Assembly: GCF_024171995.1 (NCBI RefSeq)
Contig: NZ_JAMTCT010000007.1
Location: forward strand, 124,001-188,000
Reading direction: 5' to 3'
Source of the DNA: Promicromonospora umidemergens
GTDB lineage: Bacteria; Actinomycetota; Actinomycetes; Actinomycetales; Cellulomonadaceae
Length of the DNA: 64,000 nucleotides
In this document: positions 1-64,000 of the stretch, one piece after another
How positions within the stretch are numbered: the stretch's first letter is position 1
Layout: each line of letters begins with the position of its first letter
The notes under the pieces: model-generated
Database searches by the model: none
Seen by the model: the letters and a program-made list of their open reading frames with translations, nothing else
What the model was told of the DNA's origin: nothing
Made by a program: the position numbers and the translations under genes

Positions 1-1
1 C

Positions 2-214
2 CACGTCACCGTGGGCCTGGTGCGGAACCTGCCGGGGGATCGCGAGGAGATCGACTGCTCGTGCGGCATGACTCTGGCCAACGGGCCGCAGTGGTCGCTC
101 GACGAGCACATCCGCCTGCACCGGGCCGAGGCCCGCTACCTGGCGCTGAGCCAGGTGGCGCCCGCTGGCATGCCCCGCATCATCCCCGTCGACCCGGAGC
201 GGCTGCCCCGCTGA
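2..214 (+). CDS. C-terminal end of an unidentified small protein (5'-truncated by window)
   Basis: The frame is open to the window edge and stops at 212-214, so at least the last 70 residues are present; an in-window GTG at 11 is possible but not needed. The visible part contains a short cluster of potential metal ligands, Cys-Ser-Cys-Gly followed about 15 residues later by His-x3-His, which resembles a small zinc-binding site. I do not recognise the family. It ends only 12 bp from the convergent gene at 227. Function is unknown. Confidence 0.5.
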   Translation, partial: HVTVGLVRNLPGDREEIDCSCGMTLANGPQWSLDEHIRLHRAEARYLALSQVAPAGMPRIIPVDPERLPR

Positions 215-226
215 CGAGGCCGGCCG

Positions 227-472
227 TCAGAGCTCTTCCGGGTCGTCCCAGGACACGCCGCTCGACGCGCCGGAGATCGGGTCGAGCTCGCAGCCGGCGA
301 GGTTGCGCGGCGCCTTGGAGACGTCTCCCCCGCCGAGCAGGCCACGGCGGGTTGCGGCGCGGCGGTGGGCCGGCGGCGCGATGTGGGCGTAGGAAGCGTT
401 CGACTCGTCGACCAGGTCGGTCGGACCGGGGTCGACAGGGTCGGTGGCGGGCTGGGGTTCCCCCGTGATCAT
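227..472 (-). CDS. Small hypothetical protein, 81 aa
   Basis: I chose the ATG at 472 because a purine-rich GAGGATGAGA lies just upstream on this strand; the open frame continues further upstream, but that part reads like non-coding sequence. The protein is acidic at both ends (Asp/Pro-rich N-terminus, C-terminus ending in Trp-Asp-Asp-Pro-Glu-Glu-Leu), with a basic middle stretch around residues 36-44 and a single Cys near 61. It has no membrane segment or signal peptide and matches no family I know. It is transcribed divergently from glgX. Confidence 0.45.
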   Translation of the reverse strand: MITGEPQPATDPVDPGPTDLVDESNASYAHIAPPAHRRAATRRGLLGGGDVSKAPRNLAGCELDPISGASSGVSWDDPEEL

Positions 473-614
473 GGTCTCATCCTCGCAGATCGCCCGGTCT
501 TCGCATCCTCCGCTTGGCACAGTATTTTGAATCCCCTCGAAGCCTCCACGACCACGGCACGCCCAGCGCGCAGATCTCCCCCCACGTACCCCGCAGGGGT
601 GTGATGATCGTCCG
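473..614. promoter_or_regulatory. Divergent intergenic region between the small hypothetical gene and glgX
   Basis: This 142-bp gap should hold promoters for both flanking genes. It includes a short AT-rich patch around 518-532 (TTGGCACAGTATTTTGAATC) that could supply promoter elements on either strand, but I cannot assign a convincing -35/-10 pair. Confidence 0.25.
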
Positions 615-2753
<2,139 letters not shown>

Positions 2754-2763
2754 GCTGTCCGCC

Positions 2764-4587
2764 GTGACCGGACCGAGGAGTGGAACCGGGGGAACCACAC
2801 CACCGCCCCGACCAGGGCCTGATATGCCTGTGCCAGGGCCAAGACCGGTGGTGTGGGCCCCGCGCGCACGCATCATCGAGGTGCTCGTGCCCTATGACCC
2901 GTACGAGGAGCCGGAGCACATGCCGCTGCGCCTCGTCGGCGCGGGCGAGCCCGGGTACTGGGGGGCGGACAGGGTGCTCGGGCACGGCACCGACTACGGC
3001 TACTCGGTCGACGGCGGCCCGCTGCTGCCCGACCCGCGCAGCGTGTGGCTGCCGCAAGGTATCCACGGACCCACCCGGGTCTTCGACCCGGCCTTCGAGT
3101 GGACCGACGGCGCGTGGTCGCCGCCCGACCTCTCCACGGGCGTCCTCATGCACGTCGACGTCGAGACGTTCACCCCGGAGGGCACCCTCGACGCCGCCGC
3201 GGCGCTGCTGCCCCGGGTGGCGGAGCTCGGGCTGCACGGCGTCGAGCTCGCACCTGTCGCCGCGTTCGACCCGGCGCTCGGCCCGGCGCGCGGTGTGCGC
3301 CTCTACTCCGTGCACGAGCCGTACGGCGGCCCGCGCGCGCTCCAGCGCTTCGTCGACGCGGCGCACGCGGCGGGCCTCGCCGTCGTGCTGGACATCCCCT
3401 ACCGCTGGGCGGTGGCCGACGAGCTCGGGCTGGAGGCCTACGGGCCGTACGTCATGGGCGGGGCCGGCCGGGTGCGCGCCCCGCGCACCGACGTCGGCGA
3501 CGCCGGCGAGCACGCCCTCCAGGCGATGCGCCCACGGACCGGTCAGGTGCCGCTGGACCGGCCCCGCACCGGCCCCATCCAGCTCCGGACCGGGCAGGTG
3601 CCGTCGATCGGCACACGGGCTGGCAAGGTCCCGTCCGCACCGACGGTCCGCACCGACTTCGTGGGCGACCGCATCAACCTCGACGGCAGCGGCAGCCGCG
3701 GCCCGCGCGACTTCCTCGCCGACGACGCGCGGCACTGGCTGCGGGAGTACCACGTGGACGGCCTGGTGCTCGACGTCGACGCGCTCGTCGACCGCTCGCC
3801 CACCCCGTTCCTCAGCGAGCTCGCTGACTACGTGGTCGGCATGGGCGAACAGCTCGATCGCCGCTTCAGCCTGCTCGTCGACGGTCCGGGCCGGAGCGAC
3901 CGGCTGACGACGATCCTGCTCCGCATCCTGTCCGGCCCCGGCCGGCCGGAGGACCTCCAGGCGCTCCAGATGCTCGCCGACCTGGTGCACCCGGCGGTGC
4001 GCCGGGCGACCCGCCAGAACGGCGGGCGCCGCAACCGGGTCCGGGCCGGCGCGAGCGTCGTCGAGGACATCACCCGGCTCCCCGCCGCCCAGCTCACCGC
4101 GCCATGGGCCGGCGAGGAGAGCCCCGCGACGGCGCTCCTCGGCGTGGACGACGTCGACATCCGCGCCAGCGTGCTCGCCACCGTCCTCCTCGCGGGCAAC
4201 CCGCTCGTGCTCGACACGGTGCACGTGCCGGTGGTCCCGCGCAACGAGAACGATCAGCGGCTGGTGCGCTGGGCGCGCGAGCTGGTCGCCATCCGGCTGA
4301 GCGTGGCCGACGAGCTGGGCCTGCCGCTGGAGATCCGCTCCACGGCCGACCGCTCGGTCATCGCGGTGCTGCGCGGCAGCCTGGCGTTCGTGCTCAACAC
4401 GGGCCACGGCCTCGCCGCCCTGCGCCTGGGGAGCCTGCTGCGGCCCGCCGAGGCTGCGGGCAAGAAGGCGCCGCCGGCCGCGGCGTTCCGGCTCGCTGCC
4501 GCCTGGGAGCCGGGCGCGACGCGCCTGGTCGGCGACACCCTCACGGTCCCGCCACGGATGACCGCCGTGCTGCGCGCGGAGGGCTGA
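2764..4587 (+). CDS. TreZ-like GH13 protein, probably catalytically inactive
   Basis: The N-terminal half follows maltooligosyl trehalose trehalohydrolase (TreZ): a VWAPRA strand, the family phrase PDPRSVWLPQGIHGP near residues 90-103, and INLDG at 304-308. The catalytic signatures are degraded. Region I, normally DVVYNH, reads DIPYRW (210-215). The nucleophile region keeps Asp337 in VDGLVLD. The position that should supply the acid/base Glu reads LLVDGPGRSD (370-379), with no Glu. A 34-residue low-complexity insertion (257-290) repeats Arg-Thr-Gly-Gln-Val-Pro motifs. The chosen GTG lies 10 bp after glgX; ATG at 2824 is a plausible alternative. No TreY or TreS is in the window. Probable roles are glycan binding or scaffolding beside GlgX (inference). 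Confidence 0.7.
   Translation: MTGPRSGTGGTTPPPRPGPDMPVPGPRPVVWAPRARIIEVLVPYDPYEEPEHMPLRLVGAGEPGYWGADRVLGHGTDYGYSVDGGPLLPDPRSVWLPQGIHGPTRVFDPAFEWTDGAWSPPDLSTGVLMHVDVETFTPEGTLDAAAALLPRVAELGLHGVELAPVAAFDPALGPARGVRLYSVHEPYGGPRALQRFVDAAHAAGLAVVLDIPYRWAVADELGLEAYGPYVMGGAGRVRAPRTDVGDAGEHALQAMRPRTGQVPLDRPRTGPIQLRTGQVPSIGTRAGKVPSAPTVRTDFVGDRINLDGSGSRGPRDFLADDARHWLREYHVDGLVLDVDALVDRSPTPFLSELADYVVGMGEQLDRRFSLLVDGPGRSDRLTTILLRILSGPGRPEDLQALQMLADLVHPAVRRATRQNGGRRNRVRAGASVVEDITRLPAAQLTAPWAGEESPATALLGVDDVDIRASVLATVLLAGNPLVLDTVHVPVVPRNENDQRLVRWARELVAIRLSVADELGLPLEIRSTADRSVIAVLRGSLAFVLNTGHGLAALRLGSLLRPAEAAGKKAPPAAAFRLAAAWEPGATRLVGDTLTVPPRMTAVLRAEG
3532..3633 (+). repeat. Imperfect coding repeats (RTGQVP-like) inside the TreZ-like gene
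   Basis: Four imperfect units encode PRTGQVP, PRTGPIQ, LRTGQVP and TRAGKVP in succession. They fall where normal TreZ proteins have the short loop between the region-I strand and the conserved NLDG segment, so they are an insertion relative to the family. Confidence 0.7.
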
Positions 4588-4645
4588 CCTGGGAGCCTGG
4601 GGTTCTGGGACCGGCGCGCGAGCCGGTCCCGCGAAGGAGGCACCG

Positions 4646-5506
4646 ATGGCGAAGAAGCTCGAGAAGCTGTGGCGGACCCCGGCCCACGAGGCTCTGCGCT
4701 GGGAGCACGGCACCGACCTCGACGCCCTCGACGAGTCCGCGACGCCCGGCTGGGCCGGTAAGCGGCGCGACGGCGAGGAGCTGATGACCTCCCGCGCCCC
4801 GGAGCTCGCCGACCTCCAGGAGCGCCTCTTCGCGCACGGCCGCACCGGCGGCGACCGGTCGGTGCTGCTGGTGCTGCAGGGCCTCGACACAGCGGGCAAG
4901 GGCGGGATCGTGCGGCACGTCGTCGGCATGGTGGACCCGCAGGGCGTGCAGCACACGGGCTTCGGCGTGCCGACGCAGGAGGAGAAGGAGCACGGCTACC
5001 TCTGGCGGATCCGCAACGCGCTCCCCCGCCCCGGCTACCTCGGTGTCTTCGACCGGTCGCACCACGAACAGGTCCTGGTCGTGCGGGTGAACCGGCTCGA
5101 GCCGCAGAAGACCTGGCGCAAGCACTACCGCGAGCTGAACGAGTTCGAGGCCGAGGTGGCGGCGTCGGGCACCCTGATCGTGAAGGTGGCGCTCTTCGTG
5201 TCGGCCCAGGAGCAGAAGGAGCGCCTGGCCGAGCGGCTCGAGCGGCCCGACAAGCACTGGAAGTACGACCCGGGCGACATCGACGTCCGCTCGAAGCTCC
5301 CGCAGTACATCGCGGCATACCAGGAGCTGCTGGACCGCACCTCCACCGACGTGGCGCCCTGGTACGTCGTGCCGGCGAACCGGAAGTGGTACGCGCGCCT
5401 GGCGGTCACCGAGCTGCTGACCGGCGCCCTGCGGTCGCTGGACCTCGGCTGGCCGCCCGCCGACTTCGACGTCGAGACCGAGAAGGCCCGCCTCGCGGCC
5501 AGCTGA
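4646..5506 (+). CDS. ppk2: Polyphosphate kinase 2 family protein (PPK2)
   Basis: PPK2 enzymes transfer phosphate between polyphosphate and nucleotides, usually toward nucleotide phosphorylation. Supporting features are a Walker A variant GLDTAGKGG (79-87), a Walker B segment with FDRSHHEQV (135-143), and a lid-like basic stretch. The length of 286 aa fits single-domain PPK2. The start is clear: AAGGAGG at 4634-4640 precedes the ATG. The substrate class (AMP, ADP or both) cannot be assigned from sequence alone. It lies 58 bp after the TreZ-like gene on the same strand, placing polyphosphate and glycogen functions together. Confidence 0.9.
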   Translation: MAKKLEKLWRTPAHEALRWEHGTDLDALDESATPGWAGKRRDGEELMTSRAPELADLQERLFAHGRTGGDRSVLLVLQGLDTAGKGGIVRHVVGMVDPQGVQHTGFGVPTQEEKEHGYLWRIRNALPRPGYLGVFDRSHHEQVLVVRVNRLEPQKTWRKHYRELNEFEAEVAASGTLIVKVALFVSAQEQKERLAERLERPDKHWKYDPGDIDVRSKLPQYIAAYQELLDRTSTDVAPWYVVPANRKWYARLAVTELLTGALRSLDLGWPPADFDVETEKARLAAS

Positions 5507-5565
5507 CCTGTAGTTCACCCGCTCCGGGTCACAACCTTCCCCGTCCCTCGCCCGTCTTACCTGGC

Positions 5566-6825
5566 ATGAGGAACCACGCAGCGGTACACCCGGTCATCCT
5601 CGGTGGCGACGCCGGCGCCTACAGCCTCGCTCGCGCCTTCCACGAGCGCTACGGCGTCAGGTCGACGGTCGTGTCCATCCGTCCGACGCCCAACATCGCA
5701 CACTCCACCATCATCCGGAACGTCGTGGAACCGCGCCTCGACGACCCGGCCGTCATGGTCGAGCTGATCCGCCGGGTCGCCGCGGCGGCTCCGGGTCCGG
5801 TCATCGCGCTGACCTGCGTGGACTGGTACGTGCGGGCCCTCGCGGCGCACCGCGAGCTCCTGGCGGACGTGGCGGTCGTCCCCTACGCGCCGGTGGGCCT
5901 GCTCGATCGCGTGATGGACAAGCGGCGGTTCTCCGAGCTGTGCCACGAGATCGGGGTCCCGCACCCGCGCACGGAGGTGCGCGACGGCGGGGAGCCGGTC
6001 GGCGACCTCGACCTGCGCTTCCCCGTGATCGCCAAGCCGGGTGACAACACGGCGTGGCACCGGGTGTCGTTCCGCGGCAAGGCGAAGGTGCACCTGGTGC
6101 AGGACCGCGCCGAGCTGGCCGCGCTCCTGGACGCGGCCGGCGACGCGGGCTACCGGAGGCCGATGATCGTTCAGGAGTACGTGCCCGGCGACGACTCGCA
6201 GATGCGGATCATGACCACCTACTCGGATCGCGCGGGCACGGTGCGCATGGCGTGGGGCGGTCGCGTGCTGCTCGAGGAGCACACGCCCGGGACGCTGGGC
6301 AACCCGGCGGCGATCCTCACGGGGCGGCTCGGGCAGGTCGAGGCGGACGCCCGCCGGCTCGTGGAGCACCTGGGCTGGACCGGGTTCGCGAACTTCGACG
6401 TGAAGGTGGACCCGCGGACCGGCGTCGGACACTTCCTGGAGCTGAACCCGCGCACGGGACGGTCGAACTACTACCTGACGGCGAGCGGGCTGAACCCCGC
6501 CGCCTTCTGGATGGCGGACCACCTCACCGGGCGCTGGCCGCTCATGGAGCCGCTGGAGGTGCTGTACCGGATAGTCCCGAGCTTCCTCCTGGACAGGTAC
6601 GTGCACGACGAGTCGGTACGCGCCGCCGTGCGCCGCGCCCGCGTCGTGCACCCGCTGAAGTACGGCCGGGACCTGTCGCCGCGCCGCGACGCCTGGGTGC
6701 GTCTCGCCGAGCTGAACCAGGTGCGCAAGTTCGCGCAGCACCATCCGCTGCAGGAACAGGGCGGGGTGACCGGGCGGTCCGGCGCCGTGGAGCCCCTCCC
6801 GTCCGGGGAGCGTGACGTTGCCTGA
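5566..6825 (+). CDS. ATP-grasp carboxylate-amine ligase, D-aspartate ligase type
   Basis: I place the start at ATG 5566 (MRNHAAVHPVILGGDAGAYS), giving 420 aa; the open frame upstream overlaps ppk2 and is not coding-like. The N-terminus VILGGDAGAYSLARAFHERYG matches Enterococcus faecium D-aspartate ligase (Asl), which activates beta-carboxyl D-Asp and adds it to the stem-peptide lysine. ATP-grasp motifs are VIAKPGDNTAWH (near 151), IVQEYVPGDD (near 200) and FLELNPRTGRSNYY (near 290). The stop overlaps the start of an Asp/Glu racemase, which would supply a D-amino acid. A paralogue lies at 10102-11406. Role in the peptidoglycan interpeptide bridge is a family-based inference; D-Glu is an alternative substrate. 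Confidence 0.8.
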   Translation: MRNHAAVHPVILGGDAGAYSLARAFHERYGVRSTVVSIRPTPNIAHSTIIRNVVEPRLDDPAVMVELIRRVAAAAPGPVIALTCVDWYVRALAAHRELLADVAVVPYAPVGLLDRVMDKRRFSELCHEIGVPHPRTEVRDGGEPVGDLDLRFPVIAKPGDNTAWHRVSFRGKAKVHLVQDRAELAALLDAAGDAGYRRPMIVQEYVPGDDSQMRIMTTYSDRAGTVRMAWGGRVLLEEHTPGTLGNPAAILTGRLGQVEADARRLVEHLGWTGFANFDVKVDPRTGVGHFLELNPRTGRSNYYLTASGLNPAAFWMADHLTGRWPLMEPLEVLYRIVPSFLLDRYVHDESVRAAVRRARVVHPLKYGRDLSPRRDAWVRLAELNQVRKFAQHHPLQEQGGVTGRSGAVEPLPSGERDVA

Positions 6826-7627
6826 CGCCGGCGCGCCGGGCGCCAGGACCGGAGCCGGAGCCGGAGCCGGGGCCGGGGCCGGGGGCACGCTCGTCGGCGT
6901 GCTGGGCGGGGTCGGGCCGCTCGCGACGGTCCTGTTCATGGAGCGCGTCGCCCGGCTGACCGATGCGGCACGGGACCAGGACCACGTCGACATGATGGTG
7001 CTGCAGCACGCGACGGTCCCGGACCGGACAGCGTTCCTGCTGGGGCGTTCCACCGACGATCCAGGGCCGGTGCTCGCTGCCGACGCGCGGCGGCTCGCCC
7101 GGGCCGGGGTCGGCTTCCTCGTGCTGCCGTGCAACACGGCACACGCGTTCGCCGGCGCGATCGCCGCGGCGACGTCGGTCCCGCTGCTGTCCGCGGTGGA
7201 CGTGACGGTGTCCGCGGTGCTGTCTGACGACACCTGGACGGGTCGCCTCAGCGGGTCACGGCCGGAGGCGGTCGGCCTCCTCGCGACGGAGGGGACCGTC
7301 GAGTCGGGCGTCTACCTCGACGCCTTCGCCGCACACGGCATCAAGACCCTGGTGCCCGACGTCGCCGGTCAGGCGGCCGTGACGTCCCTGGTCTACGACG
7401 GCGTGAAGGCGGGGCGTGGCGGTGACCTGACCACGCTGGAGGGCGTCGTCGGCGACCTGCGCCTCCGTGGGGCGGGCGCGATCGTGCTGGGGTGCACCGA
7501 GCTGTCGGTCGCGGCGGAGGCGACCCCTGGGGACCTCCTGCCCGGCGTCGTGCTCGTGGACGCCCTCGACGAGCTGGCCCGGGCGACGGTGCTGCGCGCG
7601 GGACGCAGGCTCCGCGCGGACGGATAG
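6812..7627 (+). CDS. Aspartate/glutamate racemase family protein
   Basis: Cofactor-independent Asp/Glu racemases use two cysteines, and both are present: PCNTAH (Cys107) and LGCTELS (Cys228). The opening GVLGGVGPLATVLFM is the RacD-type signature rather than MurI-type. The gene overlaps the preceding ATP-grasp ligase by 14 bp from GTG 6812. TTG 6818 is a plausible alternative, being better spaced from GGGGAG at 6805-6810. The N-terminus holds a (Gly-Ala)n run encoded by a hexanucleotide repeat. Coupled translation with a D-Asp-type ligase suggests it makes D-Asp (or D-Glu) for the peptidoglycan bridge. It ends 12 bp before the convergent zapE. Confidence 0.88.
   Translation: MTLPDAGAPGARTGAGAGAGAGAGGTLVGVLGGVGPLATVLFMERVARLTDAARDQDHVDMMVLQHATVPDRTAFLLGRSTDDPGPVLAADARRLARAGVGFLVLPCNTAHAFAGAIAAATSVPLLSAVDVTVSAVLSDDTWTGRLSGSRPEAVGLLATEGTVESGVYLDAFAAHGIKTLVPDVAGQAAVTSLVYDGVKAGRGGDLTTLEGVVGDLRLRGAGAIVLGCTELSVAAEATPGDLLPGVVLVDALDELARATVLRAGRRLRADG
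6851..6886 (+). repeat. Hexanucleotide tandem repeat (GGAGCC/GGGGCC)
   Basis: Six consecutive 6-bp units (three GGAGCC, two GGGGCC, one GGGGGC) encode the Gly-Ala run near residues 14-25 of the racemase. Unit length is a multiple of three, so copy-number change would keep the frame. Confidence 0.85.
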
Positions 7628-7639
7628 GTGGTCGAGCCG

Positions 7640-8698
7640 TCAGACGAGCTTGCGGCCCTCCTCGGCCAGGGCGCCCAGGCGGGACAGTGCCCGGTAGTAC
7701 TTCTTGCGGTACCCGCCGGCGAGCATCTCCTCGGTGAACAGGCCACGCGTGTCCCCCGACCCGCCGAGCAGCACCGGCACGTCCCGGTCGTACAGGCGGT
7801 CCACGAGCACGACGAGGCGCAGCGCGACCTCCTGCGCCGTCACGGCGTGCACCCCCGTCAGCGCGACGACGGAGACGCCGTCGAGCAGCGCGCCGTACCG
7901 GCTGGGGTGCACGGTGGCGAGGTGGGCGAGCAGGTCGTCGAACCCGTCGAGGGTGGCACCGGGGCGAGCCGCCGCGGCGGCGACGTCGCCGTCGGTCAGC
8001 GGCTCGGAGTCCGTGACGACGTCCCGGTGGCGGTAGTCCTCGCCGTCGACCCGCAGGGTCTCGAAGCGGTCGGACAGGGCCTTGATCTCGCGCTGGAAGT
8101 CCTGGGCGGCGAAGCGGCCCTCACCGAGCGCGTCGGGCAGCGTGTTCGACGTCGCGGCGAGCGCGACGCCCCGGTCCGCGAGCTCGCGCATGAGGCGGGA
8201 CATGATGGTGGTGTCACCCGCGTCGTCGAGCTCGAACTCGTCGATGCAGACCAGCTTCTTGGCGGCGAGCGCCTCGACGGTCGGGAGGAACCCGAGCGCC
8301 CCGACGAGGTTGGTGTACTCGACGAACGTGCCGTACGCGGCGCTGCTCGTTCCGTGGACCGGGCCGAGCGCCTCACCGACGGCGTGGGCGAGCGAGGTGA
8401 GCAGGTGCGTCTTGCCGACGCCGAAGCCGCCGTCCAGGTACACGGCGGGTGCGGGCTTGCGGCGGGCGAACAGGCCGCGCCGGGGGGCGGCGATCTCCTG
8501 GGCGATCTCCGTCAGGCGGGCGAGCGCGCGGCCCTGGCTGGGATGTGCCGGGTTGGCGCGGTAGGTGGCGAACCGGGCGTTCGCGAAGTGGCGCGGCGGC
8601 ACGAGATCGGTGACGAGCCGGTCGACAGGGACCCGCGGTCGGACGGCGCACAGGGCGGTCGTCGCGGTCTGGCTGTCGGTGGTGGTAGCGGTCGTCAC
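7640..8698 (-). CDS. zapE: ZapE/AFG1-family ATPase
   Basis: This is an AAA-type ATPase of the ZapE/AFG1 family; ZapE of E. coli acts at the division ring. Walker A is GGFGVGKTH (90-98) and Walker B is CIDEFEL (151-157), both in family-typical form. The C-terminus ends in the usual Tyr/Arg-rich segment (FTEEMLAGGYRKKYYRALSR). Length (352 aa) is normal. The first 15 residues are Thr-rich and variable. A precise role in actinobacterial division is not established from sequence. Confidence 0.92.
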   Translation of the reverse strand: MTTATTTDSQTATTALCAVRPRVPVDRLVTDLVPPRHFANARFATYRANPAHPSQGRALARLTEIAQEIAAPRRGLFARRKPAPAVYLDGGFGVGKTHLLTSLAHAVGEALGPVHGTSSAAYGTFVEYTNLVGALGFLPTVEALAAKKLVCIDEFELDDAGDTTIMSRLMRELADRGVALAATSNTLPDALGEGRFAAQDFQREIKALSDRFETLRVDGEDYRHRDVVTDSEPLTDGDVAAAAARPGATLDGFDDLLAHLATVHPSRYGALLDGVSVVALTGVHAVTAQEVALRLVVLVDRLYDRDVPVLLGGSGDTRGLFTEEMLAGGYRKKYYRALSRLGALAEEGRKLV

Positions 8699-8751
8699 GT
8701 AGCAAGAGATTACCGGCGGGGCCGCTCACCGGGGGTGCCGGGAGAGCAAGG

Positions 8752-9426
8752 TCACACGTGCCGGACGGCCGGTGCAGCGGGGTCGTCCAGGAGCTCGCAG
8801 AGGGCGTTGACCACCTGCGCGGGGGTCCGGACCTGGGCGGGGTCCTCGTTGCGGCCGTCGCCGGAGACGGCGTGGTCGACGACGAGCTCGTGGAAGCGGA
8901 CGGCCGGCCCGGAACCCGGCGGCCGATCCTGCCCTGACTCCAGGCGCAGCACCTGGACCAGCATGGCCAGCCCGGCGCCCGTGACGCTGATCGCGCCCGA
9001 CCCGGCCATCGCCTCGCGGGACGCCGCGCCGTTGAGCACGACGTACGGGTCGCCGGGTCCCAGCAGCGGCGCGAGCGCGCGCGCGGCGTCGAGGTGGGCG
9101 GTGAGGTGCGAGGCCAGCGTCGCGGACCAGCGGTCCGGGTCCGACTCCAGCAGCGGGGCGCCCTTGTCCCAGCCGCCGATCGAGGCGACGACTGCCCCGG
9201 GCAGCGGTACTCCTGCGTGGGCACAGGCGGCGCGGACGGCGTCCGGCAGGGCGGCCGTCTCGGGGCTGTGGACGGGAACCACCCCTGCCTGGACCGTGAC
9301 CCGGTCGGGCAGCTCATGACGCGTGGAGGCGAGCACGAGCCGGCCGCCGGCAGCCAGGCCGCGTGCGACCCGGCTGCCGACGAACCCGCTCGCCCCGACG
9401 ACGAGGACGGGCCGGAGGCTGTTCAT
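8752..9426 (-). CDS. NAD(P)-binding Rossmann-fold protein (SDR-like)
   Basis: Short-chain dehydrogenase-like protein of 224 aa. The dinucleotide-binding loop GASGFVGSR lies at residues 11-19. The usual catalytic Tyr-x3-Lys is not evident: the expected region reads VVLNGAASREAMAGSG, so it may be an atypical or non-catalytic member. It sits 53 bp upstream of zapE on the same strand and may share its transcript. Substrate unknown. Confidence 0.7.
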   Translation of the reverse strand: MNSLRPVLVVGASGFVGSRVARGLAAGGRLVLASTRHELPDRVTVQAGVVPVHSPETAALPDAVRAACAHAGVPLPGAVVASIGGWDKGAPLLESDPDRWSATLASHLTAHLDAARALAPLLGPGDPYVVLNGAASREAMAGSGAISVTGAGLAMLVQVLRLESGQDRPPGSGPAVRFHELVVDHAVSGDGRNEDPAQVRTPAQVVNALCELLDDPAAPAVRHV

Positions 9427-9440
9427 CAGCTCAGGCTAGG

Positions 9441-9902
9441 TCAGACCGCCTGCGGCTGCGCCACGGCCTTGGGGTCAGGGCCGTGCTGGTTGGGGCCGGG
9501 TGTGCCGTTGGAGGCAGTGAAGACGATCAGGATGATCTGACCGACGAAGAGGACCAGGCCGATCAGGACCCAGAAGCCGGACTTGCCGGTGTCGTGCAGG
9601 CGGCGCACCGTGACGCCGAGGGTCGGCAGCAGGAGCGCGAGGCCGACGATCGACAGGATGATGTAACCGGTCGTCAGGGAGCCGGGCATAGCCGGCATCG
9701 GCGCTGCGGCGTCGCCTGCCATCAGGTACTCCGAGGTGGCCGCGGAGTACTCGGCCAGGCCGGGGGCCACCAGCGCCACGTAGAGAACCGTGTAGACGAT
9801 CCCGTACGCCAGCACGTACCACCAGTACTCGGAGCGGCGGGCGCGCCCGTTGAAGACCGCGTACTTGGACAGCACGGTCTTGATCGACTCGATGAACGAC
9901 AT
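9441..9902 (-). CDS. DUF805 family membrane protein
   Basis: 153 aa from ATG 9902; GAGAGG lies about 10 nt upstream. The DUF805 hallmarks are GRARRSEYWW (19-28) and RRLHDTGKSGFW (100-111). Three hydrophobic segments (about 25-47, 78-97, 110-130) predict an inner-membrane protein. Function of the family is unknown. The longer open frame upstream is not family-like. It ends 14 bp before the SDR-like gene on the same strand. Confidence 0.88.
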   Translation of the reverse strand: MSFIESIKTVLSKYAVFNGRARRSEYWWYVLAYGIVYTVLYVALVAPGLAEYSAATSEYLMAGDAAAPMPAMPGSLTTGYIILSIVGLALLLPTLGVTVRRLHDTGKSGFWVLIGLVLFVGQIILIVFTASNGTPGPNQHGPDPKAVAQPQAV

Positions 9903-10034
9903 CGGGGAAGAACCTCTCTCACGTGTTGTGCTGGGAATCTCCAGCAAGTGCTCACACAGTGTCCCGGTGACTCGAAGGGTGCACAAGGGCTGGAGCGGGC
10001 AGAACTACCCATCGCCGAAAGGCCCCTGACATGC

Positions 10035-10070
10035 CGGACGCCCAGGTCACCTGAGTGACCTGGGCGTCCG
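10035..10070 (-). terminator. Perfect 16-bp hairpin, likely terminator of the gnd/ATP-grasp operon
   Basis: Arms at 10035-10050 and 10055-10070 are exact reverse complements around a CTGA loop. The hairpin lies 32 bp past the stop of the minus-strand ATP-grasp gene. No clear U-tract follows, which is common for hairpin terminators in high-GC actinobacteria. Confidence 0.7.
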
Positions 10071-10101
10071 ACACGTCCGGGTGGTGCCGGACCAGAGCCG
10101 A

Positions 10102-11406
10102 TCAGTAGCCGGTGGCCGTGGGCTCCGGGTAGTACTGGGCGTACTTGCGGCGGTAGTTCTGCGTGATCGCCTCGACGATGAGCCGGCGCCTGAGGCCGGA
10201 GTCGCGGTCGTACTTCAGCGGGTTGATCACGTCGCCGCTGGCCTTGAGGGCCTTGAGCCGGGTCTTGAGCTCTGGGTCCACGACGTACTTGGACAGCAGG
10301 CCGAACGGCACCACCGTGTAGAGCACGTCGCGGACGGCCCGCACCGGGCGGATCGGCCGGTGCAGCACCCAGTCCTCCACCAGCACGCGGGCCACGTTGG
10401 CCCCGCCCGCCGTGACGTAGTAGTTGTTCCGCCCGATCCGGGGGTTCACCTCGAAGTACACGTGCTGCCCCGTGCGCGGGTCCAGCTTGTAGTCGAAGTT
10501 CGCGAACCCCACGTAGCCGGTCGCGTCGAGGAACCGGGTGGCCGCCTCCATGGCGTCCTCGTACGCCTCCACCAGGATCGCGGCCGGGATGCCGAGCGTG
10601 CCGGGTGTGTGCTCCTCCAGGAGCACGCGGCCGGTGGCCAGGAGCGTCACCTCGCCCGTCGTGTCGCGGTAGGCGGTCAGGGACCGCATCTGCGTCTCGT
10701 CGCCCGGGATGAACTCCTGCACCAGGAACGTGCCGGGGAACTGCGCGTCGGCGAGGTTGCCCAGCACCTCGTCGAGCTCCGCGCGGGAGTCGAGGTGGTG
10801 GATCTTCGCCTTGCCGGGGAAGTCCACGTAGTACCACTCGGCGCTGTTGGAGGGCTTGCCGACCACGGGGTACTGCAGGTCCACCTCGAGGGCGGGCACG
10901 GCGGCCCGTCCGCCGTCGGCCACCAGCTTGGCGATGTCGACCGCCACCGTGCGCGGCGTCGGGATGCCGAGCTGGTCGCACACCTTCGCGAAGCCCTCCT
11001 TGCTGCTGACCTGCTCCAGCACCGGCAGCGACGGGTACGGCAGCACGTAGCCCGCCGCCTCCAGCCGCTCCCGGTTCAGGATCACGGTGCGCACGTGCCA
11101 GTCCGCGTTGGTCAGCAGGATCAGGACCTTGTCCCGGTGCTGCTGCGCGATGCCCTCGAGCGTCGAGAGGAACACGTCGACCTCGTCGAGGCCGGGCACG
11201 ACGAGGTTCTCGGCGATCGCCGAGTCCTGCATCGCACGGGTGGCGACCTTCGACAGCACCACGGAGCGGGTGCCGTACTGCTCGTGGAACGCGCGCACCA
11301 GGGCGTACATCCCGACGTCGCCGCCGATGCCCACCACCATCAGGTCCGGGACGGGAGTCTCCCCGCCGCCACCCGCCGTCCCCATGTCCGCGGGGATACC
11401 CCTCAC
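10102..11406 (-). CDS. ATP-grasp ligase, second paralogue of the D-aspartate ligase type
   Basis: Homologous over its length to the ligase at 5566. The N-terminus reads LMVVGIGGDVGMYALVRAFH, and later motifs include VVGKPSNSAEWYYVDF, FLVQEFIPGDETQMRS and YFEVNPRIGRNNYY. The GTG start overlaps the stop of gnd (GTGA, 11403-11406), so translation is probably coupled. A Met eight codons in (MGTAGGGGETPVP) is an alternative start. The two paralogues differ in the residues around the ATP lid and may activate different D-amino or other carboxylates. Involvement in cell-wall bridge synthesis is inferred from family and from the nearby racemase and FemX. Confidence 0.78.
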   Translation of the reverse strand: MRGIPADMGTAGGGGETPVPDLMVVGIGGDVGMYALVRAFHEQYGTRSVVLSKVATRAMQDSAIAENLVVPGLDEVDVFLSTLEGIAQQHRDKVLILLTNADWHVRTVILNRERLEAAGYVLPYPSLPVLEQVSSKEGFAKVCDQLGIPTPRTVAVDIAKLVADGGRAAVPALEVDLQYPVVGKPSNSAEWYYVDFPGKAKIHHLDSRAELDEVLGNLADAQFPGTFLVQEFIPGDETQMRSLTAYRDTTGEVTLLATGRVLLEEHTPGTLGIPAAILVEAYEDAMEAATRFLDATGYVGFANFDYKLDPRTGQHVYFEVNPRIGRNNYYVTAGGANVARVLVEDWVLHRPIRPVRAVRDVLYTVVPFGLLSKYVVDPELKTRLKALKASGDVINPLKYDRDSGLRRRLIVEAITQNYRRKYAQYYPEPTATGY

Positions 11407-12851
11407 GCCTCAGCCTCCGTGCGGTCTCCCGACCACTCGGTGTGGAACGTGCCCTCGCGGTCGACGCGCTTGTAGGTGTGCGCACCGAAGAAGTCACGCT
11501 GCGCCTGCACCAGGGCGGCGGGAAGCCGCTCGGCGCGGACGCCGTCGTAGTACGACAGCGACGACGAGAACGCCGGCGCGGGCACGCCGTTCTGGGCGGC
11601 GCCGGCCACGATCCGGCGCCACGCGGGCAGGCCGCTCGCGACGGCGTCGGTGAAGTACGGGTCGGCGAGCAGGAGGGGAAGATCCTGGTCGCGCTCGTAC
11701 GCCTCGGTGATCCGGTTCAGGAACCGGGCGCGGATGATGCAGCCGCCACGCCAGATGCGGGCCATGGCGCCGCGGTCGATCGCCCAGTCGTACTCCGCCG
11801 CGGCCGCCGCGATCTGGTCGAAGCCCTGCGAGTAGGCGACGACCTTCGATGCGTACAGGGCCAGGCGGACGTCCTCGATGAATGCGGCACGGGAGGCGTC
11901 GTCCTTCGAGACCTCCCACTCCTGCGCGTGCGCGGGCAGCGCCGCGCGGCCCGCCGTGCGCTGCGGCACCGAGCCGGACAGCGAGCGGGCGAACGTGGCC
12001 TCCGCGATCCCCGTGATGGGCACGCCCACGTCCAGGCCGTTCTGTACGGTCCAGCGGCCGGTGCCCTTCTGCTCGGCCTGGTCCAGCACGATGTCGACGA
12101 ACGCCTTGCCGGTCTCCGCGTCCACGTGCTGCAGCACGTCGGCGGTGATCTCGATCAGGAACGACTCCAGGTCGCCCGTGTTCCACTGCGCGAAGATCTC
12201 GCCGATCTCCGCGGCTGTCGCACCGAGCCCCTGGCGCAGCAGGTCGTACGCCTCGGCGATGAGCTGCATGTCGGCGTACTCGATGCCGTTGTGCACCATC
12301 TTGACGAAGTGCCCGGCGCCGTCGGAGCCCACGTACGTGCAGCACGGGACGCCGTCCACCTTCGCGGAGATGTCCTCGAGGATGGGGCCGAGCGACTTGT
12401 ACGACTCGGGCGTGCCGCCCGGCATGATGGACGGGCCGTTCAGCGCGCCCTCCTCGCCGCCGGAGACACCGGTGCCCACGAAGTGCAGGCCGTGCTCCTT
12501 GAGTGCGGCCTCACGCCGGATCGTGTCCGGGAAGTGGGCGTTGCCCGCGTCGACCACGATGTCGCCCTCCTCCAGGAGGGGGATCAGCTCGTCGATGACG
12601 GCGTCCGTCGGACCGCCGGCCTTGACCATGACGACCACCTTGCGCGGCCGCTCGAGCGACGCGACGAAGTCCGCCATGGACTTGGCCGGGATGAACTCAC
12701 CGTCGCTGCCGTGCTCGGTGACGAGCGACTCGGTCTTCGCGTACGAACGGTTGTGGACCGCCACCGTGTAGCCGTGACGTGCGAAGTTCCGCGCGAGGTT
12801 GCGCCCCATCACCGCCAGCCCGGTGACGCCGATCTGTGCTGTGCCTGACAC
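11403..12851 (-). CDS. gnd: 6-phosphogluconate dehydrogenase, NADP-dependent, decarboxylating
   Basis: Oxidises 6-phosphogluconate to ribulose-5-phosphate and CO2 in the pentose phosphate pathway. The Rossmann loop GLAVMG (11-16), Asn-Arg-Ser (34-36, NADP preference), SGGEEGA (130-136) and catalytic KMVHNGIEY (Lys184, Asn188, Glu191) are present. So is the long-form C-terminus HTYKRVDREGTFHTEW that reaches into the partner subunit. The 482-aa length is the long homodimeric type. GTG 12851 has AAGGAGC upstream. It is co-transcribed with the downstream ATP-grasp gene. Confidence 0.97.
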   Translation of the reverse strand: MSGTAQIGVTGLAVMGRNLARNFARHGYTVAVHNRSYAKTESLVTEHGSDGEFIPAKSMADFVASLERPRKVVVMVKAGGPTDAVIDELIPLLEEGDIVVDAGNAHFPDTIRREAALKEHGLHFVGTGVSGGEEGALNGPSIMPGGTPESYKSLGPILEDISAKVDGVPCCTYVGSDGAGHFVKMVHNGIEYADMQLIAEAYDLLRQGLGATAAEIGEIFAQWNTGDLESFLIEITADVLQHVDAETGKAFVDIVLDQAEQKGTGRWTVQNGLDVGVPITGIAEATFARSLSGSVPQRTAGRAALPAHAQEWEVSKDDASRAAFIEDVRLALYASKVVAYSQGFDQIAAAAAEYDWAIDRGAMARIWRGGCIIRARFLNRITEAYERDQDLPLLLADPYFTDAVASGLPAWRRIVAGAAQNGVPAPAFSSSLSYYDGVRAERLPAALVQAQRDFFGAHTYKRVDREGTFHTEWSGDRTEAEA

Positions 12852-13011
12852 GTTCTTGCTCCTTCTGACGTGGGAACCGGTCGGCGTACGCGCAGGGCGC
12901 GCCGACCCCCGGCCAGCCTAGTAGGGCCCGAGAACGCAAGGCGACGCAGGTCACGATCTGGCGACGGCCGCGCGCCTCCGCCGGGCGGCAGCCACGCGGA
13001 CGTACCGTGAA
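12852..13011. promoter_or_regulatory. Divergent intergenic region gnd / DUF3000
   Basis: 160 bp between divergent starts, presumably carrying promoters in both directions. Apart from the gnd Shine-Dalgarno near 12860-12866 I see no clear operator or promoter pair. Confidence 0.3.
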
Positions 13012-13683
13012 GTGGTGACCAGCGGCCCGCCCACCGGCGTCCCCGTCGACTTCGCAGCAGCCCTCGCCGACCTGCGGCGTCAGGCCTTGCGCGCCGAGGT
13101 GCGCCTGACGGAGATCCCGGCCCCGCGCCGCGTGGCTCCGTTCAGCGTGGCGCTCTCGGGCGACGTGCTGCCCGGCACTGCGCCGGGGCGAACCGACCGG
13201 GACGGCCCAGAAGACCACGACCACCTGGACGAGCCGCTCGCCACCGGCCGCTTCGTCGTCCTGCACGACCCGGCCGGCCAGGAGGCCTGGCACGGCACCT
13301 TCCGGGTCGTGACGCTGGTGCGCGCGACGCTCGAGCCCGAGATGGCTGCCGACCCGATGCTGGCCGACGTCGCCTGGTCCTGGGTGGGCGAGTGCCTCGA
13401 GAACGCCGGGCTCGTCCCCGGCACCGACACGGTGGCCGACGGCGGCACGGTCACCCGGGTCCTCTCCCAGAGCTACGGGGCGCTGCACGGCACGCCCGAC
13501 GCGGTGGACCTCGAGATCCGCGCGTCGTGGACGCCGCTCGACACCCGGCTCGGGACGCACCTGCGCGCGTGGGCGGCCCTGCTCACCCTGGCGGCGGGCG
13601 TGCCCCCGCTGCCCGAGGGCGTCGCGGCCCTCACCAGGCGGGTTACCGACCGTTCCAGGCAACGCCATACGGTAGGCCCATGA
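13012..13683 (+). CDS. DUF3000 family protein
   Basis: Actinobacterial family of unknown function that commonly precedes ribonuclease D. Recognisable stretches are GRFVVLHDPAGQEAWHGTFR, WSWVGECLENAGL and GTHLRAWAALLTLAAGVPPL. GTG 13012 and GTG 13015 are adjacent start options. The stop overlaps the rnd start as ATGA (13680-13683), so the two are translationally coupled. No membrane segments or catalytic motif are visible. Confidence 0.9.
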   Translation: MVTSGPPTGVPVDFAAALADLRRQALRAEVRLTEIPAPRRVAPFSVALSGDVLPGTAPGRTDRDGPEDHDHLDEPLATGRFVVLHDPAGQEAWHGTFRVVTLVRATLEPEMAADPMLADVAWSWVGECLENAGLVPGTDTVADGGTVTRVLSQSYGALHGTPDAVDLEIRASWTPLDTRLGTHLRAWAALLTLAAGVPPLPEGVAALTRRVTDRSRQRHTVGP

Positions 13684-14945
13684 CCACCACGGAGCGAGGA
13701 GTCCCTGCGGAGACATCGACGCCCGTGCCGGCCCCCGTCACCCCGCTGACCGAGCCCGCCGACGGGCTGCCCGACGTCGTGGCGACCGACGGTGCGTTCG
13801 CCCGCGTCGTCGAGGCGTTTGCCGCCGGCTCGGGGCCTGTCGCCGCCGACGCCGAGCGTGCCTCCGGGTACCGGTACGGCCAGGCGACGTACCTGGTCCA
13901 GGTGCGGCGCGCGGGTGCGGGCACGGCACTGATCGACCCGGTCGGCGTCCCGGACCTCTCGCCGCTGAGCGAGGCCGTCGGCGACGCCGAGTTCGTGCTG
14001 CACGCCGCCTCCCAGGATCTGCCGGGGTTCGCCGAGCACGGCCTGCGCCCCGCGCGCGTCTTCGACACCGAGCTGGCCGCCCGGCTGCTCGGCATGGAGC
14101 GGGTGGGCCTCGCCGCCGTCGTCGCCGAGGTGCTCGGCCTGGGCCTGGCGAAGGAGCACTCGGCCGTCGACTGGTCCACGCGTCCCCTGCCCGCGGACTG
14201 GCTGCGGTACGCCGCCCTCGACGTCGAGGTGCTCGTGGAGCTGCGCGACCGGCTCGCCGAACAGCTGGAGGCCGCGGGCAAGACCGAGTGGGCGGCGCAG
14301 GAGTTCGAGGCGGTGCGCACTGCCGCGCCTGCGCCGCCACGGGTCGACCCGTGGCGGCGCACGTCCGGCATGCACGTGCTGCGCAACCCGCGCCAGGTCG
14401 CCGCCGTCCGGGCGATGTGGGTCGCGCGCGACGCCAGCGCCCAGGCGCGGGACATCTCACCAGGCCGGGTCCTGCCGGACCGGGCGATCGTCGCGGCGGC
14501 CAAGGCCATGCCGAAGACCGCCGGCCAGCTCGTGGCCCTGCCGGAGTTCGCGGGCAAGGGCACCAAGCGCCGGGCCGCCTACTGGCAGAAGGCGATCGAC
14601 GACGCGCGTGCGCTGCCCGACGCCGACCTGCCCTCCGTGCGCGGCCCGCGCTCGGACGGGCCCCCGCCCCCACGCACCTGGGGCGACCGTGACGCGGTAG
14701 CGGCCCGCCGGCTGACGGCGGCGCGCGAGCTCGTGGCCACGCTGTCCGAGGAGCTGAGCGTTCCGGTGGAGAACCTCCTGCAGCCCGACGCGCTGCGCCG
14801 CCTGTGCTGGGCGCCGCCCACCCCGGCCGACGCCGCCGGGATCACCGAGTTCCTGCGCAGCCGCGGTGCCCGCGCGTGGCAGGTCAGCCTGCTCGTGGGC
14901 GGCCTGGAGCGGACGTTCGCCGACGCGGTGCCGGAACAGGTGTGA
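13680..14945 (+). CDS. rnd: Ribonuclease D (DEDDy 3'-5' exonuclease with HRDC domain)
   Basis: Processes the 3' ends of structured RNAs such as tRNA precursors. The DEDDy residues are visible: Asp57 and Glu59 in VAADAER, Asp113 in ASQDLPG, and Tyr177/Asp181 in RYAALDVEVL. An HRDC domain follows at about 220-300 (MHVLRNPRQVAAVRAMWVAR), with a second helical segment at the C-terminus. ATG 13680 gives 421 aa and overlaps the DUF3000 stop by 4 bp. The longer open frame upstream runs through DUF3000 and is not used. Confidence 0.95.
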   Translation: MTTTERGVPAETSTPVPAPVTPLTEPADGLPDVVATDGAFARVVEAFAAGSGPVAADAERASGYRYGQATYLVQVRRAGAGTALIDPVGVPDLSPLSEAVGDAEFVLHAASQDLPGFAEHGLRPARVFDTELAARLLGMERVGLAAVVAEVLGLGLAKEHSAVDWSTRPLPADWLRYAALDVEVLVELRDRLAEQLEAAGKTEWAAQEFEAVRTAAPAPPRVDPWRRTSGMHVLRNPRQVAAVRAMWVARDASAQARDISPGRVLPDRAIVAAAKAMPKTAGQLVALPEFAGKGTKRRAAYWQKAIDDARALPDADLPSVRGPRSDGPPPPRTWGDRDAVAARRLTAARELVATLSEELSVPVENLLQPDALRRLCWAPPTPADAAGITEFLRSRGARAWQVSLLVGGLERTFADAVPEQV

Positions 14946-14978
14946 GCGCGCGACGCCCACACCAGTAGAGTCGTCCCC

Positions 14979-16034
14979 ATGCCAGCCCTGTCGGAGCCCA
15001 TCACGCTCGCCGTCGACGTCGTCACCCAACCTTCGACCTGGGACCGCGAGGTCCTCGCTCTGGGCGGGCACCCGCTCCAGCTGTGGGGATGGGGCGAGGT
15101 CAAGGCTGCGGGCAACTGGCGCGCGCACCGGCTGCGGGTGACCGAGGACGGCACCACCGTCGGCCTCGCCCAGCTGCTCGTGCGGCCGCTGCCGGCCCAG
15201 TTCCGGGCGCTCTCGTACGTGCCGCGCGGCCCCGTCGTCGCGCACCACGACGGCGAGACGGCGCAGGCGGTCTTCGGCGTCGGCGACAGCGCCACCCGCA
15301 ACGCCGTGACGAACACCGTCGTCGAGTGGGCGCGCGAGAACGTGGGCGGCGTCGGCATCACCATCGAGCCGGACTGGCCCGCCGGCACCCAGCTGGACCT
15401 TGCCGGACGGCGGTACGCGCCGAACCAGATCCTGATCCCGAGCACGCTGATCCTTGACCTCACCAAGTCCGGGGTCGAGCTGCTGGCGGACATGCGCAAG
15501 TCCACGCGGTACGAGATCCGCAAGGGTGGCCGTTCGGGTCTCGACATCCGCCGGGTGACGGAGGAGAAGGAGGTGCTGCGCGTGCTCGACGTCTACAAGG
15601 AGACCGCCCAGCGCGCCGGCTTCGCCATCCACTCCGACGAGTACTACCTCGACATCCACCGCTCGCTCGGCGAGCAGTCGGTGCTCGTCGCCACCTACGT
15701 CGACGACGTGCCCGCGTGCTTCGCGTGGTGCGTCAACTCGGCCAGCACCTCGTTCCTCCTGTACGGCGGCGGCAACGACGCCGGCCGCAAGGCCACGGCC
15801 ACCGCGCCCACCTACTGGCGCACCATCGAGATCGCGCAGGAGCAGGGCCTCGTGCGGTACGACATGAACGGCCTGCTCAACGACGGCATCAGCGACTTCA
15901 AGAAGAGCTTCGCCAAGCACACCGACGAGCTGGTCGGTTCGATCGACGTCCCGTTCTCGCGCTGGTACAACACCTGGAACACCGCTCTGCCGACCGCCAA
16001 GCGCGTGGTCCGCAAGCTCCGCGGCAACGGCTGA
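14979..16034 (+). CDS. FemX/FemAB-type aminoacyltransferase
   Basis: FemABX enzymes transfer amino acids from aminoacyl-tRNA to the stem-peptide of lipid II, building the L-amino-acid part of the cell-wall bridge. This 351-aa protein has the twin GNAT-like halves, MRKSTRYEIRKGGRSGL (the basic loop of FemX proteins), and the C-terminal RYDMNGLLNDGISDFKKSFA that matches the family's conserved glycine/lysine segment. There is no inserted coiled-coil, as in the FemX/Weissella type. In a genome region with an Asp/Glu racemase and D-Asp-type ligases, it could add an L-residue (Ser, Thr or Ala) ahead of the D-acidic residue (inference). The Shine-Dalgarno is weak. Confidence 0.85.
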   Translation: MPALSEPITLAVDVVTQPSTWDREVLALGGHPLQLWGWGEVKAAGNWRAHRLRVTEDGTTVGLAQLLVRPLPAQFRALSYVPRGPVVAHHDGETAQAVFGVGDSATRNAVTNTVVEWARENVGGVGITIEPDWPAGTQLDLAGRRYAPNQILIPSTLILDLTKSGVELLADMRKSTRYEIRKGGRSGLDIRRVTEEKEVLRVLDVYKETAQRAGFAIHSDEYYLDIHRSLGEQSVLVATYVDDVPACFAWCVNSASTSFLLYGGGNDAGRKATATAPTYWRTIEIAQEQGLVRYDMNGLLNDGISDFKKSFAKHTDELVGSIDVPFSRWYNTWNTALPTAKRVVRKLRGNG

Positions 16035-16059
16035 CCGCGACAGGCACCCAGCCCCCAGC

Positions 16060-16132
16060 AGCCCGCCTCTACCCAGTGATTCGGTCCGAAAACCCGCACG
16101 TTCCGGGCCGAATCGCTGGGTAGAGGCGGGCT
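16060..16132. repeat. Inverted-repeat element 1 after femX
   Basis: Two 25-nt arms (16060-16084 and 16108-16132) pair with one G/A difference, around a 23-nt loop. The inner core is CTACCCAGTGATTCGG / CCGAATCGCTGGGTAG. It lies 25 bp after the femX stop and could terminate transcription; it shares its core with the second element 22 bp further on. Confidence 0.8.
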
Positions 16133-16154
16133 CTGTGCGTTCGCCGCGAAGGTC

Positions 16155-16218
16155 GCGCCTACCCAGCGATCTCGCCCGTGGCCCCGCCGAGTTCGGGCGG
16201 AATCGCTGGGTAGGACGC
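16155..16218. repeat. Inverted-repeat element 2, related to element 1
   Basis: Arms at 16155-16178 and 16194-16218 contain CCTACCCAGCGAT and ATCGCTGGGTAGG plus CGCCCG/CGGGCG. The core matches element 1, so this is a second diverged copy of the same palindromic unit. Together they occupy most of the 349-bp gap between femX and the thiolase gene. Confidence 0.75.
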
Positions 16219-16297
16219 TCGCCGAGCCCCCTCGCCGCGCTGGTCGAGACTCCGTTTCAGTAGGACCCGGACCCGGTCTCATCTCGTGCGTGCTTTT

Positions 16298-16314
16298 TAC
16301 CGGTACTCGCGGTA
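16298..16314. promoter_or_regulatory. Possible operator upstream of the beta-oxidation genes
   Basis: TACCGGTACTCGCGGTA has TACCG and CGGTA arms and sits about 70 bp before the thiolase start. This form and position would suit a TetR-type fatty-acid regulator, but no such regulator is in the vicinity. The remainder of the gap (16219-16297, 16315-16383) shows no other clear element. Confidence 0.25.
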
Positions 16315-16383
16315 GCGTGTATCTCGATCCAGCGGCGTCGCTCACCGGACGTCGCCGTCCCGAAAACCCCAGGAGTTCTGCTG

Positions 16384-17634
16384 ATGACCGCAGCCCCGGA
16401 AACACCGCGTGCCCGCCGCGGCGTACGCGACGTCGTCTTTGTCGACGGCGCCCGCACGCCCTTCGGCAAGGCGAAGCCCGACGGCCTCTACGCAGAGACG
16501 CGTGCCGACGACCTGATCGTGAAGGTGGTGCGCGAGCTGCTGCGGCGCCACCCCGAGCTCCCCCCGGAGCGCATCGACGAGGTCGCCATCGCCGCCACCA
16601 CCCAGCAGGGCGACCAGGGCCTCACGCTCGGCCGCACGGTCGGCATGCTCGCAGGGCTCCCCCAGTCCGTGCCTGGCTACGCCATCGACCGCATGTGCGC
16701 CGGCGCCATGACCGCCGCCACCACCACCGCAGCCGGCATCGCCATGGGCGCCGCCGACGTCGTGATCGCCGGCGGCGTCGAGCACATGGGCCGCCACCCG
16801 ATGGGCTTCGACGCCGACGTGAACCCCCGCTTCGTGGCCGAGAAGCTCGTGGACCCGCAGTCGCTCAACATGGGCGTCACGGCGGAGAACCTGCACGACA
16901 AGTTCCCGCACCTCACCAAGGAGCGCGCCGACCGGTTCGCCGTCGAGTCGCAGGCCAAGTACGCCAAGGCGCTCGCAGGAGGTGACATCGACCCCGACCT
17001 CGTCCCGGTCGCGACCCGCTCCTCCCAGCAGGGCTGGGGCCTGGCCACCGCCGACGAGCTGCCGCGCGCGGAGACCACCTTCGAGTCGATCCAGGGGCTC
17101 AAGACGCCGTTCCGCGCGGGCGGCCGGGTCACCCCCGCGACGTCCTCCCCGCTGACCGACGGCGCGACCGGTGCCATCCTCGCGGCCGGCGACGTCGTCG
17201 CCGAGCTGGGCCTGCCCGCCCGGATGCGCCTGGTCTCGTACGGCTACGCCGGCGTGCCCCCGGAGATCATGGGCTACGGCCCGGTGCCCTCCACCGACAA
17301 GGCGCTCAAGTCAGCCGGGCTGACGATCGACGCCATCGGCCTGTTCGAGCTCAACGAGGCGTTCGCGGTGCAGGTGCTCTCCTTCCTGGACCACTACGGC
17401 ATCGCCGACGACGACCCGCGCGTCAACCAGTACGGCGGCGCCCTCGCCATGGGCCACCCCCTGGCAGGCTCCGGCGTCCGCCTGATGACGCAGCTCGCCC
17501 GGCAGTTCGAGCAGCACCCCGAGGTCCGCTACGGGCTCACCGCCATGTGCGTGGGCCTGGGCCAGGGCGGCAGCGTCATCTGGGAGAACCCGCACCACGC
17601 CGACTACTCCGGCCACACGGACGAGGAGAACTGA
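16384..17634 (+). CDS. fadA: Acetyl-CoA acyltransferase (3-ketoacyl-CoA thiolase)
   Basis: Catalyses the thiolytic last step of fatty-acid beta-oxidation. Nucleophile Cys105 lies in DRMCAGAM, His358 in GHPLAGSG, and the acid/base Cys389 in CVGLGQGG. Length (416 aa) is typical. Only 3 bp separate it from the multifunctional dehydrogenase/hydratase gene, making a fadA-fadB-like operon in the order thiolase first. Confidence 0.95.
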   Translation: MTAAPETPRARRGVRDVVFVDGARTPFGKAKPDGLYAETRADDLIVKVVRELLRRHPELPPERIDEVAIAATTQQGDQGLTLGRTVGMLAGLPQSVPGYAIDRMCAGAMTAATTTAAGIAMGAADVVIAGGVEHMGRHPMGFDADVNPRFVAEKLVDPQSLNMGVTAENLHDKFPHLTKERADRFAVESQAKYAKALAGGDIDPDLVPVATRSSQQGWGLATADELPRAETTFESIQGLKTPFRAGGRVTPATSSPLTDGATGAILAAGDVVAELGLPARMRLVSYGYAGVPPEIMGYGPVPSTDKALKSAGLTIDAIGLFELNEAFAVQVLSFLDHYGIADDDPRVNQYGGALAMGHPLAGSGVRLMTQLARQFEQHPEVRYGLTAMCVGLGQGGSVIWENPHHADYSGHTDEEN

Positions 17635-17637
17635 CCA

Positions 17638-19794
17638 GTGTCTGAGACCCCTTCGACCACCCCCGCCGCTCCCCCGGAGCGGGTGACCCACACGCTGGTC
17701 CGCGACGTGCGGATGCCTGGCGGCGCCGGCACCCTCGCACTCGTCACGCTGGACAACGGCCTGGACCACACCAAGCCGAACACGCTCGGGCCGGCCGGCC
17801 TGGCGGAGCTCAAGGCAGCCCTCGAGGTGGTCCGCACCCGTGCCGAGTCGGGCGAGATCGCCGCGGTCGGCGTGACCGGCAAGCCGTACTTCGTCGCCGC
17901 CGGCGCCGACCTCAAGGGCATCACAGTCGTGAGCGGCCACGACGAGGCCGTGGAGCTCGGCCGGATGGGCCACGCCGCGTACACCATCCTCGGCGACCTG
18001 CACGGGACGACCGGTGTGCCCACCTTCGCGTTCGTGAACGGCCTGGCACTGGGCGGCGGCCTCGAGGTGGCGCTGAACTGCGACTACCGCACGGTGGCCT
18101 CCGACGCCGCCGCGCTCGGCCTGCCCGAGACCGGCATCGGTCTGGTCCCCGGCTGGGGCGGCGCCTACCTCGTGCCGCGCCTGGTCGGCATCGAGAAGGC
18201 CGTCGAGGTCATCCTCACGCGGCCGGCCGCGAACAAGCCGTACAAGCCGGCCGAGGCGCTGCAGATCGGCCTGGTCGACGAGCTGTTCGAGGCGGCCGAC
18301 TTCCTGGAGCAGTCCATCGTCTGGGCGGCCAAGGTCGTCACCGGCGAGATCGAGGTCCCCCGCCGCGAGCTCGACCCGCAGCCCGTGTGGGACGCCGTCG
18401 TCGCCGCGACGAAGGACCGGCTCGACGCCGTCGTCGGCACCTCGCGCCCCGCGCCCCACCGTGCGCTGGAGCTCCTGGCCGCCGCCCGGAACGCGATCAA
18501 GACCGACGCGTTCGACGCCGAGGACCAGGCCCTCGCGGACCTGGTCATGACCGACGAGATGCGCGCCAGCATCTACGCGTTCAACCTCGTGGGCGGCGGC
18601 AAGAAGCCCCAGGGCGCCCCGGACCCCCAGCTCGCCAGGCCGATCACCAAGGTAGGCGTCGTTGGCGCCGGTCTGATGGCCGCCCAGATGGCGTTCCTCT
18701 TCGCCCAGCGCCTCGGCGTGCCGGTCGTCATGCGCGACCTGGACCAGGAGCGCGTCGACAACGGCCTGTCGTTCGTCCGCGAGACCGCGGAGAAGCTCGC
18801 CGGCCGCGGGCGCCTGTCGCCCGACGCCGCGGCCCGCATCGTCGCCTCGGTGTCCGGCACCACGGACATCGGCGAGTTCGCCTCGTGCGACTTCGTGATC
18901 GAGGCCGTCACCGAGGTCATGGAGCTCAAGAAGAAGGTGTTCGCCGAGCTGGAGGGCGTCATCGCCCCCGAGGCGATCCTGGCGACCAACACCTCGGCGC
19001 TGTCCGTCACCGAGATGGCCGCGGACCTGGCCCACCCCGAGCGCGTGGTCGGCATCCACTTCTTCAACCCGGTGGCCCAGATGCCGCTGGTCGAGGTGAT
19101 CAACGCGGAGCAGACCGCCGACGTGGCCCTCGCCACCGCGTTCGCGATCACGAAGAAGCTCCGCAAGACGGCGGTCATGTCGGCCGACCGCCCGGGCTTC
19201 GTCGTGAACCGTCTGCTGCTGCTCGTCATGGGCCAGGTCGTGGACGCCATCGAGGGCGGGACCCCCGTCGAGGTGGCGGACCGGGCGCTCGCGCCGCTCG
19301 GCCTCCCGATGCCGACCTTCGAGCTGACCGACCTGGTCGGTCCGGCCGTCGCGCAGCACGTGCTCACCTCACTGCGGGAGAACCTCGGCGACCGCATCCC
19401 TGCGTCGGCGGGGCTCGCCAAGATCGTCGAGGACGGGACCCGGGTGGTGCTCGACGCCCCCGCCAAGGGCCTGCCCAAGCCGGTCGACCCGGCCATCCAG
19501 GAGTACTTCGGCCCGGCGCTCAGCCCGGGCGAGCCCGGCCGGAACGGGCAGAGCGTGCTCGACGCCGACGGCGTGCTCGACTCCGTCCTCACCGCGCTGA
19601 CGACCGAGATCGGCCTCATGCTGGAAGAGGGCGTCGTGCCCGGCCCCCAGCAGATCGACCTCGCGATGATCCTCGGCGCCGGCTGGGGCTTCCACACGGG
19701 CGGCATCACGCCGTACCTCGACCGCACCGGCTACAGCGAGAAGGTCCTGGGCAAGCGGTTCCTGCCCGACGGCGTGGCGAACGTCCCCGCCTGA
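17638..19794 (+). CDS. fadB: Multifunctional enoyl-CoA hydratase / 3-hydroxyacyl-CoA dehydrogenase
   Basis: Performs hydration of enoyl-CoA and NAD-dependent oxidation of 3-hydroxyacyl-CoA. The crotonase domain (about 15-220) has the two catalytic glutamates, Glu143 in GGGLEVAL and Glu164 in LPETGIGL. The dehydrogenase domain begins with VGVVGAGLMAAQ (339-350), with catalytic His474 in GIHFFNP and the C-terminal helical domain starting ADRPGFVVNRLL (516-527). GTG start 3 bp after fadA. The 718-aa length fits the FadB/FadJ class. Confidence 0.95.
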   Translation: MSETPSTTPAAPPERVTHTLVRDVRMPGGAGTLALVTLDNGLDHTKPNTLGPAGLAELKAALEVVRTRAESGEIAAVGVTGKPYFVAAGADLKGITVVSGHDEAVELGRMGHAAYTILGDLHGTTGVPTFAFVNGLALGGGLEVALNCDYRTVASDAAALGLPETGIGLVPGWGGAYLVPRLVGIEKAVEVILTRPAANKPYKPAEALQIGLVDELFEAADFLEQSIVWAAKVVTGEIEVPRRELDPQPVWDAVVAATKDRLDAVVGTSRPAPHRALELLAAARNAIKTDAFDAEDQALADLVMTDEMRASIYAFNLVGGGKKPQGAPDPQLARPITKVGVVGAGLMAAQMAFLFAQRLGVPVVMRDLDQERVDNGLSFVRETAEKLAGRGRLSPDAAARIVASVSGTTDIGEFASCDFVIEAVTEVMELKKKVFAELEGVIAPEAILATNTSALSVTEMAADLAHPERVVGIHFFNPVAQMPLVEVINAEQTADVALATAFAITKKLRKTAVMSADRPGFVVNRLLLLVMGQVVDAIEGGTPVEVADRALAPLGLPMPTFELTDLVGPAVAQHVLTSLRENLGDRIPASAGLAKIVEDGTRVVLDAPAKGLPKPVDPAIQEYFGPALSPGEPGRNGQSVLDADGVLDSVLTALTTEIGLMLEEGVVPGPQQIDLAMILGAGWGFHTGGITPYLDRTGYSEKVLGKRFLPDGVANVPA

Positions 19795-19811
19795 GCCGGA
19801 AGCGGAACTGC

Positions 19812-19843
19812 AGGCTCAGGCGGATCAGATAGAGCCTGAGCCT
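19812..19843 (+). terminator. 10-bp hairpin after fadB
   Basis: AGGCTCAGGC (19812-19821) and GCCTGAGCCT (19834-19843) form a perfect 10-bp stem with a 12-nt loop, 18 bp past the fadB stop. Likely transcription terminator. Confidence 0.6.
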
Positions 19844-19850
19844 CTGGCAC

Positions 19851-19905
19851 CGGGGCCCTCCGGCAGCAGGCGCACACCTCGTGCGTCCGGTGTCGGAGGG
19901 CCCCG
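19851..19905. repeat. Second inverted repeat between fadB and the channel-like gene
   Basis: CGGGGCCCTCCG (19851-19862) and CGGAGGGCCCCG (19894-19905) are perfect 12-bp complements around a 31-nt loop. The right arm ends 16 bp before the next ATG, so this may be a regulatory structure rather than a simple terminator. Confidence 0.5.
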
Positions 19906-19920
19906 CTACGCTCTGCAGAC

Positions 19921-21720
19921 ATGACAGACGTCGGACCGGGAACGCACGCGCACTACGTGGTGGTCGGTGACGGTCCGCTCGCTTTTCGCCTGACCAGAGC
20001 GCTCAGCACGCGCTACAGGGGCACCGTGACAGTGGTCGTGCCGGACCGTTCCTCCCGGTACGCCCAGGAGATGGCGGACCTCGACCAGGTAGACCTCGTG
20101 GAGACCGACCGGGTCGACGAGAAGGCGCTGACCGCGGCCGGCGCGGACCGCGCTGTCGCCGCCGCGCTCGTGGACCAGGACGACGGCGGCAACGTCGCAC
20201 TGGCGCTCCTGCTCCGCGAGGCCTGGCCACAGCTGCACGTAGTGGTCCGGATCTTCGACGAGTCGCTCGGGCGGCACCTGCAGCGCGACCGCTGCACGGT
20301 GCTCTCGGCGTCGGCGTTCGCGGCGCCCGAGATCGTCGGCGCCGCGCTGCGCCGCCTGGTCCGCCTCCCGGTGCAGCACCGCCGCCTCGTCGCCATGCCG
20401 GACGCGGAGATGTCCTTGCCCAACCGTATGGTCCTGTTCGCGACCGACGAGGACGGCACCGTCACGGCGCTCCCGAGCGACGAGGAGCTGGCCGGGCTCG
20501 CTCCAAAGGTGCTCCTGGCGGACGTCGCCGAGCACGACGTCCTGCCCGAGATCACGGCGGACCTGGAACCGGACGAGGACGAGGTGGACCCGCACCGGCG
20601 TCGCCGGTTCGGCGAGTACCTGCGTACCCTGGCGATCACCTCGGGCTGGAACCTGCTGCTCGCTGCCGGGGTCCTCCTCGTGGTCGTGCTCATCGGCGCG
20701 GTGACCATGCAGCTCGCGACGGGCTCGTCCTTCTTCGGCGCGCTGTACGAGGCGGTGCTGCCCTCCCTGGCGGGCAGCGACCCCGACCACGACGCGAACC
20801 CCGTCGTCAAGGTCACCCAGGTGGTCCTGACCGTCGTGAGCGTCGCCGTCATCCCGTGGGTCACGGGTGTGGTGGTCGACGGCGTCGTGCGGACCCAGCG
20901 CCTGCTCGACGCGGGCTCCCCGCTGCACGCGATGTCCGACCATGTGGTCGTCGTCGGCCTCGGCGACCTCGGCACGCGCATCGTCCGGTCCCTGGACCGC
21001 CGTGGGGTGCCCGTGGTCGCCGTCGACATCGACGAGTCGGCACGCGGGATCGCGGTGGCGCGGGCCAGGGACGTCCCCGTCGTGATCGGCGACGCCCGCC
21101 GGGCGGCGACCCTGCGCGCCGCTTACGTCGATACCGCCCAGGCGGTAGTGGTGGTCACGAGCGGCGGCGCGACGACCATCGGCATCGGCTTCGCCGCCCA
21201 CTCCATCCCGCGGCCCGAGGACGCCCCGACGCCGCTGCGCACCGTCCTGCGCGTGTACGACAAGGACCTGACGCGCCGCATCCGCCGCGAGATCCCCGAC
21301 TCGGTGGGACTCAGCTCCTCGTTCCTCGCCGCGCCGTGGTTCGCGGCCTCGATGATCGGCCAGGAGGTCAAGGCGACCATCCCGTACCGGGACCGGGTGC
21401 TGGTGCTCGCCGAGCTCGAGGTCGGGACGAACAGTCGCCTCGTCGGCAAGCACTCCGACTCCGTCAATCTCCATGCTGCCGGCGCCGAGAGCGCGGCCGC
21501 CACAGAGCACGACACCACGAAGAAGGAGATCAGGAGCCGGCTGCTGGCTGTCCACACGCTCACGTTCGAGAGCGGAGGTGGTGGCCACCTGATCGAGCCG
21601 ACGGCGGGCCGCTATCTGCAGCCAGGGGACCGGGTGTTCGTCATCGCGACCACGGCCGGGCTGCATCACCTGCGCGAGGAGGCGCGTGAGCGGCCGGGAC
21701 CCGACCCGGCACCGGACTGA
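19921..21720 (+). CDS. Two-RCK, two-TM channel-like protein without a canonical K+ filter
   Basis: Order: a TrkA-N/RCK Rossmann domain (YVVVGDGPLAFRL, 12-24), two membrane segments (about 241-265 and 296-320), then a second RCK domain (VVVVGLGDLGTRI, 342-354) with a C-terminal RCK-C-like region. Between the membrane segments, SSFFGALYEAVLPSLAGSDP is positioned like a pore helix, but TVGYG is replaced by LAGSDPDHD. By architecture it would be a ligand-gated ion channel or sensor. Ion specificity cannot be predicted. The APC permease starts 51 bp downstream on the same strand. Confidence 0.75.
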   Translation: MTDVGPGTHAHYVVVGDGPLAFRLTRALSTRYRGTVTVVVPDRSSRYAQEMADLDQVDLVETDRVDEKALTAAGADRAVAAALVDQDDGGNVALALLLREAWPQLHVVVRIFDESLGRHLQRDRCTVLSASAFAAPEIVGAALRRLVRLPVQHRRLVAMPDAEMSLPNRMVLFATDEDGTVTALPSDEELAGLAPKVLLADVAEHDVLPEITADLEPDEDEVDPHRRRRFGEYLRTLAITSGWNLLLAAGVLLVVVLIGAVTMQLATGSSFFGALYEAVLPSLAGSDPDHDANPVVKVTQVVLTVVSVAVIPWVTGVVVDGVVRTQRLLDAGSPLHAMSDHVVVVGLGDLGTRIVRSLDRRGVPVVAVDIDESARGIAVARARDVPVVIGDARRAATLRAAYVDTAQAVVVVTSGGATTIGIGFAAHSIPRPEDAPTPLRTVLRVYDKDLTRRIRREIPDSVGLSSSFLAAPWFAASMIGQEVKATIPYRDRVLVLAELEVGTNSRLVGKHSDSVNLHAAGAESAAATEHDTTKKEIRSRLLAVHTLTFESGGGGHLIEPTAGRYLQPGDRVFVIATTAGLHHLREEARERPGPDPAPD

Positions 21721-21771
21721 ACGACCGGCCGGGAACCGGCCCGTTCGCCGGTCCACCGCGCGCATAGCGTC

Positions 21772-23076
21772 ATGGACATGCACAACGGTCTCAGCGTGCC
21801 TCAGGGCGCCGCGCTCACCCTCGGCGCCATGCTCGGCACCGGCGTCATCTCGCTCCCCGCCCTCGCCGCCGACGTGGCTGGCCCGGCCTCTCTGGTGGCC
21901 TGGGCGGCGCTCGTCCTCCTGTCGATCCCGCTCGCCACGACGTTCGCGGCCCTCGGGGCACGACACCCGGACGGCGGCGGCGTGGCCACCTACGCCCGCC
22001 TCGCGTTCGGCGAGCGGGCGTCCACGATGGTCGGCTGGGCGTTCTACGCGACCATCGCGGTCGGAGCGCCCGCCGCAGCCGGCTTCGCCGGTGCCTACGT
22101 CGCCGACGCCACCGGCGGCGGGCCAGGTACCGCCCTGGCCACGACGGTCGCCATCATCACGGTGTGCGCGACGATGAACTGGTTCGACCTGCGCGTGTCC
22201 GGCACGGTGCAGCTCGTGATCGCGGGGACGGTGGCGCTCCTGCTGGCCGTGGCCGTCGTCGTGGCGCTGCCGCACGCGCAGCCCGGCCACCTCGCACCGT
22301 TCGCACCGCACGGCTGGGGCGCGGTCGGCGCGGCGGCGGCACTGCTGGTCTGGGCCTTCGCCGGGTGGGAGATCCTGGGCTCGCTGTCGGCGGAGTACCG
22401 GCGTCCGGCCCGCGACATCCCGCGCGCCACGGCGATCGCCGTGGCCGTCGTGGGCGTGCTCTACCTGGGCGTCGCCTTCGCCACGGTGGCGGTGCTCGGG
22501 CCGGCACCCGGGCCCGCGCCGCTCTCGGACCTGCTGGTGCTCGGGTTCGGCGAGCAGGCACGGCCCGTGACCACGGTGCTGGCCGTCCTGCTGACCGTCG
22601 GCGCCATCAACGTCTACTTCGCGGGCGGCAGCCGGATCGGCGCCGCCCTCGCCCGGGACGGTGGCCTCCCCGGCTGGCTGGCCGCCCGGCCGGACCGGCC
22701 GCCCCGCAGGTCCTTGGCCGTCCTCACGACGCTGGCCGTCGGGACGACGGCGGTGCTGGCCGCCCTGCACCTGCCCACCGACGCCGTGGTCCTCATGGCC
22801 TCCGCCACGTTCTCGCTGCTGTACCTGGTGGGCGCGGCGGCCGCCCTGCGCCTCCTGCCCCGCGGGAGCATCGCCTGGTGGTGCGCGGCCGTGTCGCTGC
22901 TGGCCGCGCTCGGGCTGCTCGTGATGACCGGGCCGCACATGACCGGTCCGGTGCTCGCCGCGCTCGGCGGCCTCGCCTGGTCGACGTGGCGGCGACGCCG
23001 GGCACGGACCGCGGCAGCCGTCACGACGCCAGCAGCCGACCCAGCTCCTGAATGCCTGGCCGGATCGAGCTCGTGA
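21772..23076 (+). CDS. APC-superfamily amino acid permease (YjeH-like)
   Basis: About 11-12 hydrophobic segments across 434 aa. The N-terminal GAMLGTGVISLPALAADVAG is the unwound TM1 motif of APC transporters, closest in feel to YjeH-type amino-acid exporters. The C-terminus is short and basic/Ala-rich. Its 3' end overlaps the convergent MocR gene by 56 bp. Substrate unknown. Confidence 0.82.
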   Translation: MDMHNGLSVPQGAALTLGAMLGTGVISLPALAADVAGPASLVAWAALVLLSIPLATTFAALGARHPDGGGVATYARLAFGERASTMVGWAFYATIAVGAPAAAGFAGAYVADATGGGPGTALATTVAIITVCATMNWFDLRVSGTVQLVIAGTVALLLAVAVVVALPHAQPGHLAPFAPHGWGAVGAAAALLVWAFAGWEILGSLSAEYRRPARDIPRATAIAVAVVGVLYLGVAFATVAVLGPAPGPAPLSDLLVLGFGEQARPVTTVLAVLLTVGAINVYFAGGSRIGAALARDGGLPGWLAARPDRPPRRSLAVLTTLAVGTTAVLAALHLPTDAVVLMASATFSLLYLVGAAAALRLLPRGSIAWWCAAVSLLAALGLLVMTGPHMTGPVLAALGGLAWSTWRRRRARTAAAVTTPAADPAPECLAGSSS

Positions 23077-24451
23077 CCGCTCCGCCGATCCCGAGCACCA
23101 CCCCGTCCCGGTGGGGACCCACCGCGAAGGCGGCGAGGGACTCGCACGCGACCGACCGCCGTCGGGCACGGGTCACCAGCGCCCGCGCGTCCACCGGTGA
23201 GTCCGCGGACAGGTAGGCCGCCACGTGCAGGCCCGCCGCCGACGGGACCGGCTCGACCGGCAGCTCGGCCAGCGCGTCCAGCAGGATCTCGTGCCGCTCG
23301 GTGTAGTGCGCAGAGGCCTTCCGGACGTGCCGGGCCAGCAGGCCGTCGTCGATGAAGCGTGCGAGCGCGGCCTGCACGTGCACGGCCCCGTGTCCGTCGG
23401 TGAGCTGGCGGGCCGCGAGCAGCGCGTCGCGCAGCGACGACGGCGCCACCAGGTACCCGACACGCAGGCCCGGCAGCAGCGACTTCGAGAAGGTGCCGAC
23501 GTAGATCACGTGGCCGTCCCGGTCGAGGGCCTGCAACGACTCCAGCGGCCGGCGGGCGCGGCGGAACTCGCTGTCGTAGTCGTCCTCGACCACCGCTGCA
23601 CCGTGCCGTACGGCGTGCGCGAGCAGGGCGCGACGCCGGGCGAGCGACAGCGGCATCCCGAGCGGGAACTGGTGCGACGGGGTGGTGTAGACGAGGCGGG
23701 CTCGCGGCGGGATCTCGTCCACGACGAGGCCTTCGGCGTCGACGGGCACCGGCACCACTCGCGCCCCGTGCAGCGCGAAGAGCTCGCGCGCGTCGGGGTA
23801 GCCCGGGTCCTCCATGGCGACGACGTCCCCCGGCTCGAGCAGCACGCGCGCCACGAGGTCGAGGGCCTGCTGCGCACCGGTCGTCGCGATCACGTCGTCC
23901 GGCCCCGCCCGGACCCCGCGGGAGCCGGCCACGTGACGGGCGACGGCCTCCCGGAAGCGCGGCAGGCCCGCCGGGCCGGCGTACGAGCCTGCTGCGGGGC
24001 CGCCCGCGCGCGACTCCGCGGTCAGCAGGCGGCGCCAGGTGTCGAACGGGAAGAGGCCGGCGTCGGGGATGCCCACCCGGAAGTCGTGCGCGGGGACCGG
24101 CACGTCGCCGCTCGTGGCGCGTGGGGCCCAGCGCCAGCCTGCCCGCGGACGCAGAGCGCCCGGGTTCCGGCGCCGTACGGGCGGGGTGTCGCTCGCGGCC
24201 GCCGTGGCGAACGTGCCCGAACCGGCCCGCGTCTCCAGGAAGCCCTCCGCGACGAGCCGCTCGTAGGCTTCTGCGACGCTCGCGCGCGAGACACCGAGGT
24301 CCCGGGCCAGGTCCCGGGTCGAGGGCAGCCGCTCCCCCGCGGGGATCCGGCCGGTGGTCAGCGCCGCGTGCAGCGCGCGGTAGATGGCATCGGTGCGTCC
24401 GGTGCGCTGGCTCAGATCGACGGCGAGGTCCACCCGCCGATCATTGCCCAT
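23021..24451 (-). CDS. MocR/PdxR-family transcriptional regulator
   Basis: GntR-type winged helix (about 19-82; RLPSTRDLARDLGVSRASVA at 41-60) fused to a class-I aminotransferase-like domain. PLP-binding residues are retained: EDDYDSEF (289-296) and Lys323 in TFSKSLLPG. MocR/PdxR proteins regulate vitamin B6 synthesis or amino-acid genes in response to PLP. No pdxST genes lie nearby, so the target may be the overlapping permease or the divergent gene at 24566 (inference). Length (476 aa) is normal. Confidence 0.9.
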   Translation of the reverse strand: MGNDRRVDLAVDLSQRTGRTDAIYRALHAALTTGRIPAGERLPSTRDLARDLGVSRASVAEAYERLVAEGFLETRAGSGTFATAAASDTPPVRRRNPGALRPRAGWRWAPRATSGDVPVPAHDFRVGIPDAGLFPFDTWRRLLTAESRAGGPAAGSYAGPAGLPRFREAVARHVAGSRGVRAGPDDVIATTGAQQALDLVARVLLEPGDVVAMEDPGYPDARELFALHGARVVPVPVDAEGLVVDEIPPRARLVYTTPSHQFPLGMPLSLARRRALLAHAVRHGAAVVEDDYDSEFRRARRPLESLQALDRDGHVIYVGTFSKSLLPGLRVGYLVAPSSLRDALLAARQLTDGHGAVHVQAALARFIDDGLLARHVRKASAHYTERHEILLDALAELPVEPVPSAAGLHVAAYLSADSPVDARALVTRARRRSVACESLAAFAVGPHRDGVVLGIGGAVTSSIRPGIQELGRLLAS

Positions 24452-24565
24452 CCCGGCGGACAGGACAGCCGCTCATTACGGTTCGGACTCATCGGGGCAA
24501 TTCACCCGGCTTAACCGCCCTTTCTCGCCAGTTCGAGGCATAAAGGGCACCTAGCATCGCGGCTC
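24452..24565. promoter_or_regulatory. Divergent intergenic region MocR / TPR-like membrane protein
   Basis: 114 bp between divergent starts. It contains a comparatively AT-rich stretch and a TAGCAT (24552-24557) that may be a -10 for the plus-strand gene. No palindromic operator is convincing. Confidence 0.25.
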
Positions 24566-26116
24566 ATGAGCACTGATCCAGCGCCGACGACGCCCCTTCC
24601 CGAGGAGCCTGCCGCAGCGCCCACCGACGCAACGGGAGAGGCTCCGGAGCCGCCCGCGACGTCCCCGGACGCCGACGGCGCCCCTCGACCCGCGGCCCGC
24701 CCCCTGACCGCCGCCCTGCTCAACCTGAGCGGGCTCGGTCTCGGCTACCTGCACCTGCGCGCGTGGCTCCGCCTGGTCGTCGCCCTGGCCGCCACGGCTG
24801 GGCTCGTCTGGGTCGCGCTGCCGATCGGGCGCGAGCCGATCGCCGTCTGGTGGGCACTCGGCTACCTCGGCGCGCTCGGTCTGTTCGCGCTGGACGCTGC
24901 CCTCCTCGCCCGGCACCGGGCACGCCACGAGACGCCGCGGCGCAACGTCTGGACGCCCCGCGCGGCCGGCCGCATCGCGTGGGTAACGCTCGCCGTCGTC
25001 CCGCTCCTGGGCGGCGCGTACGTGGTGACGCAGCAGGAGGTGCTGGAGCAGCACCTCGCGCACGACCTGGACCAGGCCGAGGAGAGCCTGGAGGGGAGGC
25101 CCAGCGTGTTCGCTGCGTACAAGGACGTCTACGACGCTGCGTACGCGACCTACGTGCGGACCGTCGCTGAGCACCCACGCACACGCGCCGCCGACCGGGT
25201 ACCGGGACTCGTCGACGGCCTGTACGCCCAGGCCAAGGGGGACGACGCGTGCAACGCCGTCGCGGCGGTGCGGCACTTCGCGGAGCCAGGAACAGCGGAG
25301 CCGCTGCGGACCGCCGCACAGCACGAGCTACCCGGCGCCCTGCACGACTGCGGGCTGCGTTCCGCCGAGCGTGGGGTCTTCGCCAGCGCGCGTCCCATGC
25401 TCACCGAGCTGCTGGCGGACCACCCGGCGAGCGATCCTGCCCAGGCCCTGCCCGAGGAGCTGGCGGCGTGGCGGGACGACGTCATCAAGAGTCTGAGCAG
25501 CAAGGGCGGCTGCTCCGACACGAGGCAAGCCACCGAGTCGACGTCGTTCCTCGCCGGGTTCGACTCCGGCAAGGTCAAGGCGCTGGCGGACGAGGCCCGT
25601 ACGAAGATCCCGGCTGGGCTGCTCAGGTGCGGCGTGGCGCAGTTCAAGAACGAGCAGTACACGGAGGCACAGGGCGTCCTGAGCACTCTCATCGACGTGT
25701 ATCCGCGGGCCAAGGACGCGGACTACGCGGAGCGGGTCCAGATCGCTTCGGGCATCGCACGGCTGGACCCGAGAGCGGGCGTCGAGCTGCCCCCGCTCAC
25801 CGAGCCCGATGGAACCGTCACCCTGACGGTCCACAACTACAGCCCGGACCAGTTCGAGATGGTCTACACGGGGCCGGCCACTGGCGTCATCACCATCGAC
25901 CCGTGCGAGGACTGCCACCACTACGCAAAGGGCGACCAGCCGGAGTGCGTCGGCTACTCGCTCACGGTCCCGAGCGAGACCGTGACCATCCCCGCGGGCG
26001 ACTACATCACGGCCACCCGGCAGGACGGCACCATCCTCGACTGGGAAGGCGGGAGCCTCGGCAAGGAGAGCTACACGGCCGACGGCGGGCTCTGCACGTG
26101 GACCCATGAGCGCTGA
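24566..26116 (+). CDS. Membrane protein with helical-repeat region and C-terminal beta domain
   Basis: A Pro/Ala-rich N-terminus (1-45) precedes hydrophobic segments near 47-63, 68-87, 93-115 and 136-155. The latter half resembles degenerate TPR repeats with regularly placed cysteines (ACNAV, DCGL, GCSD, RCGV). The last 100 residues form a beta-rich domain (TVTLTVHNYSPDQFEMVYTG) with a CEDCHH metal-ligand-like cluster. I do not recognise a named family with confidence; similar proteins occur in other actinobacteria. Topology suggests the repeat and beta domain lie outside the membrane. Confidence 0.65.
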   Translation: MSTDPAPTTPLPEEPAAAPTDATGEAPEPPATSPDADGAPRPAARPLTAALLNLSGLGLGYLHLRAWLRLVVALAATAGLVWVALPIGREPIAVWWALGYLGALGLFALDAALLARHRARHETPRRNVWTPRAAGRIAWVTLAVVPLLGGAYVVTQQEVLEQHLAHDLDQAEESLEGRPSVFAAYKDVYDAAYATYVRTVAEHPRTRAADRVPGLVDGLYAQAKGDDACNAVAAVRHFAEPGTAEPLRTAAQHELPGALHDCGLRSAERGVFASARPMLTELLADHPASDPAQALPEELAAWRDDVIKSLSSKGGCSDTRQATESTSFLAGFDSGKVKALADEARTKIPAGLLRCGVAQFKNEQYTEAQGVLSTLIDVYPRAKDADYAERVQIASGIARLDPRAGVELPPLTEPDGTVTLTVHNYSPDQFEMVYTGPATGVITIDPCEDCHHYAKGDQPECVGYSLTVPSETVTIPAGDYITATRQDGTILDWEGGSLGKESYTADGGLCTWTHER

Positions 26117-26177
26117 GCACCTGGCACGTCCCCGTGCCGCCGAATTCGCTTTCCTCGGCGGCACGGGAGCGGGTTGA

Positions 26178-26822
26178 ATGCGTTCCGACATGACTACGTA
26201 CTTCACGTCCGACCAGCACTTCGGGCACCTGAACATCATCCGGTTCTGCGACCGCCCGTTCCCCGGCGTCGGCGCGATGAACTCCCGGCTCGTCCAGCTC
26301 TGGAACGAGACGGTCACCGACGACGACACCGTGTGGGTGCTCGGCGACGTCGCCCTCGGTGCGCTCGACGAGTCGCTCGCCCACATCGGCCGGCTGGCGG
26401 GACGCAAGCTCCTGGTGCCCGGAAACCACGACCGCTGCTGGGAGGGTGAGCGCGCGCTGCGCAAGGGCGACCCGGAGGCGCGCGAACGGCGTCGGGCCAA
26501 GGAGAGGCAGCGGTACCTGGACGCGGGCTTCGCCGAGATCCACGACCGGCCCGAGCCGGTCACCGTGGGCGGGCACAGCGTCGTGCTGTCGCACTTCCCG
26601 TACGAGGGCGACTCGCACGGCGAGGACCGGTTCGTCGAGTACCGGCCGGCGGACCAGGGCGCCTGGGTGGTGCACGGCCACGTGCACGACACCTGGCGCC
26701 GGCGCGGCCGGCAGATCAACGTCGGCGTCGACGCGTGGGGCGGACGTCCAGTACCTGCCGAGGTCATCGCCGGTCTGCTGACCGAGAGCTCGTCCGACCT
26801 GGAGCCGCTGAGCTGGGTGTGA
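26178..26822 (+). CDS. Metallophosphoesterase
   Basis: Calcineurin-like phosphoesterase of 214 aa with all metal-binding blocks: SDQHFGH (11-17), LGDVAL (55-60), GNHDR (82-86), LSHFPYEGD (137-145) and GHVHDTW (167-173). This short family resembles phage and bacterial phosphoesterases of unassigned substrate. ATG 26178 or the Met four codons later (26190) may be the start. A perfect hairpin follows the gene. Confidence 0.9.
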   Translation: MRSDMTTYFTSDQHFGHLNIIRFCDRPFPGVGAMNSRLVQLWNETVTDDDTVWVLGDVALGALDESLAHIGRLAGRKLLVPGNHDRCWEGERALRKGDPEARERRRAKERQRYLDAGFAEIHDRPEPVTVGGHSVVLSHFPYEGDSHGEDRFVEYRPADQGAWVVHGHVHDTWRRRGRQINVGVDAWGGRPVPAEVIAGLLTESSSDLEPLSWV

Positions 26823-26846
26823 GCCGGCCCCAGCCCGAAATGACAA

Positions 26847-26879
26847 GAGCGCACGTTCTCAGGTGATGAACGTGCGCTC
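26847..26879. terminator. Perfect 12-bp hairpin between convergent genes
   Basis: GAGCGCACGTTC (26847-26858) and GAACGTGCGCTC (26868-26879) enclose a 9-nt loop. It lies 24 bp after the metallophosphoesterase stop and also downstream of the minus-strand HTH gene, so it may serve both. Confidence 0.65.
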
Positions 26880-26966
26880 AGGCGTCAGGGTGTGCGGCGT
26901 CGCTGGTGTGCGAGGCGCACCCGGTGCGTCAGCGGAAGCGCCAGAGCGCGGACCGCCGCGCGGGGG

Positions 26967-27197
26967 TCATGCGGATACGAGGGACTCCGAGTCGCGGTGC
27001 TCCCGGTCCGACTTGTAGGACGCGATCTCCGCTGCGTTGAACATGAGGTCCGCCCCGACCATGTGGTAGTCGATCTCGCCCGCCTCGAGGAGATCGATGA
27101 CGTGCAGCTTCGACACCCCCAGCAACCGCGCGGCTTCGAGCGCGGTCAGGTCCTCGTGCGGCCTGTTGACTTCGGTTTCCAATGTGATCTCGTTCAC
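26967..27197 (-). CDS. Excisionase-type HTH protein (possible orphan antitoxin)
   Basis: 76 aa from GTG 27197. The core LTALEAARLLGVSKLHVIDL followed by LLEAGEIDYHMVG and AEIASYKSDRE is the MerR/excisionase HTH (HTH_17) seen in many actinobacterial antitoxins paired with PIN toxins. The usual downstream partner is missing. An ATG overlaps this gene's stop (ATGA, 26967-26970) but opens only a 13-codon frame ending at 26929, possibly a toxin-gene remnant. The longer frame upstream of 27197 is not coding-like. Confidence 0.7.
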   Translation of the reverse strand: MNEITLETEVNRPHEDLTALEAARLLGVSKLHVIDLLEAGEIDYHMVGADLMFNAAEIASYKSDREHRDSESLVSA

Positions 27198-27491
27198 ACC
27201 GCCAGTCTTACGTGTCGGTACCGTCCGAGTCCAGTCGAATCGGTGCGAGTTCCGACATCCGTCCGATGATTCTTTTCTACACGTCGTCGAATTCGCGGGA
27301 AACCGGCTCCAGGCTGCGCGCAGCGACAAACCAGGCAATACAATTCTCGCCGCAATTCACACCCTCCAGCTGCCGCGAACCAAAAGTTCGGCAACCATTC
27401 CTGACAAATGCTTGGTAAGGAACTTTCACCCCAACGTCTAGCGGTTTCCGGACGCTTGAGTACAGAGCCAGCAAGCCCCCGACGCGCCTCT
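27198..27491. other. AT-richer intergenic stretch
   Basis: 294 bp with clearly lower GC than its flanks, notably around 27265-27430 (for example TTCTTTTCTACACG and CAATACAATTCTCG). No protein on either strand is convincing. It likely contains the HTH-gene promoter and may mark acquired DNA. Confidence 0.45.
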
Positions 27492-30068
27492 CTACGGGGC
27501 CGGCGACCCAACCAGTTCCTCTGCCTCGGCCCTGGCCCGCTGCGCCTCGTCGAACCGCTCCTGGTCGTGCAGTGCGAGCGTCAGCACCCGCAGCGCTTCC
27601 GCCAGCCGCGGCCGGTACCGCGCCGCGTCGTCCGTGGCGAGCTCGCGCAGCAGCGCGACAGCCTCGCACGCCGGCGGGACCGCTTCGTCCCCGAGCCGGA
27701 GGACGGCGAAGGCGGAGCTCACGTTCGTCAACGACTGCGCCAGCCGGGGACGGTAGCGGTCCGGCTCGGAGCCGACCAGCCCGCGCCAGGTCCGAGTCGC
27801 CTCGCGCTCCACGTCGAGCGCGTCCTGCGGCCGGCCCAGCCGGGCGTGGGTGACGCCGACGGCGGACAGGGCGTCGGCCAGGTCGGGCACGTATCGTGCG
27901 GGGTCGTCGGCCACGAGCCGGCGCCGCACCTCGACGGCCTCCTGCTGGAGGTCGAGGCCCTCCGCACGCCTCCCGGCGTCGGCGAGCCGGGTGCCCAGGG
28001 ACTGGAGCGAGCGAGCGAGGTCCGGCAGGTACCGACCCGGGTTCTCCTGGGCGGTCCGGCGCCGGATCTCGACGGCCTCTTCGAGGTACGGCAGGGCTTC
28101 CTCGGCTCGCCCCTGGTCGGCGAGCACACTGCCCATGACCTGCAGCGAGTCCCCTAGGCCGGACAGGTGCTCGTCCGGGTCCGCGGCCGCCAGCCGCCGC
28201 CGGATCTCCAGCGACTCCGCCGCGGGCTCGTGCGCCTCCCGCGCCCGGCCGAGCTCCAGCAGCCGCCGCGCGACGTTCATCAGGGCCAGGGCGAGGGCCC
28301 AGGCGAACCGCTCCGGGTTCGCGCGGGAGAGCTCTCGCCACAGCCGTGCCGCCTCACGGCTCGGCTCGAGCGCCGCGAGGGGCCTGCCCAGCTCGGCGAA
28401 CGTCACGGCAAGGTTCGACACGGCCATGGTCAGGTCGAGCGTGACGACGCCAGGGCGGTCCGCGGCGACGAGCCGGAGCAGGTCCACCGACTCCTCCACG
28501 CAGCGCAGCGCCTCCTGCGGACGGCCCTGGTCGGAGTACGTGGTGCCCAGGTTGACCAGCAGAGCGGCCAGGCGCAGCCGGAACCGGTGCGGGTCCGCCG
28601 CGGCCAGCTCGCGGAACAGGGCGAGGGCCTCGCGCTGGTACTGCTCGGCGTCGGTGGCGCGGCCGACCTCGCCGAGCGCGACGCCGACGTCGCGCAGCGC
28701 CTCGGCGCGACTCGGCAGGTCACCGACCGGGGTGGCGGCGAGCGTACGGAGCGTGAGCTCGGCGCGCAGCTCGCCGAGCGCCAACGACGGGTACGGGAGC
28801 ACCCCGGAGACCGAACGCAGCGTGTCGTGCTCCTCCGGGAGGGCGGCGATCGCCGCGCCGAGCCGGTCCAGCGCCGCGCCCTGGTCCTCGGACGGTCCGC
28901 CCGGCTGCTCCACGACGATGCCGGCCGCGCGCAGGGCCGCTCTCCGGGCCGCCGCCGCGCCCGCCCCCGCCAGGCACGCCCCGAGCAGCTCCGGCACGTC
29001 CGTGAGCTCCGCCAGCAGATGGGGGTCCACCAGTCGTCCGGGCAGGGCGCGGTGCGGGTCCAGGTCGAGCAACCACCGGCCGACGTCGCCCTCCGCGCCC
29101 GGCCGCACGCCCGGCACGACGGCCGAGACGCGGCGCACGAGGTTCTCCGCGGCGTCCGGCGTCCGCACACCCGTGAGGGTCGCCGCGGCCACGAGCCCGT
29201 CCATAGCCTTCGGCAGGAATCCGGCCTCGCCCAGCACGCCCGCTTCTTCTGCCGAGCGGAACCAGCTCCAGCGCTCGTGCTCGAGCAGCTCACCGAGCGC
29301 GTCGGACACGTCGACCGGCAGCGCGCCCCGGGGCGCCCGCGCCTGCGCCTGCGCGCGCAGCACCGCGCAGAGGGCAGCCGCCTGCAGGTCCAGCATCCGC
29401 GCCCCGCCACCGGGCACCGAGGCGACGGCGACCCGTGGCGCGGCGAGCCCCAGAGCCCGGGCGTACGGCTGCACGAACGCCGCCACGAGGCGGGCGTCCA
29501 CCTGGCCCGGGAACACCTCGGCACCGAGGTCGCCTCGGGCCCGGGCAGGCTCCAGCAGCGCGCGGACGGTCACGTCGGCCATGCTGAGCCGGCTGAACCA
29601 CTCGCCGGCGCCACGTGCGACCAGCAGGACACGGAGCGCTCCGGCGCGGTCTCGCGCCGCCGCACGCAGCAGGTCCGCGAGCGCCGGGCCGCGCGTCTCC
29701 GCGTCGTCGATCAGGAGGAGGGCGGGGGCGCCGTCGGGTACGGCGGCCAGTGCGGCGGGCTCGGCGCCGTCGGGCACGTCGAGGCAGGTCCAGCCGGCGT
29801 GCGCCAGCCTGTGGGCAACCTCGCGGGCCAGGCGCGTCTTTCCGACGCCGCGCGGGCCGCTGATCAGCCGGACCGCTACCGGGTCGGGGCCGCTGCACCA
29901 GTCGATGAGCGATATCAGCTCGGCGGCGCGCCCCACGAACGGCACGATGCGTCGTGCCGGCGCGAGCAGGCGCCCGGGCGACCCGGCGTCGGCGACGGCC
30001 GCGCCGGGCTGTGACGTCGAGATGGACACGACGTCAGTGAACCCCAATCCCGATCGAACCGGTATCAC
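27492..30068 (-). CDS. STAND-type P-loop ATPase with TPR repeats
   Basis: A nucleotide-binding module resembling NB-ARC/STAND proteins opens with IVPFVGRAAEL (41-51), Walker A GPRGVGKT (71-78) and Walker B ALLLIDD (116-122). After a linker domain (about 160-420), residues 460-850 contain roughly eight TPR-like units of about 47 residues, with recurrent phrases such as ALALFRELAAADPHRFR and AVEIRRRTAQENPGRYLPDL. No N-terminal effector domain is visible; the first 40 residues look disordered. STAND proteins act as signalling or defence switches. Ligand and output are unknown. It starts 25 bp after the SNF2 helicase stop on the same strand, suggesting co-transcription. Confidence 0.78.
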   Translation of the reverse strand: MIPVRSGLGFTDVVSISTSQPGAAVADAGSPGRLLAPARRIVPFVGRAAELISLIDWCSGPDPVAVRLISGPRGVGKTRLAREVAHRLAHAGWTCLDVPDGAEPAALAAVPDGAPALLLIDDAETRGPALADLLRAAARDRAGALRVLLVARGAGEWFSRLSMADVTVRALLEPARARGDLGAEVFPGQVDARLVAAFVQPYARALGLAAPRVAVASVPGGGARMLDLQAAALCAVLRAQAQARAPRGALPVDVSDALGELLEHERWSWFRSAEEAGVLGEAGFLPKAMDGLVAAATLTGVRTPDAAENLVRRVSAVVPGVRPGAEGDVGRWLLDLDPHRALPGRLVDPHLLAELTDVPELLGACLAGAGAAAARRAALRAAGIVVEQPGGPSEDQGAALDRLGAAIAALPEEHDTLRSVSGVLPYPSLALGELRAELTLRTLAATPVGDLPSRAEALRDVGVALGEVGRATDAEQYQREALALFRELAAADPHRFRLRLAALLVNLGTTYSDQGRPQEALRCVEESVDLLRLVAADRPGVVTLDLTMAVSNLAVTFAELGRPLAALEPSREAARLWRELSRANPERFAWALALALMNVARRLLELGRAREAHEPAAESLEIRRRLAAADPDEHLSGLGDSLQVMGSVLADQGRAEEALPYLEEAVEIRRRTAQENPGRYLPDLARSLQSLGTRLADAGRRAEGLDLQQEAVEVRRRLVADDPARYVPDLADALSAVGVTHARLGRPQDALDVEREATRTWRGLVGSEPDRYRPRLAQSLTNVSSAFAVLRLGDEAVPPACEAVALLRELATDDAARYRPRLAEALRVLTLALHDQERFDEAQRARAEAEELVGSPAP

Positions 30069-30093
30069 ACCCGTATGGGTACCGACGGCCCCC

Positions 30094-32295
30094 TCATGGT
30101 GTGCGTCCGAGCCGCTCCTGCTCCTCGGCCAGGATGGTGCGCGACAGCGAGGTCTCGGTCGGCGCTGCGACGTCCACCGCCGACGGCGCTGCGTCGGTGA
30201 TCTCGGACTGGCGGGCGAACTCCTCGAACAGTGCGGACTTGGATCCGAGGATCTCCATCATCCGCTGGTCCACGGAGTGCTCGACCAGGAGCCGGTGCAC
30301 CTGGACGGTGCGGGTCTGGCCCATGCGGTGCGCGCGGGCGACGGCCTGCGCCTCGATGGTGGGCTTGACCTGGGGCTCGCAGAAGATGACCACGCTCGCG
30401 GCCTGCACGTTCAGCCCGACTCCCCCGGCGGTGATCTGGCTGACCAGCACGGACGGCCCGTCGGCTTCGGACAGGGCGTCCACCATGGTCTGCCGCTCGG
30501 GCACGGGCACCGACCCGGTCAGGGGGCCGACGGCCAGGTCGCCGAGCAGGTCCATGACCTGTTCCAGGACCGACAGGAAGTAGGAGAAGACGATGACGCG
30601 GCGGCCGCCGTCGACCGCCTCGGTGACGAGCTCGCGCAGGCGCACGAGCTTCGCGGACTCGTCCGTGTCCGCCACCGCGAAGGCGGCTCGCCGCATCGCC
30701 ATGAAGTTCCCGGCCAGGACGGCGTCGCGGTAGGCGGCGCCGTCGACCGGGCCGAACTGCTCCCACTCCTCGACCTGCACCATCTCGGGCAGCTCGGTGA
30801 GCACGTCCTCCTGGTTGCGGCGCAGGTAGGCGGGCGCGACGATCCGGCGGAAGGCCTTCGCCCCGGACAGCCCGGCGTTGGGGTCGAGCTGTGCGGCGAC
30901 CTCGGGCTGCAGGTAGCCGACCATGTTCTTGAACTCGGCGACCTTGTTCTCCATCGGCGTGCCGGACAGGAACAGGACGCGGTCGGAGCGGTCGGCCCAG
31001 CGCCGCACCTCGCGGCCGCGGATGGTCTCGGGGTTCTTCACGTAGTGCGCCTCGTCCACGACCAGGAGCGCCGGCGTCAGGTCGTACGGGAGGTCGAGCC
31101 GTCCCAGCACCTCGAACGTCGTGATCGCCACACCGCCGCCGTCCAGCCAGGCCGCTGCGGCCTGCTCCCGGTCGTTGCCGTGCATCACCACTGCCGTCAG
31201 GCCGGAGTGCTGCTCCACCTCGCGCTTCCAGTTGGTGACGACGCTCGCCGGGCACACCACCAGCACGTGCGTCCCGCCCGTCGCGACGAGGTGCGCGGCC
31301 ACGGCGATGGACTGCATGGTCTTGCCGAGCCCCATCTCGTCGCCGAGGATGGTGCGCCGCTGCACCAGCGCGTACTTGGCGCCGAACTGCTGGTAGCCGC
31401 GCAGGTTGGCGCGCAGCAGGGTGCGGTCCAGCGGTTGCGCCTCGACCCGCCGCACGACGTCGGCGGGCAGGCCGCCCTCGGCGGCCTCGTGGTCGTCGCC
31501 CAGGTCCACGACCTGCGACAGCAGCCCGTAGTACTCGGCGGACCGGGCCTCGAAGTCCGCCCAGACCTCCGCGCTCTCGGGCGGCTGCCCGACGGCGGTG
31601 CGCACCGCCCGCGCGTCGTCGGTCAGTCGTGCGAGCGCCACCTGGTCCGCGAGCGCGGAGACGGCCGCGAAGGCTGCGGCCTTGCGGTCGGCGGGCGCCA
31701 CGAGGCGCCGCCAGAGGCTCGTGGCGAGGCCCGCAGGCTCCAGCTGTCCCGGCACGACGGCGGCCACGCGGCGTGCCTCGTCGAGGTGCCGGTGCCGGGC
31801 ATCGGTGGCCAGCCCGAAGGCGTACAGGGACTGGACGAGCACGGTGGCGTACGGGTCGTCGGGGTCGACGTCGATGCGGAACCGCAGATCGCCGTCCACA
31901 TCGGAGGCGAGCTCGCGGGCCGCGGCAGTGGCGAGCTTCGCGGTTCCCGCGCCGATGCCCGCCTCGACGAGCCGGTCGGTGCCCGCGACGAGCACCTGGG
32001 TGACGTGCTTGAACCCGGCCTTCTCCAGGACGGCGACCCGCAGCTTCTTGCGCCGGTCCTCCAGGGCCGTGACGCCGACCGAGCGGAGGTCTGCGTGGAC
32101 CCGCACCTCGCGCGTGGCCGTGTAGGCGTCGCGGACGCGCTCGCGCAGGCCGACGTCGGCGGTGGTAAGGAGTCGCGCGTCGTCGAGCAGCGCCTGCGCC
32201 TGTCCCACGACGCGGCGGGCCGCGCGTGCCTTCCAGGGCCGTGGTGGGCCGGTGGGGGCAGCTGCTGGGCTGGGGAGGGTCGTCTGCTCGGTCAT
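30094..32295 (-). CDS. SNF2-family DEAD/DEAH-box helicase
   Basis: I start at ATG 32295 (MTEQTTLPSP), giving 733 aa; the frame upstream is antisense to the PPOX gene. A 290-residue N-terminal region without known domain is followed by the SNF2 motor: Walker A GDEMGLGKT (318-326), motif II DEAH (414-417), motif III SGTPMEN (444-450), and a C-terminal lobe with GGVGLNVQAAS and ARAHRMGQ. Family members translocate on double-stranded DNA. A role in repair or in a two-gene system with the STAND protein is possible. Start-site Shine-Dalgarno is poor. Confidence 0.88.
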   Translation of the reverse strand: MTEQTTLPSPAAAPTGPPRPWKARAARRVVGQAQALLDDARLLTTADVGLRERVRDAYTATREVRVHADLRSVGVTALEDRRKKLRVAVLEKAGFKHVTQVLVAGTDRLVEAGIGAGTAKLATAAARELASDVDGDLRFRIDVDPDDPYATVLVQSLYAFGLATDARHRHLDEARRVAAVVPGQLEPAGLATSLWRRLVAPADRKAAAFAAVSALADQVALARLTDDARAVRTAVGQPPESAEVWADFEARSAEYYGLLSQVVDLGDDHEAAEGGLPADVVRRVEAQPLDRTLLRANLRGYQQFGAKYALVQRRTILGDEMGLGKTMQSIAVAAHLVATGGTHVLVVCPASVVTNWKREVEQHSGLTAVVMHGNDREQAAAAWLDGGGVAITTFEVLGRLDLPYDLTPALLVVDEAHYVKNPETIRGREVRRWADRSDRVLFLSGTPMENKVAEFKNMVGYLQPEVAAQLDPNAGLSGAKAFRRIVAPAYLRRNQEDVLTELPEMVQVEEWEQFGPVDGAAYRDAVLAGNFMAMRRAAFAVADTDESAKLVRLRELVTEAVDGGRRVIVFSYFLSVLEQVMDLLGDLAVGPLTGSVPVPERQTMVDALSEADGPSVLVSQITAGGVGLNVQAASVVIFCEPQVKPTIEAQAVARAHRMGQTRTVQVHRLLVEHSVDQRMMEILGSKSALFEEFARQSEITDAAPSAVDVAAPTETSLSRTILAEEQERLGRTP

Positions 32296-32392
32296 GGCGC
32301 TGCGAGCGTACCCGGATGGTCTGACATGCCCCATTCGCGATGTACGTGCTGTTCCCTGGCCGCGTCGGTGTGCCCGGTCTAGGTTGGGGACC

Positions 32393-33037
32393 ATGACTGA
32401 CCAGCCGAGCAGGTTCGGCGGAACTCCTGTGACGACCGTCGAGGAGCTCCGCGAGATCATCCCGCCACCACTGGGCGCTGCCGCGGGCAAGGTACGCACC
32501 GCCCTGCACGACCTCGACCGGCAGTGGCTCGCGGCGTCGCCGCTGTGCCTGGTCGCGACGTCGGACGCCGAGGGCAACCTCGACGTCTCCCCCAAGGGTG
32601 ACCCGGCGGGCTCGCTGGTGCGCATCCTCGACGAGCGCACGATCGCCATCCCGGAGCGCCCCGGCAACCGGCGCACCGACGGGTACCTCAACGTGCTCGC
32701 CAACCCGCACGTGGGTCTCGTCTTCGTGATCCCGGGCCGCGGCGACACGCTGCGGGTCAACGGCTCGGCGCGCATCGTGCGCGACGCGCCCTACCTCGCC
32801 GACCTCCAGGTGCGCCGCAACGTTCCGGTGCTGGCGCTGGAGGTCGACATCCAAGAGGTCTTCCACCACTGCTCCAAGGCGTTCCTGCGCGCCAAGGCCT
32901 GGGACCCCGACGCGTGGGACCTGGAGACCGTGCCCCGCCGCGCCGTGATCGCACACACCCTCGAGCGGCAGCACCAGACGCTCGAGCAGGTCGAGGAGCA
33001 CTACGGCCCCAGGTACGCCGAGACGATCTACGGCTGA
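32393..33037 (+). CDS. PPOX-class probable FMN-dependent enzyme (DR_2398-like)
   Basis: Pyridoxamine-phosphate-oxidase-fold protein, 214 aa from ATG 32393. Visible signatures are SPLCLVATSDAEGNLDVSPK, the Pro-rich IPERPGNRRTDGYLNVLANP, and the C-terminal VFHHCSKAFLRAKAWDPDAW. Similar proteins are annotated as FMN-dependent enzymes without defined substrate. The 3' end overlaps the convergent GNAT gene by 10 bp. Confidence 0.85.
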   Translation: MTDQPSRFGGTPVTTVEELREIIPPPLGAAAGKVRTALHDLDRQWLAASPLCLVATSDAEGNLDVSPKGDPAGSLVRILDERTIAIPERPGNRRTDGYLNVLANPHVGLVFVIPGRGDTLRVNGSARIVRDAPYLADLQVRRNVPVLALEVDIQEVFHHCSKAFLRAKAWDPDAWDLETVPRRAVIAHTLERQHQTLEQVEEHYGPRYAETIYG

Positions 33038-33708
33038 GGGTCCTTCGACCCCGGATCCATCTGGAGCATCGCCCGGACCGGCGCGACACCCTCCAGCGTG
33101 ACGTCGAGCCGGTGCACGTCCGGCCGCGCCGCCCACGCCCGGCGAGTCATGCGGTACCGGTTCTCGGTGGCCACCTCGCCCTGCCGATCCTGCGGGAAGA
33201 CGCCGTTCGGGGCGTAGCCGAGCGACCGCGTCACCCCGTTGGACTCGGGGTTGTCGTCGAACGCCTCGGTCGTCGCGTCCGCGGCGTCGAACCCGTCGAA
33301 CAGCAGGTGCAGGGCCATCAGCCGCATCCGCTTGCCGATGCCCTGGCCATGGTGCCGCAGGCCGAGCCAGGAGCCGGTCCCTGCCGAACGGGTCACGGGA
33401 AAGCCCTTGGCGCCCACGCTCTGGGCGCCGACCGGCTCACCATCGCGGAAGACCGCGAGCTCCAGGCTCCACGCGTCGGACCCCACCTTGCCCCGCGCCG
33501 ACCAGTGGAACTGCAGGAAGTTGCGGCGCACCTCGTCCGGCTCGCCGACGTTCCACGGGAACAGGAACGGCCGTCGCTCGGGCGGGTGGATCCCGGCCAC
33601 GACGACGTCGGCCAGGCGCAGCAGCTCGGCGTCGTCGGGCAGGCGCAGCTCGAGGTCGCCGCAGGCGACCCGGAGGCCGAACGTCGGGAAGGCGGTGGCG
33701 AGGTCCAT
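33028..33708 (-). CDS. GNAT-family N-acetyltransferase
   Basis: 226 aa. The acetyl-CoA-binding segment SWLGLRHHGQGIGKRMRLMA (near 113-132) and the following TTEAFDDNPESNGVTRSLGY are typical of RimJ/RimL-like GNATs that modify amines on proteins or small molecules. The substrate cannot be assigned. Confidence 0.88.
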   Translation of the reverse strand: MDLATAFPTFGLRVACGDLELRLPDDAELLRLADVVVAGIHPPERRPFLFPWNVGEPDEVRRNFLQFHWSARGKVGSDAWSLELAVFRDGEPVGAQSVGAKGFPVTRSAGTGSWLGLRHHGQGIGKRMRLMALHLLFDGFDAADATTEAFDDNPESNGVTRSLGYAPNGVFPQDRQGEVATENRYRMTRRAWAARPDVHRLDVTLEGVAPVRAMLQMDPGSKDPQP

Positions 33709-33796
33709 GCGCCTACCGTTGCCGCAGCCGCAGTCCCGGACAACCTGATTTCACTCCCGGCCCAGCCTGAGAAAGATCAGGCCGGCTCGGCGCTGG

Positions 33797-33940
33797 GTGA
33801 GGTATACCCAGGCGAGGGGTGCCAGGTGCCAGCGGCAGATCGCTGCCGAGGTCGGCCTGTCCAGGGCCGCAGTCTCCGACCGGTTCCGCGGGCGGACTCC
33901 CTGGACGCTGGACCAGGTCGGCGCGCGCTCCCGCCTCAGC
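33797..33940 (+). pseudogene. Probable remnant of an XRE-type HTH regulator
   Basis: From GTG 33797 the frame reads RQIAAEVGLSRAAVSDRFRG then RTPWTLDQVGA, a good Cro/C1-type HTH with the recognition-helix spacing of actinobacterial XRE regulators. The frame then runs antisense into the YbdK-like gene at 33941 and loses any regulator-like character. No intact start or downstream domain is visible. I treat it as a truncated fragment; a short functional HTH peptide is less likely. Confidence 0.4.
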
Positions 33941-35022
33941 TCACTCCAGCGTCGCGTCCGCCGCACGCCGCGCGACCGCCGCAAGGTCGCCGCCCGCCGC
34001 GGCCGCCCAGGAACGCTGGCGCGTCGCGGCGTCGCCGCCGGACCAGAGACCGCCCAGCAGCTCCGTGACGGCGTCGAGGTCGCCCAGGTCCACCAGCGCC
34101 TCACGGACATGGTCCACCAGCGCACCGACGACGTCGTGCGCCGGAGCCGGCCGCCAGGTCCGGGGATCCACGAGGTCACCGCCGAGGCCCGAGCGGCCCG
34201 CCCGCCAGAGTGCGGTGCGCAGGACCTCGACCGGCACGTCGGGCGCCGGGGAGTCCGCCGCCCGCGCCGCCGTCTCCACGAGCCCGCGGGCCAGCGCGGC
34301 CAGCAGCGTCGCCGTGTCGGCGGAGAGGCAGACGTCGGCGACCCGGATCTCGACGGTGGGATAGCGCGCCGACAGGCGGGCGTCGAAGTAGACCATCCCC
34401 TCGTCCAGGATGGTGCCGGTCGCGACGAGGCCCTCGACGGCCGCGTGATACGCCTCCGGGGTGCCGAAGCGCCGCGTCGGTCCCGCCGTGTGCCAGCGGG
34501 ACCAGACCTGGGAGCGAAAGCTCGCGTACCCGGAGTCGACGCCCATCCAGTACGGCGAGTTCGCCGACAGCGCCAGCAGGGGCGCGAGCCACGGCCCGAT
34601 GCGGTCCAGCACCGCGACGCCCTCGGTGTCGTCGGCCACCGCGACGTGCACGTGGCAGCCGCTGGTGAGCTGTTCGCGGGCGGTCAGCCCGAACTCCGCG
34701 CGCGCGGCGAGGTAGCGGAGCTTGTCCACCGTCGTGCCGTCGAACGCCAACGGTGAGGTGGCGAGCGCCGCGACCCGGGCGCCGTGCCGGTCCGCTGCGG
34801 CTTGCGCACCGGCCCGGCCCTCCCGGATCGCCGTGGCGATCTCCTTGAGCGTGGACCGCGGCGGTGTGGCGGTCTCGAGCTGCTCCTCCATGAGCTCGTG
34901 CTCGAGCGGACCGTCGGCCGGCTCGGCGCTGCCGAGCACGTCCCGGGCCCGCGGGACCGGGGTCCCGTCGTGCCCGACCAGCATCAGCTCCTCCTCGACG
35001 CCGACCGAGCGTGCCGAGTCCG

Positions 35023-35026
<4 letters not shown>
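33941..35026 (-). CDS. YbdK-like carboxylate-amine ligase (glutamate-cysteine ligase 2 family)
   Basis: 361 aa of the GCS2 family. The N-terminal [12 protein letters not shown] holds the conserved Glu triplet, and SGCHVHVAV and [12 protein letters not shown] are further family landmarks. YbdK has weak gamma-glutamylcysteine ligase activity; the physiological substrate is uncertain. The GTG start overlaps the dxs stop (GTGA, 35023-35026), so translation is coupled to dxs. Confidence 0.88.
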
Positions 35027-38557
<3,531 letters not shown>

Positions 38558-38579
38558 CCCCCCGCTTGCTCGTGGGCGG

Positions 38580-40619
38580 TCAGCCGACGATCACCAGGCG
38601 CTGGGTCGGGCGCGTCAGCGCGACGTAGAGGTCGCGCTCGCCACCGGGCCGGGCGGCGGTGATCCCGTCGGGGTCGGCGACCACGACGGCGTCGAACTCC
38701 AGGCCGCGCACCTGGGAGACCGGAACCACCCGGACGTCGGTGCCCGCCAGCGCCTCGGCGATCCCGGGGACCGCCGCGTCGGCCGCGAGGACGGCGACCA
38801 GCTCGTCCGGTCCGGCGGCGACCTGAGCCTCCGCCTCCTCGACGACGGCGCGCACCAGCTCTCCGGTCACCGCGACGCGGCGGGGCGGGACGCCGTGCCG
38901 GACCGCGACGGCGGGCGCCTGGTCGGGCGCGATCAGCTCCCGCAGCGGGGCCGCCGCCTCGAGCACCTCCGCGGTCGTGCGGTAGCAGACGGTCAGGGTG
39001 CGCACGTCCGCGCGCTTGGCCAGGTCGCTGCCCAGCGCGTCGGCCCAGGACCCGGCGCCGGTCGCCGGCCCGGCCTGGGCCAGGTCCCCGACCACGGTCA
39101 TCGAGCGGCCGGGACAGCGCCGCAGGACCGCCCGCCACTGCATCGGCGTCAGCTCCTGGGCCTCGTCCACCACCACGTGGCCGTAGATCGTGGCCGGCGG
39201 GCCGTTCAGCAGGTGCTCGGCCTCGTCGAGCAGCGGCAGGTGCGCCGTGGTCCACACGCCGTCGGCCTCCACCGCGAGCGCCGGGTGCTCGTCGAGCACG
39301 TCCAGCACGACGTCGCCTGCGGCGAGCCGCGGCCAGGCGGACTCGACCGCCTGTTCCAGGGCGAGGTCGTCGAGGAGCTCGGCCCGCAGCGCTCCGGGGT
39401 CGAGCTCCGCCACGGCTGCCGCGTGCCCGAAGGCGCCGCCCTCGTCGGGGCCGAAGCCCAGCTTCTCCAGGTCCTTGGCCGCGGCCCGGTCGACGTCCAC
39501 GCCGCCGGTGAGCACCTCGATGTCCTCGTCGAGCTTCGCGAGCAGCACGCGGGCGCGGGCCTGGACCTCGTCGGCCACGAAGTCCACGACGAGGTCCTTG
39601 AACAAGGCCCTGGCCTGGTTGTGCGGCAGGTTGCTGCCCGCTGCCGTCTCGCGGGTCTCGGCGAGGGCGTGCTCGTCGAGGGTGACCGCGTCGCCGTCGA
39701 CGACCACGGCGAGGGTGCCGGACGGCGCCTGGTACCGCCGCACGGCCTCGGCCAGCTGGTCGGCGAGCCGGACGTCGCCGGCGGCGCGCCGCAGCTCGTG
39801 GCCCGCGCCGGGAGGCGTCTCCAGGCCGAGGGCGTCGGCGACGAGCCGGTCGGGGGTGCTCATCGCGACGTCGTTCTCGCCGAGGGACGGCAGGACCTCC
39901 GCGATGTAGTCGAGGAAGCGCGAGCCAGGGCCGAGCACGAGCACGCCGTCGGCCCTGGCCTCGGCGAACCCGGCGAGGACGTAGGCGGCGCGGTGCAGGG
40001 CGACGACCGTCTTGCCGGTGCCTGGCCCGCCCTCCACCACGGTGACGCCGCGGTGCGCGGAGCGGATGATCGCGTCCTGCTCGGACTGCAGCGTGGAGAC
40101 GACGTCGCGCATGCGGCCGGTGCGCCGCGCGCTGATCGCCGCCAGGAGCGGTCCGTCGCCGATGACGTCGTGGGGCCCCGGCTCCGCGCCGTCCAGGATC
40201 TCGTCGCTGACCCGTGCGATCCTGCGCCCGTCCAGGCCCAGGTGCCTGCGCCGGTGCAGGCCCATCGGGTGGGCGGCGGTGGCCGCGTAGAACGGGCGGG
40301 CTGCGTCGGCGCGCCAGTCGACGAGCAGCTGGTCGTCGCCGTCGCTGAGGCCGGTGCGGCCGATGTGCAGCGAGCGGCCGTCGGTGTGGTCGATCCGGCC
40401 GAAGCAGAGGTGGTGCTCGGCGGCGTCGAGGGTGCGCGCCCGGCGGGTGAGCATGCCGACGCGCACGTCGCGGGTGAACGCCTCCTCCGGGTCGGTCGAC
40501 GAGGTGCGTACAGCGTCGTCGAGATCCGCGCGGACACGCGCCACCTCGCCGTCGAGCCTGGCATACAGGGCATCGACGTACTCCTGTTCGGCGGACTGCT
40601 CGATCTGGCGTTGCTGCAC
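38580..40619 (-). CDS. helD: HelD-like UvrD/Rep-family ATPase (RNA polymerase recycling factor)
   Basis: HelD binds RNA polymerase and releases it from stalled complexes. An N-terminal coiled-coil begins the protein (EQEYVDALYARLDGEVARVR, about 11-30). Walker A is GGPGTGKT (197-204), motif II is VVVDEAQELTPMQW (482-495), and the C-terminal motif is YVALTRPTQRLVIVG. HelD-specific features include IGRTGLSDGDDQLLVDWRA near 86-104. Length (679 aa) matches actinobacterial class II HelD. In some actinobacteria HelD relatives contribute to rifampicin tolerance. Confidence 0.88.
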   Translation of the reverse strand: MQQRQIEQSAEQEYVDALYARLDGEVARVRADLDDAVRTSSTDPEEAFTRDVRVGMLTRRARTLDAAEHHLCFGRIDHTDGRSLHIGRTGLSDGDDQLLVDWRADAARPFYAATAAHPMGLHRRRHLGLDGRRIARVSDEILDGAEPGPHDVIGDGPLLAAISARRTGRMRDVVSTLQSEQDAIIRSAHRGVTVVEGGPGTGKTVVALHRAAYVLAGFAEARADGVLVLGPGSRFLDYIAEVLPSLGENDVAMSTPDRLVADALGLETPPGAGHELRRAAGDVRLADQLAEAVRRYQAPSGTLAVVVDGDAVTLDEHALAETRETAAGSNLPHNQARALFKDLVVDFVADEVQARARVLLAKLDEDIEVLTGGVDVDRAAAKDLEKLGFGPDEGGAFGHAAAVAELDPGALRAELLDDLALEQAVESAWPRLAAGDVVLDVLDEHPALAVEADGVWTTAHLPLLDEAEHLLNGPPATIYGHVVVDEAQELTPMQWRAVLRRCPGRSMTVVGDLAQAGPATGAGSWADALGSDLAKRADVRTLTVCYRTTAEVLEAAAPLRELIAPDQAPAVAVRHGVPPRRVAVTGELVRAVVEEAEAQVAAGPDELVAVLAADAAVPGIAEALAGTDVRVVPVSQVRGLEFDAVVVADPDGITAARPGGERDLYVALTRPTQRLVIVG

Positions 40620-40710
40620 CGGGTCTCCTCGTGGTCGGGCCTGGTGTCAACGCGGCCGGTTCGCGATACGTTCCCGGGGTCGCACCGCGCTCGGGCGTGG
40701 CGCTCGGCGG

Positions 40711-41139
40711 TCAGGACTCCGCGGCGCGCTGCCCGAACGTGCCGGCGGTGACCGTGGCCCACGACCGGCGGACCAGCTCTTCGAGCACCGCGAGATCGAC
40801 CTGCTCGAGGTCTTTCAGGTACAGGCAGCCGACGCCGGTGGTGTGCGGTCCGAGCCGCGCCAGCAGGTCCTCGTGCGCGCCCACGCCGTCCGGGAGGTAC
40901 ACGGTGCTCGCCGCCTTCCGTGGCGCGAACGCCGCCGCGGGGGCGTGCCCGGAGTGCCCGCTCGCGTACACGTACCGGTACTCGCCGAAGCCGATCATCG
41001 ACGTGCCGAACAGGCGCGGCGCCTCGTTCGTGACGCGCTCCATGAGGTCGCACAGCGTCCGCGCGTCGCGCTGCCGGACGGCGGGCGTGACCGCGTCGAG
41101 GTAGGCAGCGGGGTCGCGGTCGGTCCAGGTGGTGGCCAT
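40711..41139 (-). CDS. DUF1801 family protein
   Basis: 142 aa from ATG 41139. DUF1801 landmarks are FGTSMIGFGEYRYVYASGH, KAASTVYLPDGVGAH and GVGCLYLKDLEQVDLAVLEE. This is a small soluble fold of unknown function, related to YdhG-like proteins. It is divergent from the APH-fold kinase gene, with 63 bp between starts. Confidence 0.88.
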   Translation of the reverse strand: MATTWTDRDPAAYLDAVTPAVRQRDARTLCDLMERVTNEAPRLFGTSMIGFGEYRYVYASGHSGHAPAAAFAPRKAASTVYLPDGVGAHEDLLARLGPHTTGVGCLYLKDLEQVDLAVLEELVRRSWATVTAGTFGQRAAES

Positions 41140-41202
41140 GCTCCAGTATGGGCACACCGGTACCGTTGACCGCCCGCCCAGCACAGGAACAAGGAGGCTG
41201 CC

Positions 41203-42093
41203 GTGGTCGCCGCCGACCTCGACGTCACCGTCGACCTCACCCGATCGCTCCTCGACGAGCAGCATCCGGACCTCGCCGACCTGCCGCTCGAGCTGGTGGC
41301 GAACGGCTGGGACAACGTGATGATCCGCCTGGGTGACGACCTCGCCCTGCGCCTGCCCCGGCGCGAGCTCGGGGGGCAGCTCATGCGCAACGAGCACCGG
41401 GTGCTCCCGCTGCTCGCCCCGCGGCTGCCCGTGCCGGTCCCCGTCCCGGTCCGCACCGGCGCGCCCAGTGCGACGCTCGGCTACCCGTGGCCGTGGGGCA
41501 TCGTGCGGTGGGCCGACGGCGTCCCGGCGGCCACCGTCCCGGCGGCGGACCGCACCCCGTGGGCCGAGCACCTGGCGCGGGTGTTCGTGGCGCTGCACCA
41601 GCCGGCGCCCGAGGACGCCCCGGGGAACAGGTTCCGCGGGATCCCCGTCGCGGAGCGGTCGGCGACCTTCGACGACCGCCTCGCCCTGCTCCCGGAGCGG
41701 CTGCACGGCCGCGCCCGCGACCTGTGGGCCTCTGCTGCGGACGCCCCCGGGTACGACGGCGTCCCCGTGTGGCTGCACGGTGACCCGCACCCCGCCAACC
41801 TGGTGGCCGACGGCGACCGGCTCTCCGCCGTGATCGACTTCGGGGACGTGACCAGCGGCGACCCGGCGTCGGACCTGGGCGCGATGTGGCTCGTCTTCGA
41901 CGCGGAGGGTCGCGACCGCTTCCGCCGCGTGGTCGACAGGCACGCGCGCGACGGGCGCGGCTGGGACGCCGGGATGTGGCGCAGGGCGCAGGGCTGGGCG
42001 CTGCTGTACACGACCATCTGCTTCTCCTACCCGGACACGCACCCGATCATGGTCGGCGTCGGGGAGCACGCGATCGAGCAGCTCTTCGGCTGA
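41203..42093 (+). CDS. Aminoglycoside phosphotransferase-fold kinase
   Basis: 296 aa with the APH catalytic loop WLHGDPHPANL (190-200, catalytic Asp194) and metal-binding VIDFGDVTSGDPASDL starting at 210. Substrates of these chromosomal APH-fold kinases vary (aminoglycosides, macrolides, sugars or homoserine), and nothing here assigns one. The start is clear: GTG 41203 follows AAGGAGG with 5-nt spacing. Confidence 0.88.
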   Translation: MVAADLDVTVDLTRSLLDEQHPDLADLPLELVANGWDNVMIRLGDDLALRLPRRELGGQLMRNEHRVLPLLAPRLPVPVPVPVRTGAPSATLGYPWPWGIVRWADGVPAATVPAADRTPWAEHLARVFVALHQPAPEDAPGNRFRGIPVAERSATFDDRLALLPERLHGRARDLWASAADAPGYDGVPVWLHGDPHPANLVADGDRLSAVIDFGDVTSGDPASDLGAMWLVFDAEGRDRFRRVVDRHARDGRGWDAGMWRRAQGWALLYTTICFSYPDTHPIMVGVGEHAIEQLFG

Positions 42094-42132
42094 GTGTCGA
42101 TGAGTGTCAGTGACCGTCGCTAGGTTCCTCGC

Positions 42133-42834
42133 ATGTCCTACTTCAGGCCCCTCTTCGCCCTCCTGCCCGGCACGCCCGACGGCGCGTCCCACCCGCAGTC
42201 GGTACGCGACCTCGGCGTCCTGCAGGTCCCCTCCGGGCGCCTCGAGGCCTCCGACCCGTGCGTGGGCCTGGGTGAAGGCCTGGTCATCGACGTCCCGCCG
42301 GGCGCATACCCCGTGTTCGTGACCGTCGTGGACTTCTCCGACACCCACGACGGAAGCGACCTCATCGAGGCCTACCTCTCGCTCGTGGTGTCCGACGCCG
42401 CACCGGTCGCCGAGGTGCGGCTCTTCACCCCGGAGGGTGCCGGTCCGGCCGGTGCGGAGGGGTACCACGGCGTCAGCGTCGACTCCGGGACCGTCGCTTT
42501 CGCGGACGCCGCCGCGATCGCCGCCTACATGCCCCCGGCGGACTCCAACGACTGGTACAACGACGTCTTCGCCCCAGAGCTCTTGGACGTCCCCGACCAC
42601 TTCCCGAACGGAGCCGGCAACGTGACGATGCCCCTGGCCCGTGCCGGCGAGAACGTGGTGCTGAGCCTGTCCGGCTGGGGCGACGGCCTCTTTCCGCTGC
42701 TCACCGCCCACGCCGCCGACGGGTCTCTCCTCGGGGTACACATCGATCTGCTCGTCGTCGGACCCTCCTTCGACGAGAACGAGGAGCACGACGTGAACGA
42801 CGAGCCACTCGTTGCCGAGGACCCGGACCAGTAG
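42133..42834 (+). CDS. DUF4241 family protein
   Basis: 233 aa. The N-terminal part (LGVLQVPSGRLEASDPCVGL, then GAYPVFVTVVDF) and the central VDSGTVAFADAAAIAAY match DUF4241. The C-terminus is strongly acidic. Function is unknown. It ends 7 bp before the convergent dehydratase gene. Start codon support is weak. Confidence 0.85.
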   Translation: MSYFRPLFALLPGTPDGASHPQSVRDLGVLQVPSGRLEASDPCVGLGEGLVIDVPPGAYPVFVTVVDFSDTHDGSDLIEAYLSLVVSDAAPVAEVRLFTPEGAGPAGAEGYHGVSVDSGTVAFADAAAIAAYMPPADSNDWYNDVFAPELLDVPDHFPNGAGNVTMPLARAGENVVLSLSGWGDGLFPLLTAHAADGSLLGVHIDLLVVGPSFDENEEHDVNDEPLVAEDPDQ

Positions 42835-42841
42835 ACCGCGG

Positions 42842-43774
42842 TCAGAACCGCACGGCAGTCGTGTTCGCCCCGCACACCAGCACGGCCACCCGCTCCCCCG
42901 GCTGCGGCACGTAGGCACCGGACAGGAGCGCGGAGAGCGCCGCCGCGCCGCCGGGCTCGGCCACCACCCGGGCCGTCTCCCAGAGGGAGGCCTGGGCGGA
43001 GGCGATGGCGTCGTCGGTGACCAGCACCGACTCGGCGACGAACTGCTGCGCGATCGGGAACATGAGCCGCCCCACCTGCTTCGGCGCCAGCGAGTCGGCG
43101 GCGATGCCCTCGGTCGGCGCGTCGACCGGCTCGCCGGCCGCGAGCGCCCGGTGCAGGGTCGGCGCGCCCTCCGGCTCGACGGCGACGACCTTGACCTCGC
43201 CACGGAACCAGGCGGCGATGCCGCCGACCAGCCCGCCGCCGCCCACGGCGACGAGCAGCGTGTCGACGTCGGGCAGGTCGTGGGCGATCTCCAGCCCGAG
43301 CGTGCCCTGCCCGATCAGCGTCTCGGGCTGGTCGTAGGCGTGGACGGTCAGGGCGCCGGTGCCCGCGACGAACTCCTCGCTCGCGGCCAGCGCGTCGGCG
43401 TACCGGTCGCCGCCCACGACGAGCTTGGCGCCGTACCCCCGGATGCGGTCGGCCTTGGCCGACGAGGTGACGCTCGGCACGAAGACGGTCGCGGGGATGC
43501 CGAGGCGGGCGGCGGCGTAGGCGACCGCGGCCCCGTGGTTGCCGCCCGAGGCGGCGACCACGCCGGCGTCGGGCACGTCGCGGGTCAGGAAGCTCGTGAA
43601 CGCGCCGCGTGCCTTGAACGAGCCGGAGTGCTGCAGGCACTCGAGCTTGAGCGCCACGGGGTGCGCGGGCCTGCCGAAGTCCGCCAGGTCGACGGGCAGC
43701 ACGGGGGTGTGCCGTACGTGCGGTCGGATCAGCTGCTCTGCGGCGCGGATGGCGTCGCGGGTCACCTCGGTCAT
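42842..43774 (-). CDS. PLP-dependent threonine/serine dehydratase
   Basis: Fold-type II PLP enzyme converting Thr (or Ser) to 2-oxo acid plus ammonia. The PLP lysine is Lys54 in HSGSFKARGAF; ASGGNHG binds the substrate carboxylate and GGGGLVGG binds the PLP phosphate. There is no C-terminal ACT domain, so it is the catabolic type or a serine/threonine dehydratase (310 aa). Its ATG overlaps the end of the upstream small gene when that gene's frameshift is repaired. Confidence 0.9.
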   Translation of the reverse strand: MTEVTRDAIRAAEQLIRPHVRHTPVLPVDLADFGRPAHPVALKLECLQHSGSFKARGAFTSFLTRDVPDAGVVAASGGNHGAAVAYAAARLGIPATVFVPSVTSSAKADRIRGYGAKLVVGGDRYADALAASEEFVAGTGALTVHAYDQPETLIGQGTLGLEIAHDLPDVDTLLVAVGGGGLVGGIAAWFRGEVKVVAVEPEGAPTLHRALAAGEPVDAPTEGIAADSLAPKQVGRLMFPIAQQFVAESVLVTDDAIASAQASLWETARVVAEPGGAAALSALLSGAYVPQPGERVAVLVCGANTTAVRF

Positions 43775-44182
43775 CGAATCCTCCTCAGCTCTTCGAACAC
43801 GTCGGTCAGGCGGCCGGCCAGGGCGGGGTCGTGCCGTGCGGCCTCCTCACCGATCGCCCGGACGGCCGCGTCGTGCGCCGCCCGCAGCTCGGCGGCCCCG
43901 AGCGATCGCGGGCGGGTTGGTGTCGCCGAACAGGAGCCGGTCTCCCCGCTGCGTCTCGCGGAACCGTTCGTACGGCCAGAACGACACGTCGACCTGCAGC
44001 GAACCGGCCAGCAGGAACACGCGGTAGAGCACGCCGTCGGCCACGACGTCGAGGTGGTGCGCGGCGCCGTGCGTCCCGTACATCACGTCGGTCCAGCGTG
44101 CGGCGGCGGCCACGTCGGCGTCGGCCTGGGCGGCGGCCACGAGGGAGTCCCGCAGCGCCTCACGGTCGGCGGTGGTGAACAT
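43771..44182 (-). pseudogene. Small gene of unknown family with an apparent +1 frameshift
   Basis: From ATG 44182 the frame reads MFTTADREALRDSLVAAAQA and continues well (WTDVMYGTHGAAHHLDVVAD, VSFWPYERFRETQRGDRLLF) to NPPAIAR. It then degenerates into an Arg/Gly-rich tail ending at 43847. Shifting frame at a run of four G (minus strand, 43896-43899) restores a sensible acidic/helical C-terminus, AELRAAHDAAVRAIGEEAAR to FEELRRIR, whose TGA overlaps the dehydratase ATG. The span is 412 nt, one base over a multiple of three. It could be a true pseudogene or a one-base sequencing error. The fold resembles nucleotidyltransferase-domain proteins. Its start overlaps the Nudix stop (TGATG). Confidence 0.65.
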
Positions 44183-44868
44183 CAGGAGATCCCCAGCTCC
44201 GTGGCGCGGTCCCAGTCCTCGGTCCAGCCGAGCTGGTCGAACATCGCGTCCAGCACCCCGGCGGTGAACCCCCACACGAGGTGGGTGACGTCGCCGTCGT
44301 GCACGTGGAAGCCCGGGCCGCGCCAGGTCTGGCTGCCGCGGCGCGCGACGACGGTGAAGCGGTTGGCGGGGTCCAGCAGGTCGGCCACGGGGGCGCGGAA
44401 GACGTGCGCGGACTCTGCGACGTCGACGACGCGTACGGGGGTGGGGCTGGCCCACCAGCCGAGCACCGGCGTGACGACGTGGTTGCTGACCGGCATGGGC
44501 AGCTCGTCGAAGGCGCCGAGCACCTCGATGCCGGACGGGTCCAGCCCGGTCTCCTCGACGGCTTCGCGCAGGGCTGCCGTGACAGCGTCCTCCCCGTCGT
44601 CGGCGCGGCCGCCGGGGAACGCGACCTGCCCGGCGTGGCTGCGGAGCGTCGCGGCGCGCGCGAGGAGCAGGACGTCGAGGTCGGCGGGCACCGCGAGGTC
44701 ATGGTCGTCGCGGTCGGCCGCGAGGTCGTCCAGGACGCCGAACAGCACGAGGACCGACGCCGGGCGGGCGTTGCTCGTGAAGTCACCGCGCGCGTGCCGC
44801 CACGGTCCTTCGAAACCCTGTTCGGCGAGCGCGACCAGCTGCTTGCGGGCGGATGCGGAGGAGCTCAC
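44182..44868 (-). CDS. Nudix hydrolase, CoA diphosphatase-like
   Basis: 228 aa. A complete Nudix box runs from Gly87 to Leu109 (GRADDGEDAVTAALREAVEE with TGL following). The preceding RSHAGQVAFPGG is the signature of CoA pyrophosphatases (NudL/PCD1 type), which cleave CoA to phosphopantetheine and 3',5'-ADP. The gene is first in a tight run with the frameshifted gene and the dehydratase. Confidence 0.9.
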   Translation of the reverse strand: MSSSASARKQLVALAEQGFEGPWRHARGDFTSNARPASVLVLFGVLDDLAADRDDHDLAVPADLDVLLLARAATLRSHAGQVAFPGGRADDGEDAVTAALREAVEETGLDPSGIEVLGAFDELPMPVSNHVVTPVLGWWASPTPVRVVDVAESAHVFRAPVADLLDPANRFTVVARRGSQTWRGPGFHVHDGDVTHLVWGFTAGVLDAMFDQLGWTEDWDRATELGIS

Positions 44869-44939
44869 TGCCCGACCTTAGCTCTCGTCGCCCGGGCGAC
44901 CGTCTCTCCAGCCTCTTCTGGCAAAGCGCGACAACTGAT

Positions 44940-44953
44940 GGCAAACGGTTGTC
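44940..44953. promoter_or_regulatory. LacI-type operator A (uxaC)
   Basis: GGCAAACGGTTGTC fits GRCAANCRGTTGYC and lies 32 bp before the uxaC ATG at 44986 (14 bp before the alternative ATG 44968). A wider dyad CGACAAC (44929-44935) / GGTTGTCG (44947-44954) also spans it. Confidence 0.65.
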
Positions 44954-44985
44954 GACCGGTCCGGCCCATGAACAGACTCGCCGGC

Positions 44986-46407
44986 ATGAGTCGATCCGCC
45001 ACACCCCTTGTCCTGCATGCCGACCGGCTGCTGCCCGCCGACCCTGGTGTGCTCGAGATCGCCCGCCGGCTGTACGCGGCGGTGCGCGAGCTGCCGATCA
45101 TCTCTCCGCACGGGCACGTCGATCCTGGCGTGCTCCTGCACGACACCCCGTTCAGCGACCCGGCCGCGCTCTTCGTGACTCCCGACCACTACGTGACGCG
45201 CCTGCTGCACGCGTCGGGGGTCCAGCTCTCGGAGCTCGGGGTCGGGCAGGGCCCGCTCGACCCGTCGGCGGCCCGCGAGGTGTGGCGGCGGCTGTGCTCG
45301 CACTGGCACGTCTTCCGCGGGACACCGGTCCGCTACTGGCTGGAGTCCGAGCTGGCCGAGATCTTCGGCATCACGGTCCGGCCCTCCGCCGCCACGGCCG
45401 ACCAGATCTACGACCAGATCGCCGACCGGCTGACGCGCGCGGAGTTCCTGCCCCGTGCGCTCTTCGAGCAGTTCCGGATCCAGGTCCTTGCCACGACCGA
45501 CGACCCGACGGACGACCTGACGATCCACCGGGCACTGGCCGACGACCCGACGTGGTCCGGCCGGGTGGTCCCGACCTTCCGTCCGGACCGCTACCTCGAG
45601 GTCGGTTCGCCCACCTGGCAGGAGGACGTGGGCCGCCTCGGCTCCGTCGCGGGGGCCGACACCACGGGGTTCGCGGGCTGGGTCGAGGCGATGGAGTCGC
45701 GCAGGGCCTACTTCAAGACGCACGGAGCGGTCTCCAGCGACCACAGCCACGAGGACGTGCGGACGGACCCGCTCGAGCCGGCCGATGCCGAGCGCATCTA
45801 CCGCGACGCCGTAGCGGGTCTCGCCGCGCCACGGGACGCCGTCGCGCTGCGCAGGCACATGCTGCTCGAGATGGCGCGGATGGCGACGGAGGACGGGCTC
45901 ACGATGACGCTGCACCCGGGCGTCCGCCGGGGACACCACACGCCGACCCTGCGCGCCCTCGGACCGGACACCGGCCACGACATCCCGCTGCGTGGTGACT
46001 TCACCGACCCTCTGCGGCCTCTGCTGGAACGCTTCGGGACGCACCCGAACCTCAGGCTGGTGCTCTTCACCCTCGACGAGACGGTCTTCTCCCGCGAGCT
46101 CGCGCCCCTCGCCGGCTTCTACCCCTCGGTCTACGTGGGAGCGCCGTGGTGGTTCCTGGACGCGCCGGAGGCGGTGCGGCGCTGGCGGTCCGCCGTCACC
46201 GAGTCCGCCGGCTTCACCAAGACGTCGGGGTTCATCGACGACACGCGGGCCTTCTGCTCGATCCCGGCCCGCCACGACATGGCGCGCCGGCTGGACAGCG
46301 GATACCTGGCCCAGCTCGTCGCCGAACGTCGCCTCGACGAGGACGAGGCCCACGAAGCGGCAGTCGACCTGGTGACCCGGCAGCCGGCGGAGGTCTTCGC
46401 GCTGTGA
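44986..46407 (+). CDS. uxaC: Glucuronate (uronate) isomerase
   Basis: Converts D-glucuronate to D-fructuronate (and galacturonate to tagaturonate). Metal-dependent amidohydrolase-fold enzyme, 473 aa; visible family segments are LPIISPHGHVDPGVLLHD (metal-binding His near 41-45), HWHVFRGTPVRYWLE, MTLHPGVRRGHH and FYPSVYVGAPWWFLDAPEA. ATG 44968 is in frame but 44986 better fits the family N-terminus. The stop overlaps uxuB (GTGA). A LacI-type operator sits just upstream. Confidence 0.93.
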   Translation: MSRSATPLVLHADRLLPADPGVLEIARRLYAAVRELPIISPHGHVDPGVLLHDTPFSDPAALFVTPDHYVTRLLHASGVQLSELGVGQGPLDPSAAREVWRRLCSHWHVFRGTPVRYWLESELAEIFGITVRPSAATADQIYDQIADRLTRAEFLPRALFEQFRIQVLATTDDPTDDLTIHRALADDPTWSGRVVPTFRPDRYLEVGSPTWQEDVGRLGSVAGADTTGFAGWVEAMESRRAYFKTHGAVSSDHSHEDVRTDPLEPADAERIYRDAVAGLAAPRDAVALRRHMLLEMARMATEDGLTMTLHPGVRRGHHTPTLRALGPDTGHDIPLRGDFTDPLRPLLERFGTHPNLRLVLFTLDETVFSRELAPLAGFYPSVYVGAPWWFLDAPEAVRRWRSAVTESAGFTKTSGFIDDTRAFCSIPARHDMARRLDSGYLAQLVAERRLDEDEAHEAAVDLVTRQPAEVFAL

Positions 46408-47780
46408 CCGCGCTCGACGCCGCCCCCGTGCCGCTGCGGCGCACGCGGCCCGCACCCCCGGTGCGCCACGTCCACGTGGGGCTGGGCAACTTCTTCCGGG
46501 CCCACCAAGCCTGGTACACGCACCGCGCCCCGGACGCCGCGCAGTGGGGGATCGCCGCCTTCACCGGGCGCAGCCCGCACCTGGCTGACGCGCTGCACGA
46601 GCAGGACGGACTCTTCACGCTCGATACGCGCGGCGCGGACGGCGACCACCTCGAGGTCATCACCTCGGTCGCCGCGACGCACCCTGCGCGGGACCACGCG
46701 GCGTGGCTGCGGTACCTCGCCGACCCGCAGGTCGTCCTGGTCACGCTGACCGTCACGGAGGCCGGGTACTCCCGCGGCCCGGACGGCGGTCTCGCCGGCA
46801 CCGACCAGGTGGCCGCCGACCTGGTCGCCCTGCTCGCCGACCCGTCGGCCCTCGTCAGCACCGTCCCGTTCCGGCTGGTGGCGGGACTGGCCGCCCGACG
46901 GGCCGCCGGGGCGGGGCCGCTCACCGTCGTCCCGTGCGACAACCTCCCCGACAACGGCGCCGCCACCGCTCGGGTCGTCCGTGAGGCCGCGCGACTCGTC
47001 GACCCCGCCCTCGCCGACTGGATCGACGACAACGTCTCCTACGTCACGACGATGGTCGACCGCATCACCCCGGAACCGACGGCCGACGACGTCGCGTCCG
47101 TCGCCGCGCTGACCGGGGTGTCGGACTCGTCCCCCGTGGTGACCGAACCGTTCAGCGAGTGGGTGCTCAGCGGCACGTTCTCCGCGGGCAGGCCGCGGTG
47201 GGAGGCCGCCGGAGCGACGTTCACCGATGACGTCCGGCCGTTCGAGGCGCGCAAGCTGGGCCTGCTCAACGGCGCCCACTCCCTGCTCGCCTACGGCGGT
47301 CTCCTGCGCGGGCACACGACGGTCGCTGACGCCATCGGCGACCCGGGCTGCCTGGCCTGGGTCGAGCAGTGGTGGGACGAGGCCTCGACCCACCTGACGC
47401 TCCCTGCGGACGACATCGTGGCCTACCGCACGGCGTTGCTCGCCCGCTTCGGGAACCCGACGATGCGCCACCGCCTGGACCAGATCGCCGCCGACGGCTC
47501 GCAGAAGCTCCCGGTACGCATCCTGCCCACGATCCGCGCCGAGCGGGCCGCGGGCCGGCTCCCGCAGGGCGGGTCCCGGGTCCTGGCTGCCTGGATCGCC
47601 CACCTCCGGGCCGGCACGTCCGTGACGGATGTCCAGGCGCCGGAGCTGGTCGGGCTCGCTGCGGGCAGCCTCGACGAGGCAGTGCCTCGCCTCCTGAACG
47701 AGCTCGACCCCCGGCTGGCTCAGGACGGCGGTCTGGTCGCCGCCGTCCGGCGCGAGGCAGGGCAGCTCGACGGCACATGA
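46404..47780 (+). CDS. uxuB: Fructuronate reductase (mannitol dehydrogenase family)
   Basis: Reduces D-fructuronate to D-mannonate with NADH. Family landmarks are HVGLGNFFRAHQAWYTH (N-terminal Rossmann entry), VVPCDNLPDNG, and the catalytic KLGLLNGAHSLLAYGG (Lys, Asn and His spaced as in polyol-specific long-chain dehydrogenases). The 458 aa length is typical. GTG 46404 overlaps the uxaC stop by 4 bp with GGAGG upstream, so uxaC-uxuB is one translationally coupled unit. Tagaturonate reductase activity is a less likely alternative given the ManD in the same island. Confidence 0.9.
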   Translation: MTALDAAPVPLRRTRPAPPVRHVHVGLGNFFRAHQAWYTHRAPDAAQWGIAAFTGRSPHLADALHEQDGLFTLDTRGADGDHLEVITSVAATHPARDHAAWLRYLADPQVVLVTLTVTEAGYSRGPDGGLAGTDQVAADLVALLADPSALVSTVPFRLVAGLAARRAAGAGPLTVVPCDNLPDNGAATARVVREAARLVDPALADWIDDNVSYVTTMVDRITPEPTADDVASVAALTGVSDSSPVVTEPFSEWVLSGTFSAGRPRWEAAGATFTDDVRPFEARKLGLLNGAHSLLAYGGLLRGHTTVADAIGDPGCLAWVEQWWDEASTHLTLPADDIVAYRTALLARFGNPTMRHRLDQIAADGSQKLPVRILPTIRAERAAGRLPQGGSRVLAAWIAHLRAGTSVTDVQAPELVGLAAGSLDEAVPRLLNELDPRLAQDGGLVAAVRREAGQLDGT

Positions 47781-47792
47781 TCAGGCGGGCAT

Positions 47793-47856
47793 GAGCACGA
47801 CCGACGGCTGAGCGCCGGGCCGCATCAGCGGCCCGGCGCTCAGCTCTCGTGCTCGA
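47793..47856. terminator. Strong bidirectional hairpin terminator between uxuB and dctM
   Basis: A perfect 17-bp stem (47807-47823 with 47828-47844) closes an ATCA loop. Outside it, GAGCACGA and TCGTGCTC extend the pairing with a small internal loop. It lies 26 bp after uxuB and just past dctM, serving both convergent operons. Confidence 0.85.
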
Positions 47857-47858
47857 GG

Positions 47859-49166
47859 TCAGTCGACCAGGCCCATCTGGGTGGGCAGCCAGGTCGACAG
47901 CTCCGGCACGAAGACGACCACGAAGAGCCCACCGATCAACGCGACGAGGAACGGCACGATCTTCGCTATGACGGGTTCGAGCCGCAGCCCCGCCACCCGC
48001 GCGCTCACGAAGAGGACGTTGCCGACGGGCGGCGTGATGACTCCGACGCAGAGGTTGTAGACGATCATGGTGCCGAAGTGGATCGGGCTGATGCCGAACT
48101 CCGCGACGATCGGCAGGAAGATCGGGGTGAAGATGAGGATCGCCGGCGTCGGGTCCATGAAGGTTCCGACCAGCAGCAGGATCACCATCATCATGATCAG
48201 GATGATGGTCGAGTTGTCGGTGACGCCCAGCATGCCCTCGGAGATGAGCTCGGGGATCCGCGCGAAGGACATGACCCACGACAGCGCGGAGGAGACGCCG
48301 ACGAGCAGCATGACGATGGCTGTCGTGCGGCCCGCGTCGAGCAGCATGCGCGGCAGCTCGCTGACCTTGAGCATGCGGTAGGCGAAGCCCAGGACCAGGC
48401 AATACACCACCGCGATCGCCGCGGACTCCGTCGCGGTGAAGAACCCGGACAGGATGCCGCCGATCACGATGACGATCATCAGGAGCGACGGGACGGCCTT
48501 CCACAGGACGACGAGGCCCTGGCGGAGCTGCACGCGGTCGGTCTTCCGGAGCTCGGGGTGCTTGCGCACGTAGAGCAGGACGACGAGCATGCATGCCGCC
48601 GTCCAGACCAGGCCGGGACCCACCCCCGCCATGAAGAGCGCAGCGATCGAGGTGCTGCTGACCAGCGAGTACACGATGAAGGTGTTGCTGGGCGGGATGA
48701 GCATCCCCGCGGGAGCTGACGCGGCGTTCACCGCGGCGGAGAACGCTCGGTCGTAGCCCTCCTTGCGCTGCCGCGGCTCCATGACCGTCCCGACGGCGGC
48801 CGCCGCCGCGACCGCCGCTCCGCTGACGGCCCCGAACATCGCGTTGGCGACCACGTTCGTCTGAGCGAGCGAACCGGGCGTCCGGCCGACGAGCACCTTG
48901 GCGGCATCGATCAGCCGCCCGGCGATGCCCCCGTTGTTCATCAGCACACCTGCCAGGACGAAGAACGGGATGGCCAGGAGCGGGAACGAGTTGATGCCCG
49001 TGAACATCCGCTGCGAGCTGGCCAGGGTGGCGCCCTCGAAGCCCAGCAGGGCGACGGTGGCGAAGATGGCCGACAGCCCGATGGCGACGGCGATGGGAAC
49101 ACTGAGCGCGATCATCAGCGCGATTCCGACCAGCAGGATCAGCCCTGCGAGGGATGCGGGTTCCAT
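47859..49166 (-). CDS. dctM: TRAP transporter large membrane subunit DctM
   Basis: The Na+-coupled translocating subunit of a tripartite ATP-independent periplasmic transporter. About 12 hydrophobic segments in 435 aa; ATG 49166 with TAGGAGC upstream. Family signatures are FPLLAIPFFVLAGVLMNNGG, FGAVSGAAVAAAAAVGTVM and APAGMLIPPSNTFIVYSL, plus the second-half repeat VGTFMDPTPAILIFTPIFLP. Third gene of dctP-dctQ-dctM; it is 8 bp from dctQ. Confidence 0.95.
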   Translation of the reverse strand: MEPASLAGLILLVGIALMIALSVPIAVAIGLSAIFATVALLGFEGATLASSQRMFTGINSFPLLAIPFFVLAGVLMNNGGIAGRLIDAAKVLVGRTPGSLAQTNVVANAMFGAVSGAAVAAAAAVGTVMEPRQRKEGYDRAFSAAVNAASAPAGMLIPPSNTFIVYSLVSSTSIAALFMAGVGPGLVWTAACMLVVLLYVRKHPELRKTDRVQLRQGLVVLWKAVPSLLMIVIVIGGILSGFFTATESAAIAVVYCLVLGFAYRMLKVSELPRMLLDAGRTTAIVMLLVGVSSALSWVMSFARIPELISEGMLGVTDNSTIILIMMMVILLLVGTFMDPTPAILIFTPIFLPIVAEFGISPIHFGTMIVYNLCVGVITPPVGNVLFVSARVAGLRLEPVIAKIVPFLVALIGGLFVVVFVPELSTWLPTQMGLVD

Positions 49167-49174
49167 GACGGCTC

Positions 49175-49681
49175 CTAGATTGCTTCGGCGTCGTCGGTGG
49201 GTGCCACGGCCAGCTCGGCGCCGCGGAGCACCGCGACGACGTGATAGAGCGCGTAGACCGTGATCAGGACGCCGGTGATGGGCATGACGAGGTACATCAC
49301 GCCGATCTGTGTCGGCAGGGCAGTGAGGTTGGTGTCCCAGGCGCCCTGGGCGGCGCGCAAGCCTCCCCAGACGAGCCCGATCAGCGCGAAGGCGATGATC
49401 AGCGCCTGCACCAGCACGGCGATGACACGCTGGACCAGGCCGGGCAGCTTCCGGACGACGAAGTCGACAGCGATGTGCCCGCGTTCGGAGAAGACCAGCG
49501 CGGACGCGAAGAAGCCGAGCCAGACGAACGTGTAGCGGGCTGCCTCCTCCGACCAGGTGCTCGGGTCGCTGATCACCTGGCGGGCGAACACCTGCCACAC
49601 GACGATCACGACGAGCAGGGCGAACAGGACGACGCACACCGCGGCGAGCGACCTGTCCAGGAACTTCTTCAGGGCGAGCAC
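49175..49681 (-). CDS. dctQ: TRAP transporter small membrane subunit DctQ
   Basis: 168 aa with four hydrophobic segments. The conserved WSEEAARYTFVWLGFFASAL and GHIAVDFVV are typical of DctQ, which stabilises DctM. GTG 49681 is preceded by AAGGAG. Lies between dctP (40 bp upstream) and dctM. Confidence 0.93.
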   Translation of the reverse strand: MLALKKFLDRSLAAVCVVLFALLVVIVVWQVFARQVISDPSTWSEEAARYTFVWLGFFASALVFSERGHIAVDFVVRKLPGLVQRVIAVLVQALIIAFALIGLVWGGLRAAQGAWDTNLTALPTQIGVMYLVMPITGVLITVYALYHVVAVLRGAELAVAPTDDAEAI

Positions 49682-49721
49682 GAGTCCACTCCTTCGTCTC
49701 TCAGCGTCCGGGAACCGAACA

Positions 49722-50741
49722 TCACTCGGCTGCGGCGCGTGCGGCGTCGAAGAGCGTCTGCTGGGTGTCGCTCTCGATGAACTGGTCGGCCAGCGGCTCG
49801 AGGGCCGCGCTGAAGGCTTCCTCGTCGACCTCGGAGAACGTCGCGCCGCCGGCCTCGGCCTCGGCGATCGCGTCCTCGGTCGCCGAGGCCCACAGCTCGG
49901 TGTGCTCCTCGTGCGCGGCCGTCCACTCGGCGTCGAGCGCCGCGCGGTCCTCCTGCGACATCTCCGCCAGCCGGTCGGTGTTGACGACCAGGTAGTCCAG
50001 ACCCACCAGGTGGTTGGTGGACGACCAGTACGGGGCGACCTCGAAGTGCTTCTGCGTGAAGTAGGAGACCTCGTTGTTCTCCGCCGCGTCCACGACGCCG
50101 GACTGCAGACCGGTGTAGAGCTCCCCGAAGGCCATCGGCGTGGCGGACGCCCCCATCGCCTCGGCCATCGCGACGTGCAGGTCGCTCTCCTGGACGCGCA
50201 GCTTCTGGCCCGCGAGGTCGGCAGGGGTCTCCACCGGGCCGGAGGTGGTGTAGATGCTCCGGGAGCCCTGGGTCAGGCCGCCCAGGACGGTCACGCCGTT
50301 GCTCTCCTCCAGGGAGGCGTACAGGTCACCGACGATCTTCTCGTCGTGGACGACGCTCATCTGGTGCTCGACGGAGTCGAAGACCTCCGGGAGGTTGAAG
50401 ACCAGGAAGTCCTCGTTCAGGTTCTCCAGCTGCGTGCCGGACACGATCGCCATGTCCACGGTCCCGTCGCCGACCAGCTGCAGGGCCTCCTGCTGTGCGC
50501 CGAGCGTCTCGTTCGGGAACACGTCGATGGCCCACCGGCCGCCCGTCGTCTCGGAGAACCGCTCGCCGAAGTTCTCCAGGGCGGTGTAGGAGGGGTGCTC
50601 CTCGGTCTGGTTCAGGGCCAGGCGCATCGTGGTCCCGCTGCCCCCGTCCCCGCCGGCAGTCCCGGCCCCGCCACAGGCGGTCAGGGTCAGAGCGGCCGCA
50701 CCCGCCAGTGCGGTCGCGGCCAGTCGTGTCGTTCGCTTCAT
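49722..50741 (-). CDS. dctP: TRAP transporter substrate-binding lipoprotein DctP
   Basis: 339 aa with a lipoprotein signal peptide; the lipobox LTAC places lipidated Cys at residue 23. DctP landmarks are GERFSETTGGRWAIDVFPNE, LRVQESDLHVAMAEAMGASA, and MAFGELYTGLQSGVVDAAEN. The Arg in KLRVQES is the residue that pairs with the ligand carboxylate in DctP proteins, consistent with an acidic sugar. ATG 50741 follows GGAGAG. Genetic context suggests glucuronate or related uronates. Confidence 0.93.
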   Translation of the reverse strand: MKRTTRLAATALAGAAALTLTACGGAGTAGGDGGSGTTMRLALNQTEEHPSYTALENFGERFSETTGGRWAIDVFPNETLGAQQEALQLVGDGTVDMAIVSGTQLENLNEDFLVFNLPEVFDSVEHQMSVVHDEKIVGDLYASLEESNGVTVLGGLTQGSRSIYTTSGPVETPADLAGQKLRVQESDLHVAMAEAMGASATPMAFGELYTGLQSGVVDAAENNEVSYFTQKHFEVAPYWSSTNHLVGLDYLVVNTDRLAEMSQEDRAALDAEWTAAHEEHTELWASATEDAIAEAEAGGATFSEVDEEAFSAALEPLADQFIESDTQQTLFDAARAAAE

Positions 50742-50835
50742 GGTTCTCTCCTCGACGCTGGGGAGCATCTAGTTGATCGGCGGGGCCGCGTCAGGCTCCC
50801 GTGTGCCCTCATTGAGCCAGCCGGGGCCGAACAGC

Positions 50836-50849
50836 GGCAACCAGTTGCC
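50836..50849. promoter_or_regulatory. LacI-type operator B (dctPQM)
   Basis: GGCAACCAGTTGCC is a perfect 14-bp palindrome of the shared motif, 95 bp upstream of the dctP start and between it and the lacI stop. Confidence 0.7.
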
Positions 50850-50898
50850 ACAGGTTGTCGCGGCACGCCTCACACGGTCCGACGGCGCCGCTCAGGAG

Positions 50899-51912
50899 CT
50901 ACCGCTTGCGGCCTGTGGAACCCCGCACGATGAGCTGGGACGGGAGCAGCGCGGGGCGGAGGGCCCGTGGAGCGTCGGAGGCCAGCTGGCCGAGCAACGT
51001 CTTGATCGCGAAGGCGCCGAGGTTGTGCAGCGGGGCCGCGACGGTCGTCAGCGGCGGCGTACAGAAGTCGGACCCGAAGATGTTGTCGAAGCCGACCACG
51101 CTGACGTCCTCGGGGATCCGGGTGCCCATCTCGGTCAGGCCACGCATCATCCCGATCGCCATGAGGTCGTTGTAGACGATGACGGCGCTCGTCGGGGTCG
51201 CTCCGAACGCGCGGGCGGCCGCGAGGCCACCCGCGACCGTCGGCTGGAACGGCCCGATCCGGCGCGCACGCAGCTCGAGCTGGTAGGTCGCCTCCCGCAA
51301 CGATCGCCACCGCATCCCGTCGACCCAGGACGCTTCCGGGCCGGCGACATACGTGATCGTCGTGTGCCCGAGCTCGACCAGGTGCTCGACCGCCCGGCGC
51401 ATGCCGCGTTCGTTGTCGGTGACCACGCTGGGGATGTCGGTCATGACGCGGTTGAGGACCACGGTGGGCCGCTGCTTCGCAGCGACGCGGATGGAGGAGT
51501 CCGAGAGCCGCGACGTCGCCAGGACGATGCCCTCCACCAGCGGGATGACCCGGTCGAGCGCCTCCCGCTCGGTCTCCATCGACTCTTCGACGTCGGCGAC
51601 GAGCATCGTATACCCGGCCTTACGAGCGACCCGCTCCGCACCGCGGATGATCTGGAAGAAGAAGGGGTTGGTCACGTCAGCGACGATCAGGGCGAGGAGC
51701 GACGTCTTGCCCGTCGGCAGCCCTCTGGCCAGCGGGTTCGTGCGATACCCCAGCTCGGCGGCGACCTTGCGGATCCGCTCGGCCGTCTCGGCGTTCACCC
51801 TGCCGGGCCGGGAGAAGGCCCGGGAGACGGTCGACGGCGCCACACCGCACGCCGTGGCGACGTCGTAGATCGTCGGACTTGAAGGTCGGCGCGGCCCCTG
51901 CGTCGGGTCCAT
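50899..51912 (-). CDS. LacI-family transcriptional repressor of the uronate island
   Basis: 337 aa. The HTH at 14-33 (TIYDVATACGVAPSTVSRAF) is followed by the hinge helix and a periplasmic-binding-protein-like effector domain (LLALIVADVTNPFFFQIIRG, ending VVGFDNIFGSDFCTPPLTTV). The effector is likely a uronate or pathway intermediate (inference). The motif GRCAANCRGTTGYC occurs upstream of this gene, dctP, manD, GH3 and uxaC, which supports both autoregulation and control of the whole island. ATG 51912; a GTG three codons upstream is possible. Confidence 0.9.
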   Translation of the reverse strand: MDPTQGPRRPSSPTIYDVATACGVAPSTVSRAFSRPGRVNAETAERIRKVAAELGYRTNPLARGLPTGKTSLLALIVADVTNPFFFQIIRGAERVARKAGYTMLVADVEESMETEREALDRVIPLVEGIVLATSRLSDSSIRVAAKQRPTVVLNRVMTDIPSVVTDNERGMRRAVEHLVELGHTTITYVAGPEASWVDGMRWRSLREATYQLELRARRIGPFQPTVAGGLAAARAFGATPTSAVIVYNDLMAIGMMRGLTEMGTRIPEDVSVVGFDNIFGSDFCTPPLTTVAAPLHNLGAFAIKTLLGQLASDAPRALRPALLPSQLIVRGSTGRKR

Positions 51913-51943
51913 GAAGGGCACGTTAAGGCTCACCTCGCGAGAA

Positions 51944-51957
51944 GACAACCGCTTGCC
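51944..51957. promoter_or_regulatory. LacI-type operator C (lacI autoregulation)
   Basis: GACAACCGCTTGCC, whose reverse complement GGCAAGCGGTTGTC fits the motif; centred about 39 bp upstream of the lacI ATG, between manD and lacI. Confidence 0.65.
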
Positions 51958-51998
51958 GGGAGGAGCGCCCGGTCGCGGCGTCCGGGCGCCCGTAGCGG

Positions 51999-53237
51999 TC
52001 ACCAGTCGTGGACGGTCCCGTCGGCAAGCCGGTTGTAGGGCAGATAGGCCCGCTCGTAGGGGTACTTGCCGCCCTCGTCGACGTCGAGCTCGACGCCGAG
52101 GCCCGGGGCGTCGCCGGGATGCAGCATCCCCCCGCTGAACGTGAACGACTGCCGGAACACCTCGTTGGTCCTGGCACCGTGCTGCATGTACTCCTGGATC
52201 CCGAAGTTGTGGATCGACAGGCCGAGGTGCATCGCAGCGGCCATGCCGACCGGCGAGATGTCCGTCGGCCCGTGCATCCCCGACTTGATCTGGTACTGCG
52301 CCGCATGGTCCAGCACTTTCCGCAGGTGCGTGATCCCGCCGGTGTGGGTCACCGCCGAGCGCACGTAGTCGATGAGCTGCTCGCGGATCACCGTCTGGTA
52401 GTCCCAGACGGTGTTGAAGATCTCCCCGATCGCCAGCGGCGTCGTGCTGTGCTGCCGCACCAGGCGCAGCGCCTCCTGGTTCTCCGCCGGGGTGACGTCC
52501 TCGAGCCAGAAGAGGTCGTAGGGCTCGAGCGACTTCGCGAGCCGCGCGGCCTGGATCGGCGTCATCCGGTGATGGCCGTCGTGCAGCAGGGGCAGCTCGG
52601 GCCCGAACTCGTTGCGGACCGCCTCGAAGACCCCCGGCACGTGCCGGAGGTACGACCGGGTGTCCCAGTCCTCCTCGGCAGGCCGGGCGCCCCGCTGAGC
52701 CGGCTCGTGGTCGTAGCGGACACCGGAGTTCGCCTCGAACGTCGCGTTGGACGCGATGCCGTAGATGGACTTGAGGCCGGGCACGCCGGTCTGCACGCGG
52801 ACGGCCCGGTAGCCCAGCTCCAGGTGCTCGCGGATCGAGTCGAAGAGCTCGTCCAGCGTCTTGCCCGACGCGTGCCCGTACGAGAGCAGCCCGCTGCGGG
52901 ACGCTCCCCCGAGCAGCTGGTACAGCGGCATCCCCGCCGCCTTGGCCTTGATGTCCCACAGGGCGACGTCGACCGCGGCGACGGCAGCCATGGTCACGGG
53001 CCCCCTGCGCCAGTAGGCGCTGCGGTACAGGAGCTGCCAGGTGTCCTCGATGCGATGGGCGTCGCTCCCGATCAGCAACGGAGCCACGTGGTCACGCAGG
53101 TAGCTCACGACGGCCAGCTCCCGGCCGTTCAGGGTCGCGTCCCCGAGCCCGGTCAGCCCGTCGTCCGTCGTCACCTTGAGGGTGACGAAGTTGCGGTCCG
53201 GGCTCGTGACGATCACGTCCGCCGCGATGATCTTCAT
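51999..53237 (-). CDS. manD: D-mannonate dehydratase, enolase superfamily
   Basis: Dehydrates D-mannonate to 2-keto-3-deoxy-D-gluconate. The N-terminus [20 protein letters not shown] and segments [40 protein letters not shown] and [20 protein letters not shown] follow characterised ManD proteins closely. [11 protein letters not shown] and GEIFNTVWD carry metal ligands and the catalytic region. 412 aa, ATG 53237 with CAGGAGC upstream. Some ManD homologues act on D-gluconate; the neighbouring uxaC-uxuB favours mannonate. Confidence 0.92.
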
Positions 53238-53300
53238 CTGGTGCTCCTGAGGTTCGAGGGGTAGGCCTGCGCACCACTTCACCGTGCCCGCGCCCGTCTC

Positions 53301-53314
53301 GACAAGCGGTTGCC
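53301..53314. promoter_or_regulatory. LacI-type operator D (manD)
   Basis: GACAAGCGGTTGCC fits the motif with one base off a perfect palindrome, 63 bp upstream of the manD start. A further GCGTTGTC half-site follows at 53317-53324. Confidence 0.65.
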
Positions 53315-53341
53315 GTGCGTTGTCCTCGCCGGCACGAGGAA

Positions 53342-53381
53342 CGGCCCGGCCCGTCCGCGAGGAAGCGGACGAACCGGGCCG
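53342..53381 (-). terminator. Hairpin after the GH3 gene
   Basis: CGGCCCGG (53342-53349) pairs with CCGGGCCG (53374-53381), and inside it CGTCCGC (53352-53358) pairs with GCGGACG (53365-53371). It lies just downstream of the GH3 stop and before manD, so manD likely has its own promoter. Confidence 0.65.
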
Positions 53382-53398
53382 GATCAGCCGGAGCTCGG

Positions 53399-55486
53399 CT
53401 AGTCCTGGTAGCTCAGACCGAAGTCCAGACCCCACTCGTTGCCTGCCGCGTCCGAGTACGCGTAGTCGAAGTCCTCGGCGTAGCCGGGGAGGTCCGAGGC
53501 GTTCCGGTCGACCGCCTCGACGTCGGCGGGCACGGTGAAGGGCAGCTGGCCCGTCGGGTCGTACCGGCCCCTGATCACGTCGACGACGGCGTCCGGCGTC
53601 GTGTTGAACGTGGCGAGCACGGCGTCGGCACCGGGCTCGATCTCGTCGACCAGCCACGGGTTGGTGAAGTTGACCCCGAGGATCGTGGTCTCGACCTGCT
53701 CCTGCAGCGCGAGGATCCGTTCGTGGTCGATGCCGGTGTCCTGGTCCTTGCGCAGGACGATCGACGGCGGGTCGCCCGCGGTGTCGTCCTCACCCCAGCT
53801 CAGGCTCGGGATGACCCACAGGTAGGCGTGGGTCGCCTCCGCCGGGTCGTCGACGATGGTGATCGACGGGTCCGCGAGCCGGATGCTCTCGGCCAGGCCA
53901 GCGGTCGCCGCCGCGGACTCCTCCTCGTCCTCCTGGAAGACCTCCAGGTAGAGCTGCACGTCCTCGGCCTGCGAGTCCGTGACGGGCAGGGTCGGCGTCC
54001 CGTCCCGCTCGTCGTTCCGCAGGAGGACCACCGACTTCCGGTGCGCCTCGTCGGCCTTGGCCTGCGAGGCCGGGTCGTCGCCGGTCTGCTGGGCATGCTC
54101 GGGGTCGACGTACGGGTCGTCGAACAGGCCGAGCTCGAACATCTCGGTCAGGGTGTAGGTGAGGGACTCGTCGAGCCCGTCCTCCGTGACCAGGCCGGCG
54201 TCCACCGCCTCGCGCAGCGGCGCCGGGTCGGAGCCACCGGAGAACAGGTTGGTGCCCGCGTCGATGGCCTTGGCGTACCGCTCGGGCTCGGTGAGGTCCT
54301 CGACGCCCCAGATGCGGTCGGAGATGATGCCGGTGTCCGAGTTGACGTACCCCTCGAAGCCCAGCTCGTCGCGCAGCAGGCCCTGCAGCATGGGCTCGTT
54401 GTAGGCGAACGCGACCTCCTCGAACTGCTGGTCCGCCGAGTACCACAGGTGCTCGGGCAGCTGGTCGGCGCTGGGCTCGTTCACCGGCTTGGCGTAGTAC
54501 GGCATGATCGAGGACGTACCGGCCTCGACCGCCGCCTCGAACGGGGGCAGGTGATAGTCGTAGAGGCTCCCCTCGGTGGGGTACTCGTTGGTCGAGCCCC
54601 ACTCGTGGTGCGGGTCGGTGCCCTCGACCCGCGGGCCGCCGCCCGCGAAGTGCTTGGTCGTCTGCGCGACCGACGACTCGCTGAGCTCCTCGCCCTGGAA
54701 CCCGGTGATGATCGCGGAGATGTAGTCGGAGACGACCTCCGGGTCCTCGCCGAAGGTGCCGTCGGTACGGGTCCAGCGCGGTTCCGTGAGCAGGTCCGCC
54801 ATGTACCCGTAGAGCTTGTGCATCCCGGCGGCCCGCCACTCGTTCGCGGCCGTCTCGGCGAAGTCCTCGACCATCTCCGGGTCGCGTGCCGCGGCGAGCC
54901 CCAGCTCGTTGGGCCAGGTGGACAGCTGGCCGCCCGCCTCCGCGTGCCCGAACGTGCGGTTGAGGTTGACGTGGTTGCGCGGGTTCGAGGTCATCACGAC
55001 GGGGATGCCGAGGCGGGACGCCTCACCGAGCTCCTGGAACTCGTTGTTCCGGGTCGCGAGATCGCCAGGCTCCGGGTCGTCGCGCACGATGAAGTGCCGC
55101 TGGCCGCCGTCGGTGACCTCCGCCTTGCTCCGGTCCGCGTTGAACGTCGAGATGAGCATCATCGCCGTCTTCTCGTCGACGTTCATGCGGGCGAGCAGGT
55201 CCTCCACGCGCTGGGCGGTGGGCCTGCGCCAGTCCTCGTAGACGTCGATCTTTCCGTTCGCGTTGAGATCGCGGAACTCGAGCTTTCCCCGCTCGAGGAT
55301 CGGCTTGAGCCGACCTTCGACCTCGGTATGGCCCTGCGCCCCTGCGGCGGCGTGTGCTGATCGTCCGTCGCCCGCACCGTCGGGCGGTGCGGCGAAAGCC
55401 CCGGCGGCGACAGCGAACGTGAGGGGTACTGCGACGGCTGCCGTTGCGACAGCCTTCCGACACGAAGTCGTGCGGCGCTTGCTCAT
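53399..55486 (-). CDS. Secreted glycoside hydrolase family 3 enzyme
   Basis: 695 aa. ATG 55486 follows AAGGAGG. A signal peptide (basic [10 protein letters not shown], hydrophobic [15 protein letters not shown]) predicts export. Next is a Ca-loop-like [14 protein letters not shown] (73-86) as found in one GH3 subgroup, then the barrel with [10 protein letters not shown] (275-284) and probable nucleophile Asp384 in GYVNSDTGI. The second domain includes [14 protein letters not shown]3 enzymes are mostly beta-glucosidases or beta-xylosidases. Being in the uronate regulon, it may release uronic-acid-bearing residues (inference). Confidence 0.88.
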
Positions 55487-55634
55487 GCGATGGTCCTCCT
55501 TGAACATCTGCACATGGGTGGTCGCTGGACGGATCGCACACCATCGCTGCCAGGCCTTCGTTCACCATGCTGCGTTCAGGGCCCGGCTGGTTCCGCCCCG
55601 CGTTCGATCACCCTGCGGTGCGGCGACCAGGTGC

Positions 55635-55648
55635 GGCAATCAGTTGCC
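55635..55648. promoter_or_regulatory. LacI-type operator E (GH3)
   Basis: GGCAATCAGTTGCC fits the shared motif, 149 bp upstream of the GH3 ATG; a half-site CAGTTGTC follows at 55650-55657. The rest of the gap 55487-55669 shows no other clear element. Confidence 0.6.
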
Positions 55649-55669
55649 CTCAGTTGTCCGGCGCACCGG

Positions 55670-56452
55670 TCACCAGCTGAACGACCGGACCGCCGCCGCC
55701 ACCGCCGAGGGCCGGTCCCGGTGCACCGCGTGCCCGGCGCCCACCACGACGCGCACCCGCACGCTCGGGTTGCGGATCATGAGCTCGACGCCCGTACGGG
55801 GCCGGAACAGCGCACCGTGGGCGGGGTCGGCACCCAGCACGAGCGTCGGCACCACGAGCCGGGTCATGACGTCGGTGTGCCGCCAGGGCGCGTTGTCCCG
55901 CAGGGTGCGGTCCACCGCGCCGGCGTCCGCTGCCTGCGCCGCGGCGGCGACCGCCGCGACGTCACGCCGGTCCCATGCCACGTGCGCCGCCCGCACGGCC
56001 TGGGCCGACGGCGGGTGGGTGGCGTCGGCGACCTCCTGGACCACCCGGCTCTCGAACCGGTCGTCCGGGATGTCGAGCACCGGGTCGAGCAGCACGAGGC
56101 GGCGGGTGAACCGGCGGTCGGCGTCGGTGGCCAGCGCGCCGAGCAGGCCGCCGAGGCTGTGTCCCACCACGAGATCCCAGCCGGTGCCCAGCGCCCGCAC
56201 GTCGGCGACGTGGTCGGCGAGCAGGTAGGAGTCGGCGCGGGGGCTCGTCCCGTGGCCGCGCAGGTCTGGGGCGACCACCTCGTAGCCGTCCTCGGCGAGG
56301 GTCTCGGCGAGCTGCCACCAGGTCGCGCCCGCCGACACGATGCCGTGCAGCAGCAGCGCCCGGCCGGGTCCGGCACCCCAGCGGGTCGTGGCGAGCGCGA
56401 CGGAAGCGGGCGGCTCGGCTGCGCCGTCGGGAACCTCGTGCCACATCACCAT
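55670..56452 (-). CDS. Alpha/beta hydrolase
   Basis: 260 aa of the alpha/beta-hydrolase fold. Oxyanion segment LLLHGIVSAGATWW, nucleophile elbow VVGHSLGGLL, and the catalytic His in GAGHAVHRDRP near the C-terminus. No signal peptide. Substrate is unknown. The start lies inside an ATGGTG repeat; I use ATG 56452 (MVMWHEVPDG), with ATG 56446 also possible. Confidence 0.85.
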   Translation of the reverse strand: MVMWHEVPDGAAEPPASVALATTRWGAGPGRALLLHGIVSAGATWWQLAETLAEDGYEVVAPDLRGHGTSPRADSYLLADHVADVRALGTGWDLVVGHSLGGLLGALATDADRRFTRRLVLLDPVLDIPDDRFESRVVQEVADATHPPSAQAVRAAHVAWDRRDVAAVAAAAQAADAGAVDRTLRDNAPWRHTDVMTRLVVPTLVLGADPAHGALFRPRTGVELMIRNPSVRVRVVVGAGHAVHRDRPSAVAAAVRSFSW

Positions 56453-56484
56453 GACCACATCACCATCACCATCACCATCACCAT
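56446..56484 (-). other. 12-codon leader ORF formed by an ATGGTG repeat
   Basis: On the minus strand ATG GTG repeats give MVMVMVMVMWSW and a TGA at 56446-56448 that overlaps a possible start of the alpha/beta hydrolase (TGATG). It may simply be a microsatellite next to the start codon. Confidence 0.4.
56458..56484. repeat. CATCAC hexanucleotide microsatellite
   Basis: Four and a half tandem copies of CATCAC on the plus strand; an additional partial copy lies at 56444-56452. Confidence 0.9.
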
Positions 56485-56552
56485 GAACAGAGGGTAACGA
56501 TCAGGTGTATACCGGTCTGAAACATTTGAACATCTCGGGGCGTTCCGCCGGC

Positions 56553-57212
56553 TCACCTCAGCGTGGCCGGGTCCGCACCGTGCGCCACCAGGAGGGCCCG
56601 GACCGCCTCTTCGGCGCGTCGGTACACGGCGTCGTCGCCGAACAGGAGCGAGCGGTCGTTGGCAGCGTTCAGCAGTGCGTTGATCTCGAACTCCACCTGG
56701 TCGGGGTCGGTTCCCCGGTCCAGCTCGCCGGCGTCGGCCGCCGTCCGCACCTGGTGACCGACGTACGACTCCCAGGACCGTTGCGCTTCGACGACGGCGT
56801 CCCGAACGGCGCCCTCGCGCATGTCGAACTCCACCTCGACGGTGCGGAAGAAGCAGCCGCCGCGGAACACCCGCGAGCGCGAGTACTCGATCCAGGCCAG
56901 CACCAGCGCCCACAGCCGCGGCAGGCCCCGCGACGCAGGCCGCGCCGGGACGATCACGTGGTCGGTGTAGATCTCCATGGCCCGCTCCAGCGCGGCCAGC
57001 TGGAGTCCCTCCTTGGACCCGAACAGCCCGGCGATCGCGCTCTTGTTCACGGGCGCCGAGGTCGCGAGCGCACCGAAGGACAGCGCGTCGAGCCCGCGCA
57101 CGGACGCCTCCTGCACCGCGCTGTCGAGCACCGCGCGCCGCGTGCGGTCACCGCGTGCGCGGCGCAGGTCCGTCGAGTCGTCCACAAAGAGAGTGTACGA
57201 CCGTTCACACAT
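56553..57212 (-). CDS. TetR-family transcriptional regulator
   Basis: 219 aa from ATG 57212. The HTH is FGALATSAPVNKSAIAGLFG, after RRARGDRTRRAVLDSAVQEA; the C-terminal domain has GGCFFRTVEVEFDMREGAVR, as in TetR_C_16/YcdC-like members. ATG 57212 lies inside an operator-like inverted repeat; GTG 57185 would exclude it. Divergent from the alpha/beta hydrolase at 57266, its probable target along with itself. Confidence 0.87.
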   Translation of the reverse strand: MCERSYTLFVDDSTDLRRARGDRTRRAVLDSAVQEASVRGLDALSFGALATSAPVNKSAIAGLFGSKEGLQLAALERAMEIYTDHVIVPARPASRGLPRLWALVLAWIEYSRSRVFRGGCFFRTVEVEFDMREGAVRDAVVEAQRSWESYVGHQVRTAADAGELDRGTDPDQVEFEINALLNAANDRSLLFGDDAVYRRAEEAVRALLVAHGADPATLR

Positions 57213-57237
57213 CCGGTAGTGTGCGAACGATCGTACA
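57194..57237. promoter_or_regulatory. Double TetR-type operator in the divergent promoter region
   Basis: Two inverted copies of AACGRTCGTACA: 57194-57210 (TGTACGACCGTTCACAC) and 57219-57237 (GTGTGCGAACGATCGTACA). The left arm overlaps the first codons of the tetR gene. Confidence 0.6.
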
Positions 57238-57265
57238 GATTGTTTACGCACCCACCGGAGGTCCC

Positions 57266-58174
57266 GTGCCCCAGACACAGCGCGCTACTCGCGCCACCTT
57301 CCGCACCCTCGGCCGCGCCGCTCCCCCGGTCGCCCTGGCCCTCGGCTCGGCCGCCTTCTGGCGGGTCGGTGCGCCGGCGCCGGTCCGGCTCGCCGACCGG
57401 GCTGTCCACGACTCCGCACGGCGCGCCACGCTCGCCCACCGCCCCACGTTCCGCCACGGCCGGGGCCCGCGCGCCGGCGCAGCGGGGACCGTCTCGGTCG
57501 CCACGTACACCTGGGGCGATCCCGGCGCCCCCGCCGTCCTGCTGGTCCACGGCTGGCGCTCCCGCGCGTCGACGTTCGGACGGATCGTCGAGGACCTCAC
57601 CGGCGCAGGGCTCAGGGTCGTCGCCTACGACGCGCCCGGCCACGGCGCCTCCGGCGGGCGTCGGCGCACCGGGCTGGACGACCTCGCCGTCATCCGTCGG
57701 CTGTCCGACGCCGAGGACGCGCCGTGGGCCGCGGTGATCGGGCACTCGCTCGGGGTCCTGGCAGCGGGGACCGCCCTGCACGAGGGCATCGAGGCCGAGC
57801 GGTTCACCGCGATCTCCGGCCTCACGTCGGTCCGGGTCACCACCGACGGGTTCGTCCGTGCGGCGGGAATCCCCTGGGCGCTGCGGGACCGCTTCGCGAC
57901 AGCCGCCCAGCGATACGGCCTGCCCGACCACCCGGACGTGTACGAACGCTTCGACCTGCTGACGCGCACCGTCCCGACGTCGGTCCCCGCCCTCTGGGTG
58001 CACGACGCCGGGGACCGCATGAACCCCCACCGCCTGTCCGAACAGCTCCACGAGGCCCACGCGGCGTCGAGCGAGCTGTTCACCACCACCGGGCTGGGGC
58101 ACAACAAGATCCTCGGCGACCCCGCGGTCCGGTCCAGGATCCTGGACCACCTGGCGGCTCCGGCGTCCGCCTAG
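57266..58174 (+). CDS. Alpha/beta hydrolase
   Basis: 302 aa from GTG 57266 with GGAGG (57257-57261). Hydrophobic/basic N-terminus to residue 35 (PVALALGSAAFWRVGA) could anchor it to the membrane. VLLVHGWRSRASTF, nucleophile Ser161 in VIGHSLGVL, and LGHNKILGD with the catalytic His. Likely regulated by the divergent TetR. Substrate unknown. Confidence 0.87.
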   Translation: MPQTQRATRATFRTLGRAAPPVALALGSAAFWRVGAPAPVRLADRAVHDSARRATLAHRPTFRHGRGPRAGAAGTVSVATYTWGDPGAPAVLLVHGWRSRASTFGRIVEDLTGAGLRVVAYDAPGHGASGGRRRTGLDDLAVIRRLSDAEDAPWAAVIGHSLGVLAAGTALHEGIEAERFTAISGLTSVRVTTDGFVRAAGIPWALRDRFATAAQRYGLPDHPDVYERFDLLTRTVPTSVPALWVHDAGDRMNPHRLSEQLHEAHAASSELFTTTGLGHNKILGDPAVRSRILDHLAAPASA

Positions 58175-58306
58175 CCCTGATGCGGGCCGCACGCATCACC
58201 AGCCGGATGCATGGATCCTTCCCTGACCTGCAAAAGCATCCTATTCTTGCGTCCGGTTCGGTCCTGTCCGGTCCGGTCCGGATCCGGTCCCGCGAAGGGG
58301 AAGACG
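58175..58306 (+). promoter_or_regulatory. Intergenic region with GTCCG repeats
   Basis: Contains TATTCT (58242-58247) as a possible -10 and, at 58251-58290, several copies of GTCCGGTTCG/GTCCG. Promoter assignment is weak. Confidence 0.3.
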
Positions 58307-58918
58307 ATGGAGTACGCGAGCGACCACGCCCTGGCGGCGACGGCGGTCGGGATCCTGGCCATCCTGTGGTTCGCCTGGACGGTCCGGCACTCCGGCCCCT
58401 TGGCCCGGCTCGTCCCCCACCTCGGCATCGTGCTCGCGGCTGCCGTCGTGGTCCTCGGCATCGTGGCCGCCGTGCGCGCCTGGCCCGACGGCACCGTGGT
58501 GACCGGCCCGGTGGTGAGCATCTACGTCGCCGCGCTCCTTGCCCATGGCGCCCTGACGCGCTGGTGCACGGGGCTCCTCGCGAGCAGGTACCGCAGGGCG
58601 GTCGCGGCAGCCAAGGACGACGCCAAGGCCGGCGTCACCACCGGCAAGCCGCGGCTCCACCTGATCCCGACGGTCGTCGCCGTGTCGACGGCGATCCAGG
58701 TGGCGATCATCGCCAACACCCTCGACGTGGCCGGCCTCTACCTCGGCGCGGCCGCCGGGCTCCTCGCCGCCGTGCTGGCCTGGCCGCTCGGCTGGGTGCT
58801 CCGCCAGACGACCCGCCCGCGGGGCCATCGCTCGACGGCGGCGCTCGCCCACCCCCTGACCGGCCTGCTCACGGGAGCGGTCCTGCTCGGCACCGCGGCC
58901 TGGGTGCTCCTGCCGTAG
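58307..58918 (+). CDS. Integral membrane protein of unknown function
   Basis: 203 aa from ATG 58307, preceded by AAGGGGA. About six hydrophobic segments (near 9-27, 37-55, 69-88, 117-133, 139-160, 182-201) separated by a basic cytoplasmic loop around 94-112. I recognise no family. The longer open frame upstream covers the GTCCG repeat and is not used. Confidence 0.7.
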   Translation: MEYASDHALAATAVGILAILWFAWTVRHSGPLARLVPHLGIVLAAAVVVLGIVAAVRAWPDGTVVTGPVVSIYVAALLAHGALTRWCTGLLASRYRRAVAAAKDDAKAGVTTGKPRLHLIPTVVAVSTAIQVAIIANTLDVAGLYLGAAAGLLAAVLAWPLGWVLRQTTRPRGHRSTAALAHPLTGLLTGAVLLGTAAWVLLP

Positions 58919-58947
58919 CCCTGGCCCCGTCGCCCTGCACGCCCAAG

Positions 58948-58981
58948 GCGCCCCGTCCCGCACTCGTGCGGGACGGGGCGC
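58948..58981 (+). terminator. Intrinsic terminator
   Basis: A 16-bp perfect stem (58948-58963 with 58966-58981) of GC pairs is followed by ATCTTT, 29 bp downstream of the membrane-protein stop. Confidence 0.85.
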
Positions 58982-59033
58982 ATCTTTACGTGGAGGGATA
59001 GAGGAAGTATGACGTTGTTCCTTCAACTTTTGC

Positions 59034-59062
59034 TTGACACTCGACAGAAGTCGCCATAGGTT
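59034..59062 (+). promoter_or_regulatory. Sigma-70-type promoter of the laccase operon
   Basis: TTGACA (59034-59039), a 17-bp spacer, then TAGGTT (59057-59062). A near-consensus -35 in an AT-richer patch. Transcription would start near 59070, leaving a 5' leader of about 275 nt. Confidence 0.6.
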
Positions 59063-59196
59063 CACAAAGCCACCTTGTGGTGCACAACACGCATGCGAGC
59101 CATCTAAGGTCTTCCCGACAAGACGGCCGCATGAGTCATGAGGGCGTGTCCGCCGCCGTTGACGGTCACGAGCCGACGTCCTTGGAGGGAACGACG

Positions 59197-59271
59197 ATGT
59201 GGTCCACCTTCGTGACTATTGTGACACCGCTGTCACCCGCGGCGTCGCCACAACCGGCCTCACGCGCCTGA
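59197..59271 (+). CDS. Small ORF (24 aa) in the laccase leader
   Basis: ATG 59197 follows GGAGGGAA with good spacing and encodes [20 protein letters not shown] plus ASRA. A strong ribosome binding site and location in the leader suggest a leader peptide or small protein. It is hydrophobic then Pro/Ala-rich. No known family. Confidence 0.4.
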
Positions 59272-59344
59272 TCCCCCAGTCCCTCCTGATCCCTGCCTCG
59301 CCGGGACGGCCGCAGGCCTGCCCGACGGTGTCGAACGGAGACGC

Positions 59345-60412
59345 ATGTCTGAGAACACAGCTGAGAATCGATCCCAGAAGGGCGGCCTGTCGCGCCGCTC
59401 CATCCTGACCGGCACCCTCGCCGGACTCGTCGCACCGACGGCGGCGCTGGCGCTCGGCGCCGACACCGCCGCCGCCGTCGGCCCTGGGGCCATCCGGCCG
59501 CTGGGCACCACCCGGCACATCACGATCTTCGCGGAGTCCCTGCCCGGGGGCCTCTACGGCTACGGGCTCACCCCCGGCAAGGCCAGCATCCCCGGCCCGC
59601 TCCTGGAGATGTGGGAGGGCGACACCCTCCAGATCGAGCTGGTGAACAACACCGACAAGCGTCTGTCGATCCACCCGCACGGTGTCGACTACAAGACCGA
59701 GTCGGACGGCAGCCCGTTCAACGACTCGTTCAACGAGCCCGGCGAGACCCGCACCTACATGTGGGGCACCCACGCGCAGCAGCAGCTGGACGACGGCCAC
59801 TGGCTGCCCGGCTCCGCGGGCTACTGGCACTACCACGACCACGCGCTGGACGGCGAGCACGGCACCGCCGGGCTGCGCGCGGGCCTGTACGGCGGGCTCA
59901 TCGTGCGCCGCAAGGGCGACATCCTGCCCGACCGCACGTTCACCGTCGTGTTCAACGACATGACCATCAACAACAAGTCGGCGCCCGACACACCGATGTT
60001 CGAGGCGAACCTCGGCGAGACCGTCGAGTTCCTGGCGATCGGGCACGGGGACCAGCTCCACACCTTCCACGTGCACGCCCACCGCTGGGCGAACAACCGG
60101 ACGGGGTACCTGACCGGCCCGGACGACCCCAGCCAGGTCGTGGACAACGCCGACCTCAACCCGGGTTCCTCCTTCGGTTTCCAGGTGAAGGCGGGGCAGA
60201 AGGTCGGCGCGGGCGCCTGGATGTACCACTGCCACGTCCAGTTCCACTCCGACGGCGGGATGGCCGGGGTCTTCCTGGTCCGCAACGCCGACGGGTCCAT
60301 GCCCGACGGAGCACAGGAGGCCATCGACAGGTTCCACGAGCACGGCGGCCACCTGAGCGGCAGCACCACCGAGTCCGCCACCAAGGCCGACGCGGGCCAC
60401 GCAGGCCACTGA
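59345..60412 (+). CDS. Two-domain small laccase (multicopper oxidase)
   Basis: 355 aa. A Tat-type signal (SRRSIL, 16-21, then a hydrophobic stretch) predicts export of a folded copper protein. The copper motifs are HPHG (110-113), HYHDH (162-166), HTFHVH (239-244) and [12 protein letters not shown] (295-306, Cys296 for type-1 copper). Two cupredoxin domains instead of three, like Streptomyces SLAC/EpoA, which act as trimers. Oxidises phenols or similar with O2. Next gene starts 86 bp downstream on the same strand, preceded by AAAGGAGC. Confidence 0.92.
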
Positions 60413-60498
60413 CCGCCAGACACGCCGCGTCCCGATGACACGGCGTAGCGGGCGGGGACAAAGCCCCGGACGCATTGATCACGCGCAAAGGAGCAGTG

Positions 60499-63400
60499 AT
60501 GGAACGGATAGGAAGACGCAGGATCCACGGGGCAGCAGCCCCGCGCAGAACGGTACGCAGCACTCTCGCGGCAGTCGCAGGCGCCACCCTCGTCGTCGGG
60601 CTGGCGGCAGTCCCGGCGCAGGCCCAGCGCAGCACCACCGCCGACGCCGCGGCGCTCGCGCCGGCGGCCCTCGACGTGTCCAAGGACGCGACGGACGTCA
60701 ACGTGCTCGTGTTCCACGGCGCACCGGACGAGCAGAACGACCCGGTGGCCGCTGCCACCAGGACCATCCGCGAGCTGGGCACCGAGCACGGGTTCACCGT
60801 GCACACGGCCAGCGACCCGAGGGTCTTCACGGCGAAGAACCTCGCGGACTACCGCGGCGTGGTCTTCCTCTCCGCCGACGGCGTGGAGCTGTCGACCGAG
60901 CAGGAGGCCCAGCTCAAGGCGTACATGCAGGGCGGTGGCGGGTTCCTCGGTATCCGCGACGCCGCGCGCGTCCAGGCCCGTTCGCAGTGGTTCACCGGCC
61001 TGATCGGCACCCGGCCGGCCGGCAACCTGCCGGACCCGCTGGCCGTCGCGAGCATCACCGCGACCGCGGACAACCCGCCGAACGAGGACGCCGACAACCT
61101 GATCGACGGCGACTCGAACACCAAGTGGCTCGCCTTCGAGCCGACGGCGACCATCACCCTCGAGATGGCAGAGCCGGTCGTGGCCTCCCGGTACGCGCTC
61201 ACCTCGGCGAACGACTTCGCCGGTCGTGACCCGCAGAGCTGGGCGCTGGAGGGCTCGACCGACGGTGAGACGTGGACCGACCTGGACACGCAGACGGACC
61301 AGGAGTTCCCCGACCGGTTCACCGCGATGGACTACCGGTTCGAGAACGAGACGGCCTACCAGCACTACCGGCTCGACATCACGGCGAACGCGGGCGACGA
61401 CCTCAGCCAGCTCGCCGAGATCCAGCTCTTCGACGCTGCGGCCGACGACGTGCCGGAGCCCGAGGTCAAGGTGCAGGAGGCGACCGTCAACGTCGTCGAC
61501 CGCGAGCACCCGGCCAACGAAGGCCTCCCGCGCAACTGGACCCGTTCGGACCGGTGGCTGAACTGGTCGCCGAACCCGACGGGCGACGTGCACACGGTCG
61601 CGCAGGTCCAGGAGTGGGACTACGACGCCGGTGAGAGCGCGAACGGGCCCTTCCACCCGGTCTCCTGGTGCCGCGACTACGACGGCGGCCGGTCGTTCTA
61701 CACCGGCATGGGCGGCACCTCGGAGAGCTATGCGGAGCCGGAGTTCCGTGACCACCTGCTCGGCGGCCTGCTCTGGTCGACCGGCATGGTCCGTGGCGAC
61801 TGCCAGGCGACCATCGCCGAGAACTACGACGTCCAGCGCCTGACGACCGAGAACGCCGAGGGCGAGCTCGACCAGATCGGTGAGCCCCACGGGCTGACCG
61901 TCGCCCCCGACGGCGGCGTCTTCTACATCGGCAAGGCCGCGTGCCCCTCCGGCCCGGTCGAGTCCTGGGACGACCCGGACGTCGGGCTCGGCTGTGGCAC
62001 CGTCCACCGCTGGGACCCGGAGTCCGAGGAGACCAAGCTGCTGACCACCCTCGACGTCATGGGCAACCGTGGCAGCGGGAGCGAGCTCGTCAAGAACGAG
62101 GAAGGCCTGCTCGGCGTCACCCTCGACCCGAAGTTCGACGAGAACAGCTGGATCTACCTGTACTGGATGCCGCACGAGTCGATCGACACCGAGCGGCGCG
62201 TGGGCGAGCGGACGGTGTCGCGCTTCACGTACGACGCCGAGGCCGACACGATCGACCAGTCGACCCGCAAGGACCTCCTGGAGTGGGAGGTCCAGATCCA
62301 CAGCTGCTGCCACGCGGGCGGTGGCATGGACTTCGACTCCGAGGGCAACCTCTACATCGGCTCCGGCGACAGCAACTCCTCCGGCGGGTCCGGCGGCTAC
62401 TCCGGCAACAACTGGACCCAGGAGTACGCGGGCATCTCGTTCCAGGACGCGCGCCGCACCGCCGGCAACACGAACGACCTGAACGGCAAGATCCTGCGGA
62501 TCCACCCCGAGCCGGACGGTACGTTCACGGTCCCGGAGGGGAACCTGTTCCCCGAGGCGGACGACCCGGGCGACAAGACCCGCCCGGAGATCTACGTCAT
62601 GGGCGTCCGCAACATCTCGCGGCTCGACTACGACACGGAGAACGACTGGCTGACCGCTGCCTGGGTCGGGCCGGACGCGAGCCAGCCGGACCCGGAGCTC
62701 GGGCCGGCGAAGTACGAGACCGCCACCATCATCACGTCGGCCGGCAACCAGGGCTGGCCGTACTGCATGGGCAACGGGCAGCCCTACCGTGACCGCAGCA
62801 ACGACGACGCGTCGGTGCTGACCGGCTGGTACGACTGCGACAACCCGAAGAACACCTCGCCGCGCAACACCGGCCTGGTGGACATCCCGCCGGTGCGCGA
62901 CAACATGATCTGGTACTCGCCGAGCGGCGGCGGACCGGTCTTCCCGATCGGCGAGGACGGCATCCCGTCCTACGTGGACGACGAGGCCACCTACACCCAG
63001 CCGTACCTGCGTGGCGGCGGTCAGGCCATCATGAACGGCCCGACCTACCACCGGTCCGAGGTCGACACCGACAGCGGCGCCGCCTGGCCCGCGCACTGGG
63101 ACAACAAGTGGTTCATCGGTGACCAGTCGAACTCGAACAACCGGATCGCCGTCACGGTGAACCCGGACACGGTCGACGATGCCGGTGCCCCGGCGTTCGC
63201 CGAGGACCTGCGCCAGATCATCCCGGGCGGCAACGGCGACGACCGCGTCGACCAGTGGATGGACGCCAAGTTCGGTCCGGACGGTGCGCTGTACCTGCTC
63301 GACTACGGCGGCGGCTTCTTCTCCCTGACCGATCGCCAGAAGCTCACCCGGATCAGCTACACGGGCGGGCCGGCCACGCCGCTCCCTGCCGCTGCAGGGA

Positions 63401-64000
63401 CCAGCGTGCAGAGCGACCCGCTCACCGTCGCCTTCACCGGCGGCGACTCGGGCGGCGTCTCCTACGCCTGGGACTTCGGGGACGGGACCACCTCCGACGA
63501 GGCGAACCCGCGGCACACCTACACCAGGGTCGGCAGCTACGACGCGACGGTCACGGTGACCTACGCCGACGGCGAGACGAGCACGGTGGACGTACCGGTG
63601 GAGACCACCTGCACAATCCCGGACGACCGGAACACCGTCTGGTTCGGGGACAGCAACAGCCGGGTCCAGAACGACGACCTCGGCGGCTGCACGATCAACG
63701 ACCTGATCAACGACGAGCGGGAGTGGGACACCAACGGCCGGTTCGTCAACCACGTGACCGACGTGGCCGACCAGCTCCGGGCCGACGAGGTCATCACCAA
63801 GAAGGAGCACCGGACGCTGCTCCGCGCCGCAGAGCAGTCCGGCATCGGCGCTGACGGCAGCACCGGGTACCGGTGGCTCTACGACGGTACCGCTGAGTCG
63901 CTCGCCGGCTGGCGGCAGGCTCCTGGCGGGAACTTCGACCACCTGCCTGACGGGTCCATCAAGGCCCAGGGCGGCCTGGGCATGCTCTGGTACCCCGGGG
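60499..64000 (+). CDS. Secreted multidomain protein: ThuA split by F5/8C, sugar-dehydrogenase-like propeller, PKD, DUF1080-like (3' end outside window)
   Basis: AAAGGAGC precedes ATG 60499. A signal peptide (basic N-terminus, ATLVVGLAAVPAQA, about 29-42) is followed by the ThuA fold N-terminal half (VNVLVFHGAP at 67-76, to about 178), an F5/8C (discoidin)-like domain (about 180-312; DNLIDGDSNTKWLAFEP at 199-215), then the ThuA C-terminal half (NVVDREHPANEGLPRNWTRS, HPVSWCRDYDGGRSFYTGMG). About 460-960 is a glucose/sorbosone-dehydrogenase-like beta-propeller (GEPHGLTVAPDGGVFYIGKA; CCHAGGGMDF; VMGVRNISRLDYD). A PKD domain (about 967-1035, YAWDFGDGTT), a linker, and the start of a DUF1080-like domain (YRWLYDGTAESLAGWRQAPG, GGLGMLWYPG) complete the visible part. 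Likely acts on extracellular carbohydrate. It probably shares a transcript with the laccase gene. Confidence 0.85.
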   Translation, partial: MERIGRRRIHGAAAPRRTVRSTLAAVAGATLVVGLAAVPAQAQRSTTADAAALAPAALDVSKDATDVNVLVFHGAPDEQNDPVAAATRTIRELGTEHGFTVHTASDPRVFTAKNLADYRGVVFLSADGVELSTEQEAQLKAYMQGGGGFLGIRDAARVQARSQWFTGLIGTRPAGNLPDPLAVASITATADNPPNEDADNLIDGDSNTKWLAFEPTATITLEMAEPVVASRYALTSANDFAGRDPQSWALEGSTDGETWTDLDTQTDQEFPDRFTAMDYRFENETAYQHYRLDITANAGDDLSQLAEIQLFDAAADDVPEPEVKVQEATVNVVDREHPANEGLPRNWTRSDRWLNWSPNPTGDVHTVAQVQEWDYDAGESANGPFHPVSWCRDYDGGRSFYTGMGGTSESYAEPEFRDHLLGGLLWSTGMVRGDCQATIAENYDVQRLTTENAEGELDQIGEPHGLTVAPDGGVFYIGKAACPSGPVESWDDPDVGLGCGTVHRWDPESEETKLLTTLDVMGNRGSGSELVKNEEGLLGVTLDPKFDENSWIYLYWMPHESIDTERRVGERTVSRFTYDAEADTIDQSTRKDLLEWEVQIHSCCHAGGGMDFDSEGNLYIGSGDSNSSGGSGGYSGNNWTQEYAGISFQDARRTAGNTNDLNGKILRIHPEPDGTFTVPEGNLFPEADDPGDKTRPEIYVMGVRNISRLDYDTENDWLTAAWVGPDASQPDPELGPAKYETATIITSAGNQGWPYCMGNGQPYRDRSNDDASVLTGWYDCDNPKNTSPRNTGLVDIPPVRDNMIWYSPSGGGPVFPIGEDGIPSYVDDEATYTQPYLRGGGQAIMNGPTYHRSEVDTDSGAAWPAHWDNKWFIGDQSNSNNRIAVTVNPDTVDDAGAPAFAEDLRQIIPGGNGDDRVDQWMDAKFGPDGALYLLDYGGGFFSLTDRQKLTRISYTGGPATPLPAAAGTSVQSDPLTVAFTGGDSGGVSYAWDFGDGTTSDEANPRHTYTRVGSYDATVTVTYADGETSTVDVPVETTCTIPDDRNTVWFGDSNSRVQNDDLGGCTINDLINDEREWDTNGRFVNHVTDVADQLRADEVITKKEHRTLLRAAEQSGIGADGSTGYRWLYDGTAESLAGWRQAPGGNFDHLPDGSIKAQGGLGMLWYPG

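Follow-up and report, generated by a model that had tools for sequence, protein, structure and literature searches.

A relocating ligase–racemase cassette beside a predicted housekeeping bridge ligase in Promicromonospora umidemergens: a possible stress-inducible D-Asp variant of the cell-wall cross-bridge

The bridge type of actinobacterial peptidoglycan has for decades served as a fixed taxonomic character. A 64,000-nucleotide stretch of Promicromonospora umidemergens DNA (hereafter the window) carries two ATP-grasp ligases, an Asp/Glu racemase and a FemX-type aminoacyltransferase, which the original prediction had joined into one four-gene bridge locus. The genes and their positions were right: LIG1 (5566..6825, + strand, 419 aa), the racemase gene RAC (6812..7627, + strand), which overlaps LIG1 by 14 nt, LIG2 (10102..11406, - strand, 434 aa) and FemX (14979..16034, + strand, 351 aa). 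Their union into one locus was not upheld, because LIG1-RAC is a cassette inserted between two other genes, PPK2 and ZapE.

LIG1 and LIG2 share 42% identity over 406 aligned columns. At E 0.001, Pfam returns nothing for LIG1 and a single, general family of ATP-binding proteins for LIG2 (24 bits against a cut-off of 19.8); in NCBIfam, both give only weak matches to carbamoyl-phosphate-synthase-like families, far under the cut-off. The predicted structure of LIG1 (pLDDT 89.9) has the ATP-grasp fold of carboxylate-amine ligases with an intact E-x-N-P-R motif, and its best fold matches are L-amino acid ligases, PylC ranking 13th. RAC belongs to PF01177 (123.7 bits; cut-off 31) and contains the two cysteine motifs PCNTAH and GCTE, in keeping with its prediction as an aspartate racemase. 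Its best solved relatives are named Asp racemases (first 1jfl, E 1.8e-40), and with a score of 209.8 it also clears the threshold of 190 that NCBIfam sets for cysteate racemase. FemX is a member of the FemAB family (PF02388, 101 bits; cut-off 24) and falls below the NCBIfam FemX alanyltransferase equivalog (37.3 bits v a cut-off of 500). From the whole-genome search, two ligases of the LIG1/LIG2 family and one FemAB gene, FemX itself, were identified.

LIG2 and FemX, present in 13/13 Promicromonospora genomes examined, are fixed housekeeping genes. LIG2 overlaps by 4 nt its operon partner gnd (6-phosphogluconate dehydrogenase; 11403..12851, - strand; PF00393, 414.7 bits), the marker of the ligase slot, and of the 41 genes compared only one has a codon use nearer to the pool of the window. 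FemX follows rnd (ribonuclease D-like; 13701..14945, + strand, start inferred; PF01612, HRDC), which together with gnd and a DUF3000 gene (13012..13683, + strand; PF11452) served as a synteny marker. LIG1-RAC (5566-7627), by contrast, forms a cassette of its own, about 2.1 kb long, which was found in 11 of the 13 genus genomes, G007 and G011 being without it, and also in Antribacter and Myceligenerans, for a total of 14 copies in 12 neighbourhoods. Two stretches of Antribacter soli carrying it are identical over 16,049 nt and are therefore probably an assembly duplicate; the second copy was dropped and the cassette counted once. In each of the 10 remaining genus genomes that possess LIG1 it lies elsewhere, and only in this strain, among the 13, does LIG1-RAC lie close to LIG2 and FemX.

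Here, the cassette separates PPK2 (4646..5506, + strand; PF03976, 210.8 bits) from a ZapE/AFG1-like ATPase gene (7640..8698, - strand; PF03969, 212.8 bits). These two genes adjoin each other, 3-78 nt apart, in the 10 genus genomes in which this empty site was measured (G007, with no PPK2 match, G009, with no ZapE match, Antribacter and Myceligenerans being left out). At the G012 position, the flank in this genome is poorly conserved and therefore gives no clean empty-site comparison. Homology upstream of the cassette ends within 107 nt of LIG1 in 89 out of 91 cassette pairs and, where scored, downstream homology extends at most 113 nt beyond the RAC stop codon, the module length of G009 being assumed in this comparison. 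Among the 20 flanking genes scanned, no transposase, recombinase or wall-lytic enzyme was recognised. The two sides of the insertion showed no conspicuous pair of repeats, and of the palindromes at the empty site one tested core occurred only once among 215 loci and was absent from the window. Foreign codon use of LIG1 was not seen, LIG1 being mid-range and RAC low.

We then compared the phylogeny of the cassette with that of its surroundings. The neighbouring genes support Promicromonospora as a genus (100/100; thiolase missing for 1 of the 17 rows), and a LIG1-RAC clade confined to Promicromonospora is rejected by the AU test with a moderate p value of 0.0195, the LIG1-RAC tree being weak at most of its inner forks. 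Transfer between genera has moderate support, and the best explanation of these sequence data would be a cassette that has been inherited, has changed its place and has been handed on from one related genus to another.

The tree of 163 ligases, in which identical proteins were entered once, is divided into two clades, with LIG1 in clade I and LIG2 in clade II. The N-termini of both ligases had been described as Asl-like. This likeness was retained for LIG1: in a placement tree of 81 of the 163 rows plus four sequences (three lactobacillal, one from Subdoligranulum), the three lactobacillal Asl-type ligases fall in its clade (support 100/99), and it has a racemase partner gene, the overlapping RAC. 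It was lost for LIG2, which lies outside the Asl clade, in a racemase-free sister group, and has no such partner. Among the four added sequences, an annotated racemase gene is adjacent only in L. curvatus, where it lies directly upstream of the ligase gene; another lactobacillal Asl-type ligase gene adjoins an asparagine synthase gene. Over the whole tree, an adjacent racemase was found in 71/74 scorable rows of clade I (three ligases have none nearby) and in 0/84 of clade II. Five rows close to contig ends were left unscored, and one row (L148_12121) was recoded from present to absent because its racemase belongs to the opposite-strand neighbour. Racemase linkage tracks the ligase tree, with 4 changes versus about 52 in shuffles. 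In addition, relatives of LIG1 at 65-71% identity sit in the conserved wall-ligase slot beside gnd, with FemX nearby; LIG1's closest slot-located relatives, from Oerskovia, Cellulosimicrobium and Luteimicrobium, are the sole ligase of the slot in the fetched loci.

The comparison of ligase phylogeny with peptidoglycan type, put forward with the original prediction, agreed with a simple rule (clade I for D-Asp, clade II for D-Glu) in 5 out of 7 strains with a wall reported at strain level. C. bogoriensis 69B4 and X. cellulosilytica possess clade I and RAC genes and have D-Asp reported in their wall, and S. keddieii, J. denitrificans and A. subterranea possess a clade II ligase without RAC and have D-Glu reported; in Sanguibacter and Jonesia, FemX with a racemase-free ligase accompanies Lys-Ser-D-Glu. 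The rule failed for C. carbonis T26 (clade I and RAC, tabulated as L-Orn-D-Glu, no clade II ligase being found in the fetched locus) and for Brachybacterium equifaecis JHP9 (a clade II ligase in addition to clade I and RAC, with only DAP, Ala and Glu reported from thin-layer analysis). C. flavigena, Beutenbergia cavernae (Lys-L-Glu), two Brachybacterium species and the other Actinotalea species of the same table, whose ligase genes were not seen, were left out of this scoring, and the paper on Oerskovia yielded no wall type. In Isoptericola and X. cellulosilytica, a clade II ligase overlaps a clade I ligase; as X. cellulosilytica has both clades and a bridge reported with D-Asp only, gene count is not simply residue count.

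The clade split, the racemase linkage and the reported walls point to D-Glu as the most likely residue added by LIG2 and to D-Asp as that added by LIG1, whose assignment also draws on its fold model. This fits the earlier idea that two ligases mean two different bridge residues, and the proposed division of labour, with an L-residue from FemX and D-residues from the ATP-grasp ligases, is still the best reading of the predicted functions, LIG1 grouping with Asl-type ligases. Lys-Thr-D-Asp or Lys-D-Asp, also proposed, would not be expected as the main wall type since LIG2 is in the racemase-free clade; the wall of one described Promicromonospora is reported with Ala, Glu and Lys only.

If RAC and LIG1 both handled glutamate, the cassette would be a second D-Glu route, as the Orn-D-Glu wall of C. 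carbonis T26 and the breadth of the racemase family might suggest; this is unlikely, given that the D-Asp strains C. bogoriensis and X. cellulosilytica and the lactobacillal ligases share LIG1's clade and that RAC resembles solved Asp racemases. Similarly doubtful is a sequential action of two ligases that are always on, giving a bridge with two D-residues (e.g. L-X, D-Asp, D-Glu). Brachybacterium, in which A4-gamma walls containing two D-residues occur, has loci with a tandem pair of clade II ligases (L139, L156, L160) or with one ligase per clade (L148), but a required second step would not permit the absence of LIG1-RAC seen in 2/13 genus genomes, one Promicromonospora wall is reported without Asp, and LIG1's closest slot-located relatives are the sole ligases of the slot in the loci fetched. 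The position of LIG1's relatives in the wall-ligase slot also makes it very improbable that the cassette acts outside peptidoglycan, e.g. on a D-Asp or D-cysteate peptide, even though it is surrounded by unrelated genes and RAC passes the cysteate racemase cut-off.

The LIG1-RAC cassette has a predicted promoter of its own, CACAAC-N17-CGTCTT (5530..5558, + strand), located 7 nt ahead of the LIG1 start codon, and the LIG1 transcript is predicted to be leaderless. In this strain, AAC in the -35 box and CGTC in the -10 box are 17 nt apart, as in sigma-E-type ECF promoters. CAAC and CGT are retained with fixed spacing in 14/14 copies while the spacer drifts, and the -10 box reads CGTG in 6 of them, with lower matrix scores. 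Further upstream lies a box TTCACCC (5514..5520, + strand), each position of which is identical in 12 to 14 of the 14 copies. With a matrix derived from 30 sigma-E targets listed for Streptomyces coelicolor, the LIG1 promoter ranked first among 41 window gene starts and among about 128,000 window positions; the match thus rests on a Streptomyces consensus. At the sequence level, the cassette promoter matches the Streptomyces sigma-E envelope-stress consensus. A genome-wide search for the core motif gave 15 matches, versus 1 with the reversed pattern; these were not counted as a regulon, at least 3 of the 15 being inside unrelated genes and one preceding an ECF sigma gene with its own ribosome site. 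ECF sigma genes also occur near LIG1 in three genomes (G006, G009, G010); they encode differing sigma factors, no common motif was found, and the observation is suggestive only.

That the cassette is a neutral relic being lost, as its absence from 2/13 genomes and the match of only 91/271 RAC residues in the draft genome G009 might indicate, is highly unlikely in view of the stop-free RAC frames in the other 10 genus copies, the promoter boxes kept despite spacer drift and the transfer between genera.

We consider it rather probable that this strain combines a constitutive Lys-L-X-D-Glu wall with a mobile, stress-inducible D-Asp alternative, two systems side by side. In the wall precursor, the side chain of Lys would first receive a single L-residue, probably Ala or Ser, from FemX. 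LIG2 would then attach D-Glu; since any cell produces this amino acid anyway for its stem peptide, no extra racemase would be needed. RAC would convert L-Asp into D-Asp, and LIG1 would activate it with ATP and couple it to the same FemX-made acceptor as LIG2. On induction from the ECF sigma-E-like envelope-stress promoter, part of the bridge D-Glu would be replaced by D-Asp. A bolder and tentative extension is that LIG1-RAC is a self-contained, horizontally shared "wall re-keying" cassette, moving without its own transposase, by which envelope stress would put D-Asp in place of D-Glu and so blunt wall-cutting enzymes, clade II being the D-Glu bridge ligase. Apart from this extension, clade II offers candidate genes for the making of D-Glu bridges, and a rule combining ligase clade, racemase and FemX would predict the bridge D-residue, which can be tested on many species of known wall. 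Were LIG1-RAC inducible, a strain's wall type would vary with conditions and escape routine wall typing.

Mobile genes that alter the wall bridge are known as the FemAB-type immunity factors against lysostaphin and zoocin. Those factors add L-residues by the Fem route, whereas LIG1-RAC would alter the D-residue through an ATP-grasp ligase. A close counterpart of the cassette is the racD-aslA pair, which according to PMC4155827 forms one operon in L. lactis, with a Lys-D-Asp bridge. In a comparison that rests on the lactobacillal Asl-type ligases, Aslfm and AslA themselves being left out, these share with LIG1 the clade, C84, S300 and a basic residue at position 227, and LIG1 has the racemase partner as well. 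In Lactococcus, lactobacilli and Enterococcus faecium (Aslfm), however, the ligase builds the bridge of the ordinary wall, while LIG1-RAC comes in addition to FemX and a clade II ligase, as a relocating cassette with a stress-type promoter. The Streptomyces coelicolor sigma-E regulon (PMC6767563) has the same promoter elements and spacing as LIG1-RAC; the terms FemX, FemAB, aminoacyltransferase and cross-bridge are absent from that text, and no D-amino-acid bridge ligase was found in the part of the paper available. The Sanguibacter and Jonesia genomes each have a single ligase of the LIG1/LIG2 family, with no racemase in the fetched locus, and by tree and neighbourhood their A4-alpha bridge (Lys-Ser-D-Glu) genes include the counterparts of LIG2 and FemX.

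The two ATP-grasp ligases, the racemase RAC and the FemX aminoacyltransferase were all found as originally predicted: LIG1 at 5566-6825 (+), RAC at 6812-7627 (+), LIG2 at 10102-11406 (-) and FemX at 14979-16034 (+). From whole-genome searches, this 6.6 Mb genome (65 contigs) carries a single FemAB gene and no third ligase of the LIG1/LIG2 kind (E 0.01). The two ligases share 42% identity and have a sparse family annotation. PylC, ranked 13th among the LIG1 matches, ligates onto the side-chain amine of lysine, and its chemistry thus closely resembles that proposed for a bridge ligase. The idea of a single co-inherited bridge locus was not borne out, as these genes belong to two systems. In most loci of the ligase family, the bridge ligase or ligases are located in the slot between gnd and zapE, and the position after rnd (13701-14945, +, in the window) holds either FemX or nothing. 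In all 13 genomes of the genus that were examined, LIG2 adjoins gnd (11403-12851, -; 4 nt overlap in the window) and FemX was detected. The LIG1-RAC cassette is present in 11 of these 13 genomes, never inside the slot. The codon use of LIG2 is the second closest to the pool of the window (41 genes). FemX shares 91-97% identity with the window copy in 11 other relatives and just 70% in one genome, G001 (14985-16058 of the fetched stretch L057), where it is possibly a replacement of the usual FemX and perhaps adds a different L-residue.

We then compared 14 copies of the cassette (11 from the genus and those of Antribacter soli, A. gilvus and Myceligenerans pegani; 91 pairs). Homology upstream of LIG1 has a median of 54 nt and exceeds 107 nt in only two pairs (G003-G012 and G009-G010, as judged by other shared flank hits), and homology past the RAC stop codon reaches at most 113 nt where scored. 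Because flank homology stops near the cassette in all but two pairs, the 14 copies lie in 12 neighbourhoods, and the flanking gene clusters concur with this count within the genus. No transposase was found among 20 flanking genes scanned, a set that excludes the G003 flanks. In the window, the cassette is located between the converging genes PPK2 (4646-5506, +) and ZapE (7640-8698, -), whose gap is 3-78 nt in 10 of the 12 other genomes of the genus (both ends readable). By eye, this gap contains long palindromes in several relatives (L060 6293-6370, L064 6775-6850, L068 6007-6080 and the gap of L067), which represent two or more unrelated sequences; the window strain carries the cassette at this position. 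In the tree of three neighbouring genes, the genus forms one clade (100/100), whereas A. soli and M. pegani fall inside the genus in the LIG1-RAC tree. A Promicromonospora-only LIG1-RAC grouping was rejected (p 0.0195), with most inner forks of this tree being weak. The comparison of the two trees therefore provides moderate evidence for a transfer of the cassette between genera.

To place the ligases, we used a tree of 163 sequences: the two of the window and 161 different proteins from stretches L037-L190, including all 80 named loci kept from a genome scan (the best 80 of at least 569 relatives, and thus no census). Clade I, which contains LIG1 and is predicted to use D-Asp, comprises 77 sequences; a racemase gene lies within 600 nt in 71 and is missing in 3, the last 3 being too near a contig end to be scored. 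Among the 86 remaining sequences, 84 have no racemase nearby, 2 were unscored and none was scored as having one. This linkage requires 4 changes on the tree vs. about 52 with shuffled labels. Seven alignment positions part clade I almost completely from its sister group containing LIG2 (clade II, predicted D-Glu); at one of them, S300 is found in 73 of 77 clade I sequences vs. N in 85 of 86 others. Of the two ligases, whose N-termini were originally likened to the enterococcal D-aspartate ligase, LIG1 groups with lactobacillal ligases and LIG2 falls in the racemase-free group. In all, four ligases from plasmid-collection records, the lactobacillal ones among them, were placed in clade I (100/99). 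The Latilactobacillus curvatus ligase is immediately preceded by a gene for an amino acid racemase, that of Lactobacillus crispatus lies beside an asparagine synthase gene, that of Limosilactobacillus fermentum has no racemase within the fetched stretch, and the Subdoligranulum record is without annotation. In lactococci, the racemase and D-Asp ligase genes share an operon, and D-Asp is the bridge residue (PMC4155827). Since cells make D-Glu for the stem peptide in any case, its use in the bridge calls for no additional racemase; a clade of ligases lacking this partner would therefore be expected for D-Glu. Clade I ligase-racemase pairs also occur in uncultured Clostridia, several from animal guts (L125, L136, L137, L143, L147, L151, L157, L162, L164, L165, L168, L169, L170). 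This gene content suggests D-Asp bridges in these lineages, for which we know of no wall type.

The ligase clade agrees with the peptidoglycan type in five of the seven strains with visible ligase genes and published wall data. Clade I with racemase agrees with Orn-D-Asp in C. bogoriensis 69B4 (PMC8878594, table) and Lys-D-Asp in X. cellulosilytica (PMC3035249), FemX with clade II agrees with Lys-Ser-D-Glu in S. keddieii (PMC3035225) and J. denitrificans (PMC3035236), and A. subterranea also agrees (clade II, no racemase; D-Glu). Two strains go against the rule. C. carbonis T26 (clade I and racemase) is tabulated as Orn-D-Glu (PMC8878594). For B. equifaecis JHP9, which has a clade II ligase besides clade I and racemase, thin-layer analysis shows only DAP, Ala and Glu (PMC10581053). 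At the genus level, Pengzhenrongella frigida carries a clade II ligase and two other species of Pengzhenrongella have Orn-D-Glu (PMC11165906).

X. cellulosilytica carries a clade II ligase too. Isoptericola and Xylanimonas-type loci (L085, L103, L104, L109, L114-L119, L174, L178, L184, L189) show three consecutive genes, for a clade II ligase, a clade I ligase and a racemase; in most of these loci the two ligase genes overlap, and no FemX was seen. X. cellulosilytica has this run, and its bridge is reported with D-Asp only (PMC3035249). The number of genes therefore does not equal the number of residues: either one ligase is silent or a residue was missed by the analyses. Two tandem clade II ligases without racemase were observed in three Brachybacterium loci (L139, L156, L160) and in one relative (L048), as one would predict if the bridge contained two D-Glu residues, a wall type known in Brachybacterium. 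Literature searches covering few subscription journals yielded no description of a D-Glu bridge ligase, one of them returning a single review; a prior report may exist.

The bridge of Promicromonospora is of the Lys-Ala-D-Glu type, although our literature search found no paper stating it. The family is described as having A4-alpha peptidoglycan that contains L-lysine (PMC6113628). For one described Promicromonospora, Ala, Glu and Lys are the sole wall amino acids reported. These data fit FemX and LIG2, with no visible D-Asp; LIG1-RAC would therefore be silent in standard culture, make a minor contribution or act elsewhere.

Finally, we looked at the region upstream of LIG1. All 14 copies present CAAC-N17-CGT at a constant distance from the start codon (CAAC and CGT letters 14/14; spacer mean 9.6/14), with an additional TTCACCC box (12 to 14/14 at each position); the -10 is CGTG rather than CGTC in six copies. 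Outside the cassette copies, the pattern CAAC[CG]TT-N14-CGT[CG], from which the M. pegani copy is one letter off, has four occurrences on the two strands of about 2.9 Mb of fetched DNA. We built a matrix from 30 Streptomyces coelicolor sigma-E targets, part of a list not confined to experimentally mapped promoters (PMC6767563). With this matrix, the LIG1 site scores 15.85, slightly below the training-set upper quartile (16.0), and ranks first among 41 gene starts (our gene calls, with 80 nt before each start); no other of the window's roughly 128,000 positions scores as high. The remaining copies score 7.2 to 15.9, the best site in G009 being a different, overlapping one. As the start codon lies 7 nt past the -10 hexamer, the LIG1 transcript is probably leaderless. 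The motif was absent from seven slot-located clade I ligases checked (Oerskovia, Cellulosimicrobium, Luteimicrobium, Isoptericola, Cellulomonas). From the promoter sequence, we infer that LIG1-RAC is controlled by an envelope-stress-type ECF sigma factor. ECF sigma factor genes are found divergent beside or near the cassette in G006, G009 and G010, one gene away in G010 (L042 6726-7301, L044 7277-10222, L045 9352-11496).

In the mechanism that we propose, FemX and LIG2 would build Lys-L-X-D-Glu in unstressed cells. Wall stress would induce transcription of the cassette, RAC would produce D-Asp, and LIG1 would compete with LIG2 for the acceptor made by FemX. This FemX product, and not bare lysine, would be the acceptor of LIG1 because its nearest relatives are in FemX-bearing genera. 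More speculatively, and by analogy with lysostaphin immunity, the altered bridge could withstand wall-cutting enzymes of rivals or phages. Elsewhere in the window, a tRNA-Gly(CCC) gene is predicted at 21681-21763 (-), overlapping the 3' end of a TrkA-domain gene (19921-21720, +).
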